This document shows, piece after piece, positions 1-64,000 of a stretch of 64,000 bases of DNA. The stretch covers positions 1 through 64,000 of the forward strand of contig CAIOZY010000025.1 in the NCBI GenBank assembly GCA_903862935.1, written 5' to 3'. The position numbers were made by a program, and so were the translations under genes. A model generated the notes under the pieces. That model saw only the letters and a program-made list of their open reading frames with translations, was not told the DNA's origin and did no database searches. Numbering within the stretch: position 1 is the first letter of the stretch; every line of letters starts with the position of its first letter. This DNA is from an uncultured Opitutaceae bacterium (lineage in GTDB: Bacteria > Verrucomicrobiota > Verrucomicrobiia > Opitutales > Opitutaceae).

Positions 1-2
1 AC

Positions 3-125
3 CTGCGCCGCGAGGCCGCCCGCACCCTGGAGGCCCTCCAGCCCGCGGTCGCACGCAGCCTCGCCTGCTTCCAACCCGATCACTGCCGAGGATTCTTTCG
101 GCATGCCCAATATACATCTATCTAA
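3..125 (+). pseudogene. 3' end of a gene cut by the window edge, possibly a transposase
   Basis: A 40-codon open frame runs in from the left edge and stops with TAA at 123-125. Its early codons end almost entirely in G or C, which marks it as coding. The tail is arginine-rich and ends in FFRHAQYTSI. Its length and composition resemble C-termini of IS630-type DDE transposases, but no catalytic motif lies inside the window, so the family is a guess. If it is a transposase it would mark the left side of the accessory region as recombinogenic. The frame is partial because of the window edge; whether the gene is intact cannot be seen. Confidence 0.4.
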
Positions 126-312
126 ATCGAAAATGCTCTAGCGCTCCACCAGCGCAACGCTTCACCAAACCGAGGGTCTAGCCTAGGGCCATCGAGTGCC
201 CAGGCTCGCATTGTGGCAGGCGATTCAGGTGACCCACCGTATCCTCCAGTCAGCCGCCGCCTGGGTTGAGCCAATATCCGGCCCGGACCGCAAAACCGGC
301 TTTCGTATTGCG
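126..312. other. Intergenic stretch, nothing recognised
   Basis: It separates the left-edge gene end from the convergent SDR gene. I see no RNA gene, no clear terminator and no convincing coding frame. Confidence 0.4.
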
Positions 313-1107
313 CTAAAACGCAACCGCAGCCCCTCCGTCGATCGGGAGTGTCACGCCGGTGACATAGGTGGCGGCCGGTGAGCAGAGATACACCGCCGCG
401 TGCCCTATGTCGGCCGGGTTGCCCATCCGGCCCATCTGAATCCGCGCCATTACCCTCGCCTTGCGCGCCGGGTCGTTCTTGAACGCCCTCTCGCTCATCT
501 CGCTCAGGATCCAGCCAGGAGCTATAGCGTTGACCCGAATGCCCTTACAACTGAGTTCAGCCGAGAGCGTCGCGACAATACCGAAATAGGCACTCTTGGC
601 GGCGGAATAGGCGACGACCTGGGGCATGCCCATGAAAGCTGCCATTGAAGATATGAACAAGATCGAGCCCCTGCCCCGCTCTACCATGCCGGGAACCGTC
701 GCCCGGGTCAGCGCGTAAGCACCAAGGACATGGGTATCGAGCAATCTCTGGAACTCCTGGGGAGTCGTGTCCACCGCGAACTTCTTCAGATGCGTTCCGC
801 CGTTGTTGATCAAAATTGTCAGCGGCGCCTGCGCCGCATCCTGCGCAGCGGAAACGAGCTCTTCCGCAGCATCCAGTCGGGTTATGTCGTGGACCACGTA
901 AGAGGCCTTTGCTCCGAGTTCCCCGCATGCGACGGCCAAGGGCTCCTCCCTGCGGCCAGCGAGCACCACCCGCGCGCCCGCTCTCACCATGCAGCGTGCA
1001 ATCCCGAGACCTATGCCGGTCCCTCCGCCGGTGATAAGCGCTGTGTCCTCCTCAAGCCGAAAGGGGTCACTCAAAAGGTTTGTCATTCGATTGGCATCCG
1101 TTGTCAC
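313..1107 (-). CDS. SDR-family NAD(P)-dependent oxidoreductase (paralogue 1)
   Basis: A classical short-chain dehydrogenase of 264 aa, probably cytosolic and acting on a sugar or sugar acid. The cofactor motif TGGGTGIG is at residues 26-33, the catalytic Tyr/Lys are in YSAAK (167-171) with a Ser near 153, and the C-terminus has the usual DGG. The normal NNAG motif reads NNGG (101-104). It shares NxGxHLKKxAxxTT with the SDRs at 10886 and 18189, so the three are one paralogous group. The chosen start is GTG at 1107, overlapping the upstream dehydratase stop as GTGA; an ATG at 1086 is possible. It is the second gene of a two-gene unit. The exact substrate is unknown; a gluconate-5-dehydrogenase or fructuronate-reductase-like role fits the context. 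Confidence 0.85.
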   Translation of the reverse strand: MTTDANRMTNLLSDPFRLEEDTALITGGGTGIGLGIARCMVRAGARVVLAGRREEPLAVACGELGAKASYVVHDITRLDAAEELVSAAQDAAQAPLTILINNGGTHLKKFAVDTTPQEFQRLLDTHVLGAYALTRATVPGMVERGRGSILFISSMAAFMGMPQVVAYSAAKSAYFGIVATLSAELSCKGIRVNAIAPGWILSEMSERAFKNDPARKARVMARIQMGRMGNPADIGHAAVYLCSPAATYVTGVTLPIDGGAAVAF

Positions 1108-2216
1108 GCTTTGTTGATCTCCGCCAGGGCCCTGAGGCTTGGGGTCATTCCCGCGCCGGGCTCGTCGGGAGCGACGTAGAAACCCGCCTCGATCCTCGCC
1201 GGCGCCTCCATCCAGTCCCTAAGCCAAGGAATGTACTCGAGCAGAGAACAGGCTGGATGCGCGAAGCAGACGTGCTGATGCACCTGGCACATATCGCCGA
1301 CATGGGGGACTACAGGCAGCTCGTAACAGTGGGCAAGATCGGCCACCTGCCAGAATTCCGTGATCCCCGCCAGGCGCACCACGTCAGGCTGAACGTAGTG
1401 GACAGCACCCGCCTCAATGAAGTCCCGGAACTGGGCTGTCATGTAGAGTTGCTCACCCAAGGCGATCGGCGTGCTAATCGTCTCGGCTAAGCGGCGATGC
1501 CCGTCAAGGTCATCAAAACCGATAGGTTCCTCGATCCACACAATGTCAAAGTCCTCCAGGTGTCGTGCAGTCTGGATGGCCTGGGGCAGCGTCCAGCGCC
1601 CGTTCGCGTCGGTCATGATCCGAATGTCGGGACCGAGCGCCTTCCTGACCGCCTCCACCCGGCGCAGATCCTCACGGGAGCTCGGACCCCCAACCTTCAG
1701 CTTAACCGCCTTGTAGCCTTCCTCTTCAACCAGACGCTTGCAGTCAGACACCATGGTCTCGAGCGGCCAGTTAAGCCACCCTCCGTCGGTATTATAGGCT
1801 TCAAGCCTCTTTGAGGCCGACCCACCCAGAAGCCTCCAAAGAGGAAGGCCCAGATCCTTGGCCTTTAGGTCCCAGAGCGCTATGTCCACCGCACCCAACG
1901 CCAAGTGCGTGATCCCCGCCCGCCCGACCCAGCTGATTTCCGGCTGGTTGTGGAGCATCTCCCATATGGCCCGGACTTCCCGAGGATCCTTCCCAAGCAG
2001 CAGTGGGCCATAGCTGTCGACAATGCAGTCCACAATCAGTCGATCAGTCGGCAGATGCGCGTGCGTTCCGGAGAAGCCATAGCCGATCTGCCCTTCGTCC
2101 GTGTGGATAGCCACTCCCGGCGCCCCCCAATGCGTCAGCCTGTGTGTGCTGTCTGCGATGCCGCCACGGGTAACGGGCGCATGAAGTATGATCGGCTCAA
2201 GCTTAGTGATCTTCAT
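1104..2216 (-). CDS. Mandelate-racemase-subgroup sugar-acid dehydratase
   Basis: An enolase-superfamily enzyme of 370 aa, expected to dehydrate an aldonate or aldarate to a 2-keto-3-deoxy acid using Mg2+. The capping domain is N-terminal and the (beta/alpha)7-beta barrel follows. The barrel carries the KxK base (VKLKVG), metal ligands in MTDANG, WIEEP and ALGEQ, and the Asp-His dyad in VQPDVV and VVPHVG. The pattern around YNTDGGWLNW and the end motifs resembles talarate/galactarate dehydratases more than mannonate dehydratases; this is from memory of the families, not a search. It is transcribed with the following SDR (4-base overlap). All catalytic residues are present, so it is probably active. 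Confidence 0.85.
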   Translation of the reverse strand: MKITKLEPIILHAPVTRGGIADSTHRLTHWGAPGVAIHTDEGQIGYGFSGTHAHLPTDRLIVDCIVDSYGPLLLGKDPREVRAIWEMLHNQPEISWVGRAGITHLALGAVDIALWDLKAKDLGLPLWRLLGGSASKRLEAYNTDGGWLNWPLETMVSDCKRLVEEEGYKAVKLKVGGPSSREDLRRVEAVRKALGPDIRIMTDANGRWTLPQAIQTARHLEDFDIVWIEEPIGFDDLDGHRRLAETISTPIALGEQLYMTAQFRDFIEAGAVHYVQPDVVRLAGITEFWQVADLAHCYELPVVPHVGDMCQVHQHVCFAHPACSLLEYIPWLRDWMEAPARIEAGFYVAPDEPGAGMTPSLRALAEINKA

Positions 2217-2342
2217 TATTAAGGTAGTCTTGGGCTACTCGTCGTCCGGATTGCTCAGCTCCAAAAAATACGCAGATTTGCGGGTCGCTCCTCGGCACAT
2301 GCAATCTCCACGCAGTAAACAACGCGATCGAGTGACTCCAAG

Positions 2343-3515
2343 TCACCGGCTTTGGAACTCCAGCCAGGCGTCGCGAAACCACTCGATAACCGGCCAGGAT
2401 GTCTTGGTGGACGTATTGCAGCTCGCCGAGAACATAAAACGATCCCGATAAGGTTCTAGGCGGAGGAACAGGTCGTCAACGTACCGGAACACCTGGTCGC
2501 GGGTCTTAAAACCCTCCGTCTCGATCGGGCTGATCCCCCCCGTGAGGATAAGCCTCCCGGCACCAAGCTGCATCGCCTCCTCGAGCTGCAGGTCGCCCAG
2601 TGGCGGATACGCCACGCCTTCCAGCCCGTCGACACCCAGCGACGCAATCAGCGGAAGCACGGCCCGTTGGTGGCCGCAGGCGTGGATCAAGAAGACGGCC
2701 CCGGAGGCTCTGCAGAGTGCTGCGGCACGCTCATAGAAACTCGCTGAGCAGCGCTCAAGATACCGCGGCGAATGGAAGGCCGAGTCCAGGTTGTCCATGG
2801 CAATCATCGCGACCACTCCGCCGTCCAACATCTGACGCACGAGATCGAGCTGGGCCTCCTCGTGGGCTCGCATCCAGGCCATGCAACGTTCGGGATAGTC
2901 CTCCAGCAGGAATACCGCGCTGTCCGCGCCAGCGGCCAAGTGCAACAGCTTGAGGGGGCTGAATAACTCGCCCGCATTGATGATTCCATCAACCCCAACC
3001 TGGTTCTGCCAGCTGTCGAACAGCGCGCGGTTAAAGCGCCAACGGCGGCTGGTGACCAGCGCCTCAAAGGCGTCGGCCTCCCGGTCGAAGTCCTCGAGCA
3101 GGAATTTCTCCTGCACTAGCGTAGACCCCGCGAAGACGAAGCGCAGCTGTTCAGTCAACGTTCCGGCCCGCGTGCGATAGGTCCTCTTCGTTACGATATC
3201 CTGGCCCTCTGTGTGGCGCACCACCTCGAGCTCGATCCCGTCGAGGACCTCCTCCGCCAAGCCACCGAACCAATACTGAGTGGGATCGCAGTACAGGTTA
3301 CGGCTAAACACGTCGAGCCCGAGATGGCGGATAAGATCCAATTGCGACTCGCACTGGCTGAGTTCGGCTGGAAGCAGGCCGTGGTTCCGATGGTGGGTGA
3401 ACCACTGCCAGTAATTCGGCGCATAAACGAACCGGTCCGGTCGGGCTCGCTGCAGCACGCGGGTCACAAGCTCACGACGAGAATTCGGGACGTCAGTTCG
3501 AGCAAAACCATTCAT
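2343..3515 (-). CDS. UroD-superfamily methyltransferase-like protein (copy 1, intact zinc triad)
   Basis: A 390-aa protein of the uroporphyrinogen-decarboxylase fold family, which also contains the corrinoid:thiol methyltransferases MtaA, MtbA and CmuA. Near the C-terminal half it has HAC (H278, C280) followed by the GGISP segment and C366 in SASCNTST. A His-x-Cys...Cys set is the zinc site that activates the methyl-accepting thiol in MtaA-type enzymes. Of the five UroD proteins here, only this one shows the full triad. A strong ribosome-binding site (AAGGA, 5 nt from ATG) fixes the start. It lies between uxaC and the MR/SDR pair on the same strand. True heme decarboxylase function is unlikely because of divergence and context; the substrate is unknown. 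Confidence 0.75.
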   Translation of the reverse strand: MNGFARTDVPNSRRELVTRVLQRARPDRFVYAPNYWQWFTHHRNHGLLPAELSQCESQLDLIRHLGLDVFSRNLYCDPTQYWFGGLAEEVLDGIELEVVRHTEGQDIVTKRTYRTRAGTLTEQLRFVFAGSTLVQEKFLLEDFDREADAFEALVTSRRWRFNRALFDSWQNQVGVDGIINAGELFSPLKLLHLAAGADSAVFLLEDYPERCMAWMRAHEEAQLDLVRQMLDGGVVAMIAMDNLDSAFHSPRYLERCSASFYERAAALCRASGAVFLIHACGHQRAVLPLIASLGVDGLEGVAYPPLGDLQLEEAMQLGAGRLILTGGISPIETEGFKTRDQVFRYVDDLFLRLEPYRDRFMFSASCNTSTKTSWPVIEWFRDAWLEFQSR

Positions 3516-3596
3516 TGTGTTTCCTTGGAGTCGCGGGGGACGCTCTGCGGCCCAAATCCTCCGACGACGCCTGACAGCACTCCGAGGCCATCGCGG

Positions 3597-5015
3597 TCAT
3601 GCATATTCCCGATCCATCTCCAGACGGAAGTAGTCCCGGGCGTTTGCAAAGCAGATGTTCTTCACCATGGCCCCGACAAGTTGAAAGTCGGCCGGGATCT
3701 CGCCGCGGGCCATGTCGCCGCCGACCAGGTTGCATAATACCCTCCTGAAGTACTCGTGGCGCGGATAGGACAGGAAGCTTCGGGAGTCAGTCAACATCCC
3801 GACGAAGCGGCTCAGGAGGCCCAAGTTTGAGAGCGCATTAAGCTGCCACTCCATGGCCTCCTTCTGATCGAGGAACCACCAGCCGCTACCAAACTGAATC
3901 TTGCCGGGAATTTTCCCATCCTGAAAGTTGCCGATCATACCAGCGAAGGCATAGTTGTCGGATGGGTTGAGATTGTAGATGATCGTCCTCGGCAGCTCAT
4001 CGCTGGCGTCCAGCGCATCGAGATAGCGAGAAAGTTCTCGGGTGTGCGAGAAGTCCCCAATTGAGTCGAAGCCGATTGCCGGCCCTAGCGATCTAAATAT
4101 ACGGGAGTTGCAGTTGCGCAGTGCGCCCAGGTGTAGCTGCTTGGTCCAGCCGCGAGCCGCATCCCATCGACCAAATTCAAGCATCAGGTAGGATCCAAAA
4201 CTGGTCTGGTCTTCGACGGACGGGGTCCGGCCGGTCCGGACGGCGTCATACACCGCCTTCGCCTGGGCAGGCGTGCACGGCTCGGCCAGCGCGACTTCGA
4301 GCCCGTGGTCCGAGACGCGGCACCCGGCCGCGTGAAAGTCATTGTGGCGCTTCCTTAAGGCTCCCAGAAAGTCATCAAAGGATCTGATGGCCGAGCCGGC
4401 CGCGGCGGCGAGCCTTTCGACCCAAGCGTTGAACACCGCTGGCTCGGCGATCTCCAGGGCCTTGTCCGGTCGAAAGGCGGGATAAACCCGCGTCTTTAAG
4501 CCTGACGCCCGGATCTTGGCGTGGAGATCCAGGCTGTCAGCTGGATCGTCCGTTGTGCAAATAGCTGCCACCCGAAAACGTGCGAAGATGTCCCACACCC
4601 GCAGAGATGACAGCCGCTCGTTGGCCTCGCGCCACACTGCAGCAGCGCTCTTGGGATCGAGAAGCACGTCGATTCCAAAGTACCTCTTAAGCTCGAGGTG
4701 TGTCCAATGGTAGAGCGGGTTGCGCAGGGTATGGGGCACCGTCGCGGCATAGGCTTCGAATTTTTCCCACGGCGATGCATCTCCGGTGCAAAGGCGCTCG
4801 GGCACGCCGTTCGCTCGCATGACACGCCACTTGTAGTGGTCGCCGGCCAGCCAGATCTCCGCAAGGTCAGCAAATCGGTGATTTTCCGCGATCTGTGCCA
4901 CCGGGATATGGCAGTGATAGTCCAAGATAGGCTCCGCCTCCGCAAAACTGTGAAACAGCTCCCGAGCTTGCGGGGTGTTCAGTAGAAAATCGTTGGTAAT
5001 TAATGGAGAGGGCAT
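3597..5015 (-). CDS. uxaC: Glucuronate/galacturonate isomerase (uronate isomerase)
   Basis: A 472-aa uronate isomerase of the amidohydrolase superfamily, which converts D-glucuronate to D-fructuronate and D-galacturonate to D-tagaturonate in the cytoplasm. The HxH metal motif is at H34/H36 (YHCHIP), and the length and the characteristic segments WLAGDHYKWRVMRANG and SDNYAFAGMIGNFQDG match UxaC. It is divergent from the LacI gene with only about 60 bp between the preferred starts. The 12-bp operator-like element lies in that gap (5064-5075), so control by the neighbouring regulator is likely. With UxaE downstream in the region, both uronates can converge on fructuronate. Confidence 0.95.
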   Translation of the reverse strand: MPSPLITNDFLLNTPQARELFHSFAEAEPILDYHCHIPVAQIAENHRFADLAEIWLAGDHYKWRVMRANGVPERLCTGDASPWEKFEAYAATVPHTLRNPLYHWTHLELKRYFGIDVLLDPKSAAAVWREANERLSSLRVWDIFARFRVAAICTTDDPADSLDLHAKIRASGLKTRVYPAFRPDKALEIAEPAVFNAWVERLAAAAGSAIRSFDDFLGALRKRHNDFHAAGCRVSDHGLEVALAEPCTPAQAKAVYDAVRTGRTPSVEDQTSFGSYLMLEFGRWDAARGWTKQLHLGALRNCNSRIFRSLGPAIGFDSIGDFSHTRELSRYLDALDASDELPRTIIYNLNPSDNYAFAGMIGNFQDGKIPGKIQFGSGWWFLDQKEAMEWQLNALSNLGLLSRFVGMLTDSRSFLSYPRHEYFRRVLCNLVGGDMARGEIPADFQLVGAMVKNICFANARDYFRLEMDREYA

Positions 5016-5063
5016 GAGATTCTATGTTATCGGCGGAATTGACATCGACCATTGGAAGAGTAC

Positions 5064-5075
5064 GAACATCGTTTC
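5064..5075 (+). promoter_or_regulatory. Putative LacI-type operator, copy 1 (GAACATCGTTTC)
   Basis: The 12-mer is embedded in a dyad with perfect 5-bp arms, ACGAA...TTCGT. It lies between uxaC and lacI, directly abutting the preferred GTG start of lacI, where a bound repressor could control both genes. Three more exact copies occur in the window, all in promoter regions. Confidence 0.65.
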
Positions 5076-6080
5076 GTGAAACTCGCTGGTTTTATCACGA
5101 TGCAAGATGTGGCGCGGGCCGCCAGGGTGTCACGATCGACCGTTTCAAAGGCATTGCGGGATGACCCCTCCATACCACTGCGACGGCGCAAGGCGATAAA
5201 GGCCGTTGCTTTGCGGCTAGATTATCGCCCCCATCCGATGGTCTCGGCGCTCATGGCGCACCTTCATGGCCAACGGCGCAACCAGGATCCCTTCTACATC
5301 GCCTGGATTGACCTGTGGACCAAGGAGGATAGCGGAGCCCACACCAACCGCGGGGCGATGTTGACCTTGAGCCACGCACAGAGGCGGGCAAAGGAGCTGG
5401 GGTATAACATTGAGGTGTACCGCGCGGCAACAGACGGGCTAGGTCCGAGCCGCCTCCGACAGATCCTGATGGCGCGCTCCCAGTGGGCGGTGATTTTCCC
5501 GCCTGTGCCAGAACCCGCGATGCGGTATGAGCTCGATATGGCGGGGCTCTCGGGTGTGACAATCGGCACCAGCCTGCGCGAACCTCGGATCCACCGAGTG
5601 TCGCACAACCATTTCGGAGGCGCACGCCTCGCGTGCCAGAAGCTTCGCGAGAAAGGGTTTCGCCGCATCGGTTTTGTCCTCAGTCCCTGGAACGACGAGA
5701 GAACCGACTCAAAATGGAGAGCTGCATATCTCCTGGAGCAAGAGGGATACCCGCCAGGGGAGCGCTTGCCGCCGTTGCTGGTTGGATCGACGGGATGGAA
5801 GGAATTCAAACGTTGGTTCGACCTCTACCAGCCTGACGCCATTTTGACCTCCGACGCCTACGTCGCGGACTGGCTGCGTCGGGTCGAAGCCCCACCTGTG
5901 CGCATCGGCTGGCTGGGTCTGTCCGTTTTCAAGAAGGGCATCTGGGGCGTCGACTACTGCTACGGCGGGCTCGGCGCCGCCGCGGTAGAACTCCTAATCG
6001 GACAGGTGCACCGCAATGAGCGCGGGACCCCTTCCCTGCCCCACTCCTTGTTGATCGACGGCAAGTGGGTCGAGTGCTGA
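5076..6080 (+). CDS. LacI-family transcriptional regulator
   Basis: A 334-aa regulator with an N-terminal helix-turn-helix (ITMQDVARAA, then SRSTVSKAL), a hinge (YRPHPMVSALMAHL) and a periplasmic-binding-protein-like ligand domain. It is expected to sense a uronate or pathway intermediate. Three starts are possible: TTG 5052, GTG 5076, ATG 5100. GTG is preferred because the second LacI gene of the window also starts at a GTG placed just before the same ITMQ block, and because TTG would put the operator inside the gene. It is divergent from uxaC and likely autoregulated. A functional link to the four GAACATCGTTTC sites is inferred, not shown. Confidence 0.88.
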   Translation: MKLAGFITMQDVARAARVSRSTVSKALRDDPSIPLRRRKAIKAVALRLDYRPHPMVSALMAHLHGQRRNQDPFYIAWIDLWTKEDSGAHTNRGAMLTLSHAQRRAKELGYNIEVYRAATDGLGPSRLRQILMARSQWAVIFPPVPEPAMRYELDMAGLSGVTIGTSLREPRIHRVSHNHFGGARLACQKLREKGFRRIGFVLSPWNDERTDSKWRAAYLLEQEGYPPGERLPPLLVGSTGWKEFKRWFDLYQPDAILTSDAYVADWLRRVEAPPVRIGWLGLSVFKKGIWGVDYCYGGLGAAAVELLIGQVHRNERGTPSLPHSLLIDGKWVEC

Positions 6081-6315
6081 CTCGGAAATCTACGTCGTTC
6101 GTGTCTTGTGAAGAGTGTCGGGGGCCGTTCCTAAAGCCCACGCCGACGCTAGAGCCGTCTCCACTGGTTTCGCGCTTGGCCGCACCGGGCCCATGGGTAA
6201 TCGGAGCTCCTCCGGTGCTCGAAACGATGTTCTTTAACGGCCGCTTGTGGCAGTGGGCCTCTTGCTACAGATTCTTACTTTAAGCCCAAACATCGCAGCC
6301 GTTCCTCCTAGTACC
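6081..6315. promoter_or_regulatory. Promoter region of the rraA-uxaA operon
   Basis: A noncoding stretch between lacI and the RraA-like gene. It holds one exact inverted copy of the 12-bp element at 6221-6232. I did not recognise a convincing -35/-10 pair. Confidence 0.45.
6221..6232 (-). promoter_or_regulatory. Putative LacI-type operator, copy 2
   Basis: GAAACGATGTTC on the plus strand is the exact reverse complement of the element at 5064-5075. It is about 84 bp upstream of the ATG of the RraA-like gene, so it probably controls that five-gene plus-strand unit. Confidence 0.65.
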
Positions 6316-6984
6316 ATGACAACTGAGTGGAGTTCTGACCCTGAGTTATTCGCCCTCGTTCGGCAGGACCTGTACACGCCCGTAGTTGGAGACATCCTGG
6401 ACACTCTGGGCAGATACCATCAGTTTCTGCCACAGCCGATACAGCCCATGCGGGAGAGCATGATTGTCGTCGGCCGGGCAATGCCAGTATTGGTGGTGGA
6501 CGTTCACGGTCCCCAGAAGAAACCATTTGGCCTGATGACCGAGGCTCTTGACGCCCTCAAGCCGGGAGAGGTCTATATCGCCGGGGGCGGGGATATGCGG
6601 TCTGCCTACTGGGGGGAGCTCATGACCGCCACAGCCCGAACCCGCGGGGCAGTCGGTGCGGTCGCAAACGGGTTCCACCGGGATACCCCGAAGGTCCTGG
6701 AACAGAACTGGCCTGTCTTCACACGGGGCCGTTATGCGCAGGACTCAAGTGTGCGCACTGCGGTGGCTGACTTCCGGACGCCGATTGAGATCGGCGGGGT
6801 TTGGATCGAGCCCGGCGACCTTGTGTTCGGCGACCTGGACGGAGTCCTGATCGTGCCGCGTGCCGTGGAGAATGAAGTAATCACGCGCGCGCTTGAAAAG
6901 GCCCGGGGAGAGAAGGTGGTCCGCAAGGCGATCGAGTCGGGAATGAGCGCAACCGACGCGTTTCGCAAATTTGGTATCCTCTAG
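6316..6984 (+). CDS. RraA-like / 4-hydroxy-4-methyl-2-oxoglutarate aldolase-family protein
   Basis: A 222-aa member of the RraA/HMG-CHA aldolase fold. Metal-dependent members cleave 2-keto acids to pyruvate. The conserved segments are [24 protein letters not shown], the Arg-Asp pair in NGFHRD (the pair used for substrate and metal in true aldolases), and [10 protein letters not shown]. It opens a plus-strand unit with uxaA1, uxaA2 and an enolase-superfamily dehydratase, enzymes that produce 2-keto-3-deoxy acids. No KDG kinase or KDPG aldolase is visible, so this protein may supply the aldol cleavage; that is inference. The start was set at ATG 6316, since an upstream frame extension has no family similarity. 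An RNase E inhibitor role is unlikely. Confidence 0.75.
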
Positions 6985-7018
6985 TCAGTCAATAGTTTAA
7001 TCGGAACACGGGACCTCC

Positions 7019-7357
7019 ATGAGGATCTTGCGCTGCTACCAAGTCGACGCTCGGGATAACGTCGCCACGTTGATTGACAGCACTCCTCCGGGACCGGTCG
7101 AGTGCCTTGGCCAAGCCACCCCTACTCGGCTGAAGTCGCTCGAGCCGATTTCAAGAGGACACAAGATTGCCTTGCGTGACATATCCACCAACGAAGCGGT
7201 GATAAAGTTCGGGGTCCGTATAGGCCGGGCCACCCGGCCAATTAAGGTCGGGGAGTGGGTGCACCTGCACAATATCGCGAGCGATTTTGACCAGCGGTCC
7301 GCTACACTCGATCCGCGCTCGGGCGTTCCCACCGATACCAGCTCTGCCTATGTCTAA
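7019..7357 (+). CDS. UxaA-family dehydratase, small (SAF-domain) subunit
   Basis: A 112-aa SAF-like domain equivalent to the N-terminal part of altronate dehydratase. The motif GHKIALRDI with the following [14 protein letters not shown] is the family signature for the metal/substrate lid. In many bacteria this domain is fused to the large subunit; here it is a separate gene. Its last 8 bases overlap the start of the large subunit, which implies translational coupling. The expected reaction is dehydration of D-altronate (or a related aldonate) to 2-keto-3-deoxygluconate. Confidence 0.85.
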
Positions 7358-8564
7358 CGCCACGCACGAGACCTGGATGGGCTTTCTGCGACCCGACGGC
7401 CGCAAGGGAGTGCGCAACCTCACGTTGGTCATCTACACGGTTGAGTGCGCCCAGTTCGTTGCTCACGCCATCGCCGCCGGAGAGGAGCGCGTTCACGTTA
7501 TCGGTTTCCCAGGCTGCTACGACAACGCCTATGCCATCCGGCTCATGCTCACGCTCGCACGACACCCAAACGTCGGCTCTGTGCTGGTTGTGGGGCTAGG
7601 CTGCGAATACACCCAACCGGAGAAAATCGCCCAGGTCGTCAGGACATCGGGGCGGCCTGTCGATTGGTTCTTCATCCAGCAGGCTGGCGGCACTCGGAGT
7701 TCAATCGCCCGCGGGAAGGAGATTATCCAGCGACTGCGCACCCAGATGGACGCAGAGGCATCGCGGGTGCCTATGACACTGGCCGATCTCACGGTCGGTG
7801 CAGAGTGCGGCGGATCCGATGGCACCTCAGGTCTCGCGGCGAACCCAACAGTCGGGGCGTTCTTCGACCTGCTCGTCGACGCCGGAGGCCGGGCTATCAT
7901 TGAAGAGACAGTTGAGATGCTCGGACTGCGCGCCCATCTGCTCAAACGCGCAGCCACACCCTCTGCCGAGCACCAGCTCGCCGCAGCCTATGACAAGGCC
8001 GTGCGCTATTGCCAGGAGGTACACCAGTACTCGATATCTCCGGGAAACTTTTCCGGTGGCCTGTCGACAATTGAGGAGAAGAGCTTAGGGGCTTTCGCGA
8101 AGGGTGGGACAAGGCCGATCCAAGGGGTCATCAAGGTCGCCGAGCCCCCCCCATTCCCGGGTCTTTGGATTTTGGACAGTGTTCCCGATGAGCATTTTAT
8201 GCAATTTGGATACACTAATCCAAACGATACTGAAGGCATCATGGACCTGATCAGTACCGGGGCTCAGATCGTGCTTTTCGTCACGGGCCGAGGAAGCGTG
8301 ATAGGAAGCCCCGTGGCGCCGCTGATCAAGGTAACGGGCAACACCAAGACCTACGAGGCGATGCTCGAGGACATGGACTTCAACGCGGGGCGGGTACTCT
8401 CGGGCGATCTCTCCCTATCGGAAGCGGGCATGGAGCTAGCGGATCTTGTCGTGCGCACTTCTGCCGGTGCGCCAAGCAAGCCCGAGTCGCTCAACCACCG
8501 AGAGTACTTCGTGATGTACAAACACCAGAACGCTCCGGAGCTTGCTGCGGGTTGCCGGGCATGA
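7350..8564 (+). CDS. UxaA-family dehydratase, large subunit
   Basis: A 404-aa protein matching the C-terminal catalytic domain of altronate/galactarate dehydratases (UxaA/GarD family, Fe-dependent). The conserved parts are [13 protein letters not shown] at the start, [15 protein letters not shown], the core [19 protein letters not shown] with its metal-binding Cys, and [18 protein letters not shown]. The ATG at 7350 lies inside the small-subunit gene (8-base overlap), the best evidence for this start. The substrate (altronate, galactonate-type or another aldonate) cannot be fixed from sequence. The two subunits probably assemble as one enzyme. Confidence 0.88.
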
Positions 8565-8598
8565 GCAGGGCGGACGTCCCTCTTTAATCTGCCAATCT

Positions 8599-9744
8599 AT
8601 GAGCCTACCGACTTCTAATCCTGTAGTAACCGGTGTCGAGACCTGGCGCTGCGCGCGCAAAGAGGCCCTCTTTGACTCGGCGCGGACCGGCCGTAGTCCC
8701 ATGGATTGGGATGTGGTGGTGGTCCGGCTGACCACTGCGTGCGGCCGCACAGGCCATGCCACCGCTCTAGCGGCTCGGTCCAGCATCGTCACGCAGGCGT
8801 ACCTCCACGAGATCATCGCCCCGGTAATCCTCAACCGGCCGGTGAGCCAGCGGGAGGCCATTTGGCACGAATTATGGGCGATCGATCGTCATCTGACTTT
8901 CTTTCCGGTGCATCTACCCGGTCCTGTCGACGTGGCTCTATGGGACCTCGCAGCTCAGGCGGCCGGTCTACCGCTTTATCAGTTCATCGGCGAGTGCCGC
9001 ACATCCCTGCCGGTCTATGCAAGCAGTCTGTTCATGCCGAATACTGAGTCCTACGTGGACCAGGTCCGCGCGTACGCTGCCCGCGGTTTCACTGCCTACA
9101 AGGCTCATCCGCCAGGCCCCTGGCGCAAGGACATGGAGGTCCATCGGGCACTGCGGGCCGCCGCCGGACCGGATTTCACCCTGATGACCGACCCTGTGGC
9201 TGACTATGCCCTCGAGGAGGCGATCCGAGTCGGCCGCGACCTGGAGCACCTTTCGTACCACTGGTACGAGGAGCCATTCCGCGACTTTGAGGTGCAGAAA
9301 TACGCGCGGCTTTGCGCCGCGCTGGACATTCCAATCGCCGCCACGGAGACGACCCGCGGCGGGCCGTGGGGTGTCGCCCAGTCAATCGCCTGCAACGCCG
9401 TGGACATCGTGCGAGCGGACGTTTCCTGGAAAGCGGGCGTCACAGGAACCCTGAAGATAGCGCACCTCGCCGAAGCCCATGGCCTGCGCTGCGAGATCCA
9501 CTGTACGACGATGGGGTTCATGGACATCGCGAACCTCCACGTGAGCTGCGCGATCCGCAACTGCGAGTATTTCGAACTGCTCGTCCCTGAAGAGCCGTTC
9601 CGCTTTCCGATGAAGGATCCCTATCCGATCGACCTGGCCGGGACAGCGCATGTCCCGCAGAAGCCGGGCCTTGGCGTGGATCTTGACTGGGATGCGATCG
9701 ACCGGACGTGCGTCGAGCATCGCGTAACCCGGGCCCGGGTTTGA
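8599..9744 (+). CDS. Enolase-superfamily (mandelate racemase-like) dehydratase with KxH motif
   Basis: A 381-aa enolase-superfamily protein closing the rraA-uxaA unit. The barrel keeps metal ligands in LMTDPV, WYEEPF and AATETT, and an Asp/His pair in RADVSW and CEIHCT. The usual KxK base motif is KAH (in AYKAHPPG), and the usual DxN of strand 3 is DPV, so it belongs to a different functional subgroup from the paralogue at 1104. It is probably a sugar-acid dehydratase or epimerase; the substrate is not assignable. The start is ATG 8599, 34 bp after the uxaA stop; upstream in-frame codons lie in uxaA. Confidence 0.8.
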   Translation: MSLPTSNPVVTGVETWRCARKEALFDSARTGRSPMDWDVVVVRLTTACGRTGHATALAARSSIVTQAYLHEIIAPVILNRPVSQREAIWHELWAIDRHLTFFPVHLPGPVDVALWDLAAQAAGLPLYQFIGECRTSLPVYASSLFMPNTESYVDQVRAYAARGFTAYKAHPPGPWRKDMEVHRALRAAAGPDFTLMTDPVADYALEEAIRVGRDLEHLSYHWYEEPFRDFEVQKYARLCAALDIPIAATETTRGGPWGVAQSIACNAVDIVRADVSWKAGVTGTLKIAHLAEAHGLRCEIHCTTMGFMDIANLHVSCAIRNCEYFELLVPEEPFRFPMKDPYPIDLAGTAHVPQKPGLGVDLDWDAIDRTCVEHRVTRARV

Positions 9745-9752
9745 TGGCCCGG

Positions 9753-10802
9753 TCAGATCTCGACCTGAACCTTCAGCACACGGGATTTGTCGGCAGCTAG
9801 GCGGATGGCCTCGACGGATTCCTTGAACGGAAGTACCCTGCTGATTAGCGGCTTCAGGTTGATGCGGCCTGCCGCAACCAGCCGGATCGCCTCCCCAAAG
9901 ACGTTCCCGTAGCGCATCGAGCCAACGAGATTGATCTCGCGGATCATGACCAGGTTGACCGGGAGAGGGATATCCTCAGTGCCGAGCGTTCCGACCTGCA
10001 CAATCGTCCCGCCAGGCCGGACAAGGTCAAAAGCCTGCCGAAGGGCCGAACGGGCGCCGGAGGCTTCAAAGACAACGTCGAATCCCTCGCCCGTGAGCTC
10101 GCGCACCTGTTCTCGCAAGCCTTGTGCCGTCGGATCGAGGGCGACATCGAGGCCAAGGGAAACCGCGTTCTTGCGGCGTGCCTCGACAATGTCGCTCACC
10201 GCGACCGGAACCGCTCCATAGGCCCGCGCTGCCAGGCCAACCAAGACCCCAATCGTACCGCCGCCAGCGACAAGAACGCGCTTGCCGGCGACACCCCTGC
10301 TGCGCCTCACGGCGTGGAGAGCAACAGCGAATGGCTCCATCATGGCACCCAGCCCGTCGTCCATCCCCGAAGGTAACAGGTGGCACTGGTCCGCCCTGAC
10401 TGCGACGAATTCCGCCCATGCACCGTCCGTCGGCGGTTTGGTGCTCGCGCTTCCGAGCATGATCGTCTTGCGGCACAGGTTGAGTCGTCCGTCTCTGCAA
10501 TAGTCGCAAACGCCGCAGGCCCGCGCAGGGTTTACGGCCACTCGATCCCCCACCCTAAGTGTCTCCACGCCATCGCCCACGGTCTCGACCTCTGCACTCA
10601 CCTCGTGCCCCAGGGTGAAGGGCCTGTCTGGAACGAACGCCGCGCACGAGCCGTCCTCAAAATAGTGAAGATCGGATCCGCAGATCCCAACCCTACGGCA
10701 ACGCAGGAGTACCATTCCGGGCTTTGCCTCTGGACGGCTACGCGTCTCAAGACGTAGGTCCTTTGCGCCGTGCAACACAGCGGCCATCATCGTAGCGTTC
10801 AT
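9753..10802 (-). CDS. Zinc-dependent alcohol/polyol dehydrogenase (idonate-5-dehydrogenase-like)
   Basis: A 349-aa medium-chain dehydrogenase. Catalytic zinc ligands are seen in GICGSDLHYF and the following GHE. The structural zinc lobe is CGVCDYCRDGRLNLC (four Cys), and the Rossmann motif is GGGTIGVLVG followed by an acidic residue in VAVSDIVEA, suggesting NAD. It resembles L-idonate 5-dehydrogenase/sorbitol dehydrogenases and would oxidise a sugar-acid hydroxyl to a ketone in the cytosol. ATG 10802 gives the normal family N-terminus; a longer frame upstream is spurious. It runs convergently into the plus-strand dehydratase with 8 bp between stops, and is downstream of SDR paralogue 2. Confidence 0.88.
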   Translation of the reverse strand: MNATMMAAVLHGAKDLRLETRSRPEAKPGMVLLRCRRVGICGSDLHYFEDGSCAAFVPDRPFTLGHEVSAEVETVGDGVETLRVGDRVAVNPARACGVCDYCRDGRLNLCRKTIMLGSASTKPPTDGAWAEFVAVRADQCHLLPSGMDDGLGAMMEPFAVALHAVRRSRGVAGKRVLVAGGGTIGVLVGLAARAYGAVPVAVSDIVEARRKNAVSLGLDVALDPTAQGLREQVRELTGEGFDVVFEASGARSALRQAFDLVRPGGTIVQVGTLGTEDIPLPVNLVMIREINLVGSMRYGNVFGEAIRLVAAGRINLKPLISRVLPFKESVEAIRLAADKSRVLKVQVEI

Positions 10803-10885
10803 TTTGTGGGTTTGGGTTATCGAGTGGATCTTATTAGGGTATCGAAGAATCTGGCATTGTCGAAAGGGGCCCCTTTCGGGTCGCG

Positions 10886-11659
10886 TCAGAATCCAATGCT
10901 GGCTCCGCCGTCCACCGGGAGAACCACGCCTGTCACGAACTGGGCTGCCGGCGAGGTCAGGTAGACAGCCGCCCATCCAATGTCGTCGGGTTGGCCGAAC
11001 CGGGCCATGGGAGTGCGGCTGATGATCTTCTGAACCCTCCCCGGATCGCCCACCAGCGCTTTCCGGGCCATCTCTGTTTCTATCCATCCCGGAGCAACCG
11101 CATTTACCCTGACCCCATGGGGCGATAGCTCGGAGGCCAATGTTCGCACCATTCCAACATACGCCGACTTGGCAGCGCTATAGGCCACCACAAGCGGAAT
11201 CCCCATCAGGGAGGCCATGGAGGCGGTAAAGAGGATCGAGCCGCTCCGCCGGGCGACCATGCCGGGAGCGACGTGACGGGTGAGCTCATGTGCAGCCACC
11301 ACATGGGTCGTGAGGACAGCTTGAAACTCGGCGTGCGTCGTGTCTACGGCCGGCTTTTTAAGGTGGATCCCGGCATTGTTCACCAGGCACGAAATCGGTC
11401 CCCATTTGGCGGTGATGCGCTCGACGAGAGCAGGGGTCTCGTCAAGCTTAGTGATGTCGTGCTCCAGGTAGCCTACGCGCTCGCCCAGTTCCCGCGCGGT
11501 CTGCGCGAGCTCCGACTCGACCAGGCCGACCAGTATCGTCTGGGCACCAGCCGCGTGCATCCGGCTGGCGATCGCCCTTCCAATGCCGGTTCCTCCGCCG
11601 GTTATAACAGCCGTCTGGCCGCGCAATGAGAAGGCTTCTGGGAATGATTGGGGTGCCAT
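10886..11659 (-). CDS. SDR-family oxidoreductase (paralogue 2)
   Basis: A 257-aa classical SDR with TGGGTGIG near residue 18, NNAG, the catalytic YSAAK and the terminal DGGAS. It shares HLKKPAVDTT and PGWIETEMA with the SDR at 18189 and is clearly related to the one at 313; the three probably arose by duplication and may handle different uronate-derived keto acids. A GGAG sequence precedes ATG 11659. It lies upstream of the zinc dehydrogenase on the same strand, so the two may form a two-step oxidation/reduction pair. The substrate is unknown. Confidence 0.85.
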   Translation of the reverse strand: MAPQSFPEAFSLRGQTAVITGGGTGIGRAIASRMHAAGAQTILVGLVESELAQTARELGERVGYLEHDITKLDETPALVERITAKWGPISCLVNNAGIHLKKPAVDTTHAEFQAVLTTHVVAAHELTRHVAPGMVARRSGSILFTASMASLMGIPLVVAYSAAKSAYVGMVRTLASELSPHGVRVNAVAPGWIETEMARKALVGDPGRVQKIISRTPMARFGQPDDIGWAAVYLTSPAAQFVTGVVLPVDGGASIGF

Positions 11660-11736
11660 AAGATTCGTGCTCCGGTGCAGCTTTTGTTAGCGGTCTATTA
11701 GGGCGGTTTGCGTGATTTAAGAGTCTCTTGGTCTTC

Positions 11737-12885
11737 TCAGATACACCCAGTAGCTTTGGCCAAAAGCTGGGAATACCTCACGAAGTTCGGCCATGAGACA
11801 TCCGGGGGAACCCCGTGGTCACAGGACGGGATGAAGCCTCCGGCGTCGATTGCAGGCCTTAGGCGCTCGATCTCGCGGACGATCGTGTCGCCGCCGGCAG
11901 CCATCGCGCGCTTGTCGACTCCACCGCGGTATGCCATCCGCGTTCCGTAGAGCCTGCGGTAGGCCGGCAGATCGTTGCCCGCCGCGACCTCGAGCGGAGA
12001 GTTGCAGTTGAATCCTGCCTCGATGAATAGCGGGATGAGCATCCCAACATGCCCGTCGGAATCGACCTCGAACACCGGGACACCGGCCCCACGGGCCTGC
12101 GTGGACCAGGCCGTCCAACACGGCATGAGAAATCGCCGGACCATCTCAGGCCCAATCATCGGCTTCTCCTTATACGCCATATCCTCCGATACCTTGATGA
12201 AATCGGGCTGATAATGGGGAAGGATCCGCCCGAGCATAACGGAGACAAAGTGCTGCCAGAATTCAGTCATCTCCTGGACAAAATCCGGATCATCGTGGAG
12301 GAGAACGCACAGGTTCTCAAAGCCCAGCCACTCCCTGAGCTGCCAAAAGGGCCCGGGAATATCCATCACGGTGACGTAAGGACGGTCGCGAAGCGCATCG
12401 CAACGGGAGATGAAGTCAGTCGACAGCCGGCGGGAGTCCATTGGATCGTAGCGGCTCTTCAGGCCAGCCCAGTCCTCCCGGGAATCAACAGGGCATTTTA
12501 TCCAAGAACGGGTTACGAAATCTACTGGATTGCGAAGATACGTGACATCGAATTCGTCAGATATCTCACAGATATTGCCCTTCCAATCCTGCACAATCAG
12601 CGTCCCGCGGGCGCCGGGACTCGGCGGTGGCCGGCGCTCGATGACCTTCTCCTCAAACTGCGGAATCATCAGGAAGTTCGTCTCCAACGGGACCTTCTCG
12701 ACCGCCGGATCTGCCGGGATCCCGATCAACTCCCCCAAATAGGCATCAACATCGGTCACATGCTCCGGCAGTCCTTGCCGATGCCAGACCTCGCGGGTCG
12801 ATTTACGCCCGAAACCCGGGTCGAACGGCACGTGGTCTGGCGTGCCGAACGTCAGTGTGGCTACAAAGCGCTGGCGTGGTGTCAT
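11737..12885 (-). CDS. UroD-superfamily protein (copy 2)
   Basis: A 382-aa protein with the UroD-family opening MTPRQRFVATLTFGTPDHVP and a (beta/alpha)8 pattern. The region that carries the zinc His-x-Cys in MtaA reads FEVDSDGHVGMLIP here, so a different metal or no metal is likely. The ending, SCDHGVPPDVSW, contains a Cys-x-His. ATG 12885 gives the usual family start; a longer frame adds an unrelated leader. It sits 20 bp downstream of a small membrane protein gene and in the same minus-strand block as the corrinoid protein. A methyltransferase role is inferred from context only. Confidence 0.7.
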   Translation of the reverse strand: MTPRQRFVATLTFGTPDHVPFDPGFGRKSTREVWHRQGLPEHVTDVDAYLGELIGIPADPAVEKVPLETNFLMIPQFEEKVIERRPPPSPGARGTLIVQDWKGNICEISDEFDVTYLRNPVDFVTRSWIKCPVDSREDWAGLKSRYDPMDSRRLSTDFISRCDALRDRPYVTVMDIPGPFWQLREWLGFENLCVLLHDDPDFVQEMTEFWQHFVSVMLGRILPHYQPDFIKVSEDMAYKEKPMIGPEMVRRFLMPCWTAWSTQARGAGVPVFEVDSDGHVGMLIPLFIEAGFNCNSPLEVAAGNDLPAYRRLYGTRMAYRGGVDKRAMAAGGDTIVREIERLRPAIDAGGFIPSCDHGVPPDVSWPNFVRYSQLLAKATGCI

Positions 12886-12905
12886 GGGAGAGTGTCGGCG
12901 GACGG

Positions 12906-13508
12906 TCAATATAAACACTGAGGCTGAAATTCGCGCGGGACAATGCAACGATCGGTCGCCGTCAAGCAGGCAATGAACGCGCCGGCAAAGCCCACATCAC
13001 CGGTAAGGGCGCTGCGCAGGGATATCCACGACGGCGGAAAGCATGGCAGACCGACGGTCTGCGCCTGCACCCAACCCGGTAAATTGCCTGCGTACTCGGG
13101 TGCGGCAATCCACGCCCCGGTATTGGTAACCACATAAAACAGGAGGGAAGCCGCCTCCCCTGCGGTTACCACGGTCAGGAATCGGGGATGGGCCCCGAGA
13201 GCCAAACCGAGCAAACCGATGAGTACTAGCGCTCCATTCCGCAGCGCGAGTCCGCTGCTGAATCTCGGCCCCGAATAGGGGACATTCAAGACCGCGTCCG
13301 ACGTGAAAAACGCTGCCAGCGGTAGCCAGAGTGCAACCCAGCGGGGAAACAGAAGACCCCCGCACAGTGCGATTGCCGTCACGGGCGCTAAGTTGTGCAA
13401 CCACCCAGAATGTACGTCGGCTGTCAACGCCGCTCCAAATCGGCAGATGATCGCGACAGCAAACACGGTCAATGGGCCAATTTGGTTCATGATCTGATCC
13501 GTCTTCAT
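12906..13508 (-). CDS. Small integral membrane protein, DUF6580-like putative transporter
   Basis: A 200-aa, strongly hydrophobic protein with about five to six predicted transmembrane segments. It has the pattern LAPVTAIALCGGLLFPRW followed by a polar Ser-Asp at FFTSDAVLN, which recalls the DUF6580 family of putative transport proteins (S-component-like). The chosen start is ATG 13508; a 16-residue extension to 13556 has no support. It lies between the corrinoid protein and UroD copy 2 on one strand, so it may move a substrate or cofactor for that set. The function is unproven. Confidence 0.65.
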   Translation of the reverse strand: MKTDQIMNQIGPLTVFAVAIICRFGAALTADVHSGWLHNLAPVTAIALCGGLLFPRWVALWLPLAAFFTSDAVLNVPYSGPRFSSGLALRNGALVLIGLLGLALGAHPRFLTVVTAGEAASLLFYVVTNTGAWIAAPEYAGNLPGWVQAQTVGLPCFPPSWISLRSALTGDVGFAGAFIACLTATDRCIVPREFQPQCLY

Positions 13509-13637
13509 GAATCCAGGGGACAGCGTGTCTCGTATAACTTGGGCAGGAAACCCCATGGCAACATCGACATGGAGTTGCTGCCCAAACTCGAATCCGAGGC
13601 TGCGTACCGGCCCTTCTGTGACGCGGCTGTGTTCATG

Positions 13638-14381
13638 TCAGGCTGCCCCGACTAGCGCCAGGGCTTGATCTACAGCCTCGCCCGCATTGGCCGCGTATCC
13701 GTCGGCCCCGATCTCATCCGCGAACCGCTGGCTGATCGGCGCACCCCCAACCATGATCTTGACCGCCGGGCCTTCGCTTGCGCGGATCGCGCGGACCGCC
13801 TTTATCATCGCCGGCATCGTGGTAGTCAGAAGGCCCGACAAGCCCACGATTCTCGGCCTGTGCTCCTTGATCGCCGTGATGAACTTGGCCGGGGGCACAT
13901 TTGTGCCGAGGTCGATCACCTTGAAGTTCGCACCCTTCCACATGATCGTAACCAGGTCCTTGCCGATGTCGTGCAAGTCACCCTGAACAGTGCCGATAAT
14001 CGCCGTGTATTTTGGCCTGATACCAGCCGCCACAAGGCGCGGTTCCAGGATTGCCATCGCCTCCTTCATGGCTCGGGCCGAGACGAGCATCTCAGGCACG
14101 AAGATCAGACTCCTCTTAAACTTCTCGCCGACGGCCGCCATCGCCGGGACCAGCGCCTGATTGACGATCTCTACGGGGTCGATGCCATCAGCAAGGGCGC
14201 GCTGCACGAACACCTTGCCATCCTTACTCTTGCCGGCTTCGACAGCGTGGGAAAGCTGCTCGAGAATAGGCACTAAAGAACGGCGATTACTGCGACCCGC
14301 CTCATGCGCCGGCGCCTCGGATATCCTAGACGGTGATGGAGATAGATAGGTCGCCGGACGGGCAGTTGATAAAACCGACAT
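13638..14381 (-). CDS. Corrinoid (B12)-binding methyltransferase protein
   Basis: A 247-aa MtaC/MtbC/MetH-type corrinoid protein. A helical cap domain (about residues 35-120, with FVPEMLVSARAM) precedes the Rossmann-like B12 domain. The B12 signature is complete: DLHDIG with the lower-ligand His at 137, then the SxL segment LSGLL, then GGAPIS. Such proteins carry the methyl group between a substrate-specific methyltransferase and an acceptor enzyme. It starts 23 bp after UroD copy 3 ends, the typical pairing of a methyltransferase with its corrinoid partner. No reactivase (RACE/RamA-type ferredoxin) is seen in the window. About 30 N-terminal residues before the cap are low-complexity. Confidence 0.9.
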   Translation of the reverse strand: MSVLSTARPATYLSPSPSRISEAPAHEAGRSNRRSLVPILEQLSHAVEAGKSKDGKVFVQRALADGIDPVEIVNQALVPAMAAVGEKFKRSLIFVPEMLVSARAMKEAMAILEPRLVAAGIRPKYTAIIGTVQGDLHDIGKDLVTIMWKGANFKVIDLGTNVPPAKFITAIKEHRPRIVGLSGLLTTTMPAMIKAVRAIRASEGPAVKIMVGGAPISQRFADEIGADGYAANAGEAVDQALALVGAA

Positions 14382-14404
14382 TGGCGTCAGAGTCGCGCAC
14401 CGAC

Positions 14405-15388
14405 TCAGGTGGAGTATCCCGTGTTCAACTTCTTGAGCTCGTCCACCATCGCTAGCACGTTCGCTGGAATGGCGTAGTCCGGGATACTGTTGGCGCTTGA
14501 GATCATGTAACCGCCGCCGGGCGCCCCGTCCTTCATGCATCGTCGCACCTCGTTGCGGATGTCCTCGGTAGAGCCACGCGACAAGGTATCGACACTCACA
14601 TTGCCCACGAGGCACACTTTGCTCCCGTACTGTTGCTTCATCTCCTTTAGGGACATGCATTCTGGTTCAATCGGATGCAGGCCATTCATTCCCAGTGTGA
14701 GCAGGTCCTTGAGAACCGGACGAAGATCCCCGTCACTGTGATAAACCCACGGCAGCGGTATGGAGTGAGCCGCTTCCATCACGCACGGCAGAAGTAACTC
14801 GCGAAACATCGCGGGGGACATCATGGAGCCGGAATGGTAAGCGATATCGTCGGCGCATAGGATCACATCCACGCCGCGTCGGCTCATCTCCTGCATGGCG
14901 ACCGAGCACCAGCGAGAGTAGCGCTTCAAGATATGCACGATCAGGTCCGGATCGTCGACTGATGCGAGGGAGAAGCCCTCCAGGTCCATGCTCATGAGCA
15001 TGGCAGACAGACCCAATCGAGTTCTCCCCAGAATGGCGCGCTTCCCCTTGTTTCTTGCAGCCATCTCCTCCAATTCAACGTACAGAGCAGGATCGGTTGG
15101 GTCCTTGAGCGCATCGAGGGCCTCCAGATCATCTCGGGTATGAAGCTTCCCTCCAGTTTGGTAGGTACGCCCGTCCGGAAGCTTCTCCTCGTGCACGCAA
15201 AGGGGCGGAAGCATGGAAAAAACGATCACGTCGAGGCCCAGTTGTTCCGCAACATGGATGCGGACGGAGGCCAATTTCTCGCCAAAAAGCGCAGTTAGAA
15301 CAGGCCTGTCGATATGGGTCTCGAAAAACGGGACCCTATCGGGCTTGCCGAGCTTGAGTGCGCATAAGACGCGTTCTTTTGATGTCAT
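14405..15388 (-). CDS. UroD-superfamily methyltransferase-like protein (copy 3), paired with the corrinoid protein
   Basis: A 327-aa UroD-family protein beginning MTSKERVLCALKLGKPDRVP, the standard family N-terminus, which decides for ATG 15388 over 15406. The zinc region reads WVYHSDGDLRPVL: the His is kept but the Cys is Asp, and the late Cys is replaced (MISSANS). It lies immediately upstream of the corrinoid protein gene in the same direction and is the best candidate for the partner methyltransferase that demethylates the substrate. What is methylated is unknown; a methoxylated sugar acid or other methoxy compound is inferred from the surrounding uronate genes. Confidence 0.75.
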   Translation of the reverse strand: MTSKERVLCALKLGKPDRVPFFETHIDRPVLTALFGEKLASVRIHVAEQLGLDVIVFSMLPPLCVHEEKLPDGRTYQTGGKLHTRDDLEALDALKDPTDPALYVELEEMAARNKGKRAILGRTRLGLSAMLMSMDLEGFSLASVDDPDLIVHILKRYSRWCSVAMQEMSRRGVDVILCADDIAYHSGSMMSPAMFRELLLPCVMEAAHSIPLPWVYHSDGDLRPVLKDLLTLGMNGLHPIEPECMSLKEMKQQYGSKVCLVGNVSVDTLSRGSTEDIRNEVRRCMKDGAPGGGYMISSANSIPDYAIPANVLAMVDELKKLNTGYST

Positions 15389-15491
15389 AAATTCACTTTC
15401 GGGCAAGGCCCAGCCATTCTAGCCCGGCATTCTGCAGCCGGGCTAGGCAGGCTGGCCTCAGGGCTCCTGCTGGGCCGTGCTTAATCGCCGA

Positions 15492-17831
15492 TCAGCGAAA
15501 ATGCACAGTCACCGTGAACGCCACCTGGGTGCCCGGCAGCGGCGCCACTGAGCTGCGGGCCTGCGCCTGATACCAGGCCTTCTTGTTGAGCAGATTGTTC
15601 ACGTTCAAGTTGAAGTTCATGTTGCTCCACTTGAATCCGGCACCCGCGTTGACAACGGTGAAGGCCGGCAGGAAGTAGCCGGGCTGCTCCGGAACGCCCA
15701 GTGCGGTGAAGCCTGCGACCGTCTCGCCGGCAATGTCGCCCTGGTTAATAACGCCAACGAATACGTCAGAGTCCTTAGAGCCACTCTTGGCGAGAACGTT
15801 GAAGTGATAATCGAGCAGCGCGTCCACTGTGGTGTCGGGAATGTTGCGCTGCCGGCGGCCGAAGGCGTCACGCAGCTTGGTATTCGCGTAGCTGAAGATC
15901 ACTGAAAGATCATCGGTGACCCCGCCCCGGACGCTGAACTCGTAGCCGCGACTGGCCAGATTCTCGTAAATGGTCAGAATCGTCGACTGCCCGAGGTTGA
16001 AGAGCGGGTTCTGGTAGGAAACGTTGCTCTGCGTGATCTCAAAGTGGTCTGCCGAGACCGCGATCCGATTGTTGAGGAACGCCGTCTTGACTCCGAATTC
16101 ATTCTGAACCCCGTTCTGCCACATCGGGGCGTTGGAGGCGAGAGCGGCGCTGGTGGAGTAGTTGTAGTAGACCGAAACGTTGGGCAGTACCTTGCCGACC
16201 ACTCCCGCATTATAGGCATCATGCCAGGGCTTAACCGAGGGCATAAGCGGGTTCTTGGTGCTGGAGAAGGTCTTGTCGATGATGGTCCCAGCGAAATTCC
16301 CGGACGAGATGCCGGCCTCGTTGATGTAGGGGATCGAGTAGTCGTTTACGTTTGCATAGGTCCGCGCCCCACCGACTGTGACGAATAGACGGTCATGCAG
16401 GAAGGCGGCGCGCAGATAGCCATAGATCTGAAGGGTAAAAGCGTTTTCCGGGGTGTTGGAATTAGCTGTCGTGAAGGCCGACTTGTCCGGAACAGGCGTG
16501 GAGACATACTGCTGGTAGAGATTGACTGTCGGGACGTTCTTGTCCTGTGCAATGAACCAAACCGGAATCGAACCCTGCTGGTAGGCCCAGCCGACGAGGG
16601 GCTCGATGCCCACTCCGCTCACGTCAAACTTGCCGACGTAATCGTTCTGGAATTGGATCTGCCTGCTCTCCAGATCAAACATGTCGCCGATTTCCACAAG
16701 GGCCAGTGGATTGATCGGGGTCACTCCAATTTCCACGCCTGTGGCAGGATCCCAGGTCTCGGGAGTGGAGGGAGCAGGCCGGATGCTGATGCCGGTGTTC
16801 CAGTGCGAGTAATAAACTTGTCCGGACAGGCGCATGTTGACGCGCTGTCCTAGCGCCGCCGTTAGTTCAAGTTCCGCCGTGTTCTCGCGGGTGATGTACT
16901 GGTTGTACGGGGCGTTCCCGTTGTAGCCGTTGTACATGAAGCCCGGCTGGGTATCGACCGGAAGCGTCATGCCCCTGACTGTGTCAACCGTGGACACCAC
17001 TTCACCGTTCGCGCCGCCGGCTGCCTCTGCTCCCTTGAGGCGCTGGTCGGTGCCGAAATACTTGAAGGTCAGCTTCGCGGTGTCCGAGAACTTGTAGGTG
17101 AATTCCGCAGCAACCGCTTGATAGGTGTTCCGTCCGGGAAGATAAGTGTCCGCATCCTGGTAGGAAGCGATGAAGCGATAGGCCATGTGCTTTGAGTCCC
17201 CAAGCGGGCCGGTCGTGTCCACGCTGGCCTTGTTGGCGTTGAAGTTGCCCACCTGTACAGAAACGTCGGTCGCCCGAGTGAACTGCGGCGACTTGGTGAT
17301 GACGGCGAGCGTTCCGCCCGGCGCCCCGGTCGGCGAGGTGATCGCATCCGGCCCCATGACGACCTCGGCGTGGTCGACGAAGGCGGTGATGAAGTTGGTG
17401 AATTGCCCGTACATGTACGGAATCATGATCCGCGAGAAATTGTCCACCGTAGTGCTGAAGTTCTCGAAGCCACGAAACACCATGCGGTCGTTCTGGCACG
17501 TCGCGCGACCCGCAGTGACTCCGGGCAGGTAGTTCGTCAGGTCAAACATCGAGTTCGGATTGATGTCCTCGAACATCGCCTGCGTCATCACGTAGGTAGT
17601 GGATGGGCTGTCGAGAAGGGTGCCTGCTGTCCGTGCCGCCGATGACGCCTCTGAAGCGTTGTAGCGATCTACGGGGGTGCCAGTCACGCCGAAGACAGGC
17701 AGTTTGACAACTGACTCGTCAGGCGGCGGAGGAGAAATCTGCTGACCGTAGCCGGCCGATGGGGTCACAACCGCGAGTAGCACTCCTGCTAGGAGTTGGG
17801 TCGTACAGAAGAACAGGCGTCTATAGTTCAT
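15492..17831 (-). CDS. TonB-dependent outer-membrane receptor
   Basis: A 779-aa receptor with an N-terminal signal peptide (about residues 1-30, cleavage near GYGQQ), a plug domain (about 45-180; VMGPDAITSPTGAPGG is the typical plug strand) and a C-terminal beta-barrel ending VTVHFR. It imports a substrate, here presumably an oligo-uronide or glycan fragment, across the outer membrane using TonB energy. An operator-like GAACATCGTTTC lies 158 bp upstream, tying it to the uxaC/uxaA genes. It follows the third SDR on the same strand after a 357-bp AT-rich spacer, so it likely has its own promoter. Confidence 0.9.
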   Translation of the reverse strand: MNYRRLFFCTTQLLAGVLLAVVTPSAGYGQQISPPPPDESVVKLPVFGVTGTPVDRYNASEASSAARTAGTLLDSPSTTYVMTQAMFEDINPNSMFDLTNYLPGVTAGRATCQNDRMVFRGFENFSTTVDNFSRIMIPYMYGQFTNFITAFVDHAEVVMGPDAITSPTGAPGGTLAVITKSPQFTRATDVSVQVGNFNANKASVDTTGPLGDSKHMAYRFIASYQDADTYLPGRNTYQAVAAEFTYKFSDTAKLTFKYFGTDQRLKGAEAAGGANGEVVSTVDTVRGMTLPVDTQPGFMYNGYNGNAPYNQYITRENTAELELTAALGQRVNMRLSGQVYYSHWNTGISIRPAPSTPETWDPATGVEIGVTPINPLALVEIGDMFDLESRQIQFQNDYVGKFDVSGVGIEPLVGWAYQQGSIPVWFIAQDKNVPTVNLYQQYVSTPVPDKSAFTTANSNTPENAFTLQIYGYLRAAFLHDRLFVTVGGARTYANVNDYSIPYINEAGISSGNFAGTIIDKTFSSTKNPLMPSVKPWHDAYNAGVVGKVLPNVSVYYNYSTSAALASNAPMWQNGVQNEFGVKTAFLNNRIAVSADHFEITQSNVSYQNPLFNLGQSTILTIYENLASRGYEFSVRGGVTDDLSVIFSYANTKLRDAFGRRQRNIPDTTVDALLDYHFNVLAKSGSKDSDVFVGVINQGDIAGETVAGFTALGVPEQPGYFLPAFTVVNAGAGFKWSNMNFNLNVNNLLNKKAWYQAQARSSVAPLPGTQVAFTVTVHFR

Positions 17832-18188
17832 GGGGTTTCTTGGTGTTTGCTATTTTCTGTTATCAGTGGGGAAAAGTTGAGAGGTACTGGGGGCTCGCTC
17901 CAAAGTGCGCTTAGCTAACGAGGGGGGTATGCGCTAACAATGGGGCGAATTTGGAAAGCATCTCGCCTTGGCCCAAGGGCGCCGTAGCGAACATCGTTTC
18001 CTAATATTCTGACGTTTTATGATAATTATTTCTAATATATCGAATAAGAGTGATTCAGCATCATCGGCCTACATTTCCGTTCGCATATTTTTAAACCATT
18101 GATTTTGAACATCTAATAATGCGATTCGGATATGGGCCGGTAAACACGGTGCCAACAGTTTCAGTCCGGCAAACCCTTTGCAACTCAC
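17832..18188. promoter_or_regulatory. AT-rich promoter region of the TonB receptor
   Basis: A noncoding stretch of 357 bases, clearly more AT-rich around 18,000-18,125 than its surroundings. It contains the exact 12-bp operator-like element at 17989-18000. A possible minus-strand -35/-10 pair (TTGTTA, 16 bp, TAGCTA) lies closer to the gene, but I hold it loosely. Confidence 0.45.
17989..18000 (+). promoter_or_regulatory. Putative LacI-type operator, copy 3
   Basis: Exact GAACATCGTTTC, 158 bp upstream of the TonB receptor start and within an AT-rich, gene-free stretch. Identity with the sites at 5064, 6221 and 38925 suggests shared control. Confidence 0.65.
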
Positions 18189-18962
18189 TCAGAAGCCACT
18201 ACTCGCTCCCCCGTCGACGAATAATGTGGTGCCGGTAACGTACTGCCCAGCGGCTGAGGCAAGATAGACTGCAGCCCACCCAATGTCCTCCGGGCGTCCC
18301 AGTCTCCCTGAGGGGGTCCGCCCAATCACCTTCTTGGCTCGTTCCGGATCGCCGGCTAACGCTTTCGCGGACATCGCCGTCTCGATCCAACCAGGAGCGA
18401 TGGCGTTCACCCGGACTCCCGATGGCGAGAATTCAGCAGCGAGTGTGCGAACCATGCCAATGTGAGCGGCCTTGGCCGCAGAATACGCCACAAGCAGGGG
18501 AACACCAATGAACGCAGTTACAGAGGTCGTGAACAGGATGCTACCGCTTCCGCGGACGAGCATTCCGGGGGCAACGGCCCTTGTCAGGGCGTGCGCTCCG
18601 AGCACATGAGTTGAGAGAACGCGCTGAAACTCTTCGGCCGTGGTCTCGATCGCCGGCTTCTTGAGGTGATTTCCCGCGTTGTTGACCAAGCAGGAAATGG
18701 GGCCCCATTCCGCCGTAATTCGCTCAACGAGGCCCGGAGCCCCGTCCACATCCGTGACGTCGTGGCGCACATATCCCACCCGCTTCCCCAGTTCAGATGC
18801 CGTCTCTGCAAGCTCACCTTCGTCGAGGCCAAGCAGAACGGTGAACGCACCGGCCGCATGCATGCTGTGGGCAATCGCCCGACCAATGCCTGTGCCACCA
18901 CCAGTGATGACCGCTGTCATGCCGCTCATCGAGAAGACTTCCGGAAACAGTTTGGAGTTCAT
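18189..18962 (-). CDS. SDR-family oxidoreductase (paralogue 3)
   Basis: A 257-aa classical SDR with TGGGTGIG, NNAG in the form NNAGNHLKKPAIETT, the catalytic YSAAK and a terminal DGGAS. It is the closest relative of the SDR at 10886, sharing nearly every motif, and a more distant relative of the one at 313. An AAAGG lies upstream of ATG 18962. It is divergent from uxaE, which makes reduction of fructuronate or tagaturonate (a UxuB/UxaB-like job done by an SDR) a reasonable but unproven guess. No classical long-chain UxuB or UxaB is present in the window. Confidence 0.85.
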   Translation of the reverse strand: MNSKLFPEVFSMSGMTAVITGGGTGIGRAIAHSMHAAGAFTVLLGLDEGELAETASELGKRVGYVRHDVTDVDGAPGLVERITAEWGPISCLVNNAGNHLKKPAIETTAEEFQRVLSTHVLGAHALTRAVAPGMLVRGSGSILFTTSVTAFIGVPLLVAYSAAKAAHIGMVRTLAAEFSPSGVRVNAIAPGWIETAMSAKALAGDPERAKKVIGRTPSGRLGRPEDIGWAAVYLASAAGQYVTGTTLFVDGGASSGF

Positions 18963-19294
18963 TGGAAAAAGCTCAGCCTTTAGTATTCGGCGTTGAAAAT
19001 GTCGCTACCAATTGCGATAGGCCAATACGGGACCGATCGATCTCTCGGGGCCATCAGCGTCAAAATGTCTGGCGCCAGAGCTAAACGAGCGGTGAGAAAT
19101 GATATCCTGAGCCAGGCCCGGTCGGAAGATCAATATCTGCGGAGCAATTACCAAATGCTGCGGAGCGATCAAAGGCTGCTTCAGCAACATTAAGACACTC
19201 GAGGCGAAACGACCCTGTCTGGGAAGAGCTTTCTAGAAACCACAATCCGCCCGCGCTCTTCTCTGAACACGGTATTCGACACTTAAGCTCATCC
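18963..19294. promoter_or_regulatory. Divergent promoter region between an SDR gene and uxaE
   Basis: A 332-base gene-free stretch. It contains two copies of CTGCGGAGC(A/G)AT at 19137 and 19158, spaced 21 bp (two helical turns) on the same strand, upstream of uxaE; this could be an activator site. A half match to the 12-bp element (GCGAAACGA) occurs near 19205, but it is not counted as a site. No coding frame convinces. Confidence 0.35.
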
Positions 19295-21028
19295 ATGAAA
19301 TTCGGAAAATTGGACATCAATCCGGCCCAGAATCCGGCGATCTTAGACACAGGCACGTGGGACGCGGGTGCCGCTTGCACGCAACTGAGAGCCGCCGGTT
19401 ACGATTGGGCGGCTTGCGCAAAGGCCCTGCGGCAAGGGGCCTCTCCCGTCTCGTCAGAGACGATTACAATTTGGAGCGGCTCCGTCTCGCTCGAAAACAG
19501 TGCCGTGTGGTTTCTAGCCAGTTTACGCGACGGACAAGACTGCTTTGTTCGAATAGGTCGTGGCGCCGCCGATCCTCGACTGGGAGCGCTCATAGATCAG
19601 TGGCAGCTGTCTGATGGTAACGCCGTCTCTGTATTCCCAGCACATGCCGCGGTCATTGATAGCTACTGTCGGCTCCTTAAACCCGAGAAAGGCCCCCGGG
19701 CGCTGGGCGCAACCCCGAGGATCGGGATAGGAGATAGAATGACGACGCATGTGTGGCCAGGCATGTTCGACTACCTGGCCAACAGGGGTCATGCCGCGAA
19801 TGCAATCCAGAACTCGGTTCGCGAGTTGAACCTCCTGGACGACGTGCTTGAAGGCCGGCCGCCCGAAACCAACTATGCCACCAACTTTGGAATGATCGAG
19901 GCGGGATTTACCGGCAGTACCTTCGAGGGCCTGTGGGTGGCGGGAGTGCTTGCGGCGCTAAAATACGAGCGCCCCTTCCGGTACGGTGCTGACGCGGATC
20001 ATCTCCAGGTAAAACGCGGCCCAGCCGGCGTGGAGCATGCGAAGCGTCTGATCCGCGCGTCGCGCTATTACTCCTTTTTTACCTTGGACGTGGCCGACGT
20101 ACTGAACTATGCGGCCCTCAATGAGCCATCAAAAGCTGCGGCGGAGTCCTTCCTCACTAAGGACATTCCGGATGCAACTGAGCGCAGCGGCGTCATCGAG
20201 CACCACACTCGCCCCTTCAGCGTGGGTGGCAGAGCGTATCGCATCGACCAGGCTGAACTCGGACGTTTCGTGGGCAAGTATTGGAAGGCCCTCGACACGG
20301 TGGGCGACCTCGCGAAGTACATCGTCTCGCTTAAGAATGGCGTGCCGTTCGACCTGGAACTTACGGTGGACGAGCATCCGCCAGAGGTCGCCGCCTTTGA
20401 CTGTCTCACCACCGACACCGAGGTCCTGTTTCTCGCCAGGGAGATTCGCCGAAGGGGTCTTCCGATCACCCATCTAGCCCCGAACTTTGGCCAGGAAAAG
20501 GGGTATGATTACCGGTGTCCGGACGGCCTAGCAGGGCTTGAGTCGCGCACCCGAGCACAGTTTCAAATTGCATCCGAATTTGAACTCACCCTCGACGTGC
20601 ACTCCGGCGACGATCTGCAGAAAGCAACTCGCCAGGCATTTGGACGCGCGACAGGAGGCAAGGTGCACTTCAAGGTCTCGCCGATGCTCCCGATTATCTT
20701 TGCGGAACTACTGCAGGACTATCATCCGGAGCTTTTTAAGCGCTGGTGGTCCGATGCGGTCGCGTACGCGAGGCGCGAAGCAACTGCAGGATCAGACCTT
20801 GCACGCACCTGTCTCGCCGAGCTCGACTCGAGCCCCGGCGGGCGCCCTTCCGCGAAGCAGAAGGTCTTTCACTACTTCAGCTTCCCGTATGTTGGCCGCC
20901 GCAATGCGGCCGGCCAGTTCGTATGTCGGGCCGACTTCTACAAACTCTCACCGCAATTTGAAGCCGCTCACCGTGACCGGATGAGAACGTGGCTCGGAGA
21001 GATAGCCGACGATCTGCAGTTGAAGTGA
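19295..21028 (+). CDS. uxaE: Tagaturonate epimerase (tagaturonate to fructuronate)
   Basis: A 577-aa protein of the UxaE family, which epimerises D-tagaturonate to D-fructuronate and lets galacturonate enter the glucuronate branch. Recognisable blocks are TNFGMIEAGFTGSTFEGLW, RYGADADHLQVKRG (likely metal site), HLAPNFGQEKGYDYR and LDVHSGDD. The ATG at 19295 gives the full family N-terminus. It stands alone on the plus strand, divergent from an SDR gene. With UxaC it makes a complete route from both uronates to fructuronate. The known family is small and found in Thermotogae, Verrucomicrobiota and relatives. Confidence 0.9.
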   Translation: MKFGKLDINPAQNPAILDTGTWDAGAACTQLRAAGYDWAACAKALRQGASPVSSETITIWSGSVSLENSAVWFLASLRDGQDCFVRIGRGAADPRLGALIDQWQLSDGNAVSVFPAHAAVIDSYCRLLKPEKGPRALGATPRIGIGDRMTTHVWPGMFDYLANRGHAANAIQNSVRELNLLDDVLEGRPPETNYATNFGMIEAGFTGSTFEGLWVAGVLAALKYERPFRYGADADHLQVKRGPAGVEHAKRLIRASRYYSFFTLDVADVLNYAALNEPSKAAAESFLTKDIPDATERSGVIEHHTRPFSVGGRAYRIDQAELGRFVGKYWKALDTVGDLAKYIVSLKNGVPFDLELTVDEHPPEVAAFDCLTTDTEVLFLAREIRRRGLPITHLAPNFGQEKGYDYRCPDGLAGLESRTRAQFQIASEFELTLDVHSGDDLQKATRQAFGRATGGKVHFKVSPMLPIIFAELLQDYHPELFKRWWSDAVAYARREATAGSDLARTCLAELDSSPGGRPSAKQKVFHYFSFPYVGRRNAAGQFVCRADFYKLSPQFEAAHRDRMRTWLGEIADDLQLK

Positions 21029-21146
21029 GATCGCACGGGCGACGGTTTTCACCCCAGCGGGCCCGCAAGGCCGCTGCCTGTGGTGTAACGGCTTATCATC
21101 TGGCGCCTGGGCTGGGAAACCCGCGGAGCCAGTTTGGCCCAAGGCG

Positions 21147-22034
21147 TTACTTGCGGACCTCGACCTTGGCCAGCTTCTCGTAGAACTGAATGAGCCCGCC
21201 GTGATCGTCCTTGCCTTTGCCATCCACCTTGAGCGCCTGCATGAACTCCAGCACTAGGCTCGAAAGGGGCATTGGCACGCCCACTGAGTGTCCCGTCTCA
21301 AGCGCATTGAGCAGATCTTTGATATGAAGCTCCATGCGAAAGCCGGGTTTGAAGTTGCCCTTCAGGATTAGCGGGACCTTTGCGTCCAAGACCGTGCTTC
21401 CCGCAAGCCCACCTCTGATCGCCTGATAGACACGCTCAGGGTCAACGCCCGCCTTCGTTGCGAGTACCAATGCCTCGGCGACAGCCGCGATATTGAGCGC
21501 TACAATGATTTGGTTGGCGAGCTTGGTGATGTTGCCGCTGCCGATGTCGCCCACATGAGTCACCGAAGATCCCATTGCGGAGAGGATGGGCTTAACCTCC
21601 TCAAACGTCGCGCTTGGTCCACCCACCATAATTGCGAGGGTCCCGCTGATCGCCTTGGGCTCGCCGCCACTCACCGGCGCATCCAGCATTGGCACCTTCA
21701 TCGCAGAGAGCTTCTTCGCCACCTCTTGGCTCATCAGCGGCGAAATCGAACTCATGTCCACAACAATACTGCCGGCGCGGAGGCCCTCGATGACACCGTT
21801 CTCTCCCAAGATCACCTGCTTAACCTCCGGAGAATTGGGTAGCATCGTGATGACGATATCGCTTCTTGAGGCCAGGTCCTTTGCAGTTGGAGCCGAAACA
21901 GCACCCACTGAAACGAGTTCGGCGACTGCTGCCGGAACAATGTCGCAGACCACCAGCTGATAGCCCGCCTTAATAAGATTCTTGGCCATGGGTTTCCCCA
22001 TTACGCCTAAGCCGATGAAACCAATTTTCTTCAT
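21147..22034 (-). CDS. garR: 2-hydroxy-3-oxopropionate (tartronate semialdehyde) reductase-like beta-hydroxyacid dehydrogenase
   Basis: A 295-aa beta-hydroxyacid dehydrogenase. The Rossmann motif GFIGLGVMGKPMAKNL starts at residue 4; the substrate loop DAPVSGGEPKAISGTL and the catalytic Lys in GSGNITKLANQ are intact. The sequence fits GarR/GlxR, which reduces tartronate semialdehyde to glycerate with NAD(P)H in the cytosol; a related 3-hydroxyisobutyrate-type substrate cannot be excluded. GGAG lies 8 nt before ATG 22034. It is downstream of a transaldolase-family gene and within reach of the hyi gene, consistent with C3 handling after aldol cleavage of sugar acids. Confidence 0.82.
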   Translation of the reverse strand: MKKIGFIGLGVMGKPMAKNLIKAGYQLVVCDIVPAAVAELVSVGAVSAPTAKDLASRSDIVITMLPNSPEVKQVILGENGVIEGLRAGSIVVDMSSISPLMSQEVAKKLSAMKVPMLDAPVSGGEPKAISGTLAIMVGGPSATFEEVKPILSAMGSSVTHVGDIGSGNITKLANQIIVALNIAAVAEALVLATKAGVDPERVYQAIRGGLAGSTVLDAKVPLILKGNFKPGFRMELHIKDLLNALETGHSVGVPMPLSSLVLEFMQALKVDGKGKDDHGGLIQFYEKLAKVEVRK

Positions 22035-22174
22035 GGTATAACTCCGTTGTGTGTTAATTGTGCAAGATGCTGTCGGGCCCTTTTGGTGGTGGGTGGCTTG
22101 TTGCAGCGCAAACAGTGTCCTCGACAATCTGCCGCCTGGGGGAAAGAACAATCATTCGTCGCTGTAACGCCCCA

Positions 22175-23233
22175 TTACCGGAGCATTCGCTCTCTAATGA
22201 GAGCCAACAGCTCATTGTACCCCCCGATAAACTGCTTGAGCGTGTGGGCAGTAGGCCCGAACGAAGCAAATTCGTCGGGAGCGAGGCCTTGGGGATCATA
22301 GGCTCGCCGAAAATCTGGGAAATTGTCTTCGAGCATCGCGATTATGTCCGCACGCACGGGTTCTTCCATGCGGGGCCTTACCTCGATCTTCGAGTTATTG
22401 AACCGTTTCCACCAGGAATAGGGGATTGTCAGGTTCACCTTCCCGCCAATCATCTCCGACCACTGCATGTGGTTCCGATAGGCCGCCGCTAGAAGCACAC
22501 TCCTGAAACCACGCTGTTGGAAGATCTGGTAGGAACGCTTGAACACGGCCACGCCGCCCCATTCCAAACAGCCAGGATCGACGCTGATCTTCTGTGCCTC
22601 CATCACGCGTTTGAGATGGTCATCTAGCCGGCCGACCATAACCGCAACATTGGGCCTCATCGACTGAATCTGTTTGCCCGACTTCTTAGCTCGCTCGAGC
22701 CCACGTTCGATCGCTTCTCCAGCCGCAACCGCCTGGGAAACGCTGAAGCAGACGGTCGGGGTGACCACAATGCCGCGAGCGGTAGCCTCTTCGATCGCCC
22801 CAAGACCAGCTGCCACGACCGGCAGCTTCACCGCGACATTCGGTGCGGTCCGGAACAGCTCCTCGGCCTGGGCCACCATCGCGTCCACATTGCGAAAATT
22901 CTTTGGGTTGACCTGGAGCGACTGGCGCCCGTCACGGCCGCCGCTTCTCTCGTATACCGGCATCAACAGAGCCGCTGCCTTCCTGACAACCTCAGCGGTC
23001 AAGTCCCAGCCCACATCGTCCTCGGTTCCAGTGGCACGGCTCCTAATAAACTGATCGATGACGGGGTTCCATATCTCCGAGGCGCTCTTCGCTACGGTGG
23101 CGACAATTACGGGATTTGACGTAGCCCCAATGGCTCCGTGTGCGAGGGCATCCCGCAACTCATTCGGCTCGCAAGAGTCGTTCCAGAAACCGGTGCCGAA
23201 TTCGGCCGTTAGTTGCATCAGGCTTTTGCTCAT
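22175..23233 (-). CDS. Transaldolase-family protein
   Basis: A 352-aa class I aldolase-fold protein of the transaldolase family. It has an N-terminal GATSNPVIV segment (like the DGxTTNPSL of transaldolases) and the Schiff-base Lys at K136 in NVAVKLPVV, followed by TPTVCFSVSQAVAA. It may act as a transaldolase or a fructose-6-phosphate-aldolase-like enzyme on a sugar-acid product; the substrate is not visible from sequence. AAAAGGA precedes ATG 23233, which settles the start over a longer frame to 23269. It lies between UroD copy 4 and garR on the minus strand, probably co-transcribed. Confidence 0.8.
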   Translation of the reverse strand: MSKSLMQLTAEFGTGFWNDSCEPNELRDALAHGAIGATSNPVIVATVAKSASEIWNPVIDQFIRSRATGTEDDVGWDLTAEVVRKAAALLMPVYERSGGRDGRQSLQVNPKNFRNVDAMVAQAEELFRTAPNVAVKLPVVAAGLGAIEEATARGIVVTPTVCFSVSQAVAAGEAIERGLERAKKSGKQIQSMRPNVAVMVGRLDDHLKRVMEAQKISVDPGCLEWGGVAVFKRSYQIFQQRGFRSVLLAAAYRNHMQWSEMIGGKVNLTIPYSWWKRFNNSKIEVRPRMEEPVRADIIAMLEDNFPDFRRAYDPQGLAPDEFASFGPTAHTLKQFIGGYNELLALIRERMLR

Positions 23234-23314
23234 AAATTTTTCCTTTTGGGCGTTCGCTAGATATGCCATCGGGACTACGCAACCTCCGATAACCCGCGGA
23301 CGGACAACCTGACG

Positions 23315-24826
23315 TCATCCGGAGAGTTGGACCTCCTTGGTCTGATGTTCCGACACCGTTGCGTAGGCAACCGCTTGCCCCTTGGCCGTGGTGAGCCCCA
23401 TCCTGCCGACATACTGCCACCGGATCGTGCAGGTCAGGATGTAATCGCCGGCCGGTAGATGGTCGCACGTGAATTTCCCGTTAGCATCCGCAACAGCTGT
23501 CCGCGTATATGCTTCCAGGCGCGAATCAGGAGCCTCAAGTTGCGCCCGGGGGTACTGGGACATCAGCCGGAACCTCTCCCGCGTGTAAGGCGTAGCAGGC
23601 ACAACGGTGACAACGCAGGCTGCTCCCGGCTTAACCTCACCGCCGGCTGTTTTCATGGACGCAACACCGGTAAGGGTCGCGTTTCCGCCCCGTGCATATC
23701 GCCTATATTCAGCCTCGATAAAAGGTGAGCTGACCTTAGCCGGAGTCGCTGCATTGGCTCCTGACGGCGGCGGTGCTGCTACGCGACCTTCCGTCCTCGC
23801 CAGTAGCTCCGGCAGCGGCATATCCCAGGCCTCGAACACGGCGGCAATGTTCTCAGGAGGGTTGCGAATGCCCCACTGGCATTGTCCGATCACACCTCCG
23901 CGCCCGTCATCGAGCGCTTTTCTCACTCGGGCCACGGCGCGGTAAGCGTCGTCGGGCGAGCCAAACGGAAGAATGCGCTGACGGTCAATCTCACCCCAAA
24001 ACGTGATCCTGCCCTTGAAGCGTTTGGCCAAGTCCTCGATGTCCATGCAGAAGAGCTGCGAATTGATCGCGTCTACGCCAATTTCGATGAACTCCTCGTA
24101 AAGATCCGTGATGTTGCCGTCCGTGTGAAAGAACACCTTTTTTCCGGCCTTGTGCACCATCTCAAAGTACTCCTTGTACAGCGGCTTAAAGACCCTTCGC
24201 CACTGGGCTGGAGAGATCAGCAGGCCTCTCTGCCCAGCCCAATCGTCAGGGAAAAATATTCCATCACAGTCGAGCTTAAGCCAGTACGTGAGTTCTTCGA
24301 CAAAGAATTCGTGCACCATCTTGAGCAACCGGAAGAATTCCGGCGCCTCTTCGCCCAGGTCGATGAATGTGTTTTCCGATCCCCGCAGCCACTGAATCCG
24401 CTCGAACGGACGAATGTCCGCGCACCTCATGAATTTTTTCGGACCCTTTCGGTTCGCTTCGCACATCCGCTGCGCTCCTCCCCAATCTCCTCGCCGAAAG
24501 ATCTCCCAAGGAGGCTGGTAGTGATCCAGCGCTGCCCAATCAGCAAGGGGCGGCTCTCTGACCTCGCCGATCACTCCATCCTCCGCAACGGTCCAGACGC
24601 ATCCCCACGCATCTGTGTAGTTCCCCATAACGCTCGGCTCGCCCCTACAGCGCTCTCCGATCGCCAGGGCTTGCGCGGTGGTAAAGTCGCTTGGAAACCG
24701 ATTTATGAACGCCTCGTATTCCTTGCGGGCATATTGCTGCAGCCACGGCAGATCCCATAGCTCGCGCGGGGCACGGTCGGGCGTACGGAACTCCAAGCAA
24801 CGGCTGACACGCTCATAGCTTGTCAT
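23315..24826 (-). CDS. UroD-superfamily protein (copy 4) fused to a C-terminal carboxypeptidase-regulatory-like domain
   Basis: A 503-aa two-domain protein. Residues 1 to about 360 are UroD-like (start MTSYERVSRCLEFRTPDRAP; metal-site region FFHTDGNITDL; GEIDRQ). After a Pro/Ala linker, the last ~110 residues (from about EAEYRRYA) form a beta-rich domain with AGGEVKPGAACVV, VPATPYTRERF and DHLPAGDYIL, resembling carboxypeptidase-regulatory/prealbumin-like domains normally seen on exported proteins. There is no signal peptide. AAGGG 8 nt before ATG 24826 supports this start; ATG 24862 lacks a ribosome site. The frame is unbroken, so the fusion is encoded, not a sequencing join. It lies upstream of the transaldolase and garR genes. 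The function is unknown. Confidence 0.72.
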   Translation of the reverse strand: MTSYERVSRCLEFRTPDRAPRELWDLPWLQQYARKEYEAFINRFPSDFTTAQALAIGERCRGEPSVMGNYTDAWGCVWTVAEDGVIGEVREPPLADWAALDHYQPPWEIFRRGDWGGAQRMCEANRKGPKKFMRCADIRPFERIQWLRGSENTFIDLGEEAPEFFRLLKMVHEFFVEELTYWLKLDCDGIFFPDDWAGQRGLLISPAQWRRVFKPLYKEYFEMVHKAGKKVFFHTDGNITDLYEEFIEIGVDAINSQLFCMDIEDLAKRFKGRITFWGEIDRQRILPFGSPDDAYRAVARVRKALDDGRGGVIGQCQWGIRNPPENIAAVFEAWDMPLPELLARTEGRVAAPPPSGANAATPAKVSSPFIEAEYRRYARGGNATLTGVASMKTAGGEVKPGAACVVTVVPATPYTRERFRLMSQYPRAQLEAPDSRLEAYTRTAVADANGKFTCDHLPAGDYILTCTIRWQYVGRMGLTTAKGQAVAYATVSEHQTKEVQLSG

Positions 24827-25327
24827 CGCTGAATCCCTTGCCGATTGGTGAGCTGTCTTCATAATATGGGGAAACTCGGGTGCTGGGGTGATTTGTTGGG
24901 CAATCTCTATGCGCGGTCGCGACAGTAGCAACAGCAGTATGGAGCAGGCGCAGCCTCAGGGTCTTGAATTAAGATGCTTTCTTTAGAACTATTGTGCGCG
25001 AATTTGGAATTTTCGCCTAAAAGGCAATTCCGGCACCTCTCCAGCGGCCATTCATTCGGGTGCCCCACAGCGGACATGATCGCAGTGAGGCCTTCTGCAC
25101 AAAAACAGTCAATCAACCTCGCGCAGGATGTTGCTATAATGCATCTTATTTAAGAATTGGGAGCCCACTACGCTCCACCTCATAAGCGGGGACGCCGTCC
25201 ACGGTGGCCCAGCAAGTTCGCCTCGGATTAGAATTCTATTACAGGCATCTCGCCGCTACCCCTGGCCACGATTCGCACAAAGTAGGTATCCTTCGGAAGC
25301 GCGGTCTAGGCTGTCGCCAGATGTTTC
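24827..25327. other. 500-base gap with one decayed gene end
   Basis: No intact gene is seen. A short coding-like tail on the minus strand (25228-25305) is listed separately. Otherwise the gap contains the leader of the UroD copy-4 gene and unrecognised sequence. Confidence 0.4.
25228..25305 (-). pseudogene. Decayed gene remnant, C-terminal tail
   Basis: A 25-codon minus-strand frame after an in-frame TAG reads as a protein C-terminus containing LPKDTYFVRIVARG and ends with TAA at 25228-25230. The pattern (LPKxTYFVR) looks like the last beta-strands of a secreted or sugar-processing enzyme, but the parent family is not recognised. It probably represents the end of a deleted gene just upstream of the MFS stop. 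Confidence 0.35.
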
Positions 25328-26668
25328 CTACTTGGCGAAGTTTCGCTCGCTCGCTGACTGCGGCTTTGTGAGATAATAGATTAACGAAATCAAGAGGCAC
25401 ACGCCTGCAACTACCTTATAGACAAGGCTAAGGTCGATTCTTCCGTCTCGCAATGCGCCCGAGACGTAGATGCCGACACCGGCCGCCATCGATCCGGTGC
25501 AATTCAGGATGCCATATGCCGTTGCACGGAACCGCGGATCTACAATTTCACACAAGATTGGCATCATATTCGAATCCACGAATGCGAAGAACAGACGGAA
25601 GCTGACGAGCCCAACCACAGCCAAGATCAACGAGGGCGACGTCGCAGTCAGAAAGACCCCTGGGCCCGCAAAAAGGAACCCAATCGCGGCGACGTACATC
25701 CGTCCTCGGGTGTTGCTGCGACTCCAATAGTCCGCCCAGGCACCAGATATTATCATGCCGACGATCGCCCCAGCATTCATGTACACCGTCGAATAAAGGC
25801 CTGCCCTACCCTGGCTAAGGTGAAAATGCTCTTGAAGAAAAACGGGGACCCAAGCGAAAACGGCCCAGCCCGCAACTCCGACGAGCGCCCAGTTAATTAG
25901 GGTCAATGCATAGGAGCCATGGCTGAACAGGCTACGGAGTGTCGGCCCGAGGCGCACCGGTGCAGCGCTCGGCGCTGACGATGAAGCAACCCGCTCAGTT
26001 GAGCCCTTGTCGCGCAGCAGTAGGTACAAGGGAATGCTATACGCCATACCCGCGAGACCAATGAGGACAAAAACATAATGGCTGCTGTGTTGGTCGGCCA
26101 GCCAACCAGCTGCCCCGCTGACACCGATTCCGAACACGTACCCCGAATTGTGAATTCCTGTCGCCAGCGATCGAGTGGACCCGGGGTGATAGTCGCTGAT
26201 GAGAGCGAGGGCTGTCGGCAAATAGAACGCCTCGCAAACTCCAATCAGCGTTCGAAAGATGACTAGCTGGTGGAAACTTGTGGCATACCCCATCAGCCAG
26301 GTGCTCAGGCACCATGCAAACATGCTGATCACGATGATCCGAGAACGCGAAAAACGGTCTGCTAAAAAGCCCGCCACGGGACTCATCAACCCATAGGCCC
26401 AGAACAGTGCAGAGGTCAGCAACCCAAATTGCGCCTCCGTCATGGGGATCTCGTGTGTAAGAGACCCGTGCATTGTCGTTGTCATCAACCGAATCAGGTA
26501 ATCCGAGCAGACGACCAGCCATAACAACGCCACGACCACCCATGGATTGGAGCGCAATTGGGATAACGGGGACCTTGTCTGCCCTCCATGAGGAGAAGCA
26601 GGACCGGCCTCGCCATCGGCACGGCCGCCGAGGTTCTCCCCCCTCAATTGTGTAGGCGTCTTTTCCAA
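25328..26668 (-). CDS. MFS permease (sugar acid type, copy 1)
   Basis: A 446-aa major facilitator with 12 predicted transmembrane helices. It has the loop 2-3 motif GFLADRFSRSR and the equivalent GAWADYWSRSNTRGR in the second half. It is a close paralogue of the MFS at 37584 (shared MTEAQFGLLTS, YLPTALALISDYH-type segments). It probably imports hexuronates or aldonates across the inner membrane. The assigned start is a TTG at 26668, giving about 20 residues more than the paralogue at the N-terminus; the true start may be internal. It is divergent from the SDR at 27000, with a perfect inverted repeat between them. Confidence 0.85.
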   Translation of the reverse strand: MEKTPTQLRGENLGGRADGEAGPASPHGGQTRSPLSQLRSNPWVVVALLWLVVCSDYLIRLMTTTMHGSLTHEIPMTEAQFGLLTSALFWAYGLMSPVAGFLADRFSRSRIIVISMFAWCLSTWLMGYATSFHQLVIFRTLIGVCEAFYLPTALALISDYHPGSTRSLATGIHNSGYVFGIGVSGAAGWLADQHSSHYVFVLIGLAGMAYSIPLYLLLRDKGSTERVASSSAPSAAPVRLGPTLRSLFSHGSYALTLINWALVGVAGWAVFAWVPVFLQEHFHLSQGRAGLYSTVYMNAGAIVGMIISGAWADYWSRSNTRGRMYVAAIGFLFAGPGVFLTATSPSLILAVVGLVSFRLFFAFVDSNMMPILCEIVDPRFRATAYGILNCTGSMAAGVGIYVSGALRDGRIDLSLVYKVVAGVCLLISLIYYLTKPQSASERNFAK

Positions 26669-26999
26669 AATGAGATTTTGCGCGCGAAACCCTTCTGCTG
26701 TCCGTAGGGTTAAGGTGCGATTACCTTAATCACGTACAACGGACTCGACTGTCGAGAAGTTTCTGAGTGAGTCCGCACGATAGAGCGGCAAAATCACATC
26801 TGACACACGCGTGTTCCACGCTGATCCGTTTATAGCCAAATTGCCTATATACGCTTAGGGCATAGGGCTCAGCAAACGGGCTGCTCTGCAGCAGAGGAAA
26901 ATGGCAGTTGACGCAGCCAGTCGTTTTGACGAGAGATGCGGTGCTCTACGGATTCTGTCGTGACGAACGCTGCGCGGAGCTCCAAGGAAAAGGCACGCT
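26669..26999. promoter_or_regulatory. Divergent promoter region MFS 1 / SDR 4
   Basis: A gene-free stretch of 331 bases between divergent genes. It contains a perfect inverted repeat at 26710-26729 and otherwise no recognised feature. Confidence 0.45.
26710..26729. promoter_or_regulatory. Perfect inverted repeat, putative operator
   Basis: TTAAGGT, 6 bp, ACCTTAA: a perfect 7-bp dyad, 42 bp upstream of the MFS start and in the divergent region shared with the SDR gene. It differs from the GAACATCGTTTC element, so it would be read by another regulator that is not identified in the window. Confidence 0.5.
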
Positions 27000-27794
27000 A
27001 TGATGAGTGACCGGTTCAAGAACAGGGTTTTCATTATCACAGGGGCCGGTGGCGGCATAGGGGGCGGTGTCGCTCGACGCCTCTCCCAAGAGGCCGCGTC
27101 GCTGGTCCTAGCAGACGTAAATGCGGACTCGCTACGTGCCCTGGCTGCTCAGATGCCGACGACCTCGGTAAGACCGGAGTTGTTGGTGCTCGACGCCCGC
27201 GATCCAGAGCTTGGGAAGCGGCTCGGTGATGCGGCAATCAGCAGATTTGGGCGCATCGACGGATTCGTGCCTCTTGCGGGGATTATCAAGATCAAACCAC
27301 TGCTTGAGCTAGACCCTCCACAGTGGGACCTGGTCATGGGGATAAATCTCCGCTCCGTATTCTTCAGCATTCAGGCCATCGGGAAGCTGATGATCGAACG
27401 GGGCTGGACCGGATCAATCATCGCGACATCGTCAATTTCAGGCTCGGGCCCCCGACCCGATCAAGCAGACTACGCTGCGAGCAAGGCAGCCATCAATCAC
27501 ATCACCAAGACGTTTGCTTTGGCATTCGCCCCACACGGAATCCGGGTAAATGCGATAAGCCCTGGGGTCATCGAGACTCCCATGTGGCAAGAAATCGACA
27601 ACACACGCAGCGCGATGTTGGGGGTAAAGCCGGGGGCTGTACTAAAGAAGTTCAGAGAGGAGATTCCGATGGGACGGGTTGGCACTCCGGACGACATTTC
27701 TGCAGTTGTTGCGTTTCTGCTTTCTGACGAATCCTCCTATATTACCGGCCAGATTGTCACGATTGACGGAGGCTTCCAGCTGAAGCACCCCTGA
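27000..27794 (+). CDS. SDR-family oxidoreductase (4)
   Basis: A 264-aa SDR. The cofactor motif is TGAGGGIGGG (from residue 15), the catalytic YAASKAA is present and the C-terminus has TIDGGF. The usual NNAG is replaced by PLAG in GFVPLAGI, a rarer variant. It is not in the HLKK paralogue group. The start is ATG 27000 (or the adjacent ATG 27003) with an AAGGAAAAGG stretch upstream. It is divergent from MFS 1 and likely co-regulated through the inverted repeat between them. It presumably oxidises or reduces the transported sugar acid. Confidence 0.82.
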   Translation: MMSDRFKNRVFIITGAGGGIGGGVARRLSQEAASLVLADVNADSLRALAAQMPTTSVRPELLVLDARDPELGKRLGDAAISRFGRIDGFVPLAGIIKIKPLLELDPPQWDLVMGINLRSVFFSIQAIGKLMIERGWTGSIIATSSISGSGPRPDQADYAASKAAINHITKTFALAFAPHGIRVNAISPGVIETPMWQEIDNTRSAMLGVKPGAVLKKFREEIPMGRVGTPDDISAVVAFLLSDESSYITGQIVTIDGGFQLKHP

Positions 27795-27991
27795 TCACGC
27801 TTTCGTGCGGAGATAGTTTCTCGGTTCTGTGGAAGAACAGACTGTGGCTCAACGGGCACCGCGGTAAGGATTTGCCCTGTATTCCCCGACGGCCGGGAGC
27901 AACGGCCCAGTGGGAACTAGGCGCCAGGTGGTCGCAACAATTCACGGCAACGGGGTCGCGAGAGACCCGCCGACGCGGGGATCAGCCCGTG

Positions 27992-28777
27992 CTATAACGT
28001 GTAACCAAACTTAGTGATCCAACCGAACGAGGCCTTGCTGTCAGGCCGAGGAACATATTCGAGGCCCACGTATCCCTGGTACCCTAGTGCGTCGATTTCT
28101 TTAAGGACAAACGGATAGTTAATCTCACCGGTGTCCGGCTGGTTTCGCCCCGGATTGTCAGCAACCTGGATATGCCCGATCTTGGGCATACTCTTGCGCA
28201 GTGTAGCCACGACTTCCCCCTCCTCCCGTTGAGCATGGTAAACGTCGTATTGGATCAGCACGTTGCCGGCCTGGACCTCCTCGATAAGCTTCAGAGCCTG
28301 TTCGGTCCGGTTTATAAAGAATCCTGGAATATCAAAATGATTGATTGGCTCGACAACTAGAGTCAGTCCATGCCGGTTCAATGCCTCCGCGGCGAACCTT
28401 ACGTTTTGGACCAGCGCGGCCCAGTGCTCTTCAACACTGTACTTTGGATTTCTCTTCCCCGCGAGGCAGTTAAGCCGGGGGACATTCAACTCTAATGCGT
28501 ATTCAATGGCGCGCGATACCCCGATACGAAACTCATCAATTCTCCCCGGGTTCGCAGCAATTCCGCGGTCACCTCCGGGCCAATCCCCACACGGCAGGTT
28601 GAACAGCACCTGCGTGAGACTATTCGCATCGAGTCGGGCTTTTAGCTCCTTCGCGCTGTACCCATAGGGGAGCAGGAACTCGACGAATCGAAACCCGGCC
28701 TCCCGCGCGAGCGCGAACCGATCAAGGAACGGCGCTTCTGTAAAAAGCATTGTGAGATTTGCAGCAAACTTTGGCAT
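27992..28777 (-). CDS. hyi: Hydroxypyruvate isomerase-like TIM-barrel protein
   Basis: A 261-aa xylose-isomerase-like TIM barrel, the fold of Hyi and OtnI. It begins MPKFAANLTMLFTEAPFLDR, typical of hydroxypyruvate isomerase. Catalytic Glu residues are seen in VVEPINHFD and GLEYVP, and GHIQVADNPGRNQPDTGEIN carries the conserved metal/substrate contacts. Hyi interconverts hydroxypyruvate and tartronate semialdehyde; OtnI acts on 2-oxo-tetronates. AAGGAG is 8 nt before ATG 28777. Together with the garR-like gene this suggests C3 (or C4) acid handling in the island. Confidence 0.82.
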   Translation of the reverse strand: MPKFAANLTMLFTEAPFLDRFALAREAGFRFVEFLLPYGYSAKELKARLDANSLTQVLFNLPCGDWPGGDRGIAANPGRIDEFRIGVSRAIEYALELNVPRLNCLAGKRNPKYSVEEHWAALVQNVRFAAEALNRHGLTLVVEPINHFDIPGFFINRTEQALKLIEEVQAGNVLIQYDVYHAQREEGEVVATLRKSMPKIGHIQVADNPGRNQPDTGEINYPFVLKEIDALGYQGYVGLEYVPRPDSKASFGWITKFGYTL

Positions 28778-29087
28778 TCGTTGGTCTCCTTTTTGCTATA
28801 GTCAATCGGCGTTGTCCCACAAAATGTCGCGGATTACAATGCCTAGAGCAGCAGTGGACATCCGACCCAACCAAATCGTGTATTTCCTCTCAGAGCGGAA
28901 GTGCCATTGAAAACATAGATACGCAGATAAGTTCTCTTACTACAATCCTTCGTGCAACATCCGCCCCGTTTAGGCCGCACCTTGGTCAACTCTAAGCCGT
29001 TTCAGGCAGCCCCAGATTTTGTAGGCCGCCCAGGCTATTGCCTTGGCAATCTCCCGAGTCCAGGCTCATTTCTGAGTCACGAATCTC
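28778..29087. other. Intergenic region, divergent hyi / SDR 5
   Basis: A 310-base gap. It should hold promoters for both genes. I found no palindrome or 12-bp element and no coding frame that I trust. Confidence 0.35.
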
Positions 29088-29861
29088 ATGGGCAAACTTC
29101 TTGGCAAGCGCGCCTTGGTAACCGCTGGGGCACAGGGTATTGGTCTCGGAATTAGCCGGATGCTGCTGGGGGCGGGCTGCGATGTCTTCGTTCACTACAA
29201 GACGAGCTCTGCTGGGGCGCTTTCTCTCGCAGAGGAGGCAAGCAGACTTGGCAGGCGCTGCTTCTACGCGCCGGCTGACCTCACCGATGCGGGCCAATGC
29301 GAGCGTATTGTTGCCTCGGCTGTTCAATTTCTAGGGGGCCTCGACATTCTCGTTAATAACGCGGGGTCACTCCTAACCCGGCGGCCGTTCTCCGAGGCCG
29401 ACGATGGTTATTGGGCAGACATCATGTCCCTTAACGTGGACAGCCTTCGAAGGGTAACGCGGGCCGCGCTTCCGCACCTGACCGCATCGGCTAAGGCCAA
29501 CGGTGGGGCAAGCATTGTGAACCTGTCCTCGATCTCGGCGCGCCTCGGAGGCAGCGCCGGAGCGGTGCCTTACTCCACCGCGAAGGGTGCGGTGCTCACG
29601 CTCACCCGGGGATTGGCGCGGGAGCTGGCGTCGGCTGGCATCAGGGTCAATGCCATCCTCCCCGGACTTGTGCTGGGCACGCGCCTCCATGAACAGCATA
29701 CGCCTCCCGAGGCACAGAGGGCTCCTTTGGCGAACATTCCGCTGGGCCGCGCCGGCACGATTGAGGACATTGGGCGAACCGCCGTCTTTCTCGCTTCCGA
29801 GTACGACGGATTCATCACCGGCGTTGGACTCGACGTCAGCGGAGGGGCCTGCTTCTCGTAG
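29088..29861 (+). CDS. SDR-family oxidoreductase (5)
   Basis: A 257-aa SDR with TAGAQGIGLG near residue 11, NNAG in LVNNAGSLLTRRPF, the catalytic YSTAKGA and VSGGACFS at the end. It resembles 3-ketoacyl-ACP/gluconate-dehydrogenase-type SDRs, and the substrate is unknown. The start is ATG 29088, with no good ribosome site. It is the only gene on the plus strand between two minus-strand genes, convergent with the MFS at 29967. Confidence 0.8.
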   Translation: MGKLLGKRALVTAGAQGIGLGISRMLLGAGCDVFVHYKTSSAGALSLAEEASRLGRRCFYAPADLTDAGQCERIVASAVQFLGGLDILVNNAGSLLTRRPFSEADDGYWADIMSLNVDSLRRVTRAALPHLTASAKANGGASIVNLSSISARLGGSAGAVPYSTAKGAVLTLTRGLARELASAGIRVNAILPGLVLGTRLHEQHTPPEAQRAPLANIPLGRAGTIEDIGRTAVFLASEYDGFITGVGLDVSGGACFS

Positions 29862-29966
29862 AAGATTCGTCCGCTGCGGGTCACGTCAGGCAAAAGCGCC
29901 CGTTACCGGAAACGTTGAGCATCATCGCTGCGTTGATCGCTCCGAATGCTGGCGCAGGTAGCAATC

Positions 29967-31301
29967 TTATGCGCCGATGGTTTTCGGTGCCTTCGGCAGC
30001 AGAAATGTCAGAGCAGCAGCAGTGAGCATTCCAATGCCCATAAGAACAAAGGGGATCGATACGCTGTGGTAGACGCTGACCAGCCAGCCGACACAATAGG
30101 GGCCGAAAAAACCGCCCAAACTTCCGACTGAATTCACGGTCCCGATCAGTGGCCCAAGATAGGCACGCGGAAATATCTCCGCGGGAATCGCGAAAAATGG
30201 CCCGAGGACGGCAAACGCGCCGGGTATGGCAAAGCACATAAAAGCGTATGAGATCCAAAAATACTCCCTGTAGATCACGCTCAAGATCAGACAGGCGCCG
30301 CTCAAGCTCAGGGCCACCGCGGCGTGCCCTCGCCTCTCCCGGGTTGCGTCTGAATGCCAGGAATTGAGTATCATCAGGACTGCGGTAATCAGGTAGGGGA
30401 TCGCGAACAGTATTCCGTATTCGAGGCCGGTAAATTCCCGATTTCTCAAGCTGCTGGTGAAGAAAGTCATGCAGCCGTACGCATCGGAGGAGTAGAGAAT
30501 GCAGATGGCGCTGAGGAGGAACACTTCTCGACGCAACAGGATCCGCCAGAACGGAACAGGCTCAATCGGTTCGAGTGAGGCCCCTTCTGCCGCAATCTCC
30601 TTTTCGATGTACCCGCGCTCTTCATCCGGGAGCCAGCGTGCATCTTTGGGCCTGTCAAAAATGAATAGCCACCATATCGGCAGGAGAAGAATGGCAAAAG
30701 CTCCTTCCGTGATCAGCGTGACGCGCCAGCCAAAGACGCCAAGGCACCACCCGGTTAATGGGGCTGTGGCAGCCACCGCCAAGGGTTGGCTGAGGCAGAC
30801 CAGAGCGGTGGCCCTCACCCGTTCGCCAGCCGGAAACCAATTCGAGAGCAGAACCATCACTGCGGGGAAGACACCGCTTTCCGCGAATCCCAAGAAGAAA
30901 CGCGCCACCGCGAGCTGACTGAAGGAGTGGACCATTCCGCAAGCCATGGCGCAAATTCCCCATGTCGCCAGGCAGAGGCTGATCAGCTTCTTTGCGCTCC
31001 AGCGCTGGGCAACATACCCCCCCGGCATCTGCAGAAGAATGTAACCCAGGAAGAATATTCCGGCTGCGGCTCCCTTCATCCTGTCGTCCATCGCCAGATC
31101 TCCCAGCATGGACGATATCCGGCGATCAAGAGCCAAGGAGACGTTGGTCCGATCCATGTACGAGATCGTGTACATGATCAGAGCAATCGGAATTATCCGA
31201 AACCAGCGGCGGCGGGGAATAGAAATGATCGGAGTTCTTGAACAGATTCCGAGTGCCAGTTCAAACCTTATGCTTCTCAATCGAAATGACTCCGTCGGCA
31301 A
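29967..31301 (-). CDS. MFS permease, anion:cation symporter family (copy 2)
   Basis: A 444-aa, 12-helix major facilitator of the ACS type that includes hexuronate, galactonate and glucarate permeases. The first helix region reads MYTISYMDRTNVSLAL, and the loop 2-3 is GGYVAQRWSAKK. The first ~28 residues (before PRRRWFR) are not typical and may be leader; no clear downstream start codon replaces ATG 31301. It probably exchanges a sugar-acid anion with H+ across the inner membrane. Confidence 0.85.
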   Translation of the reverse strand: MPTESFRLRSIRFELALGICSRTPIISIPRRRWFRIIPIALIMYTISYMDRTNVSLALDRRISSMLGDLAMDDRMKGAAAGIFFLGYILLQMPGGYVAQRWSAKKLISLCLATWGICAMACGMVHSFSQLAVARFFLGFAESGVFPAVMVLLSNWFPAGERVRATALVCLSQPLAVAATAPLTGWCLGVFGWRVTLITEGAFAILLLPIWWLFIFDRPKDARWLPDEERGYIEKEIAAEGASLEPIEPVPFWRILLRREVFLLSAICILYSSDAYGCMTFFTSSLRNREFTGLEYGILFAIPYLITAVLMILNSWHSDATRERRGHAAVALSLSGACLILSVIYREYFWISYAFMCFAIPGAFAVLGPFFAIPAEIFPRAYLGPLIGTVNSVGSLGGFFGPYCVGWLVSVYHSVSIPFVLMGIGMLTAAALTFLLPKAPKTIGA

Positions 31302-31823
31302 TCAGCGTGTCGATCTGCGGCTCGCCGGAGCCCAACTCGGTGAAGATTCTCCTTACGGTCTGGCCTTTTATCGGCAGGGGATGGTTTGTGCTACAGGAGC
31401 TGCTCTCATCTTTATGCAAAGATTGCCGGCTGGAGGCTTCCATCCTTGGGAATATCCACCATAGCAAACACGCGCAGCGGCTCCACCTGTGGGTGATTCG
31501 ACACCTCGTCTTGTGCTCTCACGCCCGCCAGCCATAACTCTAGGACAAACACTATTTCCGATCAAAGGGAACCATTCCAGACACGTCCAAGCTAAAGAAT
31601 CCGAAGGCAATCTCCTCCCCGCAGCCAGCCGCAGCATGCGGCTCCAAGAACAGTCCCCCACCCCACCAACCCGGGTAATGCAACGCACCAAGGCCAGCCG
31701 CATCGCCGTCATTGCCCGGTCAGCCCGGTCGGCGAGTTCGGTCAGCTGAGTACCGCAAACATCAGGCAGGGGGCATCAACCGTTCGTCTGGCCGGACCCG
31801 CGTGGGAGCGTTATTGAAGCCGC
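31302..31823. other. 520-base gap with one gene remnant
   Basis: There is no intact gene between the MFS and the solute-binding-like gene. A coding-like tail at 31412-31552 is listed separately. The rest is unrecognised and carries multiple stops in all frames I read. Confidence 0.4.
31412..31552 (-). pseudogene. Short coding-like fragment, probable gene remnant
   Basis: A 46-codon minus-strand frame (first usable codon GTG) containing LWLAGVRAQDEV and AMVDIPKDGSLQPAIFA, closed by TAA at 31412-31414. An in-frame TGA lies just upstream. It reads like the C-terminus of a larger protein whose 5' part is lost. The family is not recognised. It could alternatively be a very small gene, but there is no ribosome site. 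Confidence 0.35.
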
Positions 31824-33032
31824 TCAGCGGGCCGGATAGGACCGAAATAGAGCGTTCAGCTGAGAAAGAGCCTCCTTGGGGGCCAGCTTGCCCTGCAGCG
31901 CACCGACTATCGGGATTGGAGCCTTGGTCTGAAAATCGATATAGTGATCGAAGCGAGCTCGCAGATAGGCGGCATCGAGGGTGCCCAAGGTGTCTTGGAA
32001 GAAGTGGCGTGTTTGCCGGTTGTTCTCGGGATCGAGCCACGCCGCGCGGTGGCCGGGCTGCCCACCAGCCTGGGTGAAAAGCCCAATTTGGACGTCCTGC
32101 GATGCACAGAATTGCGCGTATTCGACCGCCACCGCTCGCTGTTTTGTTTGCGCGGAAATGGCCAGACCTGTCCCTCCCAGCGTGGACGTCAACCGCTTCC
32201 CGTTACGCGACACCAGGCCACCGAAGCGCAGGACTTTCCTGCTATAGCCCGGGCGCGCGTAGTTCGAGTATCCGTACGCCATGGGACAGTAGGCCACCTT
32301 GTCCTGTAGCGTCAGGAGTTCCCACGACTGGATCGGATTGCGCGAGAAACCAGCGGGATCGCAGGCATCGGCAAGCTCCTTCAGGGACAAGAGGGAGCGC
32401 ACACCGACCTCCTCAGACACCACGCGCTCTTTGTCCGGCCCAAACGGAGTTTCGCCCTCGTTGATGCAGAAAGTGTAAAAGTACATCAGGCAGTCCACGG
32501 GCCAGCCGCAGAAAGCCACCATGCCTCGCTTTGCCAAGTGCAGCAGTTCCTCCCATGTCTGGGGCACCTGCTCTCCGGCCCTTTCGAGCAGATCTTCGCG
32601 CCATCCGGCGATGGGCGTCGCAGCGTCAATCGCCAATGCCCACTGTTTGCCATCCATCTGGTAGGAGACATGGGACTTGCCCACCGAGTTGCCGGCCTGA
32701 TCGGCCAGGAATTCAGCCGGAAGGTGATCGCTGAGTGGAAGGAACAGGCCATGTGCTGCAGCCTCGCCTGTTGAGGGATGGTCGATGACCAGTAGGTCGA
32801 AACGCTTCGATAGATCGGCGATGCTCTCGTCAGCAAAGGCCTGCAGGGAGCGTTTCTCCCATATGATTTCGATCTCTGGATGCAGCTCATGATACCGTTG
32901 AGCGGTCGCCTGCATCGGCAGCAGGCCGCGTGTATGGTTCCAAGTAATGCCACGGAGGGTGATGTGCACAGTTAGAGGCTTGTTCGGATTGGACTCAAAA
33001 GTTAGCAATATTCTTTCGGAAATCGAAAACAT
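31824..33032 (-). CDS. Solute-binding-protein-like protein without signal peptide
   Basis: A 402-aa protein of the family-1 extracellular solute-binding fold (sugar ABC type). Typical elements are LRGITWNHTRGLLPMQATA, HPEIEIIWEKRSLQAFAD and the C-terminal WLDPENN/GKLAPKEALSQLN region. There is no signal peptide or lipobox, and no ABC permease or ATPase lies nearby, so it is likely cytoplasmic. It may be a ligand sensor or enzyme partner rather than a transporter component. The start is uncertain: ATG 33032 or a GTG at 32969 that begins just before the conserved block; neither has a good ribosome site. Confidence 0.72.
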   Translation of the reverse strand: MFSISERILLTFESNPNKPLTVHITLRGITWNHTRGLLPMQATAQRYHELHPEIEIIWEKRSLQAFADESIADLSKRFDLLVIDHPSTGEAAAHGLFLPLSDHLPAEFLADQAGNSVGKSHVSYQMDGKQWALAIDAATPIAGWREDLLERAGEQVPQTWEELLHLAKRGMVAFCGWPVDCLMYFYTFCINEGETPFGPDKERVVSEEVGVRSLLSLKELADACDPAGFSRNPIQSWELLTLQDKVAYCPMAYGYSNYARPGYSRKVLRFGGLVSRNGKRLTSTLGGTGLAISAQTKQRAVAVEYAQFCASQDVQIGLFTQAGGQPGHRAAWLDPENNRQTRHFFQDTLGTLDAAYLRARFDHYIDFQTKAPIPIVGALQGKLAPKEALSQLNALFRSYPAR

Positions 33033-33127
33033 GCGATCGGGCCTGCGGCATACGTGTCAAGATCGCGAGTACAGTTCTCCATTGCGGCTGCACAGGCTGC
33101 AAGGGTTCATTTTCCCCAACATTGGCA

Positions 33128-33617
33128 TTATTTGAAGCTGCTGCATCTCAATTCTCCATCCTCCCCCAGCCCCCACGCGAGCTCAGCCGCTAGGAGCTCC
33201 GCTCGGCGTTGCGCGCCCATGATGTGGAGGCTTGCTTCCCGGACGGGCCTTAGCTCTCCAAATGCGGCAAAGGGGTTCATCTGATGCCTCGTCCGAGAGA
33301 CCACCCCAAAGACTAGGCCGAAAATTTCCGGTTAGACGTATCAACTGTGGCGAAGGTGTGGCACACATGTCGCTCATCCTGCCATGGCTACGCGTCAAGT
33401 GCTCCAACTCGATGCTCGGGTAGTCGACCCCAGAGCAGGTCACGATCCCGATCAGGCCGGGTCGTCCGTGAAAGATCTCCAGGTCTCTGAAGTTAGGAGC
33501 CCTGTCAGAACGTTTCGCCTTGAGAATTTTGGCGATTCTTGGGAATGAGCCGACCAATCCCATAGGCGGATGCCCAGTGGCCATCCCACCGGAATATCTC
33601 AGGAGAGCGCCGCTCAC
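33128..33617 (-). pseudogene. Probable frameshifted gene remnant
   Basis: Two minus-strand segments with coding-like codon use lie head to tail in different frames. The first (about 33380-33560) reads RDLEIFHGRPGLIGIVTC followed by GVDYPSIELEHLTRSHG. The second (33128 to about 33320) contains NPFAAFGELRPVREASLH and GAQRRAELLAAELAWGLG, then TAA at 33128. A shift near 33,330 separates them. The second segment also forms a stand-alone 50-codon frame (ATG 33280) with GAGG 6 nt upstream, so a small protein is an alternative. The family is not recognised. It precedes the solute-binding-like gene. Confidence 0.4.
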
Positions 33618-33665
33618 GAACGTCTTGCCTCGACGGCGCTACGTGGCGATGGTATGGCCTCAATT

Positions 33666-34412
33666 ATGGCCGAGCGACTTTCCAATAAAATTGCCGTGGT
33701 CACCGCAGCCGCTAGCGGGATCGGGTTAGCATGCGCGGAGATGTTCGCCCGCGAGGGAGCCCGCGTGATCGCAACCGACATTGACGCAGACAGGCTCTCC
33801 CGAGTCAAAGGGGTCGAGCCACACCGCCTGGACGTCACTGACCCGGCCGCGATCGAGGCGTTCTGCCGCGATACGGGCCGGATTGACGTGCTTTTTAATT
33901 GCGCAGGCTTCGTCCACCACGGGACGATTCTCGACTGCTCCGAGTCCGACTGGGCATTCAGCTTCGACCTGAACGTGCGCTCCATGTACCGAATGATACG
34001 CGGGTTTCTCCCGGGGATGATCGCGGGCGGGGGAGGGTCGATCATCAACATCTCCTCGGGTGCCTCGAGCGTGAAGGGTGTTCCGAACCGCTTCGTCTAC
34101 GGCGCGACCAAAGCCGCGGTGATTGGGCTCACCAAATCGGTGGCCGTCGACTTCATCCGTAAGGGAATTCGATGCAACGCGATCTGTCCAGCGACCGTGG
34201 AATCGCAGTCCCTTGAGGAGCGCATCCGCACCCAGGCCCGCGTGAGCGGTCGGTCGTTTGCTGAGGTCCAGGCTGACTTCGTTGCCCGCCAGCCCATGGG
34301 CCGGATCGGAAAGCCCGATGAGATCGCCTACCTGGCGACTTACCTGGCTTCGGATGAGTCCTCCTTCACGACCGGGCAGGCCCACCTGATCGACGGCGGC
34401 TGGGCCCTATAG
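33666..34412 (+). CDS. SDR oxidoreductase, 2-keto-3-deoxy-L-fuconate dehydrogenase/DHRS6-like
   Basis: A 248-aa SDR closely resembling the DHRS6/2-keto-3-deoxy-fuconate 4-dehydrogenase group. It shows NCAGFVHHGTILDCSESDW, FDLNVRSMYRMIRGFLPGM, SSGASSVKGVPNRFVYGATK (catalytic Tyr/Lys) and IRCNAICPATVESQSLEER. The cofactor loop is TAAASGIG, the variant usual for that group. It would oxidise a 2-keto-3-deoxy sugar acid at C4 in the cytosol before retro-aldol cleavage. The start is ATG 33666 (MAERLSNKIA); ATG 33654 adds four residues and is equally possible. Confidence 0.82.
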   Translation: MAERLSNKIAVVTAAASGIGLACAEMFAREGARVIATDIDADRLSRVKGVEPHRLDVTDPAAIEAFCRDTGRIDVLFNCAGFVHHGTILDCSESDWAFSFDLNVRSMYRMIRGFLPGMIAGGGGSIINISSGASSVKGVPNRFVYGATKAAVIGLTKSVAVDFIRKGIRCNAICPATVESQSLEERIRTQARVSGRSFAEVQADFVARQPMGRIGKPDEIAYLATYLASDESSFTTGQAHLIDGGWAL

Positions 34413-34771
34413 AGGCCTCTGTTCAATTGAGACGGCGCGGTCGCGCAGCCCGTGCACGCAAGTATGGCTTGTGGGTGCCTCTACCGCCGCAGACAAACTC
34501 AATGCTCTGCTCGATGACGGCCTGCTTCTCGGCAGCGCCCGGCGCGGCTTTTTCGCGCGTTGACAGTCGGCATGGCGCGCGCCGTGCCCAGCGAGGTTTA
34601 CCTGGGCGTTCCGCTGTCTTACCGGGCGCGCCCAACAGAGTGTAGTCGTCTCAACTCCTCAAAGTCTGGAGAGCAGGCCCTCCCGAGGTTCAAGACCGGC
34701 CAATCGGCTTGAAAGGAAGATCGGGTTCTGGCCAGCTTCATTGGAGCCGTCCAACCCACACGGCGCCTATC
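34413..34771. other. Gap upstream of the TPR protein gene
   Basis: A 359-base stretch. A 70-codon minus-strand frame (34423-34635) has some coding character but no recognisable motif and is not called. No operator or RNA is seen. Confidence 0.35.
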
Positions 34772-37447
34772 ATGCCCGAGCCCGGCCTTGCCGAACACCC
34801 CCCTGCACAGACGACCATTTCCGCTCAAGGGGTGGACTGGATTGACCTGTTAAGCGGACCGATTCTGGCGGTTGGGGCAATCGCAGCCTACAGCCGAACC
34901 CTCTCCGTACCGCTGCTGTTCGATGACGTTGCCACCATAGCCCACAACCGATCCATCCAACATATCACCACCGCGTTGGCGCCAGCGTTTAACACCACCG
35001 CGGGCGGTAGACCTGTCCTGAATCTCTCTCTCGCGATCAATTACGCAGCAAGTGGGACCGAAACGTGGAGCTACCACCTGCTGAACCTGATAATCCACAT
35101 TCTGGCCGGGTTAACCCTGCTGGGTATTCTCCGGCACACGTTTTCCCGATATGCAGCCCCGTCAGCCGCTCTCGCCGCACTGTGCGCCACCTTGATGTGG
35201 ACGCTGCATCCCCTGCAGACCGAATCGGTAACGTACATCATCCAGCGCGCCGAATCCCTCATGGGGCTGTTCTACCTCCTCACGCTGTATTGTTTCATTC
35301 GGGGTGCTGATGCAGGCGGTCGGAACAAAGCAATTTGGGTCATCCTCTCGATTATCTCCTGCCTTTTGGGCATGGCTACCAAGGAGGTTATGGTCTCCGC
35401 ACCGTTGATGGTGCTGCTCTACGATCGCACTTTTCTTGCCGGAAACTTTCGTGACGCGCTGCGTCGCCACAAGGCGGCTTATGCCGGGCTGTGCACGACC
35501 TGGGTAATCCTGCCCTTCCTGGTTTTTTCGACGCACGGCCGCGGAGGGACCTCTGGATTTGGCGTTGGCGTGCCGTGGACACAGTATGCACTGACCCAAT
35601 TTCCGGCGGTCGTGCGCTACTTGAAGCTCGCTCTGTGGCCACACCCTTTGGTCTTCGACTACGGCACCCAGTGGGCGACCGATTCCTGGGCATCCCTGCC
35701 GTCCGCACTGGTTGTGATCGGCCTGATCGCGGCAACCGCGTGGGCTCTCTCGCGCCAAGGCATAGGCATGAAATCCCTCGGTCTGGCAGGAGCCTGGCTT
35801 TTCTCGATCCTCGCCCCGACAAGCCTGATTCCAGGCAATCGGCAGACGGCAGCGGAACACCGGATGTACCTGGCCCTGATTCCCGTGGTTGTGCTGGGGG
35901 TTTCCTTAGTCTTTCGTAAGCTCGGCCGCGCGGCGCTGCCATGCTGCTTTGCCCTGTCAGTAGGGCTGGGCGGGATGACCTTCGTCAGAAATGAGACTTA
36001 CCGCAGTGCCCCGGCCCTATGGTCCGATACGGTGGCCAAGTGCCCTGAAAATGCCTTTGCACATAACAACCTGGGTTGCGAACTGGAGGCGTTGCCGGGG
36101 CGAAGGATGGAGGCCATCGCCCAGTACGAAGAAGCCCTGCGCCTAAGACCGGACGATGCCGAAGAGCATAACAATCTGGGAAGTGCACTCGAGAAGATGC
36201 CCGGCCGGTTCGATGACGCGCTGGTTCAGTTTAATGAGGCGCTGCGACTGAAGCCAGAATTTGCCGAGGCCCACTACAACCTCGCTTGCGCGCTGGAAAC
36301 AGTCCCCAGCCGACGCGATGAGGCAATTGCCCACTTCCGCACATCTCAAGTACTGAAGCCTGATTTCCCCGAGGCGCATACCAACCTCGGCTACGTCTTG
36401 GAACAAATGCCCGGACGGCTGAATGACGCTATCGCCGAGTATGAGGCCGCCTTGAGACTGACACCGGATGACGCCCTGGCGCACTACAACCTAGGAAATG
36501 CCCTGGCAAAGATTCCGGGACGATCTCATGAAGCAATATCCCAGTATCAAGCGGCGCTCCGTCTGAGACCAAATTACACGGAGGCGCGCAATAACCTGGG
36601 AAACACCCTGAGCAACCTGGGTCGGCCCACGGAGGCTATTGCGCAGTATGAGGAGACGCTGCGCCTGAATCCGAAGGATGCCCAGGCACACTACGATCTT
36701 GGTGTCGCCCTGTACGCCAGTGGTCGGAGGAAGGAAGCGATCGGCCAGTATGAGGAGGCTTTGGTCCTGAGACCGGCTTATCCGGAAGCCCATGACAATC
36801 TTGGAATTGCATTGAATGCCGAGGGCCGGCAAGCGGAGGCAATCTCCCATTATGAGGAGGCCCTCCGGTTAGATCCCAGCGATGAGAAGACCCATTATAA
36901 TCTGGCGAACGCGCTAAGCCTTGCCGGTCAGACAATGCAGGCCATCGCCCAGTATGAGGAGGCCCTGAGACTAAGGCCGGACGATGCCGAGGCCCACAAC
37001 AATCTAGGCTACGCACTGGAGAAGACACCCGGGCGCCTGAGCGACGCGATCGCCCATTATGAGGAGGCGCTGCGCCTCAAACCGGACTATGCAGAAGCGC
37101 ATAACAGTCTGGCCTATGCGCTCGAGAAGATGTCCGGACGGTTGGATGAGGCGATTCTCCATTATGAAGAGGCGCTGCGCCTGAAACCGGACTACGCCGA
37201 GGCCCATTTCAATCTTGGAAACGTCATGAGTGTCCGAGGCCGGACGGCGGAGGCAATTGCCCAGTATGAAGCAGCGCTGCGCTTGGCACCGGATGAACCT
37301 GCGATCCATCTGAACCTAGCTCTCGCACTCCTCAAGGTCCCATTCCGGACCGAAGAGGCAATCAGGCACATCGAGGCAATATTGCGTCTCCAGCCCGACA
37401 ACGCCCAGGTGCGGCAGCTCCTCGACAGAGTCCGGGCCTCCCAATAG
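34772..37447 (+). CDS. TMTC-like membrane protein with C-terminal TPR array
   Basis: An 891-aa protein. Residues to about 420 hold roughly ten transmembrane helices with the FDDVATIAHNRSI motif (the acidic pair of GT-C/TMTC-type mannosyltransferases) and LHPLQTESVTYI. The remainder is about 13 tetratricopeptide repeats, many close to the pattern EAIAQYEEALRLRPDDAEAH. It may glycosylate or scaffold exported proteins at the inner membrane. The repeats are also nearly identical at DNA level (e.g. 36,950-37,210), so copy number could vary. ATG 34772 is chosen; a TTG at 34709 would extend it. It has no apparent link to uronate metabolism. Confidence 0.8.
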   Translation: MPEPGLAEHPPAQTTISAQGVDWIDLLSGPILAVGAIAAYSRTLSVPLLFDDVATIAHNRSIQHITTALAPAFNTTAGGRPVLNLSLAINYAASGTETWSYHLLNLIIHILAGLTLLGILRHTFSRYAAPSAALAALCATLMWTLHPLQTESVTYIIQRAESLMGLFYLLTLYCFIRGADAGGRNKAIWVILSIISCLLGMATKEVMVSAPLMVLLYDRTFLAGNFRDALRRHKAAYAGLCTTWVILPFLVFSTHGRGGTSGFGVGVPWTQYALTQFPAVVRYLKLALWPHPLVFDYGTQWATDSWASLPSALVVIGLIAATAWALSRQGIGMKSLGLAGAWLFSILAPTSLIPGNRQTAAEHRMYLALIPVVVLGVSLVFRKLGRAALPCCFALSVGLGGMTFVRNETYRSAPALWSDTVAKCPENAFAHNNLGCELEALPGRRMEAIAQYEEALRLRPDDAEEHNNLGSALEKMPGRFDDALVQFNEALRLKPEFAEAHYNLACALETVPSRRDEAIAHFRTSQVLKPDFPEAHTNLGYVLEQMPGRLNDAIAEYEAALRLTPDDALAHYNLGNALAKIPGRSHEAISQYQAALRLRPNYTEARNNLGNTLSNLGRPTEAIAQYEETLRLNPKDAQAHYDLGVALYASGRRKEAIGQYEEALVLRPAYPEAHDNLGIALNAEGRQAEAISHYEEALRLDPSDEKTHYNLANALSLAGQTMQAIAQYEEALRLRPDDAEAHNNLGYALEKTPGRLSDAIAHYEEALRLKPDYAEAHNSLAYALEKMSGRLDEAILHYEEALRLKPDYAEAHFNLGNVMSVRGRTAEAIAQYEAALRLAPDEPAIHLNLALALLKVPFRTEEAIRHIEAILRLQPDNAQVRQLLDRVRASQ

Positions 37448-37583
37448 CCTCCGGGCTGAGGCGATCGGGGAAGAGCGCCGGACGAATCCGTCTCATTCCT
37501 CCTCCCGGGTATGGAACAGACAGCTTCCGAGAGCGGGAAAAGACCCTCGGGGTCGTCGCCATCCAGACCCTACCCCGAACCTG

Positions 37584-38825
37584 CTACGTTTTATGGGGCT
37601 TAATCAGATACAGGAGGACGGCCGCACCCAGTGTCGCAGCAGCGACCATGGCGAAGACCATGCCAAAACCTAGCCGCATATCCCGCAAGGCCCCGGGAAC
37701 ATAGAGCCCGACGCCAGCGGCAAAGGAGCCTGTCATATTCAATATCCCGTAGCCCGTAGCCCGATAGCGGCGGTCCACGATCTCACACAAAATCGGCATC
37801 ATGTTGGCGTCGGCGAAAGCATGGAAGAGCCGGTAGACCACAAGTCCCAGGATGGCCACCGACAGAACGCCGGCGTTCGCGGTGAGCAGGATGCAAGGCG
37901 AGGCAAGCAAAAGACCGATCGCTGGAACATACATGCGACCGCGGCTATTCGTCCTACTCCATCTGTCGGCCCAGAAGCCGCCGATCAGCAGGCCAGGCAC
38001 CGCAGCGGCAGTCATGTAGCCTGTGGCGGAGATCCCGGCGAATCCCTGCGTCAGGTGGAAGTGCTCCTGGAAGAACACTGGCATCCAGCCAAAAATCGCC
38101 CAGATGGCGATGCCGACGACGGCCCAGCTCGAGATTGCCAAGACGAACGCCCCACGGCTAAAGAGGCTAACTACGGCCTCGCCGACCCGCACCCTGGGCT
38201 CCGCATGGACGGCGGGGGTGTCATCGTGGTTTTTCCGGGGTGCGTCCCGCAGAAGCACCAGCAAGACCGCGCAGTAGGCGATGCCTGCCAAGCCGACAAC
38301 GCTGAACGCGTAGTGCCAGCTGTATTGCTCTGCCAACCATCCGCCGAGCCCACTCAGGCCGATACCAATAACATACCCGGTCTGATGGACCCCCGTGGCG
38401 AAAGAGCGCGTCGAGCCGCTGTGATAGTCGGTGATGAGCGCAAGGGCAGCCGGAAGGTAGCACGCCTCGCTTATGCCCATGAGCGACCTGAGGATGAGCA
38501 GTTGCTCGAACGTTTTGGTGTACGCCGTTAGCCAGGTGACGGCCGACCACAAAAACATGCTGAATATGATCACGCGGCTCCGGCTGAACCGATCGGCTAG
38601 GAAGCCGGCGAGCGGGCTCATGAGTCCGTACGTCCACATGAGACAAGAGGTCAGCAGACCGAACTGCGCCTCGGTCATGGGAATCGCAGCCACGAGCGAT
38701 CCATGCATCGAAGTGGGCATGAGCCGCGCGAAATAGTTCGAGAGCACCACGAACCAGAGCAGCACCACCACGAGCCACGCTCGCGCGGACGGCCGAGGGG
38801 ATAAGGTCAACGGCTTCTCATTCAT
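37584..38825 (-). CDS. MFS permease (sugar acid type, copy 3)
   Basis: A 413-aa, 12-helix major facilitator, paralogue of the MFS at 25328 (shared MTEAQFGLLTS, GFLADRFSRSR, HAFADANMMPILCEIVD-like segments). It probably transports hexuronates or aldonates. The start ATG 38825 is supported by agreement with the conserved N-terminus. Its promoter region contains operator copy 4 at 38925-38936, about 100 bp upstream, shared with the divergent UroD copy 5; this places the two under the same control as uxaC. Confidence 0.87.
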   Translation of the reverse strand: MNEKPLTLSPRPSARAWLVVVLLWFVVLSNYFARLMPTSMHGSLVAAIPMTEAQFGLLTSCLMWTYGLMSPLAGFLADRFSRSRVIIFSMFLWSAVTWLTAYTKTFEQLLILRSLMGISEACYLPAALALITDYHSGSTRSFATGVHQTGYVIGIGLSGLGGWLAEQYSWHYAFSVVGLAGIAYCAVLLVLLRDAPRKNHDDTPAVHAEPRVRVGEAVVSLFSRGAFVLAISSWAVVGIAIWAIFGWMPVFFQEHFHLTQGFAGISATGYMTAAAVPGLLIGGFWADRWSRTNSRGRMYVPAIGLLLASPCILLTANAGVLSVAILGLVVYRLFHAFADANMMPILCEIVDRRYRATGYGILNMTGSFAAGVGLYVPGALRDMRLGFGMVFAMVAAATLGAAVLLYLIKPHKT

Positions 38826-39071
38826 GATGGGGCGCTGTCCGGAGGATTAACGGGGCAGGACGTAGGTTGGCGGCGCAAAAGGTCAGAGTGCCTCGCCAGC
38901 AGGTCTGGGCCATTGCCGCGAAGCGAACATCGTTTCGCCGATGCGATCGCCCCACGAGAGCTAAGTTGTCACCGGCTCAAACGACGCCCGTGCTTATCGG
39001 CGGCTGCACCGGTCGATTTCTCTCGCCCAGCAAGTGTCCGCAGCGGTATCTCCCATTGAAAGGACTCCAAT
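38826..39071. promoter_or_regulatory. Divergent promoter region MFS 3 / UroD 5
   Basis: A 246-base gap containing the exact 12-bp element at 38925-38936 with perfect GCGAA...TTCGC arms. Confidence 0.5.
38925..38936 (+). promoter_or_regulatory. Putative LacI-type operator, copy 4
   Basis: GAACATCGTTTC inside the dyad GCGAA...TTCGC. It lies about 100 bp from the MFS start and 136 bp from the UroD start on the opposite strand. Confidence 0.68.
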
Positions 39072-40121
39072 ATGACCGATTCCCAATGGGATACACTTGT
39101 GGCCGCCGTCCGTGGTGCGCCCGGGCCGCAGATGCCCGTCGCCTTCATAATCGATTCCCCTTGGCTCCCAAATTGGGCGGGTACCAGCATCACCGAGTAT
39201 CTCGCAAGCGAGCACGCGTGGTTTGATGCCAACCGGAAGGTGGTCGAGGCCTTCCCTGAATGCATCTTCCTGCCGGGATTTTGGTCAGAGTTCGGGATGT
39301 GCACTGAACCTTCAGCTTTCGGGGGCAAATGCGTCTTTCCGCCGAACGACTTTCCGTTCATTCAGCCCGTGACGGCGTCACCCGAGGCAGCTGCGGAGTT
39401 GCCTGAGCCAAACCCCGAAACCGACGGCCTATTGCCACTCGTTCTCCATCGCCTGAGATGGGCCCAGCCCCGCATCGAACAATTGGGGCACAAGATCCGC
39501 TTCTCGGTCTCCCGTGGTCCGCTTAACATCGCAACGTTCATCATGGGGACGACCGAGTTCCTTGTGGCGATCAAGACAGACCCGGACCCGATGCACCGCT
39601 TCCTCGGCACCATCACTCGCTTTCTCTGCCGATGGCATCAACTGCAGCGAGATACTTTCCCATCCATAGACGGCATCATGGTGCTCGACGACGTTGTTGG
39701 ATTCATGGGAGAGGACGATTTCCTCGAATTCGGTGCGCCCTACCTGGAGAAGCTCTTCGCCGCGGACGCGGCGGTAAAATTCTTCCACAATGATGCCGCA
39801 TGCCTATCCTCCATCCGCCACTACACTCGCATCGGGATCAACCTCTATAACCCGGGGATTCAACAGCCGATCGCCGAGCTGATGCGCTTGACCTCGGGCC
39901 AGCTCACCCTGCTAGGCGGAATCCCCCCGCGGGAGGTTATGGCGGAGGGCCGGCCGGAGGACGTAGCGGCGACTATCAGCCGCCTGCAGGCGGAAGTCCC
40001 CGACCGCAGGAGATTGATCCTGTCCTGCAGCGGCGGCATGGCACCCAAGGTATCCACGGAAAACCTGAAGGCTGCGCTCGCCAGTAATTCTGTATCATTC
40101 GAGCCAAAACAGGCCTACTAG
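39072..40121 (+). CDS. UroD-superfamily protein (copy 5)
   Basis: A 349-aa UroD-family protein. The metal-site region is KFFHNDAACLSSI, the glycine segment LLGGIPP, and the late Cys is in ILSCSGGM, so the His and late Cys remain while the middle Cys is changed. AAAGGA 7 nt before ATG 39072 fixes the start. It is divergent from MFS 3 across operator copy 4 and convergent with LacI 2. It is expected to share the uronate regulon; its role as methyltransferase or decarboxylase-like enzyme is unproven. Confidence 0.75.
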   Translation: MTDSQWDTLVAAVRGAPGPQMPVAFIIDSPWLPNWAGTSITEYLASEHAWFDANRKVVEAFPECIFLPGFWSEFGMCTEPSAFGGKCVFPPNDFPFIQPVTASPEAAAELPEPNPETDGLLPLVLHRLRWAQPRIEQLGHKIRFSVSRGPLNIATFIMGTTEFLVAIKTDPDPMHRFLGTITRFLCRWHQLQRDTFPSIDGIMVLDDVVGFMGEDDFLEFGAPYLEKLFAADAAVKFFHNDAACLSSIRHYTRIGINLYNPGIQQPIAELMRLTSGQLTLLGGIPPREVMAEGRPEDVAATISRLQAEVPDRRRLILSCSGGMAPKVSTENLKAALASNSVSFEPKQAY

Positions 40122-40189
40122 GTTTTAACGAACAGCATCTTCGGGAACCGCCATCCCGCGGGAGCCATAGTGACCGGGCGACAATATGG

Positions 40190-41200
40190 TCACGATTCAG
40201 ACCAAACGCTGTCGATGAGTAGCGTGTGAGGCACTGACGGGGCACCGCGGGCGTTCAGATGAATTTGTCCAACCAGCAAGTCCACGGCCGCCGAGCCAAG
40301 ATCAGTTGCCCTATAGTCGACTCCCCAGATTTTCTTGTCTCCGGCTTGGAGAACTAGCCAGGCAACGCGGGGCCTACCCCAACCGATGCCGATCTTAGCT
40401 TTCAGCCAAGGGATCACGTATTGGTCCGCGATGAGGATGGCATCCGGCTTCTCGGCCCTCCACCACTCAAAAAACAAGCTACTTTGGGACGAGTCGACTA
40501 TCAGCGGCACCAGCCGGTCTCCTTGCGGCCAATCCTGTTGTTGGGCCAGGTAGGCCCCAAGCCACTTCCCGTTGACCCGTTCGTTATGGGCCGGGCTGAT
40601 AATCAGTCCAATTCGGCGAAAGCCCTTCCCGCGCAGCTCTCGGCAGGCAACCTCACCACCCTGAAAGTGGTTCGGCGACACTCTGTGCATCACCGGTTGA
40701 TGCAGACTTGTGCCGATCGTAACTGCAGTCAGATCCTTCAAATCCAGCGCGAGGTTCATCGCGGAGTCGGGAACCGGTGGAATGATAAGGCCCCACTGAC
40801 AACGGGCGATGAGGATATTGCGAAGCCGATCCAGGTTGATATGTTCAACTGCGGGGCGGTGCACATCGATCTCATAGCCGAGTTCTGCGGCCCTCCTGCC
40901 TGCGCCCTGCAACAGCGGCTTCAGGATGGACGAGATTCTCGAGTCGCTATGGCTCTCAGGCCACATGTCGACCCAGGCGATCTTCTGCGGGTCCTCAAGT
41001 CGCCGGACCCTATGCAGCTGAGCCATAAGCGTCGCGACCATCGGATGAGGGTGGTAACCCAGTCTCTTGGCGATCTTTTGAATCTCGGCTCTTCGCTTGT
41101 TCGAGATTGTCGGATCGTTGCGCAACGCCTTCGACACAGTGGAACGCGCGACCCCAGCTTTGTCGGCAATCTCCTGCATCGTGATGGCTTCGGAACTCAC
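40190..41200 (-). CDS. LacI-family transcriptional regulator (2)
   Basis: A 336-aa LacI protein. The N-terminal helix-turn-helix is ITMQEIADKAGVARSTVSKAL, the hinge YHPHPMVATLMAQL; the rest is the ligand-binding domain ending with LLIDSVW. It is clearly a paralogue of the regulator at 5076, and the recognition-helix stretch RSTVSKAL is identical, so both could bind the same operator. The start codon is GTG 41200. No exact 12-bp element is found in its own promoter region, so it may be controlled differently. Confidence 0.88.
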   Translation of the reverse strand: MSSEAITMQEIADKAGVARSTVSKALRNDPTISNKRRAEIQKIAKRLGYHPHPMVATLMAQLHRVRRLEDPQKIAWVDMWPESHSDSRISSILKPLLQGAGRRAAELGYEIDVHRPAVEHINLDRLRNILIARCQWGLIIPPVPDSAMNLALDLKDLTAVTIGTSLHQPVMHRVSPNHFQGGEVACRELRGKGFRRIGLIISPAHNERVNGKWLGAYLAQQQDWPQGDRLVPLIVDSSQSSLFFEWWRAEKPDAILIADQYVIPWLKAKIGIGWGRPRVAWLVLQAGDKKIWGVDYRATDLGSAAVDLLVGQIHLNARGAPSVPHTLLIDSVWSES

Positions 41201-41622
41201 AACGTGGCCCTATCAACGGGCCAATTCCCGGTCAATAGGTTTTGGCCACGAGGCGCGGACCAGGCGCTAGCACTTTCACCCCAAGGGCAATGGTTCGCTC
41301 CCATACATTGCCGCCGGTTATGTCTAGCCCCCTTGGACCATAGGTCTTGCGGAGCCGGTTGATCAGGGAACGGCCCTGGGGATCTTCTCGCTCTCGGGGG
41401 ATCGCGCCCTAGGGCTACGACACTTTCCGGGTCGTCTCAGGAGGCGGCAGGAGTGAGTTTTCGAGCGGTGATCGAATCCCCTGAGGAGCGCGCATCACCA
41501 CGTCCCGTTTTCAAGTGTCTCATCGCCGGCCGCCATCCGGCCCCGTCCAGGTTAGGCCACTGCCCTTGGTCAGCAGACTGTGGCGACCAATATGCGCGGC
41601 AGCAAAGCGCGCCAAGCCGTCG
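41201..41622. other. Gap upstream of LacI 2, with remnant and inverted repeats
   Basis: It contains the gene remnant listed at 41232-41408 and an interrupted dyad: CGGG, 6 bp, CCCG at 41217-41230, flanked by GTGGCC (41204) and GGCCAC (41244). The dyad could be an operator or terminator. Nothing else is recognised. Confidence 0.4.
41232..41408 (-). pseudogene. Decayed gene remnant, C-terminal tail
   Basis: A 58-codon minus-strand frame between an in-frame TAG (41409-41411) and TGA (41232-41234). It contains GRSLINRLRKTYGPRG and GLDITGGNVWERTIALGVK, ending LVAKTY, with coding-like codon use but no start codon. It looks like the C-terminus of a deleted gene that once preceded lacI 2. The parent family is not recognised. 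Confidence 0.42.
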
Positions 41623-42894
41623 TCAAGCGCGTTGGCGCGAGGTCAACGCTCCCCAGTCAGTTGGTTCGACAGCACCTAGGCCGAAAAGATAGGCCGCCGC
41701 ACCTACCAGCGACACGGCACCTGCTGCCGCAAAAGCCCAGAAGAAGTTCCCCGTGTGCTCCACAACTAACCCTGTCAGCGTAGGAGCCGCCACTCCCGCC
41801 AGGTTACCAAAGAAATTCTGCATTCCCGACCACTTTCCTGCTGCTAGCGGGCCGGCGATCGTCTGGGTTATTGCCCAGTGGCTCGAGGCAAAGACTCCGT
41901 AAAAAATGGAGGCAAGGACCAGCAGTACGATGGACCAGTTGCGGTCTGGAACCAGCGGGACAAAGACGATGATTGTCGCCAAACCCAGGCCCATGCTTGT
42001 GCAGGTCTTTCGCACCCGGGTCGGTGTGGCTCCGGCTGCGAGCGCCTTGTAGGATAGCCATCCCGCAAGGGTAGTGGCCACCGCCGAGGCCAGGGCCGGT
42101 AATGCTCCGACCGTAGCCATGGCCTCCATGGAGTAATGCCGTTCATGGATGAGATAATAGGGCAACCAGGTCAGCAGAAAGTACCACAGATAGTTGCCGC
42201 AGAAATGACCGGTAAATGTCGCGAAGATCGCCCGGTGCCTTAGAATCGCAGACACGCTCGGGGATACTGCGGTTTGGGACGCGGCCGACACCGCCCCTCG
42301 GGGCATCCATCGAAACCACAAAGGAAGCCAAAGCAGGCCGCCCAGACCCAGGGCCAGAAAGAAGGGCCGCCACCCCAGGCGGGCAACTAACAGTCCCCCC
42401 ACGACCATGCCGAGCGCCGGTCCGATCTTGGAGCCGGCGTCTATAAGGGCATTTGCAACGCCCCGCTGTCGCTCATCCAGCCGGGCTGCAAATATCTTCG
42501 AATATGCAGGGTAGGCCGTCGACTCTCCCACCCCGATAACCATCCGCAGCGCCATAAGAGCGCCGAATCCCCCCGCAAGTCCGGCAACAGCCGTCCCTCC
42601 CGACCAGAGCAACAGTCCCATCGCCAAGATCCAATTCGCGTCAAGGCGATCGACTAACCAGCCGGAAACCAGGTGGCACACCGAATAAGTCCAAAAAAAA
42701 GCCGACAAGAGCAGCCCCAGCTGAAAAGACGAAAGGCCCATTTCAGCCCTGATCAGCGGCGCAGCAATGGAAAGGTTGCCTCGGTCAATATAGTTTATTG
42801 TCACGGAGGCCACCAGCAAGGCCACCACCGGCCCCACAGCGGTCGCAGCGATTGGAGGACTCTTAACTCGGGTGACTTGGGGTGATAGAGGCAT
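41623..42894 (-). CDS. MFS permease, ACS type (copy 4)
   Basis: A 423-aa, 12-helix major facilitator of the anion:cation symporter family (hexuronate/glucarate permease group). Helix 1 ends TINYIDRGNLSIAAPLI and the loop 2-3 is GWLVDRLDANW. It probably imports a hexuronate or aldarate. The start is ATG 42894. A 14-bp perfect palindrome at 42929-42942 lies 35 bp upstream and may be its operator. It is the last intact gene before the tRNA-Tyr boundary. Confidence 0.86.
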   Translation of the reverse strand: MPLSPQVTRVKSPPIAATAVGPVVALLVASVTINYIDRGNLSIAAPLIRAEMGLSSFQLGLLLSAFFWTYSVCHLVSGWLVDRLDANWILAMGLLLWSGGTAVAGLAGGFGALMALRMVIGVGESTAYPAYSKIFAARLDERQRGVANALIDAGSKIGPALGMVVGGLLVARLGWRPFFLALGLGGLLWLPLWFRWMPRGAVSAASQTAVSPSVSAILRHRAIFATFTGHFCGNYLWYFLLTWLPYYLIHERHYSMEAMATVGALPALASAVATTLAGWLSYKALAAGATPTRVRKTCTSMGLGLATIIVFVPLVPDRNWSIVLLVLASIFYGVFASSHWAITQTIAGPLAAGKWSGMQNFFGNLAGVAAPTLTGLVVEHTGNFFWAFAAAGAVSLVGAAAYLFGLGAVEPTDWGALTSRQRA

Positions 42895-42928
42895 CTACGG
42901 GAGGGGACAGTTCGGTGTCAGGGGTTAC

Positions 42929-42942
42929 TCCGAAAATTCGGA
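42929..42942. promoter_or_regulatory. Perfect palindrome, putative operator of MFS 4
   Basis: TCCGAA, AA, TTCGGA: a perfect 6-bp dyad centred about 41 bp upstream of the MFS start. It is distinct from the other two dyads in the region. Confidence 0.45.
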
Positions 42943-43496
42943 CGCACGGCGGGCGTGCTGAGGTGTCATTACGCAATCGTGGTCTAGTAGTCGAGCGGGC
43001 TTTGGTGGCTGGAGCCGAGGGGATTCGGATCCCGTGAGAACGCCTTCGAAGGGGTTAGATATAGCTCTGCGGGCCTGAACTGGTGCTGGGAACCAACGGC
43101 GATGGACCCTTTCGAACTTCATCTTGCTCTAAGAGGCCTCCATTGGTGCGTTTTCGTAACAACGCGCGGCCGGCGTGTTGATGGGATGATCCTAGGTGCA
43201 GGCAATCTTTCCCGATCGGCCGCGCCGGGATGCAGGCCGGCACGATCAGCGTGATCCCAGGTCCGGCATAAGAACCTCCTGTTCCTCTACAGGACCAAGG
43301 GAGATGGGCGTCCGTCTTGTTGACTCGCACTGGTCCGGCGCGAACCGTCCTCAACTCGTTGCCTCTGCACCCAAAGTCTTCATCTTGGCGCCAGTAGCTC
43401 AAGCCCGCGCGGGTACCGGCTCTTCCGAACCGACCTTTAGGGATACCGCCGACTCAACCTTCCGCTAGACTCCCCCGTTTCCCCCTCTAGAAAGCG
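42943..43496. other. Non-coding border region next to tRNA-Tyr
   Basis: A 550-base stretch of degraded sequence. A 32-bp segment at 43003-43034 looks like a damaged tRNA 3' end (TGGTGG...GAGCCGAGGGGATTCG). Open frames here have no recognisable motif. It is probably the edge of the accessory region. Confidence 0.4.
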
Positions 43497-43583
<87 letters not shown>

Positions 43584-43660
43584 AAACGCGGAAGGGCAAA
43601 AATCTCGGCTCGCCGGGGTAAGTTCAAGGATTTTCTGCGTCTTGCCTCGGGGAAGCTCTG

Positions 43661-45124
43661 ATGCTTGCCTACCCGCGGGGGCCCATGCACACCGACATCC
43701 GCGAATACATCGCCCGGCTTCTGGCCAACGGCTACGTCGCGCACGTCCTGACAGTTGCGGGGTTCCTGCTGGCGTTTTTCCTGGTAGCGCGCCTCATGAG
43801 CCAGAAGAAGGCACCGGCGAACACGTTCGCGTGGCTCCTGGTGATCCTGTTGGTTCCCTACGTGGGGGTGCCTCTCTTCCTCCTGATCGGGGGCCGCAAG
43901 CTCAGGCGCCTGGCGGAGCGCAAGTCCCAGCTCCTGCCTCTCCTGCCCGGCGGCCTGGTAGGGCCCAGGTCAAGCGAGGGGGGCGCGGTCGCGCACACCG
44001 TAACCGCGGCGGGAGGCTATCCGCCGGTCAGCGGCAACCACATCGAGTTTCTGACGACCCCGGAGGACGAATTCAGGGCCCTGGTCCGCCACATCCGGGA
44101 GGCCAAGACCCACATCCATATCACGACCTTCATTCTAGGCCGCGACGAGACCGGCCGGGAGATCGTCCGGCTGCTCGCCGAACGGGCGAAGGAGGGCGTG
44201 AAGGTGCGCCTGCTCCTGGACTCCCTGGGATGCCTTTTTGCCCGGTGGGGGTTCCTGTCTCCGCTCACCCGGGCCGGGGGCGAGGTGGGCCGGTTCATGC
44301 CGGTCCTGCCTTTCTCGTCGCGCGGCTCGGCCAATCTGAGAAACCACCGCAAGATGGCGATCTTCGACCACACGACCGCCATCATCGGGGGCCGCAACCT
44401 CGCCCGCGAGTACATGGGTCCGCGGCCCTACCGGAAGCGCTGGAGGGACCTGGGCACCCGGATCGAGGGCCCGGCGGCGGCGCTGCTGAACGAGGTTTTC
44501 ATCGCCGACTGGTGCTTTACCACCCGGCAGTCCCCGCAGGTACTTCACGCCGAGATTCCCGCCGGGGTGGCCCATCCCGTGGGGGAGAGCGTACTGCAGG
44601 TCGTGGCGAGCGGGCCCGACGTCCGCGGCGACCCCCTCTACGAGGGGATCGTCGCCATGATTCAGGAGGCCGAGCAGAGCATTTGGATCGTGACGCCGTA
44701 CTTCATCCCCGACGATGTCCTCTTGCGCTCGCTGATCGTGAAAGCCCGCGCGGGCCGCCAGGTCACGCTCATCGTCCCGGCCCACTCCAACCACCCCGTG
44801 ACCGACTTCGCCCGGCACCACTACACCCGAGAGCTGCGCCAGGCCGGGGCCCGGGTCCTGCACTACATGGGCGGTATGCTCCACGGAAAGGCCATGGTGA
44901 TCGACGACCGGGCCGCCCTCGTCGGCTCGGCCAACTTCGATCTACGGAGCCTGTTCGTCAATTTCGAGATCGGAGTCTTCGTTCACACCCCGTCCGACAT
45001 TGCGGTGCTCAGGGGCTGGATGGATGATCTCCAGGTCCGCTGCCGCCCGGCAACGCCGAGGAAACGCCGGATCCTGGGGAGTCTCCTGGAGGACTTGAGC
45101 CGGCTGCTCGCGCCACTCCTCTAG
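43661..45124 (+). CDS. cls: Cardiolipin synthase (phospholipase D family)
   Basis: A 487-aa inner-membrane enzyme that joins two phosphatidylglycerols to cardiolipin. Two N-terminal transmembrane helices (about residues 25-45 and 55-77) are followed by two PLD domains with complete HKD motifs: NHRKMAIFDHTTAIIGGRN and LHGKAMVIDDRAALVGSAN. GGGGAAG before ATG 43661 supports this start; ATG 43685 is an alternative. The gene ends in TAG within the same CTAG that ends cimA on the other strand. Confidence 0.93.
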   Translation: MLAYPRGPMHTDIREYIARLLANGYVAHVLTVAGFLLAFFLVARLMSQKKAPANTFAWLLVILLVPYVGVPLFLLIGGRKLRRLAERKSQLLPLLPGGLVGPRSSEGGAVAHTVTAAGGYPPVSGNHIEFLTTPEDEFRALVRHIREAKTHIHITTFILGRDETGREIVRLLAERAKEGVKVRLLLDSLGCLFARWGFLSPLTRAGGEVGRFMPVLPFSSRGSANLRNHRKMAIFDHTTAIIGGRNLAREYMGPRPYRKRWRDLGTRIEGPAAALLNEVFIADWCFTTRQSPQVLHAEIPAGVAHPVGESVLQVVASGPDVRGDPLYEGIVAMIQEAEQSIWIVTPYFIPDDVLLRSLIVKARAGRQVTLIVPAHSNHPVTDFARHHYTRELRQAGARVLHYMGGMLHGKAMVIDDRAALVGSANFDLRSLFVNFEIGVFVHTPSDIAVLRGWMDDLQVRCRPATPRKRRILGSLLEDLSRLLAPLL

Positions 45125-46692
45125 TCGGCCCAGCCCATCAGCATGTATTCGACCGCGTCGCGCAGGGCCTGCCAGCTTGCGTCGATCACGTTCTCGCTCG
45201 CCCCGACCGTGACCCAGATCGAGCGGCCGTCGCCGCTTTCGATCAAGACGCGCGTCCGCGCGCCGGCCCCCTGGTTCGCGTCGAGGATGCGCACCTTGTA
45301 GTCGCGCAGTGTCATCGTGCGAAGCTGGGGGTAGGTTTGGTCGAGAGCGAGCCGCAGAGCCTTGTCGAGGGCGCCGACGGGACCGTCCGACTCGGCAACG
45401 GTGTGTACCGACTGGCCGCCGACCTTGACCTTCACCGTCGCCTCGGCCCACAGGTCCCCGCGGTGCCTCTCGATGATCACCCGGTAGCCCTCGACCTCGA
45501 ATAGATCCTTTCTCTTCCCCAGCCATTTGGCGATCAGGAGCTTCAGCGAGGCGTGTGCCGCCTCGTACTCGTACCCCCTAAATTCGAGCTCCTTTAATTC
45601 CTCGATCAACCCTTTCATCTGGGGATGTTTCTCGTCGAGTTCGAGCCCGAGTTCGCGGGCCTTGGTGGCGAGGCTGCTGCGGCCCGCCATGTCCGAAACC
45701 AGGACTCGCGTGCGGTTGCCGACCTGCGCCGGGTCAATGTGTTCGTAGCTGCGCGCAACCTTCCGCGCCGCGTGGGCGTGTAGCCCCCCCTTGTGGGCAA
45801 AGGCGGACTCCCCCACAAAGGGGGCCTTGGGGTCGGGGCGCAGGTTCGCGAGCTCGTCGAAGAACAGCGACAGGTCCCTCAGTTGCCCCAGGTTCTCGGC
45901 GCAGCGCGCGGTGCGATCCATCTTGAGGAAGAGGTTCGGCAGGATCGTCGTCAGGTTGGCGTTTCCGACCCGCTCCCCGTAACCGTTCATGGTGCCCTGG
46001 ACCAGCCGGGCCCCCGCGGTGATGCCCGCCAGGGAGACGGCGACCCCAAGGCCGCTGTCGTTGTGGCAGTGGATCCCGATCCTGTCGGCCCCAAACCGGG
46101 CGACCGCGGATGCCGTGATCTCCTGGACCTGCTCGACGAGCTTGCCGCCGTTGGTCTCGCACAGGGTCAGATTCGCGGCGCCGCCCCGGGCGGCCGCCTC
46201 GAGGGTGCGCAGCGCATAGTCCGGATCGGCCAGGTACCCGTCAAAGAAGTGCTCGGCGTCATAGATCACCTCGCGTCCCTGCGCGACGAGGAACCGGGTC
46301 GACTCCTCGATCATCGCCAGGTTCTCCTCGAGGGTCGTTCCCAGCACCTCGGTCACGTGCAGCCCCCACGTCTTCCCCACGATCGTCAGTACGGGGATCG
46401 TGCTGTCGAGCAGAGTCTTCAGCTGGGGATCCTCCTCGGCCTTGGCCCCGGGGCGGCGGGTCGAGCCGAAGGCGGCCAGGCGGGCATGCTTGAGCTTGAG
46501 TTTCCGGGCCTCGGCAAAAAAAGCGATGTCGCGGGGGTTCGAGCCCGGATAGCCGCCCTCGATGTAGTCGATCCCGAACTGGTCGAGCCTCTCGGCAATC
46601 AGAAGCTTGTCGGCCACGGAGAAGCTGATCCCCTCGCCCTGGGTGCCGTCGCGCAAGGTGGTGTCGTAGATTCTGATCGAGTTGGTGCTCAT
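45121..46692 (-). CDS. cimA: (R)-citramalate synthase
   Basis: A 523-aa DRE-TIM metallolyase condensing acetyl-CoA with pyruvate, the first step of the threonine-independent isoleucine route. The catalytic start IYDTTLRDGTQGEGISF, metal ligands in GIHCHNDSGLG, and MNGYGERVGNANL are seen; the C-terminal ~130 residues are the LeuA-type regulatory dimer domain that binds isoleucine. The N-terminal IDYIEGGYPGSNP is typical of CimA rather than LeuA. It is downstream of gap-pgk-tpiA but separated by a leader with an Ile-rich peptide and a terminator hairpin, suggesting attenuation. ATG 46692 follows the T-run by 0-1 nt. Confidence 0.93.
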   Translation of the reverse strand: MSTNSIRIYDTTLRDGTQGEGISFSVADKLLIAERLDQFGIDYIEGGYPGSNPRDIAFFAEARKLKLKHARLAAFGSTRRPGAKAEEDPQLKTLLDSTIPVLTIVGKTWGLHVTEVLGTTLEENLAMIEESTRFLVAQGREVIYDAEHFFDGYLADPDYALRTLEAAARGGAANLTLCETNGGKLVEQVQEITASAVARFGADRIGIHCHNDSGLGVAVSLAGITAGARLVQGTMNGYGERVGNANLTTILPNLFLKMDRTARCAENLGQLRDLSLFFDELANLRPDPKAPFVGESAFAHKGGLHAHAARKVARSYEHIDPAQVGNRTRVLVSDMAGRSSLATKARELGLELDEKHPQMKGLIEELKELEFRGYEYEAAHASLKLLIAKWLGKRKDLFEVEGYRVIIERHRGDLWAEATVKVKVGGQSVHTVAESDGPVGALDKALRLALDQTYPQLRTMTLRDYKVRILDANQGAGARTRVLIESGDGRSIWVTVGASENVIDASWQALRDAVEYMLMGWAD

Positions 46693-46702
46693 GAAACGAA
46701 AA

Positions 46703-46728
46703 CCCCGGGCTTCGAATCGGGCCCGGGG
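46703..46728 (-). terminator. Hairpin with T-run in the cimA leader (putative attenuator)
   Basis: On the minus strand CCCCGGGC, 10-nt loop, GCCCGGGG is followed by TTTTCGTTTC and then the cimA ATG. It has the form of an intrinsic terminator. The 3' arm also contains the only GGGG that could serve as the ribosome site, so the hairpin may block translation too. Its 5' arm can alternatively pair with CCCCGGGG at 46782-46789 in the leader peptide frame. Confidence 0.6.
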
Positions 46729-46764
46729 CGTTGGGGGTTGTGGCGTTCGGTCCTTTCTCGCATC

Positions 46765-46842
46765 TTACGCCAGACCTCCGTCCCCGGGGCGTCCGGAGAT
46801 AATAATCGGGATCGCAATCGAGGGCTTAGGGAACGAGGGCAT
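46765..46842 (-). CDS. Putative isoleucine-rich leader peptide of cimA
   Basis: A 25-codon frame upstream of the attenuator hairpin. In the middle it has the block IAIPIII (codons ATT GCG ATC CCG ATT ATT ATC), five isoleucines in seven codons, striking in this GC-rich stretch. The segment CCCCGGGG lies directly after the Ile block (46782-46789) and could form the antiterminator. No strong ribosome site is seen, and the ATG 46842 start is a choice. It would make ribosome stalling on Ile codons control cimA. Confidence 0.5.
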   Translation of the reverse strand: MPSFPKPSIAIPIIISGRPGDGGLA

Positions 46843-46868
46843 GGTTAAGGCGGAGCGTGAAGACGAAT

Positions 46869-46886
46869 AGCGGCCCGGGGGCCGCT
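46869..46886. terminator. Perfect hairpin after tpiA
   Basis: AGCGGCC, 4 bp, GGCCGCT: a perfect 7-bp dyad, 34 bp beyond the tpiA stop. A second stem (GCCGCC/GGCGGC) lies between. T-runs are weak, so termination may be partial. Confidence 0.4.
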
Positions 46887-46919
46887 GTCCATCCTGTTTT
46901 TGCCGCCCGGAGGCGGCGG

Positions 46920-47687
46920 CTACTTGACCGCGGCAGCGGCCTTGACCAGCTCGACAAAACTGCGGGCCTCGAGGGCCGCTCCTCCGATGAGGCCTCCGTC
47001 GATGTCCTTCTGGCTCAGCAGCTCCGCCGCGTTCGACGGTTTCATCGACCCGCCGTAGAGGATTCGGACTCGCTGGGCAGCGGGCTCGCCTAGGATCTTC
47101 ACGAGGAGCCCGCGGATGAACGCGTGCACCTCTTGCGCCTGGTCGGCCGTGGCAACCTTCCCGGTGCCGATCGCCCAGACCGGCTCGTAGGCAATGATGA
47201 GGCTGGCGGCCTGGTCGGCCCCCACCCCCTCGAGCGCCCGCTCGGTCTGCGTCTGCACCACCTTGAGGGTCGAACCCGCCTCCCGCTCGGCCAGGCTCTC
47301 TCCGACGCACAGGATCGGCTTGAGCTGGTTCTTGAAGGCGGCGAGGACCTTGTGGTTCACCGCGGCGTCCGTCTCCCCGAACAGGGAACGGCGCTCGCTG
47401 TGCCCGAGGATCACGTGGGTGACAAAGAGGGCCCGGAGCATCGGGGCCGAGACCTCCCCGGTGAAGGCCCCCTGGGCCTCGGGGTGCATGTTCTGGGCGC
47501 CGAGTCTGACGACCGATCCCTCGACCGCGCGCCCGACGCTCTCCAGGGCGGTGAACGGCGGACAAATGACGACGTCGACCTCGTTTTGTTTGCCCACGGC
47601 CGCAACAACGTCCTTGGCCAGGGCGAGGCCGTCGCCGGCCGTCTTGTTCATTTTCCAGTTTCCCGCAATGAGCTTCTTGAGGTGCAT
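46920..47687 (-). CDS. tpiA: Triosephosphate isomerase
   Basis: A 255-aa TIM barrel interconverting dihydroxyacetone phosphate and glyceraldehyde 3-phosphate in the cytosol. All catalytic motifs are present: IAGNWKMN (Lys), VILGHSERR (His), AYEPVWAIGTGK (Glu) and the phosphate-binding GGSMKPSNA. The length is standard. It is 12 bp downstream of pgk in the gap-pgk-tpiA order, so probably co-transcribed. Confidence 0.97.
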   Translation of the reverse strand: MHLKKLIAGNWKMNKTAGDGLALAKDVVAAVGKQNEVDVVICPPFTALESVGRAVEGSVVRLGAQNMHPEAQGAFTGEVSAPMLRALFVTHVILGHSERRSLFGETDAAVNHKVLAAFKNQLKPILCVGESLAEREAGSTLKVVQTQTERALEGVGADQAASLIIAYEPVWAIGTGKVATADQAQEVHAFIRGLLVKILGEPAAQRVRILYGGSMKPSNAAELLSQKDIDGGLIGGAALEARSFVELVKAAAAVK

Positions 47688-47699
47688 GTGAGATGGTTT

Positions 47700-48950
47700 C
47701 TAGGCTTGGGTTTCGAGAAAGGCGACACCGGGGAGGATCTTGCCCTCCAGGTACTCCAGGCTCGCACCGCCGCCGGTGGAGCAGTGCGTGACCTTCGAGG
47801 CGATCTTGAACTTCTTGGCCGCGGTCGCTGTGTCCCCTCCGCCGATCACCGTGACCGAACCCCGCGAGGTGGCCTCGGCGATCGCCTCGGCCATGGCGCG
47901 CGTGCACGCCGAAAACTTCTCGAACTCGAAGACGCCCGGGGGCCCGTTCCAGACGATGGTCCTCGCACCGAGGATCGCCTCGCGGAAGATCGCCGCGGAC
48001 CGGGGGCCGCAGTCCAGCCCCATCCACCCGTCGGGAATCCCCGTCGCGTCGTCGGCCTCCTTTGTGGCCGCCGCGGCGTCGAAGCGGTCCGCGCACACGT
48101 AGTCCACCGGGAAGATCAACTTGACCCCCTTGGCCTTGGCCTCGTCCGCGAGGGAGGAGGCGATCTTCGCCCCCTCCGGGTCGAACAGGCTCGAGCCGAT
48201 CGACATCCCCCCGAGGACTTTCTTGAAGGTGAAGGCCATTCCGCCCCCGATGATGATCGAGTCGGCCTTGCCAAGGAGGTTCCGGATGAGCGGGATCTTG
48301 TCGGCGATCTTGGCGCCCCCGAGGATCGCCAGCAGCGGCCGGGCCGGGTGTTCCACAACCGCGGCGAAGGCCTTCAATTCGGCCTCCATGAGAAATCCGG
48401 CCGCCTTCTCGGGGAGCGACACCCCGACCATCGAAGAATGCGCCCGGTGGGCGGTGCCGAAGGCGTCGTTCACGTAAACGTCCCCGAGCCGGGTCAGCCC
48501 GGCGCGGAAGAGCTCGACCGCCTTGGGGTCGGCCTTCTTCGAGGTCCCGTCCGCAAGCTTTACCTTGCCCTCCTCCTCGATGTGAAACCGCAGGTTCTCC
48601 AGGAGAATGACCGACCCGGCCGCGGGCTTCGCGCAGGCCTGCTCGACAGCCGGCCCGACGCAATCGTCCAGGAAGACGACCGGGCGGGCGAGGAGCTTTT
48701 CCAGTTCCGCCGCCACGGGCTTCAGGGAATACTTGGCAACGCGCTGCCCGTCCGGCCTTCCCAGGTGGCTCATCAGGACCACTGAGGCCCCGTGCTCCAG
48801 GGCGTACTTGATCGTCGGCAGGGCCGCCGCGATGCGCTGGTTGTTCGTGATGGCCCCGGTCGCCTTGTCCTGGGGGACATTGAAGTCGACGCGCATCAGC
48901 ACGCGCCGGCCGGAGACCGAAAGATCGCGGATCGTCTTGAATTTGGGCAT
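47700..48950 (-). CDS. pgk: Phosphoglycerate kinase
   Basis: A 416-aa glycolytic kinase transferring phosphate from 1,3-bisphosphoglycerate to ADP. It shows [17 protein letters not shown], the hinge region and [12 protein letters not shown] in the nucleotide domain; length and order are normal. It lies between gap and tpiA. The 104-bp spacer to gap is extremely GC-rich with several short stems, perhaps an mRNA-processing or partial termination point. Confidence 0.97.
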
Positions 48951-49054
48951 GGAGGAGGGAGCGGAGTTCGCCCCGCTGCGGGGCGGGCCGGCCCTGGAAG
49001 GGGAAAACCCCGCCCGGGCGGGCCGGCCGCCCGCCCGGCTGGGGAGAAGGGGCC

Positions 49055-50259
<1,205 letters not shown>

Positions 50260-52713
50260 CTAGTCGGCTACCCAGAGCCCGGAACCTAGGGCCGGGATAA
50301 ACAGGTCGGACTCCACCGGGCTCCGGGCCCCGTGACTGTCCGGCGCATAGAACCGGTCCTGGTCGGCGACCAGCCTCCAGGCCCCCGAGGAAGCCACCTC
50401 GGCCCCCACAGGCAGGGTCGCGTCACCCAGGGTCGGGTTGACCGCGAAGAGCAGCCGGTCCCGGCCGTGCGAAAAGTCCGCGTTGCAGAGCATCGCCAGG
50501 GGCTGCCCGTCTCGGGCGCCGAAGAAGCGGTAGAACCCGTCCCCCGGGCGGGAGTACTGGCGCAGGAGCCGGCCGTGGCGGCCGAGCCGGAAGGCGATCC
50601 AGTCGGCGAAGTACGTGTGGGTGCCTAGGTAGCGGTACAGCCGGCGGTAGTCCAGGGCGTTCAGGTCCCCCCTTAGGTAGGTGTTCGAGACGCCGTGCTT
50701 GGACCTGAGGAAGTCCTGCCCCTGGGCGAGCATCGGGATCCCCGCCGACAGGAACAGGATCGAGGCCATCAGGTGCGTGCGGCGCCGGTCGTTCGCCGTC
50801 GGCGCGAAGCCGTTGCCGCCGGGGTTCTCGGTGATGACATCGACCCAGGTGCGGTCGTCGTGGGACTCGACGTAGTTGACGGTCTGGGCCGGCCATTTGG
50901 CGAAGAACCACGGCGAGCCCCTCATGAAGTATTCCAGGTCCGCAGCCGTGCCCGATCCCCGCACGTACCCCTGCACGAAGTTGCGGTAGCCGTCGTTCCA
51001 CGAGGCCCAGCCCGTGTCGCGCAGGGCGCCTGCGATGTGGCCGCGGAAGCTCCACGGCTCGGCGATCAGGATCACGTCGGGCTTGGTCTCCTTGAGGGCC
51101 GCCTCGACCTCGCGCAGGAGCGCAAAACCGAGGATCTCCGCCAGGTCGAAGCGGAAGCCGTCCACCCCGTAGGCCTCGATCAGGTGCCGGCAGCTGTCGA
51201 TCACCAGCCGGGCGACCATCCTCGAGCCGGCCCTCAGGTCGTTGCCGCAGGCGCTCCAGTTGGTGAGTTTCCCGTTCCGGTCCCGCTCCGCGTAGTACAG
51301 CCCGTCGATGTGGAGCAGGTGCTCGGGAACCCCGACGTGGTTGAAGACGACGTCGAGGACGACCGCGATCCCCTTGCGGTGGAAGGCCCCCACCAGCCCC
51401 TGGAGTTCCCTCACGCCCGAGGCCTCGGCCGGGTCGAGCGAGTAGGCGCTCGCGGGCGCGAAATAGCTGTTGGGCATGTAGCCCCAGTGGTACTCCCCGG
51501 CCGACGCGCTGTCGAAAAGCTGCACGGGCTGGAGTTCGACGCAGTTGACGCCCAGGCTGGACAGGTAGAACTCGGGGCTTTCGACCCAGCGGGTGAGCCC
51601 CGTGAACCCCAGGCGCTCCTCGGGGGTCGCGGGGACCGGGGCGTGGGCCGCCAGGTCGCGCACGTGGGCCTCCGCGATTACCAGGTCCTGCCAGGCGGGG
51701 GTCCGCAGGCTCTGGTCCCCCTGCCCGATCCATTCGCGCGACAGGACGATTCCGGGGCCCTCCCGGCCGACCGCGGCGAGAGCGTACGGGTCGAGGACCC
51801 GAACGGCCGGGTCGAAGCGTCCCGGCCCCTTGCGCGGCCCGTCGAGGGTGTACCAATAGAACCAGCCGTGGAGCGCCTCTCCGAGCTCGATCTCCCAGAC
51901 CCCAGCCGCGCCGTCCAGGTCGGCCCGCCGGGCCAGCGCATAGCAGGGGGCGTCCGCCTGCCCGTCGAGCTCGCGGCAGAGGTGGAGCGTGACAGAACGG
52001 GCCCTCGGGGCGAAAAGCCGGAAGACAGTCGAGCGCTTGCCCACCACGGAGCCCAGGGGCAGGCGCGTCGAAAGCCCGTAGAAGAACCGGTCCAGCCCCA
52101 GGCCAACCGGATTGCCCGGCACCCCCTCGACGGAGGCCGTCCACGATTCGGTGAGCTCGATCGGCCGGGTCGTCGTGAAGCGCCACAGGTGCTGGCCGGT
52201 TCGGGCCCGCTCGACAAGCCGGTTTCGGTTTCCGTGCTCGTCACGGACCAGGTTCGGCGTGTCGTCAGGGGGCGTCAGCCACCAGTGCTCCCCGGTGACG
52301 AACTTGAACCGCGGCTGCTTGCTCGTGAGGATCAGCTCGGGCGCCCCCGTCCAGGCAAGGACGGGCGCCCCGTCGAGTTCCGCCGGGACCAGCCGCCACT
52401 CCTCGCGGCCGATGGCCTCCGTCCACCCGTTGAAGTCCCCCGCAAGATAGACCGAGTCCCGGGCCGCGTCGACCTCCCCCTCGTGGCCGATCGGCAGTGC
52501 GAAGACTAGCTCGCCGGACGGCCTCTGGAAAAATCCATAGATCCCGGCGACCACCGACTCGGGGGCCGGGGAGACCGAGGCGACCGGCGGCACGGACGGA
52601 CCCGGCACGAGCCTCGGCGGGGCGGCCGCCGTCCAGTTGCGGTCGAACTCGAGAATCCCGGAGCCCAGGGAGTCGAACCAGGCGCGGACCAGGCGTGGGA
52701 GGGAGTCGGGCAT
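50260..52713 (-). CDS. Pullulanase-type GH13 alpha-glucan debranching enzyme
   Basis: An 817-aa GH13 protein with two N-terminal E-set/CBM48-like domains (about 85-180 and 225-310) and the catalytic barrel after 340. The four GH13 regions are DVVFNHVG (454-461), GFRFDLAEI with nucleophile D523, LIAEPW with acid/base E552, and VESHDD (615-620). [13 protein letters not shown] matches the pullulanase/isoamylase YNWGYDP motif. There is no signal peptide, so it probably trims alpha-1,6 branches of glycogen in the cytoplasm. It is divergent from mnmA with 107 bp between. Confidence 0.88.
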
Positions 52714-52820
52714 GGAGGGTCAGGGATCCTAGACGATCCCCGGGCTCCCTGGATACAAAATTAACCGTGAATACGCGGTTTGATCCCGGCCCTGTATGGG
52801 TTAGACAGGGGGGAACGCGC

Positions 52821-53906
52821 ATGCCTGCCCAAGAGAAGATCCTGGTCGCCCTGTCCGGCGGAGTCGACAGCTCCGTCGCGGCGTTGCTGCTCAAGGAGCA
52901 GGGCCACGACGTCTCCGCGGCGTACATGAAGAACTGGATCAACGAGGACAAGGTGATCGGCCGCTGCCCCTGGGAGGAGGACATCGAGGACGCCCGCCGG
53001 GTCGCCTCCCAGATCGGGATCGACTTCCAGGTGGTGAACCTGATGCGCGAGTACCGGGAGCGGGTGGTCGAGTACCTCCTGGACGGCTACGCCAGGGGCC
53101 TGACGCCTAACCCCGACGTCCGCTGCAACCGGGAGATCAAGTTCGGGATCTTCCTCGACTGGGCTTTGGCCCACGGGTTTGCAGCGGTTGCGACCGGCCA
53201 CTACGCGCGCCGCGCGGACGGGGCCGCGCCCGGCACAGTCCGTCTCCTCGAGGGGGCGGACAAGGCCAAGGACCAGTCGTACTTCCTGGCCCTGCTTTCC
53301 CAGCGGCAGATCCGCGACGCCCGCTTCCCGGTCGGGGACCTCGCCAAGCCGGAGCTCCGCCGGATCGCGCGGCAGGCCGGGCTCGCCACGGCCGACAAGA
53401 AGGACAGCCAGGGAATCTGCTTTATCGGGGAGGTGAAGATGGCCGACTTTCTGCGCTCGTACGTGCCGGACAAGCCGGGCCCCATCGTCCGGGCAAGCGA
53501 CGGCCGGCAGCTCGGGGAGCACCGGGGCCTGCATTACTTCACGCTTGGGCAGCGCCGCGGGATCCGCGTGCCGTCCAACGCCGACAACGAGCGCTACGTC
53601 GTCGTGGGTAAACGCGCCTTGGACCAGGCTCTCTTGGTCGCTTTCGACCACCCCGACGCCCCGGGACTGTTCCAGACCGAAGTGCGGGTGCACAGCCTCA
53701 GCTGGACCGGGGAGCCCGTCGCCCGGCCCCGGGCCCTGGAGGGCCGCGTGCGCTACCGGGACCCCCGGGTGGAGCTGGAGTTCAGGCCCGAGGAGGGCGG
53801 TTGCGCCCGGATCCGCTTTCTAAAGCCCCAGCGGGCCCTGGCCTCCGGTCAGGTGCTCGCCCTGTACCAGGGCGAGGAGCTCCTCGGCGGCGGGGTCTAC
53901 CTGTAA
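52821..53906 (+). CDS. mnmA: tRNA-specific 2-thiouridylase
   Basis: A 361-aa enzyme making 2-thiouridine at the wobble position of Lys/Glu/Gln tRNAs. The PP-loop [14 protein letters not shown] is at the N-terminus; catalytic cysteines appear in [12 protein letters not shown] and [11 protein letters not shown]; the C-terminal beta-barrel is complete. AGGGGGG upstream of ATG 52821 fixes the start; a longer frame upstream is an artefact of high GC. It is convergent with the LysE gene, 13 bp between stops. Confidence 0.95.
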
Positions 53907-53919
53907 GGCCCCGGCTGCG

Positions 53920-54567
53920 TCAGCGCAGCGAGGCGAAGGCGAGGCTCGCGGCGAGCAGCAGGAAGACCGCCCCGAGGGCCCGGTCGATCCAGTGCCCGTG
54001 GCTGAGGAACGCGCGCCGGACACGGTCGCGGGTGAAGACATAGGCGACCAGGCAAAACCAGGCCATCGTCGCCAGCGACACCCAGACGCCGTAGCCGGCC
54101 TGGATCAGTTTCGGGGTCTTCGGGCTGATGACCGCCGCAAACAATGCGACAAAGAAAAGGCCCGCCTTCGGGTTCAGGGCGTTCACCGCAAAGCCGGACA
54201 TCCAGGCCGCCCGGGCCGAGGGCGTGCGGGGCGGGACGGGGCCCGCCCCCGCCGCCGCGCCGGAGGGCGCTTGGCGGGGCTTGGCGCGCAGGTCATGGAT
54301 GCCCACCCATGCGAGGTAGCCGGCCGCAGCAAACTTGAGCACCGTGAAGGCGAGCGGGGAGTTGGCCAGCAGGACCCCGATCCCGAGCAGCGAGTACGTG
54401 ACGTGCAGGCAGATCGCGGAACCGACCCCGATCGCCGTCCAGACGGCCGTCCGGTGGCCGTGGGTGAGGCTCTGGCGCAGCACCATCGCGAAGTCCGGGC
54501 CCGGGCTGGCCACGGCCAGAAGGTGGGCCAGCGCCACCTTCAGGAACTCCACGAGGTAGGGGTTCAA
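53920..54567 (-). CDS. LysE/RhtB-family exporter
   Basis: A 215-aa membrane protein with about six transmembrane helices. It has the family signature HLLAVASPGPDFAMVLRQSL near the N-terminus and FAVNALNPKAGLFFVALF in the middle. It probably exports amino acids or similar metabolites. The start is a TTG that overlaps the obgE stop as TTGA, implying translational coupling in an obgE-lysE unit. A linker of Ala/Pro/Gly (about residues 120-142) precedes the second half. Confidence 0.88.
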   Translation of the reverse strand: MNPYLVEFLKVALAHLLAVASPGPDFAMVLRQSLTHGHRTAVWTAIGVGSAICLHVTYSLLGIGVLLANSPLAFTVLKFAAAGYLAWVGIHDLRAKPRQAPSGAAAGAGPVPPRTPSARAAWMSGFAVNALNPKAGLFFVALFAAVISPKTPKLIQAGYGVWVSLATMAWFCLVAYVFTRDRVRRAFLSHGHWIDRALGAVFLLLAASLAFASLR

Positions 54568-55607
54568 GGCACTGCGCTTGGCGCCTTCAGCAGCTTCGCC
54601 TCGCGCGCCCGCAGGGCGGCCACCCGCCGGAACAGCTCCCGGCGGAGCGGGTTGAGCCCGGTGCCCTTCAGGCAGGAGATCTCAAGCACCGTCACCTCGT
54701 GCCTCTTGCGGAACTTCTCGAGGTTCTTGCGCGCGGCCGGCAGGTCCATCTTGTTCGCGGCGACCAGCCGGGGCTTCTTCAGAAGGGCCGGGTCGTAGAG
54801 CTCGAGCTCCTTCAGCAGGTGCTTGTAGTCGTCCCGCGGGTCCCGGCCGTCCTCCCCGGCCATGTCCACCAGGAGCACAAGCAGGGCGCACCGCTCGATG
54901 TGGCGCAGGAAGCGGTGCCCCAGCCCCCGGTTCTCGCTCGCCCCCTCGATCAGCCCGGGAATGTCCGCAAGCATCAGCCGCCGGCCCCGGAACTCCTCCG
55001 GGTCGTCGATCATCCCGATCTGGGGGTGGAGGGTCGTGAAGGGGTAGGCCGCGGTCTTCGGGCGGGCGCGCGTGATCTTGTTCGTCAGCGAGGACTTGCC
55101 CGCGTTGGGGAAGCCGACCAGGCCGACGTCGGCGATGCTCTTGAGGACCAGGCGGTAGACGCCGGCCCCTCCGAGCTGCCCGGGGTTCGCGCGCCGGGGC
55201 GCCCGGTTGGTCGAGTTCTTGAAGTGGGTGTTGCCCCACCCCCCGTTGCCGCCGCGGCACAGGATGAACTGCTGGCCGTCCTGGACCACCTCGGTGACGA
55301 CGGCCCCGGTGGCCTCGTCGGTGACGACCGTCCCCAGGGGCACCCTCAGGATGGCGCTCTTGCCGTCCCGGCCGTGGCAGTCCTTGCCCTGGCCGTGCTC
55401 GCCGCGCTCGCCGTTCCAGTGCGGCTTGTACTTGAAGTCGATCAGGTTGTTCGTGTCGTCGTCGCCGAGCAGGACGACGTCCCCGCCGCGCCCGCCGTCG
55501 CCGCCATTGGGTCCGCCCCAGGGCTCGAATTTCTCCCGGCGGAAGGCGATACACCCCCGGCCTCCGTCACCGGCATGGGCCTTGATTACGCACTCGTCGA
55601 CGAACAT
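54564..55607 (-). CDS. obgE: Obg GTPase (ribosome assembly)
   Basis: A 347-aa Obg protein. The Gly-rich Obg fold (MFVDECVIKAHAGDGGRG, then GGPNGGDGGRGGDVVL) is followed by the G domain with GFPNAGKSSLT, the switch DIPGLIEGA, NKMDLPAA and SCLKGTGL. The C-terminal OCT domain is missing or very short, as in many lineages. It assists the 50S subunit and links growth to division. ATG 55607 gives the invariant N-terminus. It lies downstream of ftsZ beyond a hairpin. Confidence 0.95.
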   Translation of the reverse strand: MFVDECVIKAHAGDGGRGCIAFRREKFEPWGGPNGGDGGRGGDVVLLGDDDTNNLIDFKYKPHWNGERGEHGQGKDCHGRDGKSAILRVPLGTVVTDEATGAVVTEVVQDGQQFILCRGGNGGWGNTHFKNSTNRAPRRANPGQLGGAGVYRLVLKSIADVGLVGFPNAGKSSLTNKITRARPKTAAYPFTTLHPQIGMIDDPEEFRGRRLMLADIPGLIEGASENRGLGHRFLRHIERCALLVLLVDMAGEDGRDPRDDYKHLLKELELYDPALLKKPRLVAANKMDLPAARKNLEKFRKRHEVTVLEISCLKGTGLNPLRRELFRRVAALRAREAKLLKAPSAVP

Positions 55608-55642
55608 ACCTGCAGGCAAGCACAAGCCAGCCAGTTTGCCAA

Positions 55643-55670
55643 GGGGCGGGTTTTTGTCCTCCCCCGCCCC
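55643..55670 (-). terminator. Hairpin between ftsZ and obgE
   Basis: GGGGCGGG, 12-nt loop, CCCGCCCC: an 8-bp stem 7 nt after the ftsZ stop. It has only a short TT tail, so it may be a terminator or an mRNA-processing site. Confidence 0.5.
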
Positions 55671-55677
55671 AGGGCCC

Positions 55678-56970
55678 CTAGATCGCGATCTTGATCCCCT
55701 TGCGCAGGTAGGTCGGAACGTCGAGGTCCTGGCCGTCGAAGAGGTTTCGGTCGGTCTTCTCGAAGGACCCGCGGCTTTCGACCTCGCCGAAACCGAACTC
55801 CTCCTGCTGGGCCTTGGCGGCGGCCGCGGCCGCCGCGGCAGCTGCGGCTTGGCGGGTGGGCCCGGCCGCTGCGGCTTGAACCGGCTCGCCTGCCGCATCG
55901 GAGCGGGACACGGCAGCCGGCTCCGCAGCGGGCTCGGAGGCCGGGACCTGCGCCCGGGGCCGCACGACCCGGCGGGGGGCGATGCTGCGGCCGCCCATGT
56001 CGCTAGTGCCGATGACGCAGATTTCGACGCGGTTTTGCAGCTGCTCGTCGACCACGGCCCCCATCACGATGTGGGACTCGCGTCCGAACTGCTCGGCCAC
56101 GGAGGTCATGATCAGGTTAACCTTGTCGAGTGTCAGGTCGGTTCCCCCGACGATGTTGACCAGCAGCCGGTCGGCCTTCCGGGAGAACTCCGGGGTGTGC
56201 AGCAGCGGGCACAGCTGCAGGCTCTGGATCGCCTCGGCGACCGCGTTCTCGCCCCGGCCCTCGCCCAGGCTGAAGAGGGTCTTGCCGCCGCGGTGCTGGA
56301 AGGCCTGCCTCAGCGTTGCGAAGTCCAGGTTGATCAGGCCGGTCCTGAAGAGCATCGACCAGATCGACTTCACCCCGCGCCCGACCCAGTCATAGGCCCG
56401 GGCGAAGGAGTCGAGCAGGGGCTCGTTCTCGCCGGTCTCCTGGAGGAGCATGTCGTTGGACAGCGGGATCACCGCGTCGCACACCTGGCGGAGCGCCCGC
56501 AGGGCCTCCTCGGCCTGCTTGCGGCGGCGCTCGCCCTCACAGGTGAAGGGCATCGTGACAAAGGCGATCACGAGGGCCCCCTCTTCGGCGGCGACCTCGG
56601 CGACAACCGGGGTCGCCCCGCTGCCCGTGCCCCCGCCCATCCCGGCCAGGAGGAACACCAGGTCGCACCCCTTCATGAGCTGGGCCAGCTTCTCCCTGTC
56701 GGCCTCGGCCGCCTCCCGGCCGAGTTCGGGGTCGCCGCCCGCGCTCAGACCCCGGGTGACGCTCATGCCGATCAGGACCTTGTCCTGCACGGGGGAGCTC
56801 GATAGGGCCTGGTGGTCGGTGTTGACGACCGCCAGCTGCAGGCGGTCGAGGTTTTCCATCTTCAGGCAGTCGACCGCGTTGGAGCCGGCGCCGCCGACGC
56901 CGATCAGCTTGATCGCGATGTTGCGGTCGGCCATGATCCTCTGGTCGAGGGGAAGTTCGTCGAGGTTCAT
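55678..56970 (-). CDS. ftsZ: Cell division protein FtsZ
   Basis: A 430-aa tubulin-like GTPase forming the Z ring. It contains GVGGAGSNAV, the tubulin signature GGGTGSG (112-118) and the T7-loop region NLDFATLR. A linker of about 100 residues, Pro/Ala-rich with a run of alanines near 375-390, precedes the conserved C-terminal peptide DVPTYLRKGIKI that binds FtsA. It overlaps the ftsA stop as ATGA. ATG 56970 is supported by that coupling; a longer frame is spurious. Confidence 0.97.
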   Translation of the reverse strand: MNLDELPLDQRIMADRNIAIKLIGVGGAGSNAVDCLKMENLDRLQLAVVNTDHQALSSSPVQDKVLIGMSVTRGLSAGGDPELGREAAEADREKLAQLMKGCDLVFLLAGMGGGTGSGATPVVAEVAAEEGALVIAFVTMPFTCEGERRRKQAEEALRALRQVCDAVIPLSNDMLLQETGENEPLLDSFARAYDWVGRGVKSIWSMLFRTGLINLDFATLRQAFQHRGGKTLFSLGEGRGENAVAEAIQSLQLCPLLHTPEFSRKADRLLVNIVGGTDLTLDKVNLIMTSVAEQFGRESHIVMGAVVDEQLQNRVEICVIGTSDMGGRSIAPRRVVRPRAQVPASEPAAEPAAVSRSDAAGEPVQAAAAGPTRQAAAAAAAAAAAKAQQEEFGFGEVESRGSFEKTDRNLFDGQDLDVPTYLRKGIKIAI

Positions 56971-58184
56971 GAGGGAACGAAAAGTCGGGAGATGCCGCGG
57001 AGGAACCCGCCGCGCTTGCGGGCCGCCCCGGCTGAGCCTGTCCGGGAGCTGATGACGTAGTAAAGAAGGCCCAGGGCCGTCTGGTAGCCGGGGTCCCGCA
57101 GCCTCTCCTCGACCCAGGACGGGGGCTCCCCGAGGTGGACCGGGGTGCCGAAGACCTTGCCGGCGCACTCGGCGATCGCCGGCAGCTTTGCGGTGCCGCC
57201 GGTCAGGACGACCCCCGCCGCGCAGGTCTCCGGGGAAAAGGCGTGTCCGAGCTTCTTTTTCACCGCCTCGAGCAGCTCCCAGGTCCGGGCGGCCGTGACC
57301 TGCTCGATCGCCTGACGGGGGAACTGCCTGTCGCCGATCGCGTAGTTGCCGTCGAGCCAGACCTTGTCGGTGCGGTCCTTGGCCAGCACGAGCGCCCGGC
57401 CGAAGCGCAGCTTGAGCTTCTCGGCCTGGTTCTCGGTCAGGCGCAGCCCGATGCTCAGGTCGTTCGTCAGGTGGGAGCCGCCGACGGGGAGGACCCCGGT
57501 CATGTGGGGTCCGCCGTCCCGGTACAGGACGAAGTCGGTCGTGCCCGCGCCGATGTCGATCACGAGGACCCCGTGCTGGCGCTCCTCCGCGGTGGTGACC
57601 ATGTGGCCCGAGGCGAGGCTGGACAGGACCAGTTCGCCCACCTCCAGGTTGCACCCGCGGATGACGTGGATGGTGTCGGCCAGGCGTTGCTCCTGCCCGT
57701 GGACGGTCCAGTAGCCGACCTCGAGCCTCTGGCCGACCAGGTTCTCAGGCTGGTCGGGGACCAGGCGGCCGTCGACCCGGTAGGGGCGCCGGATGTGGTG
57801 GACGACCATGCGGCCGGCTGGCAGCTCCTTGGATTTGGCCAGTTCGCACACGGTCTTGATGTCGTCGCGGTCGATCATGTTGTCGGCCGCCTTGACGTTG
57901 ACCGAGGCCTCGTTCGAGAAGCCCTCGAGGTGCCCGCCGGTCTGGGCGAGGAAGACTGACTCGATCCTCTCGTTGGCGTCCTTCTCGGCCTGCTGGATCG
58001 CGAACTGGGTGCAGTCGCTGGCGGCCCTGAAGTCAGAGATCGTGCCCTTGGTGACGCCGCGGGAGGGGCACTCGCCGCAGCCGATAATCGCGAGCTCGCG
58101 CCCGCTGTGATACTCGGCGACCAGGACCGTGATCTTGGAGGTGCCGATCTCGACGGCGCCGATGATGGTGGAATTGGAACTCAC
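56967..58184 (-). CDS. ftsA: Cell division protein FtsA
   Basis: A 405-aa actin-like protein tethering FtsZ to the membrane. The phosphate loops are GAVEIGTSKITVLV and VLVIDIGAGTTDFVLY, the adenosine motif GVVLTGGTAKLP; the C-terminal RGGFLRGISRLFVPS is the amphipathic membrane helix. The start is GTG 58184, 2 bp after the ftsQ stop; it ends overlapping ftsZ by 4 bases. Confidence 0.95.
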   Translation of the reverse strand: MSSNSTIIGAVEIGTSKITVLVAEYHSGRELAIIGCGECPSRGVTKGTISDFRAASDCTQFAIQQAEKDANERIESVFLAQTGGHLEGFSNEASVNVKAADNMIDRDDIKTVCELAKSKELPAGRMVVHHIRRPYRVDGRLVPDQPENLVGQRLEVGYWTVHGQEQRLADTIHVIRGCNLEVGELVLSSLASGHMVTTAEERQHGVLVIDIGAGTTDFVLYRDGGPHMTGVLPVGGSHLTNDLSIGLRLTENQAEKLKLRFGRALVLAKDRTDKVWLDGNYAIGDRQFPRQAIEQVTAARTWELLEAVKKKLGHAFSPETCAAGVVLTGGTAKLPAIAECAGKVFGTPVHLGEPPSWVEERLRDPGYQTALGLLYYVISSRTGSAGAARKRGGFLRGISRLFVPS

Positions 58185-58186
58185 GG

Positions 58187-59167
58187 TTAAGGGGTTATTT
58201 TGATGTGAAGCTGGGGGAATGCGGGCGCCGCGGGGGCGGCGGCCCTTACGGAGGGCTCGGCCTGCGCGGCGGCGAAGGCCACGGGCACCTGGGAGCCGAG
58301 CGACAGGTTGATCTCCCGGACGGCGGGCTGGCCCGCGGGGGCCTTGGCAGCCGTGTCCAGGAGCAGGTCGAGCCGGGCGAGCTGGCGGAAGAAGTCCTCG
58401 CGGGTCCCGAAGATGATCGTCAGACCGTCGGCGGTGCGCACGGCGATGTCGCCGTCCTCCTTGAAGCGTGCGAGCGAGACCACGCGCCAGGTCGAGTACC
58501 GGGGCTCGGCCTCGAACTTGGCGCGGGACAGGAGGTCGGCGGCGGTCTCCATGCCGTCGATCCGCGCAAAGCCCGAGCCCTCCCGGAGAAGCTTCACCCC
58601 ATCGAGCCAGGGGAGGGTCCGCAGCATGGCTGGGTCGTAGCCGACCCCGTCGTAGACGACCCCGTCGCGCGCGACCAGGAGCGGCCGGGCGGACCCGTCG
58701 GCGGCGGCCGCCATCACCCTTAAGACCGGGGCCCGCTCGGAAACGTGGGCCGACAGGGTCCCCGGAAAGTTCCGGATCAGGTCGGCGGTGGCGACCTGAC
58801 CGCTCGCTAGGACCCGGGCTTTGAGTTCGGCGAGGTCCAGGGTCAAAAGCGTCGCCTTCTTCGGCAGGGCGAGCGTCCGCACAAGCCAGCCCCGGTCGAG
58901 GACACCGTCGGTCGCCAGGGTGATCCGGTCGCCGATCGGCTCGGCCGCCGATTCCCCCGAAGGGCTCCTCGGATCGCTGCGCACGGTGCCGGAAACCTGC
59001 CAGGCGGCCCACGCCCCCGCAACAAGCGCGGCCCCGGCCGCCGTCCAGCGGACGATCTCCATCCAGCGGCGCCTCCGCCCCTCGGGCGACATCGCGCGCG
59101 GCGTCACGTGCTGGGGAATTTCTCTCCAGCTTCGCGTGGCGGGAAGGGCTTCGGAAGGCTTGATCAT
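58187..59167 (-). CDS. ftsQ: Cell division protein FtsQ (DivIB)
   Basis: A 326-aa bitopic protein: cytoplasmic Arg-rich N-terminus, one transmembrane helix (about residues 40-60), then a POTRA domain and the FtsQ beta domain with FPGTLSAHVSERAPVLRV and ADGLTIIFGTREDF. The C-terminal tail is Ala/Pro-rich. It overlaps the ddl stop by 4 bases and is followed 2 bp later by ftsA. Divergence is high, but position and topology are diagnostic. Confidence 0.92.
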   Translation of the reverse strand: MIKPSEALPATRSWREIPQHVTPRAMSPEGRRRRWMEIVRWTAAGAALVAGAWAAWQVSGTVRSDPRSPSGESAAEPIGDRITLATDGVLDRGWLVRTLALPKKATLLTLDLAELKARVLASGQVATADLIRNFPGTLSAHVSERAPVLRVMAAAADGSARPLLVARDGVVYDGVGYDPAMLRTLPWLDGVKLLREGSGFARIDGMETAADLLSRAKFEAEPRYSTWRVVSLARFKEDGDIAVRTADGLTIIFGTREDFFRQLARLDLLLDTAAKAPAGQPAVREINLSLGSQVPVAFAAAQAEPSVRAAAPAAPAFPQLHIKITP

Positions 59168-60078
59168 GTACGAAAGCGCGCCAACGCAGGCCCAGCCATC
59201 TCCCTGACCAAAGCGATGAAGTCCAGCCCCACGCAGCGCGCGCTCATCGGCAATAGGCTGGTTTCCTTCATGCCAGGCAATGTGTTGATTTCCAGCAAAA
59301 AAGGCTCGTTTTCAGCCGACAAAATGAAGTCGACCCGGGCGTAGTCGCGGCAGCCGCAGGCACCGAAGGCGGCCTTCGAGGCGGCGCGGACCACGGCAGC
59401 CACTGCGGGCTCGATCGGCGCGGGCGCGAAATAGTCCGTCATCCCCTTGGTGTACTTGCTCTGGTAATCGTAGATCCCGGAGTGGGGCCGGATCTCGACG
59501 ACGCCGAGGGGCTCGCCGTTGAGGACCCCGACCGAAAGCTCCCGGCCCCGGATCCGCTGCTCGATGAGCCACCGACCGGGGGTCGCCTTCCCGAGGGCCC
59601 GGGCCAGCTCGTCGCGGCTGGACACCAGGCTCAGGCCGACGCTGCTTCCCTGGTCGTTGGGCTTTACGACCAGGTCGGGCCCGAGCCGCGAGACGACCTC
59701 CGAGGGGTCGGGCAGGGCCGGCACCGTGAACTCCACCGAGTCGGGAACGGAGATCGCGCAGGCGGCGGCCCTGCGCTTGGTGAGGGCCTTGTCCATCGTG
59801 ACCTCGCAGCTCAGCGCATCGCACCCAGAGTAGCTCACCCCGGCCCGGTCCAGGAGGCGCTGCATCCCGCCGTCCTCCCCGAAAGTCCCGTGGAGCATCG
59901 AGAAGACGACATGCCGCGCGGGATCGAGCCCCGCGGGAATGGCGTCGGAGTCGATGACAAAAAGCCGGGTCGGAAACGAGCGGGCCAGGGCCTGGGCGCA
60001 CGCCCGGCCCGACCCGAGGGAGACCTCGCGCTCGGCGGAGGTTCCGCCGGCAAAAACCGCGATAAAAGGTTCACTCAT
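59164..60078 (-). CDS. ddl: D-alanine--D-alanine ligase
   Basis: A 304-aa ATP-grasp enzyme making the D-Ala-D-Ala dipeptide for peptidoglycan. It shows VFAGGTSAEREVSL, HGTFGEDGGMQRLL, KPNDQGSSVGLSLV and NTLPGMKETSLLPM. The start is ATG 60078, overlapping the murC/murB stop as ATGA; longer upstream frames belong to that gene. It is part of the dcw cluster. Confidence 0.96.
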   Translation of the reverse strand: MSEPFIAVFAGGTSAEREVSLGSGRACAQALARSFPTRLFVIDSDAIPAGLDPARHVVFSMLHGTFGEDGGMQRLLDRAGVSYSGCDALSCEVTMDKALTKRRAAACAISVPDSVEFTVPALPDPSEVVSRLGPDLVVKPNDQGSSVGLSLVSSRDELARALGKATPGRWLIEQRIRGRELSVGVLNGEPLGVVEIRPHSGIYDYQSKYTKGMTDYFAPAPIEPAVAAVVRAASKAAFGACGCRDYARVDFILSAENEPFLLEINTLPGMKETSLLPMSARCVGLDFIALVREMAGPALARFRT

Positions 60079-62393
60079 AGGAAATCCCCCCAGCTTCGTC
60101 CGAAGAGCAGGGCCTCCGGCTCGAGTTCGACCCCCTGGGCGCTGCGCACCCGCTCGCGCACCCGGCGGACAAGCTCCAGGACGTCGGCCGCCGTGGCGTT
60201 TCCCCGGTTGATGATGAAGTTCGCGTGGACGGGCGAAACCTCGGCGTCCCCCACCCGCTCGCCCTTCAGTCCGCTCGCGTCGATCAGCCGGCCGGCCGAG
60301 TCGCCCTGCGGGTTCTTGAACATGCATCCGGCGCTCGGCTCGCGCGGCTGGCTGTCGTGCCGCTTGCGCCGGAACTGCTCGATCTGCCGGTTGATCTCGG
60401 CTGTCTCGGCCCGGCCCCGGGGGCGCAGGAGGGCCCCGAGGGCAAGCCCCTCGCGCAGTTCGGCGCAGTCGCGGTAGCCGGCCCCCATCTGGTCCCGGCG
60501 CAGGGTCCGCGCCTGGCCCTGAGGCGACATCACGCGGACCTCCTCCACCAGGTCGAAGATCCACCCGCCCATCGCCCCGGCGTTCATCCGCAGGGCCCCC
60601 CCGACGCTCCCCGGGATCCCCTCCAAAAACTCGAATCCGGCGAGCCCCGCCTGGGCAGCCAGCCCGCACAGGTTCTTCAGCCGCAGGCCCGCGCCGACCC
60701 AAACCGCGCCGCCGGGCCGCGGTTCGAAGGCGGTGAACCCCTCGCCCGAAAGGCAGACGACGACCGCGTCAACCCCATCGTCGGGGACAATCAGGTTGGA
60801 CCCGCGCCCGAGGGCGAGGACCGGCACCGCGCGGGAGGCGCACTCGCGCAGAAGAATCGCCAGGTCCGCCTCCCCCTGCGGCTCGGCATACAGCCGGGCG
60901 GCCCCGCCCACCCTCATCGTGGTCTTCGGGGCGAGCGGCTCCTCGCGGCGCAGTCTCGAGGCGGCCCCGAGGCGGCCGGCAAGGGCCGTGGCGAGTTCGT
61001 CCCAGGCCCCCGGCCCGCGCGGGGCTTTCCGGCCCGCACCGACCCACTGCCGGGCCAGCCGGTCAATGTCCCCGGCCCCGATGAAGGCGACCAGGTCCGC
61101 AGGCCGGGCCATGCGGGAAAGGGCCTCCGCAAGCTCCGAGCGGCCGCCGGCCACGAGCTCCGCGGGAGGCGCCGAGGGCAGGCGGGCCATCGCGTTGCGG
61201 ATGTCCGCGGAGGTTCCGCCGGCGACCGGGGTCTCCCCGGCCGGGTACACCTCGAGGAGCACCACCCGGTCGGCAAGCGAGAGGGCCGAGGCGAACTCGG
61301 CCTTAAACTGGGCGGTGCGGCTGAAGCGGTGCGGCTGGAAGACGGCGACCAGCCGGCCCCCGGCCTGCACCCGCGCGCGCAGGCTCGCCATGAGTTCCCG
61401 GATCTCGGTCGGGTGGTGGGCGTAGTCCTCGACGACCACGGGCCCCTCCGCGCTCAGGACGGACTGCCTGCGGCGAACGCCGGGGTAGCGGGCCAGGGCC
61501 AGGGGACCGGGCGAAAGCCCCATGAGCCTCGCCGCGGCGAGGGCTGCGGTGGCGTTGCTGGCGTTGAAGCTCCCCAGGGCGGCCACCCTCGCCTGCCCTG
61601 CAGGGAAGCGCCCGCCGAGGCTCAAGGTGATGCCGCCCTCGTCCTGCGAGGCGAGCTTTCCTGTGAATTGCCCGGTCTCGCCGAAGGTGTGCACGGTCGT
61701 GAGGCCTGCCGCGGCCGCGAGCGACCGGGGACAAGCCGCATTGATGAGGACCGCCGAGCGGGTCCTTCGAAACAGCGCCGCAAAGGCCGCCTGGAACTCG
61801 TCCGCGCTCCGGTACTGGTCGGGGTGGTCCCAGTCGAGGTTCACCGCGACGCACACCTCGGGCTCGAAGCGCTCGATCGTCCCGTCGCTCTCGTCGACCT
61901 CGGCGACCACCCAGCCATTGGACCCGGCCCGGCCCGGGCTCGTGCCGTCTGCGAAGAGCCCGCCGAGGAGATAGCCGGCCGCACTATCCTGCCCGAGGAT
62001 CGCCGTGACGAGCATCGCCGTCGTAGTCGTCTTGCCGTGGGAGCCGCAGACGGCGACAAGCTTCAGGCCCCGCACCGCCTCCGCCAGGACCTCGCCGCGG
62101 CGCGCCACCGGCACGCCGCGGGCGGCGGCGGCCGAGAGGCCGGGATGGCCCGGGTGGATCGCCGACGAGCGCACCGCAAGGGCGCAGCCGTCCGGCATCG
62201 GCCCGACCCGGATCCCGTCCTTGTGGAGCAGCCCGGCGACCTCCCCCGACAGGGCGTCGTCCTCGCCGCTCACCTCAAACCCCGACTGGGCCAGATAGAT
62301 CGCAAGCGGCGCCATGCCGGTGCCGCCGACCCCCAGGCAGTGGATGCTCCGGCCTATTTCCGGGAGAAGCTGTTGGGGGGCTGTCCGGTCCAT
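60075..62393 (-). CDS. murC/murB: MurC-MurB fusion: UDP-MurNAc--L-alanine ligase and UDP-enolpyruvylglucosamine reductase
   Basis: A 772-aa bifunctional cytosolic enzyme. The N-terminal ~470 residues are MurC: GVGGTGMAPLA, the ATP loop GSHGKTTTT (117-125) and EDYAHHPTEI. From about residue 485 it is MurB with an FAD domain (RVGGAARLY, LGRGSNLIV, GIPGSVGGALRMNAGA) and C-terminal residues. The MurB proton-donor position is Cys690 in SAGCMFKNP instead of the common Ser. Two consecutive steps (reduction, then L-Ala ligation) are thus joined, but in reversed order in the chain. It overlaps ddl by 4 bases and starts 4 bp after murG ends. Confidence 0.95.
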   Translation of the reverse strand: MDRTAPQQLLPEIGRSIHCLGVGGTGMAPLAIYLAQSGFEVSGEDDALSGEVAGLLHKDGIRVGPMPDGCALAVRSSAIHPGHPGLSAAAARGVPVARRGEVLAEAVRGLKLVAVCGSHGKTTTTAMLVTAILGQDSAAGYLLGGLFADGTSPGRAGSNGWVVAEVDESDGTIERFEPEVCVAVNLDWDHPDQYRSADEFQAAFAALFRRTRSAVLINAACPRSLAAAAGLTTVHTFGETGQFTGKLASQDEGGITLSLGGRFPAGQARVAALGSFNASNATAALAAARLMGLSPGPLALARYPGVRRRQSVLSAEGPVVVEDYAHHPTEIRELMASLRARVQAGGRLVAVFQPHRFSRTAQFKAEFASALSLADRVVLLEVYPAGETPVAGGTSADIRNAMARLPSAPPAELVAGGRSELAEALSRMARPADLVAFIGAGDIDRLARQWVGAGRKAPRGPGAWDELATALAGRLGAASRLRREEPLAPKTTMRVGGAARLYAEPQGEADLAILLRECASRAVPVLALGRGSNLIVPDDGVDAVVVCLSGEGFTAFEPRPGGAVWVGAGLRLKNLCGLAAQAGLAGFEFLEGIPGSVGGALRMNAGAMGGWIFDLVEEVRVMSPQGQARTLRRDQMGAGYRDCAELREGLALGALLRPRGRAETAEINRQIEQFRRKRHDSQPREPSAGCMFKNPQGDSAGRLIDASGLKGERVGDAEVSPVHANFIINRGNATAADVLELVRRVRERVRSAQGVELEPEALLFGRSWGDFL

Positions 62394-62397
62394 GGCT

Positions 62398-63549
62398 TCA
62401 GGCCGCGATCTTCAGCCCGCGCGTGCTGGCCGCCCGCTCGCCGGCGATCTCCTCGAGGTCCCGCAGCATGACCTCGAGCGAATTGGCCCGGTCCATGCGC
62501 TGGAGGTTCGCCCGAAACTTCCGCAGCAGCCAGTCGTTGAAGATGACGTCGAGCACCTCGGCCTGCAGCCCCCCGATCATCGCCTGGTCGACGACGACCC
62601 CGCCGCCCTGGTGCTCGAAGAAGGCGGCGTTCAGGCTCTGGTGGTCGTCGGCCGCGTGCGGGTACGGGACGAGGATCGCCGGGGTCTCGCAGCGGATCAG
62701 CTCGGCCAGGGTGCCCGCGCCGGCCCGGGAGACCACAAGGTCTGCCGCGGAGAGAAGCTCGGCCATCCGGTCGCTGAACGGCACGAAGATCGCGCGCACG
62801 GGGGAGGCCGCCTTGGTCTTAAGGGCCTCATGGATCTCGGGTTCCCCCTTGCCCAGGCCGGTCAGGCCGTACACTTGGATCCCCTCCGCCGCGAAGACGG
62901 CGACCTGGGAGCGGATCCAGGCATTCAGGGCGGAAGCGCCCTGGCTTCCACCCAGGACGGCGAGCACCTTCTGGTTGGGGTCCAACCCGAGTGCGGCCCG
63001 CGCCTCGGCCCGGGGAAGTTTCGCGATCTCGCGGCGCACCGGAAGGCCCACGTGCCGGGTCGCGCCGGCTCCCGCCGAGGCCAGCCGCACGCCCAGGGGA
63101 AGGTAGACCCTCTGGGCGAACCGGCTCAGGGTGCGGATCGCAAGGCCCGGGGCCCGGTTCGACTCGTGGAGGGCCACGGGAATCCGGGCCAGGCGGCCTG
63201 CCAGGACGACCGCCGCGGAGGTGAACCCGCCGAAACCGACGATCACGTCGGGGCGCCAGCGGGCGACGAGCCTCAGGCAGAAGACGAGCGCCTGGGCCTG
63301 GGAGAAGATGCACCGCACAAGCGCGATCGGGCGCCACGAGAAGGCCGTTCCCGGCATCCGCTCGAAGCGCAGCTCGGGGTACTTTTCGCTCAGGCGCGCA
63401 TCCACCCGCTTGCGGCTGATGAGGAGGACCGACTCGTGCCCCCGCTCCGCCAGGCCCTCGGCCAGGGCGATCCCCGGTGACAGGTGCCCGCCGGTCCCCC
63501 CGCAGGAGATCAGGAACCGGCGAGCTCCGGGCTGCGTCGGGGGGCTCAC
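62398..63549 (-). CDS. murG: Lipid II synthase MurG (GlcNAc transferase)
   Basis: A 383-aa peripheral membrane GT28 enzyme adding GlcNAc to lipid I. The conserved loops are CGGTGGHLSPG, VGFGGFTSAAVVLAGR, HESNRAPG, GGSQGASALN and SRAGAGTLAELI. The start is GTG 63549, overlapping the ftsW stop as GTGA, better than the longer upstream frame. Spacing to murC/murB is 4 bp. Confidence 0.96.
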   Translation of the reverse strand: MSPPTQPGARRFLISCGGTGGHLSPGIALAEGLAERGHESVLLISRKRVDARLSEKYPELRFERMPGTAFSWRPIALVRCIFSQAQALVFCLRLVARWRPDVIVGFGGFTSAAVVLAGRLARIPVALHESNRAPGLAIRTLSRFAQRVYLPLGVRLASAGAGATRHVGLPVRREIAKLPRAEARAALGLDPNQKVLAVLGGSQGASALNAWIRSQVAVFAAEGIQVYGLTGLGKGEPEIHEALKTKAASPVRAIFVPFSDRMAELLSAADLVVSRAGAGTLAELIRCETPAILVPYPHAADDHQSLNAAFFEHQGGGVVVDQAMIGGLQAEVLDVIFNDWLLRKFRANLQRMDRANSLEVMLRDLEEIAGERAASTRGLKIAA

Positions 63550-64000
63550 CCGAGCACCTCCCTCATGGCCCGGCCCCCGGGCGGCAGCGCGACCCGGGCC
63601 CAGGTGCGGGCGGTGTTGATCAGGACCCCGACCAGGAGCCCCATCAAGAGCAGGTTCGACAACCCCGCGCTGATGAACGGAAGCGACATGCCCTTTGTGG
63701 GGAAGACCCCGGTGACAACCCCCAGGTTGACGACCGCCTGCAGGCAGATGAGCAGGAGGCACCCGGCGGCCAACAGGAAATGGAACAGGTTGGGCGCCCG
63801 CCTCAGGTGCATGATCCCCGCGACGAAGATCGTCGCGAAGACGGCGACAACGCCCAGGGTGTACCAAAGCCCCAGCTCCTCCCCGACGACCGCGAAGATG
63901 AAGTCGGTGTGGGCTTCCGGCAGGAAGCTGTCCTGCTGGCGTCCCTGCCCGAGCCCGACCCCGTCGGTCCCGCCGGCGGCGAAGGCCGCCAGGGACTGGT
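63546..64000 (-). CDS. ftsW: Cell division protein FtsW, 3' part (cut by the window edge)
   Basis: A partial SEDS glycosyltransferase that polymerises septal peptidoglycan. The visible C-terminal ~150 residues contain the family block GVGLGQGRQQDSFLPEAHTD-type sequence and FIFAVVGEELG, then TKGMSLPFISAGLSNLL and several transmembrane helices. The gene continues beyond 64000. It is coupled to murG by GTGA. Confidence 0.95.
   Translation of the reverse strand, partial: QSLAAFAAGGTDGVGLGQGRQQDSFLPEAHTDFIFAVVGEELGLWYTLGVVAVFATIFVAGIMHLRRAPNLFHFLLAAGCLLLICLQAVVNLGVVTGVFPTKGMSLPFISAGLSNLLLMGLLVGVLINTARTWARVALPPGGRAMREVLG

Follow-up and report, generated by a model that had tools for sequence, protein, structure and literature searches.

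A UroD-superfamily barrel joined in frame to a PA1324-type lipoprotein domain in one uncultured Opitutaceae genome

A single open reading frame of an uncultured Opitutaceae bacterium joins a UroD-like enzyme barrel to a domain of a kind that is normally exported, which raises the questions of whether the join is real, whether other bacteria share it, and what the added domain might do. The frame lies in a stretch of 64,000 nucleotides, here called the window, at positions 23315–24826. The preliminary description reported one uninterrupted frame there and did not give the strand. The open-frame translation bears this out: 503 codons run unbroken on the minus strand, from an ATG at 24826 to a stop codon at 23317–23315, and encode a protein of 503 amino acids. 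The two peptides quoted earlier, VKPGAACVV and DHLPAGDYIL, are both present in the translation. Translation probably starts at the ATG at 24826, because the majority of UroD relatives align from residue 1, and a stretch AAGGGA is positioned 7 nucleotides upstream of it. Opposite the UroD part, an antisense open frame of 292 amino acids occupies positions 23882–24760 of the plus strand. The evidence points to an ordinary codon-bias shadow, since a cluster of such long frames occurs in 68 of 79 relative loci and its representative, from locus L013, is also antisense to UroD.

The fused protein can be divided into a UroD-superfamily barrel (residues 1–341, positions 23804–24826), an alanine- and proline-rich linker of about 30 residues (342–370, 23717–23803), and a PA1324-like beta domain (371–503, 23318–23716), all on the minus strand. 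The extent of the barrel is based on the PF01208 match, the ends of the matches to relatives, the pLDDT of the model, and fold matches in the PDB; that of the linker on its sequence and low pLDDT; and that of the C-terminal domain on sequence, profile, and fold matches. The C-terminal domain is beta-rich, as described before, and its length is about 133 residues rather than the 110 estimated. Structure prediction, which had been proposed as a check, returned a barrel up to roughly residue 350, followed by disorder and then by a C-terminal domain with a PA1324-like fold. In the full-length model, block means of pLDDT of 89–99 up to residue 350 indicate a confident barrel, and values below 50 over residues 356–396 a disordered stretch. 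The C-terminal domain is poorly scored in this model (block means of 45–70), for which the alignment lacked depth in the tail. Modelled separately with AlphaFold2, residues 352–503 have a mean pLDDT of 87.2.

The identification of the N-terminal part as a UroD-like barrel was correct. Residues 149–333 match PF01208 with an E value of 1.5e-15 and 57.5 bits against a cut-off of 23.9, which places the protein in the UroD superfamily. The best PDB matches of the full-length model in Foldseek are the methyltransferase of Methanosarcina mazei (4ay8/4ay7), followed by UroD/HemE structures; structures of PA1324 also match the same model (1xpn with E 1e-7, 3qec with E 1.8e-7). The members of the UroD clade are enzymes about 340 residues long that stand alone. 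Scanning one genome for each species identified 105 UroD relatives, the best 80 of which were retained in 79 loci. The 92 relative frames compared comprise one from each retained locus and 13 from same-family loci, with some genes present twice. The matches of the relatives end at query residues 278–342, and none of the 92 frames extends more than 27 residues beyond its match. For a few rows, that of locus L014 among them, the tblastn ranges reach residue 410, yet the open frames end near residue 335.

In an alignment of 32 rows, the columns of His234-X-Asp236 (24119–24127, minus strand) are invariant, and the alignment together with a motif listing marks Cys316 (23879–23881, minus strand) as nearly invariant in the UroD clade. 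The barrel has Ala197 where all 31 relatives have glycine. It departs from the consensus at 6 of 95 conserved columns, within the range of 0–11 spanned by the 31 relatives, and unusual decay of the barrel is thereby ruled out. The tree of the 32 rows groups the barrel with four rows from Planctomycetota (support 100/97), with an end branch of 0.55 in comparison with 0.11–0.31 for these four sisters, and separates it from the UroD copies that same-family genomes contribute to the tree. Horizontal transfer of the barrel gene is possible, as judged from these sequences. The genome contains 15 matches to the fused protein, itself counted. Further UroD-family genes of the window are located at 2343–3515 (minus strand) and 39072–40121 (plus strand), and the former is positioned between genes for a glucuronate isomerase (3597–5015) and an enolase-superfamily dehydratase (1104–2216). 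Some UroD relatives, for example those of L021 and L024, have genes for an amino-acid-type ABC transporter, a family named by eye, within 5 kb; the ATPase cluster is found in 11 of the 79 loci and the permease and binding-protein clusters in seven each.

The closest solved relative of the added domain is PA1324 of Pseudomonas aeruginosa. The whole C-terminal domain matches it by profile with E values of 1.1e-25 and 3.4e-25, and single-sequence comparison by phmmer gives 1.7e-11 to 1.1e-10 (7.5e-11 and 1.1e-10 in one of the searches), values well outside what chance would produce. In Foldseek, the model of residues 352–503 matches 3qec (E 2.9e-12, TM-score of 0.76 by query length) and 1xpn, which are its sole PDB matches at E 0.001. 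The agreement in both sequence and fold over the whole domain makes the added part a PA1324-like domain. The preliminary description had labelled it carboxypeptidase-regulatory-like. The corresponding Pfam family CarboxypepD_reg (PF13620) is matched below its cut-off of 32.3 bits, with 18.4 bits for the whole protein (E 0.0028) and 22.6 bits for the C-terminal piece (E 1.4e-4); a typical CarboxypepD_reg identity was thus rejected, and "PA1324-type lipoprotein domain" is the more exact name. The ligand of PA1324 itself is only putative in the title of the PDB entry, and carbohydrate binding by PA1324-like lipoproteins is likewise putative.

Relatives of the domain were collected from three sets of genomes, with the source genome of the window counted in each. 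In the family, the domain was found in 12 of 252 genomes. Two of the 11 others (G189 and G243) have weak partial matches to proteins of another kind, and the remaining ones encode PA1324-type proteins in which the domain stands alone or, in three genomes from a single genus, follows an extra region. In related lipoproteins of one genus (L124, L125, and L126), about 150 additional residues separate the lipobox from the PA1324-like domain. Within the window's genus, one genome of the 12 examined, G010, encodes free-standing copies, two in number. The class search gave matches in 37 of 384 genomes at E 0.001, mostly short ones in large proteins that share the common DxxGxF...LPxGxY motif, and five strong further copies, which are free-standing; in the order, 3 of 372 genomes matched at E 1e-10. 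The strong copies from class and order are encoded by frames of 165–231 amino acids. Plasmids of about 50 kb (CP137943.1, CP124671.1, and four of Pseudomonas amygdali/ficuserectae) also encode PA1324-like domains, which are 37–39% identical to the fused domain and are annotated as "hypothetical protein".

The statement that domains of this kind are normally exported agrees with the relatives: a lipobox was recognized by pattern in 11 of 12 single-domain copies, a set whose members are not all independent (L118, L119, and L121 closely resemble one another) and which excludes L151, a full-length match from the order. The twelfth copy reads TAGC by eye. The three two-domain relatives also have a lipobox, and a weaker relative, L145, has a signal-like stretch and no lipobox. 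The fused domain matches PA1324 and the free-standing lipoproteins over its whole sequence and fold, but it differs from them in forming the tail of an enzyme and in lacking both the signal peptide and the lipobox cysteine. The absence of a signal peptide had been noted before and is evident from the hydrophilic N-terminus, in which the highest 19-residue mean of hydropathy within the first 45 residues is −0.51. A lipobox pattern is absent from the entire 503 residues. Aligned with the lipoproteins, the fused copy begins to match where their mature domain begins, at a conserved F/I-x-E-x-[DE] motif shortly after the lipoprotein cysteine. Such a start, past the cysteine, is the pattern left by a fusion that discards the export signal.

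The pairing, which the preliminary description called unfamiliar, was not found elsewhere in the genomes examined. The fused protein has matches in 36 of 141 genomes of the relatives set at E 0.001, in 55 of 384 genomes of the class at E 1e-15, and in 29 of 387 genomes of the phylum at E 1e-60; the window's genome is counted in each, the genome sets overlap, and at most 10, 4, and 3 candidates, respectively, were scored per genome. Among the matches listed in these searches, that of the window alone spans both parts. The other listed rows that continue beyond roughly residue 346 are interrupted by one or more stop codons, save three domain-only matches in the relatives search, and some of the distant UroD matches are within stop-to-stop frames of great length. 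Elsewhere in the family, class, and order searches, none of the full-length domain copies found was fused to UroD. Residues 336–503, compared at E 1 with the frames of the UroD-relative loci and their flanks, matched only the window's copies and three added free-standing proteins. Plasmid records contain the pieces separately (three of nine records have UroD and six the domain), viral contigs have no match to either part, and no paper in the literature searched was recognizable by title as dealing with the pairing of UroD and a PA1324-like domain. Examining relatives for the same architecture, as had been suggested, therefore shows barrel relatives without the C-terminal part: the fusion is a singleton in the sets searched and not a conserved architecture, an outcome that the preliminary description had named as counting against it. 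Since the join is seen in this one genome, it probably represents a peculiarity of a single lineage.

A join present in one genome only could be an artefact, in which two genes were brought together in assembly or a sequence error erased a stop codon and a signal peptide. The source genome is a draft of 62 contigs with a completeness of 95.55 and a contamination of 1.78, in which a singleton cannot prove its own join, and the UroD relatives examined lack the tail. However, the two parts meet in frame at a disordered linker, and GC3 is similar in both halves (barrel 0.69–0.70, domain 0.65), compared with 0.53 for the 30-residue linker and 0.62–0.70 for seven neighbouring genes. Inspection by eye of the three minus-strand frames around the join revealed no remains of a signal peptide, and at E 10 the domain occurs only once in the genome. 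An artefact is thus unlikely. It is also very improbable that the two parts are made separately, with the domain translated from an internal start. In-frame ATG codons do occur at residues 336 and 391, but the product from residue 336 would lack a hydrophobic signal (linker hydropathy at most 0.1) and that from residue 391 would begin inside the domain; a separately exported domain made from such a start was rejected on these grounds. Both halves are complete and are homologous to the UroD and PA1324-type families. Because both keep most of their conserved residues and the composition does not break at the join, the frame is most likely a real, lineage-specific gene fusion. The long end branch of the barrel, its Ala197, and the departures of the domain from nearly invariant columns count on the other side.

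If the fusion is real, a UroD-superfamily gene would have been extended at its 3′ end, in frame, by the mature part of a gene for a PA1324-type lipoprotein, whose signal peptide and lipobox cysteine would have been lost in the process. The product would then remain in the cytoplasm, and the barrel would work in a sugar-acid catabolic setting.

The function of the barrel was considered from its relatives and its genomic surroundings. The UroD superfamily includes O-demethylases and haloalkane dehalogenases, not all of which depend on zinc (PMC13222342). The fused protein shares superfamily and barrel with HemE; it is nevertheless absent from the genome's six matches to TIGR01464, and the genome's own HemE is a different gene, on contig C53 (373.6 bits against a cut-off of 302.95), which excludes HemE identity. 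The barrel fold is common to the corrinoid methyltransferases (MtaA/CmuA, MtvB, OdmB, VdmB, MtoB, and CdmB), to which the Foldseek best matches belong. The fused barrel also has weak matches to the MtaA/CmuA models, and corrinoid-type domains occur in the same genome, which contains one RACo-type activator of corrinoid proteins and five B12-binding_2 stretches. One of these is in a corrinoid protein encoded in the window at 13638–14660 (minus strand). This frame overlaps a UroD/MtaA-like gene at 14405–15406 (minus strand) by 256 bases, and no Pfam family matches its first 130 or so residues; so long an overlap suggests a true start of the corrinoid protein further in.

The fused protein differs from the MtaA/CmuA group in its extra C-terminal domain, in NCBIfam scores far below the cut-offs (39.4 against 244, 30.1 against 235.4, 29.3 against 400, and 16 against 600 bits), and in having His234-X-Asp236 where zinc methyltransferases have His-X-Cys. 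These scores and the aspartate, together with the lack of any UroD among PDB sequences in a search with the UroD-clade profile, even at E 10, were counted against a methyltransferase. Corrinoid and sugar-acid genes nearby suggest one. The chances are evenly balanced that the barrel, which is not HemE, acts as a corrinoid-linked methyltransferase or has a related activity of the UroD type. The literature searched contained nothing on a UroD corrinoid methyltransferase in Verrucomicrobia.

Downstream of the fused gene on the minus strand are genes for a transaldolase-family protein (22175–23269, 45 bases past the fused stop codon, with a possible start at 23236) and a 2-hydroxy-3-oxopropionate (tartronate semialdehyde) reductase that scores above its NCBIfam cut-off (21147–22031). 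The window also encodes glucuronate isomerase, an altronate/galactarate-type dehydratase, a tagaturonate epimerase family protein, and hydroxypyruvate isomerase. From this setting we infer a role in handling methylated sugar acids. A conserved operon was rejected: when the seven neighbours were compared with the frames of UroD-relative loci, weak SDR and isomerase matches appeared in L023 and L054 only, and the transaldolase, reductase, and MFS genes had no match at E 1e-8. No gene for a PA1324-like domain was found near the UroD relatives at E 1. Elsewhere in the window, a protein of 912 amino acids (34709–37447, plus strand) has a PMT_2-type glycosyltransferase region just above cut-off and many TPR repeats.

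The tethered beta domain would be a flexible appendage, which might keep a partner protein or a carbohydrate ligand close to the active site; alternatively, it might be no more than tolerated. A slowly drifting appendage without effect on the enzyme is a serious contender, although we rate it slightly short of an even prospect. The pair is not conserved in the genomes searched, and the fused domain departs from nearly invariant columns more often than any of the 11 other rows aligned (3 of 15, the lipobox cysteine among them, compared with 0–2 in the others) and has a long branch that is unplaced in the tree, which makes relaxed constraint possible. At a looser threshold of 80%, its departures (8 of 25 columns) are level with those of L143 (8 of 26). 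Against a merely tolerated tail, the domain is complete, retains 12 of the 15 nearly invariant columns, and has a confident predicted fold. Ligand binding by the tethered domain is a guess. A more specific proposal appears doubtful: the domain, exported in its own family and now cytoplasmic, would hold a methylated sugar acid or a corrinoid protein at a corrinoid-linked UroD-type active site, much as a carbohydrate-binding module might on an intracellular demethylase.

Both parts of the fused protein are of known kinds, and the pair was not found in the other genomes examined. The pairing is mildly surprising because the tail derives from a family of exported lipoproteins, and since the pair is not conserved, there is no sign yet of an important function. 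Should the appended domain bind substrate, it would serve a UroD-type enzyme as a natural tether and would offer a handle on PA1324-like domains, whose ligand is so far putative. If it is neutral, the protein would show cleanly how a lipoprotein domain can lose its signal and persist as the tail of an enzyme.
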